DNA of 9,707 bases from an uncultured Clostridia bacterium. GTDB lineage: Bacteria; Bacillota_A; Clostridia; Oscillospirales; Oscillospiraceae. The notes beneath the pieces are model-generated. The model ran no database searches. It saw only the letters and a list, made by a program, of their open reading frames with translations, and had not been told where the DNA came from. The DNA is taken from positions 1-9,707 of the forward strand of contig CAMKAP010000062.1 in the NCBI GenBank assembly GCA_946410505.1. The letters run 5' to 3'. A program made the translations under genes and the position numbers. Of this stretch, positions 1 through 9,707 are shown piece by piece (the first letter of the stretch is position 1; the number at the start of each line of letters is the position of its first letter).

Positions 1-54
1 AGACCCTTCAGGTCGCCTAATTCAATTAATGTCTAACTTTTGGGGTTCACTTCA
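1..54 (+). mobile_element. Right end of an IS3-family insertion sequence (partial, cut by window edge)
   Basis: Positions 30-54 begin TGTCTAACTTTTGGGG and end in CA. This has the form of the terminal inverted repeat of IS150-group IS3 elements, which on the other strand starts TG, has a run of C followed by AAAAGTT, and then GGACA or AGACA. The frame open from base 1 encodes RPFRSPNSINV and stops with TAA at 34-36, inside the repeat, as IS3 orfB genes often do. I therefore read bases 1-36 as the last codons of an orfB transposase. The element would extend leftwards out of the window and end 23 bp from the stop codon of the neighbouring reductase gene. The family is assigned from memory of the terminus pattern, and no other end or target duplication can be seen here. 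Confidence 0.45.
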
Positions 55-77
55 TCCGTCTCCGATGTTTTTTTGCT

Positions 78-839
78 TTATTCGATGCCCTGCTGGCGGC
101 ACCAGATGTCCATGACCCACTGTACGGGCAGGTGCTTGACCAGCGCCACCTGACGGCGGACGGGGCTGCCCAGAATGGAAACGGTCTTTTTCTTTTTCAG
201 GTCCGCCATGGCCTGGGCGGCCACCTCGTCCGGGCCGTACCAACGGTCCACATAGCGGATATACGCGTCGTGCTGGGCGTGCTGCTGAAACTCCGTCTTG
301 ATCCAGCCAGGGCAGACGCACATCACATGCACGCCCCGGGGCCGCAGCTCCCGCCCCAGCGCCCGGGACAGGGAGAGCACATAGCTCTTGCTGGCGCCGT
401 ACACAGCCTGATACGGCACCGGCTGCCAGGCGGAGTTGGAGCCCATGTTGACAATGGCGGCGCCCGGACCCATATAGGGCAGGCTCACGTGGCACATGGC
501 GGTGAGCGCCAGGGCGTTGAGCCGGGCGCTGGAGAGCTGACGCTGCAGGTCCTTCTCCGCAAAGGGGCCGAAAACCCCGCAGCCGGCGGCGTTGATGAGA
601 AGGCCAAGCTCCGGCTTCTCCTGCGCAAGCAGCGCGGCGTATTCCTCCACGGCCCGCTCCTCCGAAAGGTCCAGCGTCAGCGGGCGGATGCGGCTGCGGC
701 ACTTTCCGGCCAGCTCCTCCAGCCGGTCCCGCCGCCGGGCGATGACCCAGATCTCGTCAAACTCCATTTCCCGATCAACGGCATAGACAAATTCACGCCC
801 GATTCCGGCGGACGCTCCGGTGATTACGGCAATACGCAT
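78..839 (-). CDS. Short-chain dehydrogenase/reductase (SDR) family oxidoreductase
   Basis: This is a 253-aa classical SDR, the usual length for the family, and should be a cytosolic NAD(P)-dependent oxidoreductase. The Rossmann dinucleotide motif TGASAGIG is at residues 7-14 and NAAG at 83-86. The catalytic set is N108, S134, Y147 and K151 (YGASK), and PGWIKTEF at 177-184 follows. Arg residues 35-37 after the second strand suggest a preference for NADP(H). Overall it resembles the DltE/YqjQ-like, short-substrate-unspecified branch, and I cannot name the substrate. The start is well supported: AGGAGGAG lies just upstream (845-852) and a promoter-like pair is at 875-903. It is transcribed alone, away from the hairpin element. 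No hairpin terminator is seen after the stop; the probable IS end begins 23 bp downstream and may have replaced it. Confidence 0.93.
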   Translation of the reverse strand: MRIAVITGASAGIGREFVYAVDREMEFDEIWVIARRRDRLEELAGKCRSRIRPLTLDLSEERAVEEYAALLAQEKPELGLLINAAGCGVFGPFAEKDLQRQLSSARLNALALTAMCHVSLPYMGPGAAIVNMGSNSAWQPVPYQAVYGASKSYVLSLSRALGRELRPRGVHVMCVCPGWIKTEFQQHAQHDAYIRYVDRWYGPDEVAAQAMADLKKKKTVSILGSPVRRQVALVKHLPVQWVMDIWCRQQGIE

Positions 840-874
840 GTGCTCTCCTCCTGTAATCGGCTTAACGGTTCTTT

Positions 875-903
875 ATTGTATCACGCAACGCCGGCAGGAG
901 CAA
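875..903 (-). promoter_or_regulatory. Sigma-A-type promoter of the SDR gene
   Basis: On the minus strand TTGCTC (898-903) is followed after 17 bp by TACAAT (875-880). This is a reasonable match to TTGACA/TATAAT, placed 36 bp before the start codon and ahead of the AGGAGGAG ribosome binding site at 845-852. Confidence 0.5.
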
Positions 904-974
904 GGTACAAAGCGGCCGTCTCTGCGCTGTGGGGAAGACGAAAAAACAGCATTTCCCTTCTCTGCCCGGCATGA

Positions 975-1180
975 TATAATGATCATCGGATAGCGAAATC
1001 AATCGAAGATTCGATTGATTTCGCTGCCAAACGACAAGTTTGGCAGCGAATGATTCTAAAAATCATTCGCCCGATGCTCATTGCAATGAGTATATGGCAA
1101 AACAGCTTTGCTGTTTTGCTGCGCAGCAAAGCTGCGCGGCGAAAAGCTCTTTCGCTTTTCGCCATCCTATAATCATTATA
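975..1180. repeat. MITE-like element made of seven consecutive hairpins
   Basis: A 206-bp element is bounded by terminal inverted repeats: 975-998 matches the reverse complement of 1157-1180 at 21 of 24 positions, both ends starting TATAATGAT. Inside are perfect palindromes laid end to end. They are 993-1007/1010-1024 (15-bp arms), 1020-1032/1038-1050 (13), 1046-1055/1061-1070 (10), 1077-1090 (14-bp palindrome with no spacer), 1097-1106/1110-1119 (10), 1121-1127/1131-1137 (7) and 1138-1147/1154-1163 (10). Several neighbours share arm bases, so alternative pairings exist. Short open frames cross it on both strands, but they follow from the palindromes and lack plausible ribosome binding sites. 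The rest of the gene-free 840-1263 stretch holds the SDR promoter on the left. On the right, 1181-1250 is AT-rich and then mixed sequence with no clear promoter. The ends abut TA-rich DNA, which fits TA-targeted MITEs, but no duplication is proven. Confidence 0.8.
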
Positions 1181-1263
1181 ATAAATAATATGCAAATACG
1201 CAATTCAAACAATCGGCCGCGCGAAAAACGAGCCCTTCGTGGCCTTTAGTGGAGGGATAAAGC

Positions 1264-1920
1264 ATGAACATCGGACTGTACATCGGCAGACTCCTTACCC
1301 ATCCGGGCAAGCCGGACCGGAACAAGCGGCGGATCGCCTGCATCGGCGACAGCATCACCTTCGGCGCGGGCGTGGCGCAGACGAGGCAGCGGGACGCCTG
1401 GCCTTTCGTCTGGCAGCGCAGCCTGGGCGGCATCTTCCAGGTGCTCAACTACGGTGTTTCCGGCGCGACGCTGCAGCGGGAGGGCGATTTTCCCTACCAT
1501 CGGGTCGGATTTCTGAAGCACCTGAAGAAAGCCCGTCCGGAGCTGATCGTACTGATGCTGGGCACCAACGACGCCAAGCCCTACAACTGGGATGCGGCGC
1601 GGTTCAAGCGGGAATATGAAGAGTTCGTGTGGGAGCTGATCGCCCTGCCCTGGCCCCATCGGATCGTTCTCATGACGCCGCCGATGGCCTTTCCGGAAGA
1701 GCACAGCGGCATCATCGCCTTTGACATTGAAAACCTTCCCATTCGGGACGTGATCCGGCCCCTGGTGCGCGCTCTCGGCAAGCAGTATGGGCTGCAGGTG
1801 CTGGACCTCTATGCGCTGACCCGGAACCACCCCGAATATTTTGTTGACGGCGTGCACCCCAACCAAAACGGCAACCGCGTCATCGCGGAGCATCTTTCGC
1901 AAGAGCTGGCGCTGCGCTGA
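1264..1920 (+). CDS. SGNH/GDSL-type hydrolase (esterase/lipase family)
   Basis: This 218-aa protein has the full set of SGNH hydrolase blocks. GDS at 28-30 (S30 nucleophile) lies in IACIGDSITFGAG, YGVSGATL at 63-70 supplies the block II glycine, GTND at 100-103 gives N102, and DGVHPN at 195-200 gives D195 and H198 to complete the triad. No signal peptide or membrane segment is present, so it is probably cytoplasmic. Such enzymes cleave acyl, acetyl or other ester bonds on lipids, sugars or small molecules; the substrate cannot be read from the sequence, though a sugar or acyl deacetylase role is common for this size. The start is supported by GGAGGG at 1251-1256, 7 nt before ATG. It is a single gene downstream of the multi-hairpin element and converges on glyA. 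No convincing promoter was found between 1181 and 1250. Confidence 0.9.
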   Translation: MNIGLYIGRLLTHPGKPDRNKRRIACIGDSITFGAGVAQTRQRDAWPFVWQRSLGGIFQVLNYGVSGATLQREGDFPYHRVGFLKHLKKARPELIVLMLGTNDAKPYNWDAARFKREYEEFVWELIALPWPHRIVLMTPPMAFPEEHSGIIAFDIENLPIRDVIRPLVRALGKQYGLQVLDLYALTRNHPEYFVDGVHPNQNGNRVIAEHLSQELALR

Positions 1921-2048
1921 AAACAGCAGAGGTCGCGGCCTGCTTTCCGCCGTTTCCAACGGCTGCGCCGCAAAGCCGGGAAACCTGAGCTGAGCGCGAA
2001 AGGCTGATCCGCCTTTTCCCACTATATATAGATATAGGAAAATGTCCG

Positions 2049-2092
2049 CATAGAAAAGCATCCGCAGCTTTCGCTGCGGATGCTTTTCTATG
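2049..2092. terminator. Bidirectional intrinsic terminator between the GDSL hydrolase gene and glyA
   Basis: A perfect 20-bp stem (2049-2068 with 2073-2092) closes a 4-nt TTTC loop. The arm atagaaaagcatccgcagc carries an A-run on one side and a T-run on the other, so it can end transcription from both strands. It sits 8 bp beyond the glyA stop and about 130 bp after the hydrolase stop. A smaller 6-bp hairpin lies at 1949-1963; nothing else is recognisable in 1921-2048. Confidence 0.85.
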
Positions 2093-2100
2093 GATAGCGT

Positions 2101-3342
2101 TTACATTTCGGGGTAGAGGGGGAAGCGGCGCGTCATCTCAATGACCTGCTCCCGCACTTCGGGCACGGCGCTCTCGCCCTCCTCGATCAGGCGGGCGATG
2201 AAGCCGCCGATCTGCCGCATCTCCTCCTCCTTCAGCCCGCGGCTGGTGACGGCCGGGCTGCCAAATCGCATGCCGGAGGTCAGCTTCACGGACTGGGTGT
2301 CGAAGGGGATGGTGTTCTTGTTGGCGGTGATGTTGGCCGCGTCCAGCAGATCCTGCACCTCGGCGCCGGTCTTGCCCTTGCTCATCACGTCGGCCAGCAT
2401 CAGATGGTTGTCTGTGCCGCCGGAGACAAGACGCACGCCGTTATTCTGCAGGGATTCGGCCAGCGCGGCGGCGTTTTTGACCACCTGGCTCTGGTAGGCC
2501 TTGAATTCCGGCTGCAGCGCCTCGCCGAAGCAGACGGCCTTGGCGGCGATGATGTGCATCAGGGGGCCGCCCTGGGTACCGGGGAAGACGGCGGAATTGA
2601 TCTTCTTCTTCAGCTCCTCCGTGCAGAGGATCAGAGCGCCGCGAGGGCCGCGCAGCGTCTTGTGGGTGGTGGTGGTGACCACATGGGCATAGGGCACCGG
2701 GTTCGGATGCACGCCCGCGGCCACAAGGCCAGCCACATGGGCCATGTCCACCATCAGGTAGGCGCCCACGGAATCGGCGATCTCGCGCATCCGCTTGAAG
2801 TCGATGAACCGGGGATAGGCGCTGGCGCCGGCGATGATGATCTTCGGCTTCACTTCCTCGGCCCGCTGCTGCACCGTGTCGTAGTTGATGGTCTCGGTCT
2901 CGGGGTCCACGCCGTAAAACTGAGCGTCAAAATACTTGCCGGAAATGGATGCTTTGGAGCCGTGGGTCAGATGGCCGCCGTGGCTCAGATCCATACCCAG
3001 GATGGTATCGCCCGGCTTGAGCAGGGCAAGGTACACAGCCACGTTGGCCTGGGAGCCCGAGTGGGGCTGCACATTGGCATGCTCTGCGCCGAAGAGCTTC
3101 TTGGCCCGCTCGATGGCGAGCGTTTCCACCTCGTCCACATACTGGCAGCCGCCGTAGTAGCGGGCGGCGGGGTAGCCCTCGGCGTACTTGTTGGTCAGAT
3201 GGCTGCCCATGGCCTGCATGACAGCCTCACTCACAAAGTTTTCCGAGGCGATCAGCTCCAGGTGGTCGCGCTGGCGCTGCAGCTCCCGCATCATGGATTC
3301 GTAGACCTCCGGGTCCTGCCGTTTGATCAGTTCATAGCTCAT
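2101..3342 (-). CDS. glyA: Serine hydroxymethyltransferase
   Basis: GlyA is a PLP enzyme that converts serine and tetrahydrofolate into glycine and 5,10-methylene-tetrahydrofolate, the main source of one-carbon units; it acts in the cytosol as a homodimer or tetramer. The 413-aa length matches bacterial GlyA. Visible hallmarks are LIASENFVS near residues 30-38, [13 protein letters not shown] at 53-65, HSGSQAN at 94-100, the [10 protein letters not shown] block at 197-206 with the PLP-binding aspartate, and [13 protein letters not shown] at 223-235 with the Schiff-base lysine K228. No residue looks missing. The start has GGAGGG (3351-3356) 8 nt upstream and a very good promoter at 3375-3403. 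It is monocistronic here and divergent from the EEP-fold gene. Confidence 0.98.
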
Positions 3343-3374
3343 GAAAACAGCCCTCCGTTTTTCTTTTTCGATTC

Positions 3375-3403
3375 ATTATACCCTCTTTCCCCTTTTCTTA
3401 CAA
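3375..3403 (-). promoter_or_regulatory. Sigma-A promoter of glyA
   Basis: On the minus strand TTGTAA (3398-3403) and a perfect TATAAT (3375-3380) are separated by exactly 17 bp, 32 bp before the glyA ATG. No riboswitch-like leader fits in the short space, so regulation, if any, would be at the promoter. Confidence 0.75.
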
Positions 3404-3427
3404 TCCGGCAAGTTTGACGAATATTGC

Positions 3428-3456
3428 TTGATGCTTTCGTGGAAAGATGATACAAT
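3428..3456 (+). promoter_or_regulatory. Sigma-A-type promoter of the EEP-fold gene
   Basis: TTGATG (3428-3433) and TACAAT (3451-3456) are spaced by 17 bp, 33 bp ahead of the preferred start codon at 3490. It is divergent from the glyA promoter with about 25 bp between the -35 boxes, so the two could share a regulator. Confidence 0.5.
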
Positions 3457-3476
3457 CCATGTATGATACAAAAAGT

Positions 3477-3481
3477 GGAGG
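3477..3481 (+). promoter_or_regulatory. Ribosome binding site that decides the EEP-fold protein start
   Basis: GGAGG lies 8 nt before ATG at 3490, whereas the in-frame ATG at 3463 has no such site and falls about 7 bp after the -10 box. The site overlaps a small inverted repeat (gtgga 3475-3479 with tccac 3484-3488) that could partly hide it in mRNA. Confidence 0.7.
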
Positions 3482-3489
3482 TATCCACC

Positions 3490-4548
3490 ATGAAAAAGCT
3501 TCTGAAAGTCCTGCTGCTCCTGCTTCTGGTGCTCGTGCTGGCCGTGGGCGGCCTCTTCGGTTTTTTGACCGTGACGGAGTTCAAGCCCGCGCCCACGGAG
3601 GCGCTGAGCTTCTTTGACATGCCCGCGCAGCCGCTTCCCGCTCTCAAGGAGGGGCAGAATCTGCGCATTCTCTCCTGGAACATCGGCTACGCAGGTCTCG
3701 GCGCGGAGTCCGACTTCTTCATGGACGGCGGGCAGAACTCCATGTCCGCCGACAAGCTTACGGTTCAGCGCTACCTGGCCGGCATCGGCGCGCAGCTGGG
3801 CGTGGGCGATTACGACATGGTCATCCTCCAGGAGGTGGATACCGACTCGAAGCGCACTTACGGCATCAACGAGACGGAGATGCTCTCCATCGGCCAGTCC
3901 GTCCATGCGCTCAATTACTCCTGCCCCTTTGTGCCCATCCCCTGGCCTCCCATCGGCAAGGTGCACAGCGGCCTGATGACCAGCTCCGAATACCGGATCG
4001 ACGAGGCCGAACGCGTCTCCCTCCCCTGCCCCTTCTCCTGGCCGCTGAGCACCGCCAATCTCAAGCGCTGCCTGCTGGTCAGCCGCCTGCCCGTTGAAGG
4101 GAGTGGGAAGGAGCTTGTGCTCGTAAACCTCCACCTCGAGGCATATGATGACAACACGGGCAAGATCGCCCAGACCCGGCAGCTGATGGATCTGCTGCGG
4201 GAGGAATACGAAAAGGGCAACTACGTGATCGCGGGCGGCGACTTCAACCAGACCTTCCCGGGCTCGCTGGACGTGTTCCCGATGATCGACCCCGAATACT
4301 GGCAGCCAGGCGTGCTGGAGAATGAGGCGCTGCCGGAGGGCTTCTCCTATGTCTATGACCTGCAGACGCCAAGCTGCCGTCTGCTCAACCAGCCCTATGA
4401 TCCCGTCGACACGGCCCACACCCAGTATTACATCATCGACGGCTTCCTCGTATCCGACAATGTGACGGTCAATTCCGCCGAGACGCTGGATCTGGGCTTT
4501 GAAAACTCCGACCACAACCCGGTATCTCTGAATGTGGCGCTCGGTTGA
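3490..4548 (+). CDS. Membrane-anchored endonuclease/exonuclease/phosphatase (EEP) family protein
   Basis: This 352-aa protein starts MKKLLKVLLLLLLVLVLAVG, a Lys-rich tip and a hydrophobic helix to about residue 28. That makes it an uncleaved signal-anchor or signal-peptide protein with the catalytic domain outside the cytoplasm. The DNase I-like EEP fold is complete: ILSWNIG at 60-66 (N64), VILQEVD at 111-117 (metal-binding E115), VNLHLE at 212-217 (H215), AGGDFN at 248-253 (D251, N253), IIDGFLVSDNV at 315-325 and SDHNPV at 340-345 (D341, H342). Members hydrolyse phosphodiester or phosphomonoester bonds in nucleic acids, phosphoinositides or sphingomyelin. The substrate is unknown here, but an extracytoplasmic nuclease or lipid phosphodiesterase is likely. 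The start at 3490 is chosen over 3463 because of its GGAGG and because the Lys-rich signal begins there. It has its own promoter and no partner gene. Confidence 0.88.
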   Translation: MKKLLKVLLLLLLVLVLAVGGLFGFLTVTEFKPAPTEALSFFDMPAQPLPALKEGQNLRILSWNIGYAGLGAESDFFMDGGQNSMSADKLTVQRYLAGIGAQLGVGDYDMVILQEVDTDSKRTYGINETEMLSIGQSVHALNYSCPFVPIPWPPIGKVHSGLMTSSEYRIDEAERVSLPCPFSWPLSTANLKRCLLVSRLPVEGSGKELVLVNLHLEAYDDNTGKIAQTRQLMDLLREEYEKGNYVIAGGDFNQTFPGSLDVFPMIDPEYWQPGVLENEALPEGFSYVYDLQTPSCRLLNQPYDPVDTAHTQYYIIDGFLVSDNVTVNSAETLDLGFENSDHNPVSLNVALG

Positions 4549-4574
4549 CCGGCAGTCCGGCTGTATCAAAACAT

Positions 4575-4635
4575 AAAGTGCAGGGACGATGTGACATTTT
4601 TGTCTAAAATGTCTATACATCGTCCCTGTCGCTTT
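4575..4635. repeat. Bulged hairpin element downstream of the EEP-fold gene
   Basis: cagggacgatgt (4581-4592) pairs with 4617-4628, and gacatttt (4593-4600) pairs with 4606-4613, leaving a 3-nt bulge (4614-4616) and a 5-nt loop. A weaker outer extension, aaagtg 4575-4580 against cgcttt 4630-4635, continues past one unpaired base with one G-U pair. There is no T-run immediately after the stem on the plus strand, so it is a poor classical terminator, though it may still end the EEP transcript. Its form suggests a dispersed intergenic repeat; copy number cannot be judged from one window. Confidence 0.65.
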
Positions 4636-4676
4636 GCATAAAAGGAGTTTAAAAATTTTTGACGATTTCGATGAAA

Positions 4677-4699
4677 TTCGGGAGGGAGTCGCCCCCGAA
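4677..4699 (+). promoter_or_regulatory. Inverted repeat abutting the dehydratase promoter
   Basis: ttcggg (4677-4682) and cccgaa (4694-4699) form a 6-bp stem with an 11-nt, partly self-pairing loop, ending one base before the proposed -35 box. It could be an operator for a dimeric regulator or a weak upstream terminator. No regulator gene is adjacent. Confidence 0.3.
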
Positions 4700-4700
4700 C

Positions 4701-4729
4701 TTGATTTTGCCCCGGTGTATTGATAAACT
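4701..4729 (+). promoter_or_regulatory. Probable promoter of the dehydratase operon
   Basis: TTGATT (4701-4706) is followed after 17 bp by TAAACT (4724-4729), preceded by TGA, which supplies an extended -10 TGN. The start codon at 4765 is 35 bp further on. The in-frame TTG at 4720 would lie inside this promoter, another reason to reject it as the start. Confidence 0.45.
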
Positions 4730-4764
4730 GTAAACAGGTACTTTATTTTGGAAAGAGGGATCAA

Positions 4765-5964
4765 ATGAGAGACCTGAAACATCTGATTTATTTTGAAAAC
4801 CTCCTGCAGGAGGCCAACAACGCGCTGATCGTTCAGGCCAAGAACGACGGCAAGATCTGCGTCGCCTACACCTGTGAAAACGTACCCGAACCCCTGCTGA
4901 ACCTGGGGGACTGCTGCTCCATCCGTCTCTTTGCGCCCCATACCGGCTCCATGGATATCGCCACCTATTACATGACGAACCTTCTGTGCGAGCCCAGCCG
5001 CGCCCTGCTCGAGCGCGCCATCGAAGGCGGCTTCAACTTTGCCGACTGCGTCATCACGCCCGACGGCTGCACCATGATGAACCGCGCGGTGGAGAACATG
5101 GAGCTGCTGCACACCATGGGCGAGGGCAATCCCAAGTTCTTCCATGAGTACATGGAGATCGCCTTCAAGAACACCGACAGCGATGTGGACCTGGCTGTGC
5201 TGCAGTGCACAAACCACATCCTCAATCCCCTCAAGAAAAACTACGGCGTAGACGTGTCAGACGCCGCCATCCGCGAAGCTGTGGAACGGCACAACCGGCT
5301 CTGCCGCCTGATCCGCGCCATCGGCGAGTTCCGCAAGGGCGACAGGCCCCGCATCACCGGCTACGAGTTCCACGTGCTGTGCCTGGCAAGCTACGTATGT
5401 CCCAAGTACCTGATCCTCGACAAGCTGGAGGAGACCCTGGAAGAGCTCAAGACCCGCGAGCCGGACGAAAAGGAGTACCGCGCCCGCCTGCTGGTGGTCG
5501 GCTCCGAGCTGGACGACTCCGACCTCATCAAGCTCATTGAGGAGCAGGGCGCTCTCGTCTGCTGCGACCGCTTCTGCTTCGGCTCCTACCCCGGGCGCGA
5601 GGAGATCGTCCTCAAAGACGAGGAGGATGCGCTCACCCAGGTCTGCCGCCACTACATCCGCAATTGCCAGTGTCCGCGCATGATGAGCATGGACAAGGTT
5701 TACGGCCGCAAGCAGTATGTGGCCGATCTGGCCCGCGAGTACGGCGCCGACGGCATCATCTATGAGCAGGTCAAGTTCTGCGACCCCTGGGCCTATGAGA
5801 GAACGCTTGGCGCTTCCATGCTGAACAAGGACTTCGGCTATCCCGTCCTGTCCGTCGACCGCCCCTACAACATTGCCTCCTCCGCCGGTCAGATGCGCAC
5901 CCGCGTGCAGGCCTTCGTGGAGAGCATTGAGATCAAGAAGATTCAGAGAGGTGAGCAGGCATGA
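4765..5964 (+). CDS. 2-hydroxyacyl-CoA dehydratase family subunit (HgdB/FldC/HadC-like)
   Basis: This 399-aa protein belongs to the Fe-S 2-hydroxyacyl-CoA dehydratase family, whose heterodimers remove water from (R)-2-hydroxyacyl-CoAs by a ketyl-radical mechanism after one-electron activation. Three cysteines sit where the [4Fe-4S] ligands are expected: C37 in YTCENVPEPLL, C102 in ITPDGCTMMNR and C339 in VKFCDPWAYE. The C-terminal block VLSVDRPYNIASSAGQMRTR (361-380) followed by VQAFVE matches the family's iPvL...GQ.rTR..Af.E signature. It is unusually cysteine-rich (18 Cys), including CC pairs at 50-51 and 266-267. The start at 4765 has AGAGGG at 4754-4759 and replaces a longer TTG-initiated frame from 4720 that has no ribosome binding site. 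The gene overlaps the next subunit by ATGA. Codons end overwhelmingly in C or G, which fits high expression. The substrate is unknown. Confidence 0.88.
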   Translation: MRDLKHLIYFENLLQEANNALIVQAKNDGKICVAYTCENVPEPLLNLGDCCSIRLFAPHTGSMDIATYYMTNLLCEPSRALLERAIEGGFNFADCVITPDGCTMMNRAVENMELLHTMGEGNPKFFHEYMEIAFKNTDSDVDLAVLQCTNHILNPLKKNYGVDVSDAAIREAVERHNRLCRLIRAIGEFRKGDRPRITGYEFHVLCLASYVCPKYLILDKLEETLEELKTREPDEKEYRARLLVVGSELDDSDLIKLIEEQGALVCCDRFCFGSYPGREEIVLKDEEDALTQVCRHYIRNCQCPRMMSMDKVYGRKQYVADLAREYGADGIIYEQVKFCDPWAYERTLGASMLNKDFGYPVLSVDRPYNIASSAGQMRTRVQAFVESIEIKKIQRGEQA

Positions 5965-7559
5965 AAACGGTTGAAAAGATTGTCAATCCCGTCAAGCGTG
6001 CCGGTGAGCAGTCGCCCGGCAAGATCTATGACGAGAAGCTGAAGGTCCGCGCCCGCCGTGAGTGGCGCGGCGTAAAGGACACCTTCTACGATTACACCCG
6101 CTGGCTGTACCTGATCTTTGTTCTGGCCCGCTTCATCGTGGTGCCCCGCAACATCAAGGGCTTCTTCCGCTACCGCTGGATGATGAGCTATCTCTTCGTG
6201 CCCCACGGCATGGACAAGTTCACCATCGGTCTGCGCGACGAGGCGCTGCGTATCGCCCACACCTCCTTCAACTTCGTCATCGCCGACGTGACTCAGGCCA
6301 TCGCCAACTGCTTCCGCGGCGACCGCCGCGTGGGCAACGACGTGGCCTACTCCGACAAGTGCGTCATCACCGATGAAAACTCCATGGTCACCTTCATGAT
6401 GGGCTTCGACACCAAAAAGGTGCACACCATCCTGCGCGAGGTGCCCACTATGTTCGCCTCCAATATCTTCCACCAGTTCAATGTCATGCACTATCTGGAC
6501 ATTGCCCAGCAGTACGGCATCCCCGGTGACGTCTGCCCCATGCCCGAGGCCGAGGCCGGCATCTCCATTGACGACGATTTCTGCGTGCTCGGCAAGTGCG
6601 CCGTGCAGAACAACACCACCTGCGACGGCTCTCTGATGGGCAACGGCATCATCGCCAAGCGTCTCGAGCGTGAGTACGGCATCCCCACCTTCCAGCTGGC
6701 CACCCCGCTGCGCCACAAGGAGCCGGACGTTATGGATTATGCGGCCACCGAGATCAAGAAGGCCATCGCCTTTGTCGAGGAGCACACCGGCGAGAAGTGG
6801 GACTGGGACGTGTACTTTGCCGCCGCCAAGCGCGTCAACGACGCGACCCGCTGCCGCATCGCCCAGATGGAGATCAACTCCACGCCCTATCCCCAGTTCT
6901 TCGGCGCCGCTTTCAGCCTCTACAACGACACCAACTACATGGGCAACTCCGGCCGCAACGCCGACTTCGTGACGATCGACCACAAGCTGCTGCAGCTTGC
7001 CGAGCAGGGCTACCGCGCCAAGCGCATGTACGCCAGGGAGTACCGCCACCGCGCCATCGTCTGGGGCGTGCAGCCGCAGTACGTCATCGACATGCTCTAC
7101 TGGATGGTCCAGTGCTGGGGCGTCGTGCCGCTGACCGACATGCTCTCCGTCATCAACACCGAGATGATCGCCGAGGAGGACACTCCCGAAAACCGCGAGC
7201 AGGCCTACCGCGACATGGCCATGCTCAACATGGAAATGATCATGCGCAACCATACCCACGGCGGCTACAAGGTCCTTCTGGACGACCTGTGGGAGCTGTG
7301 CGAGAAGATGAATGCGGACATGGTCATGATGTGGGAGCATATGTCCTGCAAGGCACTGACCGGTATGCACGGCATGTTCGAGGAGCAGGCCCGCGAGCGC
7401 GGCATCCACATCATGTGGGTCTCCCATGACCTCTGCGATCCCCGCGTCTTCACCCGCCAGGCCATCCGCGACCAGGTCAACAACTACATGCGCACGGTCA
7501 TGCGGGAGGAGCCGCTGGATCCCTCGCTGGAGATCATCCCCGACAACGAGGCCTACTGA
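5961..7559 (+). CDS. 2-hydroxyacyl-CoA dehydratase family subunit, long form (HgdA/FldB/BcrB-like)
   Basis: The 532-aa partner subunit is translationally coupled to the previous gene (ATGA overlap, GAGAGGTGAG upstream). Family features are GDVCPMPEAEAG (C192), AVQNNTTCDGSLMGNG (C221), EYGIPTFQLATPL at 238-250, EHMSCKALTG at 459-468 (C463) and the C-terminal DLCDPRVF (490-497) followed by a GQ-like RQ and an NNYMRTVMREE tail. C192, C221 and C463 are the likely ligands of its Fe-S cluster. It is longer than typical subunits (roughly 400-480 aa). The excess includes a basic, aromatic N-terminal segment of about 85 residues with a moderately hydrophobic stretch (WLYLIFVLARFIVVP, 48-62) that might touch the membrane or the small protein encoded next. 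A substrate such as lactoyl-, phenyllactoyl- or 2-hydroxyglutaryl-CoA cannot be chosen from sequence. No activator ATPase gene lies nearby. Confidence 0.86.
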   Translation: MKTVEKIVNPVKRAGEQSPGKIYDEKLKVRARREWRGVKDTFYDYTRWLYLIFVLARFIVVPRNIKGFFRYRWMMSYLFVPHGMDKFTIGLRDEALRIAHTSFNFVIADVTQAIANCFRGDRRVGNDVAYSDKCVITDENSMVTFMMGFDTKKVHTILREVPTMFASNIFHQFNVMHYLDIAQQYGIPGDVCPMPEAEAGISIDDDFCVLGKCAVQNNTTCDGSLMGNGIIAKRLEREYGIPTFQLATPLRHKEPDVMDYAATEIKKAIAFVEEHTGEKWDWDVYFAAAKRVNDATRCRIAQMEINSTPYPQFFGAAFSLYNDTNYMGNSGRNADFVTIDHKLLQLAEQGYRAKRMYAREYRHRAIVWGVQPQYVIDMLYWMVQCWGVVPLTDMLSVINTEMIAEEDTPENREQAYRDMAMLNMEMIMRNHTHGGYKVLLDDLWELCEKMNADMVMMWEHMSCKALTGMHGMFEEQARERGIHIMWVSHDLCDPRVFTRQAIRDQVNNYMRTVMREEPLDPSLEIIPDNEAY

Positions 7560-7563
7560 TTTT

Positions 7564-7580
7564 CGCCTTCAGGCGTTTTT
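7564..7580 (+). terminator. Weak hairpin with T-run after the second dehydratase subunit
   Basis: cgcc ttca ggcg (7564-7575) followed by TTTTT is a very short intrinsic-terminator-like structure 4 bp after the stop codon. The stem is only 4-5 bp, so it would at most reduce read-through into the 55-aa gene and set unequal expression. Confidence 0.3.
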
Positions 7581-7646
7581 CCCGCGGCAAAAACGGATTT
7601 GAATTCCTTCGGCGTGATTTAGCTGATTATTGGAAGGAGAGCAACA

Positions 7647-7814
7647 ATGTCGAAACTTCTCAAATTTCCCCTGTATCTGCTGCTGGCCGCGCTCTGCTTT
7701 TTCGTGGTCACCTTTACGATCTATATCTTCAACCTGGATATGAAGGCCACCGCCATGCTGGCTCCCCTGCTGGAGAAGTGGTACGACCATCTCGAGCACA
7801 AGCAGTACATCTGA
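7647..7814 (+). CDS. Small single-pass membrane protein (55 aa), third gene of the dehydratase operon
   Basis: An ATG at 7647 with GGAAGGAG at 7632-7639, 7 nt upstream, opens a 55-codon frame ending in TGA at 7812. The protein begins MSKLLKFPLYLLLAALCFFV, with one transmembrane helix at about residues 8-29. A short charged and aromatic tail, ending EKWYDHLEHKQYI, follows. The Lys residues near the N terminus predict N-in, C-out topology. I do not recognise a named family. It lies 87 bp after the dehydratase large subunit on the same strand with no clear promoter of its own, and the strong terminator follows it, so it is probably co-transcribed. A role in tethering, stabilising or feeding the dehydratase is inference only. 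The strong ribosome binding site and clean membrane-helix pattern argue that it is real. Confidence 0.72.
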   Translation: MSKLLKFPLYLLLAALCFFVVTFTIYIFNLDMKATAMLAPLLEKWYDHLEHKQYI

Positions 7815-7830
7815 CCGCATTTTTTCGAGC

Positions 7831-7865
7831 AAAAAGAGCTGAGGCTTATCGCCTCAGCTCTTTTT
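7831..7865. terminator. Bidirectional intrinsic terminator between the dehydratase operon and the M23 gene
   Basis: A perfect 15-bp stem, aaaaagagctgaggc (7831-7845) with gcctcagctcttttt (7851-7865), encloses the loop ttatc. The A and T runs at its ends let it work for both convergent units. It is 16 bp past the 55-aa gene and 5 bp past the M23 gene stop. Confidence 0.9.
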
Positions 7866-7870
7866 CGTTT

Positions 7871-8611
7871 TCAGCCCGGGAGATAGTCCAGCGGGTTCAC
7901 GTTCACGCCGTCCACAGTAACGGCGAAATGCAGGTGAGTCCCCTGTCCGATCTCGCACAGGGCCGTGGTGCCCACGGCGCCGATCACGTCGCCGGGCTCC
8001 ACCCAGTCGCCCACGCTGACCGCCGGGATCTCCGCCAGGTTTGCATAGACCGTGCGTCCGCCGTCGCCGTGCGCCACGGTGACCACCGTGCCGTAGAGAT
8101 CGTCCTGGGCGATGCTCTCCACGCTGCCCGCATGGGCGGCGAACACCGTCTCGCCCAGCGGCGCCGCGATGTCGATGCCCTCATGGGTGCGCCAGTCGCG
8201 CATAGTGGCGTCGTAGCTCAGCACGCTGTTGTCATGGCGGCGCTCTACCTGGCCGCTGACCGGCCAGACATAGACCGGAGCCGCAGCCTCCAGCACATCG
8301 CCCTGGCGCCAGACCTCGTCCGTTTCCGTCTCTTCCCCGTCGCTCGTTTCGCTCTCTGGCCGCACGACCTGGGTTTCCGGCGCCATGGCCGGCTGCGCCT
8401 CCTGCTCGGGCGGCAGGATCACAGTTTCAACCCGGTGGTTCTCCAGATCCTGCCGGTTCATCGTCTGAAAGTCTTCCGCCATAGTCCGCTCTCCCGCCGC
8501 CATCATCCAGGCAGACACGCCGATGATTGATGCGCAGAGGAACAGGACTATGTAGAAGCCCTTCCCCATGAAAAACGCCTCCAGCTTCCCGCCGGAGTTT
8601 CTGCTGTTCAT
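7871..8611 (-). CDS. M23 (LytM-domain) metallopeptidase family membrane protein, SpoIIQ-like
   Basis: The 246-aa protein has a short cytoplasmic N terminus, one membrane helix at about residues 19-38 (FYIVLFLCASIIGVSAWMMA), a Glu/Thr/Pro-rich linker to about 110 and a C-terminal LytM domain. Zn and catalytic residues of M23 glycyl-glycine/cell-wall endopeptidases are intact: H143 and D147 in THEGIDIAAPLG, and H226 and H228 in THLHFAV. The layout and blocks such as YGTVVTVAHGDGGRTVY, then VSVGDWVEPGDVIGAVG and NPLDYL resemble SpoIIQ, the forespore membrane protein that binds SpoIIIAH across the septum. Bacillus SpoIIQ lacks the metal histidine, whereas clostridial ones keep it. A general cell-wall endopeptidase is the alternative. 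The start at 8611 is preferred over ATG at 8617 because GGAGG at 8619-8623 is 7 nt from the former and only 1 nt from the latter. Confidence 0.88.
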   Translation of the reverse strand: MNSRNSGGKLEAFFMGKGFYIVLFLCASIIGVSAWMMAAGERTMAEDFQTMNRQDLENHRVETVILPPEQEAQPAMAPETQVVRPESETSDGEETETDEVWRQGDVLEAAAPVYVWPVSGQVERRHDNSVLSYDATMRDWRTHEGIDIAAPLGETVFAAHAGSVESIAQDDLYGTVVTVAHGDGGRTVYANLAEIPAVSVGDWVEPGDVIGAVGTTALCEIGQGTHLHFAVTVDGVNVNPLDYLPG

Positions 8612-8618
8612 GCTCATA

Positions 8619-8623
8619 CCTCC
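8619..8623 (-). promoter_or_regulatory. Ribosome binding site that decides the M23 protein start
   Basis: GGAGG on the minus strand lies 7 nt from the ATG at 8611 and 1 nt from the ATG at 8617, so the shorter product is the likely one. Confidence 0.7.
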
Positions 8624-8668
8624 GTAAAAAAAAGGATTACGTGCCTATTATTTACGGAGTTGGGAGGA

Positions 8669-8698
8669 TTTATACTACTCTTCGATAAAACGATTCAA
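8669..8698 (-). promoter_or_regulatory. Candidate promoter of the M23 gene
   Basis: On the minus strand TTGAAT (8693-8698) and TATAAA (8669-8674) are 18 bp apart, a possible sigma-A promoter. An alternative reading is a forespore-type promoter: GTATA (8671-8675) with AAATAATA about 17 bp further downstream, loosely like sigma-F/G boxes. The two overlap and cannot be separated by eye. Confidence 0.4.
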
Positions 8699-8727
8699 AA
8701 ACGATTTTGTCCGCGAAGCATCCGGTA

Positions 8728-9707
8728 TCATACCCAGCTTGTTGATTCGTCGAGACAGCCGTGCAGCCACTCCCAGTCCGTCTCTTCGTACAGCCGGTAC
8801 AGCGCGGAGCTGCGCACCCCATCTCTGCGGGAGTTGACGCGGAGCGTGTGATCCTGCAGCAGGATCACCAGATAGTCCGCCTCCGCTCCCTCCGGCGTAC
8901 CATAGACGATCTCCATATACGCTTCGGTGGGCCGCTCACCGCCATCCTGCAGCAGCTCCAGCCCGGCAAGATACGCCGTCAGCGCCTCCGGGTCCCGGCA
9001 GGCCACGGTCCGTACCTGTCCGTCGTTTCCCAGTCTTACCGCCGTCATCCTTTCCGTCAGTTCGGAGCTGAAATAGCGCGGCCCCAGCCTGCCGCTGTCC
9101 ACCGCGACGCTCACAATGCCGCAGCTTGCCGTCAGCCCAAAGGCCGCGAAGGACAAAAGCAGAATGCCGCCGATCTTTTTGGCCGGCTTTACAACACTCC
9201 TGAGCCTATAGCGCAGTCCTTCGGCCGAAGCGGACAGACAGGAGGAAAAGCCCCGCGCGTCCCCTGCAGTGCTCAGGATCAATTCCGCATAGCGTCGCCG
9301 CTCTGCGTCTCCGGCGCCGGAGAGCACGGTCTCGTCACAGCTCAGCTCCGCCTCCTCGGCTGCCCGGCGCATGGAGAGCCACAGGAGGGGATTGAACCAG
9401 ACCATGGCCGTACAGAAGACCAGAAACATTTTGAGCCAGGCGTCCTCCCGCTGCACATGCACCAGCTCATGTCGGAATAGGAGCCGCAGCTCCTCCTCGC
9501 TGTAATCCCGCTCAGGGAGGACCAGTACGGTCTCGTCCCGCAAAAGGCCGATGACCACCGGTGTCTGCACCTTGGCGGAGCGGACAAGCTCCAGCTTCTC
9601 TTCACCGACAGCCTCCATTTCCTCCCGCAGCAGCTCCCATTCGCGGCCTTCCCTAGGCTTCTCTGCCCCTGCCAGAACCGTGCGCCGGTAAAGCAAATGC
9701 CCGCCGA
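8728..9707 (-). CDS. M56-family (BlaR1/MecR1-type) membrane metallopeptidase, 5' end outside window
   Basis: The frame is open through the right edge; the part seen is about 326 residues and lacks the first membrane helices. It contains the M56 zinc site RHELVHVQRED (HExxH at 9459-9473), then a hydrophobic helix with MVWFNPLLWLSMR, and EAELSCDETVL with the third-ligand glutamate and the CDE motif typical of the family. A later helix (GGILLLSFAAFGLTASCGIVSV) is followed by a C-terminal extracytoplasmic domain of about 130 residues. That domain does not resemble the penicillin-binding sensor of BlaR1. M56 proteins usually sense an envelope signal and cleave a BlaI/MecI-type repressor encoded just upstream, which would lie beyond 9707 on this strand. 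The first visible residues read GGHLLYRR, and TTG at 9696 is only an internal leucine. No clear terminator is seen in 8618-8727. Confidence 0.85.
   Translation of the reverse strand, partial: GGHLLYRRTVLAGAEKPREGREWELLREEMEAVGEEKLELVRSAKVQTPVVIGLLRDETVLVLPERDYSEEELRLLFRHELVHVQREDAWLKMFLVFCTAMVWFNPLLWLSMRRAAEEAELSCDETVLSGAGDAERRRYAELILSTAGDARGFSSCLSASAEGLRYRLRSVVKPAKKIGGILLLSFAAFGLTASCGIVSVAVDSGRLGPRYFSSELTERMTAVRLGNDGQVRTVACRDPEALTAYLAGLELLQDGGERPTEAYMEIVYGTPEGAEADYLVILLQDHTLRVNSRRDGVRSSALYRLYEETDWEWLHGCLDESTSWV

Follow-up and report, generated by a model that had tools for sequence, protein, structure and literature searches.

A non-autonomous, MITE-like repeat of about 200 bp with two three-hairpin domains, lying mostly upstream of genes in Clostridia and possibly inserting at an AT within -10 boxes

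The window (the whole 9707-bp stretch of DNA that was analyzed) carries a 204-bp element at 976-1179 (plus strand), in a 424-bp gap between two divergent genes. The upstream gene (78-839, minus strand) encodes a short-chain dehydrogenase (Pfam PF00106) and the downstream gene (1264-1920, plus strand) a GDSL-like lipase (Pfam PF13472) preceded by a Shine-Dalgarno-like GGAGGG at 1251-1256 (plus strand). The element has no gene of its own and consists of two clusters of three hairpins. A 70-aa frame across it (983-1195, minus strand), which appears in databases as a hypothetical protein, was judged spurious, in agreement with the sequence-only reading of this DNA, which had seen no plausible protein here.

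When the sequence was re-read and scanned for arms, all seven perfect palindromes described in that reading were recovered in 975-1180, and the sharing of arm bases between neighbouring palindromes was seen in the overlapping arms of hairpins 1 and 2. The plus strand folded at -112.4 kcal/mol, compared with -52.2 ± 4.6 kcal/mol for 200 shuffles (z = -13.1), the minus strand gave z = -14.0, and no shuffle folded as well on either strand. The outer ends (975-998 and 1157-1180) are complementary at 21 of 24 positions (88 %), as had been stated. The element proper was narrowed to 976-1179, position 1 of the earlier extent being poorly conserved; these limits were set from the conservation of 125 left and 120 right ends and from a filled and an empty site (L118 and L198).

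The two borders are each formed by AT (976-977 and 1178-1179), either a 2-bp direct repeat or a crossover core, as judged from end conservation, the empty site and tandem copies at L091 and L239. They enclose a core AATGA...TCATT (978-1177). Together with the flanking T975, the left end of the element forms a -10-like TATAAT (975-980, plus strand) that reads into the element. The left end AATGATCATCGG (978-989, plus strand) is the closing arm of domain 1 and pairs with 1071-1082 (88.8 % of cells paired), with four pairs covarying and a single pair disrupted in 78 of 82 copies. Domain 1 contains hairpin 1 (992-1025; arms 992-1007/1010-1025, 16 bp, 100 %; 98.2 % of cells paired), hairpin 2 (1026-1044; palindrome arms 1020-1032/1038-1050, 13 bp, 100 %) and hairpin 3 (1046-1070; arms 1046-1055/1061-1070, 10 bp, 100 %; 99.6-100 % of cells paired). 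Double changes were seen in 9 of 15 pairs of hairpin 1 and in 6 of 10 pairs of hairpin 3 among the 82 copies. The centre, CCGATGCTCATT-GC-AATGAGTATATGG (1071-1097), holds the closing arms of both domains according to the consensus fold and covariation, and the central palindrome CTCATTGCAATGAG (1077-1090), read from the sequence, corresponds to hairpin 4. Domain 2 contains hairpin 5 (1096-1120; arms 1097-1106/1110-1119, 10 bp, 100 %; 97.9 % of cells paired), hairpin 6 (1121-1137; arms 1121-1127/1131-1137, 7 bp, taken from the fold) and hairpin 7 (1138-1163; arms 1138-1147/1154-1163, 10 bp, 100 %; 98.4 % of cells paired). The most often changed pair of all, with both sides altered in 29 of 82 copies, lies in hairpin 6. 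The right end ATCCTATAATCATT (1164-1177, plus strand) closes domain 2 by pairing with 1085-1094 (94.9 % of cells paired, three covarying pairs).

BLASTN placed the element at 15 distinct positions in the nearest genome, G001 (24 BLAST rows merged by hand), seven of them full length, with 80-95 % identity, so it is not single-copy. At least 120 element stretches were obtained from named genomes by a pattern scan. Among the matches listed, 79 of 80 titles are of Oscillospiraceae, Ruminococcaceae, Clostridia or Clostridiales genomes, and the titles giving a source point to ruminants. One copy lies at a contig end of a MAG titled Synergistes (L075:6133-6300) and is probably a binning error. No match to the element was found in plasmids, phages or viral contigs. 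Across Oscillospiraceae, with at most two candidates scored per genome, the element was detected in 8 of 300 genomes and 6 of 106 genera, and in the same genus in at least 48 of 101 genomes. The host genomes are fragmentary or uncultured. The element seems to break assemblies, as 35 of 74 partial copies are cut off where their sequence stretch ends. It is short, non-coding, dispersed in many copies and bounded by terminal inverted repeats, as a MITE is; an autonomous element with the same ends was not found in four fragmentary genomes. The proposal of a non-autonomous MITE is thus borne out as a dispersed repeat with the same ends in many genomes. Copies lying close together were observed in L267 and on contig C13 of G343 (1-68, 891-1094, 1768-1972 and 19374-19577) and belong to a subfamily with somewhat different ends. 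In addition, one element-bearing segment (L158:600-1550, L180 and L181) is 98 % identical in G342, G369 and G336. Since longer matches to G342 and G369 at ten other G336 sites were only 72-86 % identical, the aligned sequences suggest that the entire segment was probably transferred laterally in one piece.

The consensus fold of 18 copies consists of two separate domains, each enclosing three hairpins, in which each end pairs with the half of the centre on its own side. The domains are joined at CATT-GC-AATG and each is closed by an end-centre pairing. The terminal inverted repeats of the sequence-only reading do pair with each other; they also pair with the centre, closing two domains. A main stem formed by the two ends was replaced by the end-centre fold on the basis of the 18-copy fold, covariation and own-versus-swapped pairing (see below). 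Among 82 copies, 30 of 79 pairs of the two-domain fold were changed on both sides (102 cells vs 16 when shuffled), and 27 of 83 pairs of the one-domain fold (101 cells vs 25), with shuffles that ignore the relatedness of the copies. When the partners were slid by 1-3 columns, just 29-51 % of cells paired. The mean minor letter frequency was 0.035 in stem columns and 0.206 in unpaired columns. The stems are therefore kept by double changes; neither a single copy nor stems lacking compensation, which had been named as grounds for giving up the idea of a mobile unit, were found. The one- and two-domain folds are mutually exclusive in the fold models, and a switch between them is possible. The centre is TGCA in 74 of 82 copies and the loop of hairpin 6 is AAA in 69 of 82, whereas the other loops are variable.

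Distant relatives were sought with a covariance model built on the one-domain fold. It matched 10 of 345 genomes of the order, including G001 and one false match (L244 in G666, a plain long hairpin, which was dropped), and 3 of 391 genomes of the class, one being G001. Once these were excluded, the relatives comprised eight genomes from six other families, plus two from other orders. The majority of these copies start with TATAA and end with ATTATA or similar (L265 is without the usual left end), and many have CATTnnAATG or similar in the middle; their stems differ in sequence and the number of hairpins varies. The covariance model rewards ends, so the shared ends were partly selected by the search. 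The comparison of own and swapped end-centre pairing is not biased in this way, because the model contains no end-centre pairing. In eight family representatives, own ends and centres scored 10.2 compared with 6.9 when swapped, with 0 of 1501 permutations as high, and end-end pairing scored 8.9 against 10.2 for end-centre pairing. Eight of nine representatives were used in this test; L242 was left out as its centre was not found by the regular expression, although its sequence does show CATTGCAATG.

At the borders, positions 2-8 have one letter in 93-99 % of the 125 left and 120 right ends, whereas position 1 is T in just 64 % of left and 59 % of right ends. No exact direct repeat of 3 bp or longer was found in 76 copies (those of 94 with ATA at both ends). 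The flanks share at most AT; a 2-bp AT duplication is possible, and the AT could belong to the element rather than being a duplication. Inexact resemblance between flanks was slightly above that of shuffled pairings (identity 0.33 vs 0.27 at 3 bp, z = 3.0; 0.30 vs 0.24 at 6 bp, z = 3.2) and negative at 4 and 12 bp, with 15 lengths tried. The AT model does not explain this increase. The filled site L118 reads TTGACT-N16-TATAATGACC...AATCAT-TATAATGG, and the orthologous empty site L198, which is one good example from another species, reads TTGACT-N16-TATAATGG. As judged from this one pair of sequences, the element appears to have entered a -10 box at L118 and restored it. In the orthologous gaps L194 and L197 no recognizable promoter is kept. 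End-to-end copies with a single AT between CATT and AAT are present in L091 and L239, as expected if the end of the element is itself a target. When empty sites were searched with joined flanks among the available loci, a diverged match (L151/L049) and two trivial matches were obtained. Ten joined sites compared with G342 and G369 gave one diverged match spanning the junction (L205 vs L223 in G369), the remaining matches covering one side or short pieces, and the L158 site gave no useful alignment through the junction.

A -35 box matching at least 5 of 6 letters at 16-18 bp was found at 9 of 120 left and 11 of 115 right ends, where 1.4 and 2.1 were expected. When 188 oriented ends of 94 copies were scored, such a box was present at 10 of 20 ends with AATG beyond the far end, at 4 of 26 with three AATG letters and at 3 of 142 with two or fewer. 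At six control spacings a -35 box was seen in at most 1 of the 20 AATG ends. A gene start lies on the far side of 19 of 20 AATG ends compared with 85 of 132 others (p = 0.004), and of 17 of 18 ends with the -35 box compared with 96 of 144 (p = 0.014). Overall, 27 of 95 copies carry a promoter mark (AATG or a good -35); the 68 copies without either may reflect decay, other targets or weak promoters. Among 16 distant copies, L237 and L239, both from other families, combine a 5/6 -35 box at 17 bp with AATG, and 14 are without this combination; the AATG of L239 belongs to the end of a neighbouring element.

The right flank of the window copy, AATA, agrees with AATG in three of four letters and the best -35 match is 3/6; these letters are only suggestive of a rebuilt promoter here. 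An inversion at this site was considered and set aside. G001 has an opposite-facing copy before the orthologous gene, the left flank alone aligns between G001 and the window (local score 22.5 vs 7.0), the junctions differ by 5-6 bp, and a second insertion is equally likely. The window could also be paired in the opposite sense with L029 and L054, with scores of 13.5 and 19.0, which exceed the 99 % and 99.9 % points for flanks paired at random. This pairing was rejected as a chance match among thousands of comparisons, because neither of the window's neighbour genes was found in L029 or L054.

To predict genes around the copies, a codon-model gene caller was given eight genes of the window as seeds, and Pfam supports seven of these. 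The gaps that hold 75 copies are divergent in 32, tandem in 41 and convergent in 2 cases, compared with 81, 198 and 91 of the 370 other gaps of at least 50 bp at the same loci. Tandem copies occur in both orientations (25 and 16). Shine-Dalgarno matches were found 4-22 nt outside 33 of 120 left and 31 of 115 right ends, and within about 25 nt of the ends 94 are directed outward and 10 inward. The element, a dispersed repeat of about 200 bp that is non-autonomous and MITE-like, lies mostly upstream of genes. This position could be due in part to purifying selection and not to target choice.

The sequence-only reading had proposed a search for a transposase gene with matching terminal repeats. 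When the element ends were sought in four fragmentary genomes with up to two mismatches, no such transposase was found, and the facing ends, 114-224 bp apart, were those within single copies. Some whole copies lie close enough together for their outer ends to face across 1-3 kb; four such places, with 0.7-2.7 kb between the copies, were examined (G001 C2, G343 C13, G363 C48 and G364 C12). None of the nine proteins between or beside them is a transposase: they are TraX, GDPD, PfkB, a hexapeptide transferase, DegV, a YgjP-like protein, HMA and two proteins without a Pfam match. Y1 transposases (IS200/IS605, REP) were rejected as the mover, being present in 28 of 48 carriers and 27 of 53 non-carriers (p = 0.55), and so were IS110 DEDD transposases, which are above the cut-off in 9 of 48 carriers and 11 of 53 non-carriers (p = 1); both comparisons were made on incomplete genomes. 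Elements of the IS110/IS1111 and serine-recombinase types have a 2-bp core common to element and target and no longer duplication. Serine recombinases and IS110-type enzymes typically use such 2-bp cores, which makes them no more than candidates for moving the element. Unlike elements of those types, the Clostridia element encodes no enzyme, and the presence of IS110 genes does not follow it.

In behaviour, the nearest known kind is the Correia elements, followed by RUP and BOX. According to the available text of PMC2649163 and PMC10969869, Correia elements (CREE/NEMIS, Neisseria) are about 100-200 bp long, have paired ends starting with TATA and contain no gene. The same text describes them as creating promoters, sitting upstream of genes and being able to invert, with the mobiliser undetermined. 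The Clostridia element is likewise small and geneless, with paired ends, a position upstream of genes and parts of promoters (here by sequence, in 27 of 95 copies). It differs in its ends, TATAATGATCATCGG (consensus of 82 copies) compared with TATAG[CT]GGATTAA (PMC2649163), in its target, apparently an AT within the -10 box compared with TA (or CA), and in its host group; two three-hairpin domains are not described in the available parts of PMC2649163 and PMC10969869. RUP and BOX of Streptococcus pneumoniae are small interspersed folded repeats with paired ends, BOX being modular (PMC3049150, in part), and the Clostridia element shares the small size, interspersion, folding and paired ends. 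RUP resembles IS630-Spn1 (PMC3049150) and inserts at TA (PMC2229807). In the portions available, neither of these two sources describes -10-box targeting for RUP or BOX, which are set apart from our element by these descriptions. CIR elements of Caulobacter also have two arms and a linker and are intergenic (PMC2229807, in part). By that description, they carry two long inverted repeats and a GANTC motif, in contrast to three hairpins per arm here. In their available text, none of the four papers (PMC2649163, PMC10969869, PMC3049150 and PMC2229807) mentions paired domains of three hairpins, a core of AT or -10 boxes as targets. In a literature search made without most subscription papers, nothing on such elements in Clostridia was seen among the best-ranked titles.

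Taken together, the reading that we favour, at a probability of roughly two in three, is a non-autonomous MITE-like repeat that inserts at AT with a preference for -10 boxes, rebuilds the promoter and is moved in trans. The marks carried by about a quarter of the copies support the view that the element enters at an AT dinucleotide, preferably that of T-AT-AATG, i.e. a sigma-70 -10 box. In that quarter, the AATG of the element end would restore TATAATG with the correct spacing to the pre-existing -35 box, and the rebuilt promoter, as predicted from these letters, could read through the element into the gene. The enzyme acting in trans would recognize the ends, perhaps as a folded single strand, and movement would involve a step with a 2-bp AT stagger or crossover. 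Rebuilding of the promoter would make the insertion tolerable and would in this way help to account for the spread. What goes beyond the sequence-only reading is the two-domain layout, the absence of any longer duplication of the target, the -10 box as target and the location ahead of genes. It is doubtful, but conceivable, that the element represents a distinct superfamily of mobile DNA across Clostridia, with folded single strands, an AT-core recombinase and sigma-70 -10 boxes as targets; its doubled architecture would then go back to the insertion of one unit into the T-AT-AATG end of a second, an arrangement like that of the tandems.

An ordinary MITE moved by a Tc1/IS630-type DDE transposase that duplicates TA would account for the paired ends, the TATA at the borders and the intergenic position, and both Correia elements and RUP are described as TA insertions in the available text of PMC2649163 and PMC2229807. 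The promoter signal would then be a by-product of TA-rich intergenic targets. TA duplication was rejected on position conservation, the empty site L198 and the tandem copies: positions 1 and 206 vary and positions 2-3 and 204-205 do not, and both L118/L198 and the tandem at L091 fit a shared AT and miss TA by 2 bp. Moreover, the coupling of -35 and AATG at 16-18 bp would not be expected from TA content, the facing ends 114-224 bp apart in the four genomes lie within single copies, and no transposase was found between neighbouring copies at the four places examined. We consider a TA-duplicating MITE unlikely.

The conserved pairing allows two further explanations. The element could be a structured cis-regulatory RNA (a 5' leader or switch), maintained because of its RNA fold and duplicated together with genes. 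In favour of this, its copies are located upstream of genes, some of them between promoter and start codon, its pairs covary and its one- and two-domain folds exclude each other. Selection at the RNA level was set aside, as no strand bias was seen between G.U and A.C cells. With one mostly-G.U pair left out, the counts are 63 and 64, and on the presumed transcribed strand they are 17 and 14 in 34 tandem copies and 11 and 16 in divergent copies. These equal counts give no pointer to one RNA strand and lend no support to the mobile structured-RNA unit offered in the sequence-only reading. Both orientations also occur among the tandem copies, and the element has no Rfam match above the cut-off (three weak matches in window 850-1300, all far below the gathering cut-off, and among eight distant loci one tRNA, outside the element). 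We consider a cis-regulatory RNA very improbable. Alternatively, a neutral DNA process alone, in which slippage during replication lets one arm serve as template for the other, could keep the pairing, and this has a somewhat better, still minority, chance of being correct. The hairpin-2 loop GGCAA in L080:2716-2921 is exactly reversed to TTGCC in L158:989-1194, in copies that are otherwise near-identical and have near-identical flanks, and by eye loops of the same reversed sense occur in L132, L086 and L091. In these sequences the reversed loop reads as a mark of DNA template switching. Together with the equal G.U and A.C counts, it argues that stem pairing is at least partly a DNA matter. Against slippage alone, end and centre arms about 90 bp apart keep pairing across orders, and the TGCA centre and AAA loop of hairpin 6 are constant while other loops vary, a pattern not expected from a blind process. 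Neutral slippage can explain the covariation, not the spread, and it is compatible with the favoured reading of a promoter-rebuilding repeat moved in trans, under which recognition of the hairpins, repair of imperfect palindromes through template switching, or a combination of the two would keep the pairing at the DNA level.

In most descriptions, small repeats insert into intergenic DNA in general. If the favoured reading is true, a repeat that targets the promoter core and restores the same letters would be a clean example of self-tolerated spread, and a 200-nt hairpin leader would be placed before many genes at once. The -10-box rule would also be a sharp prediction for the missing enzyme.

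The element gives rise to 'hypothetical proteins' in databases. The suggestion in the sequence-only reading that peptides read across such elements are annotated proved right, as all 37 of the candidate proteins correspond to the antisense frame that spans the element (for example, the NCBI MAG entry 'hypothetical protein IKI69_09335, partial [Oscillospiraceae bacterium]'). This frame belongs to no family; it matches only short hypothetical proteins, one of which is fused to a PF00766 protein. In that case (P0035), a protein carrying PF00766, an electron-transfer flavoprotein domain, continues into the element frame, so a copy has extended the end of a gene.

Two other sequence features were observed at element copies. 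At L148:1887-1995, a copy is interrupted by a different repeat, about 108 bp long, parts of which recur in L125, L086, L154, L074 and L071. At L158:1194-1260, the element is followed immediately by a long palindrome resembling a terminator (arm CGGGAGGAATAATTGTG).
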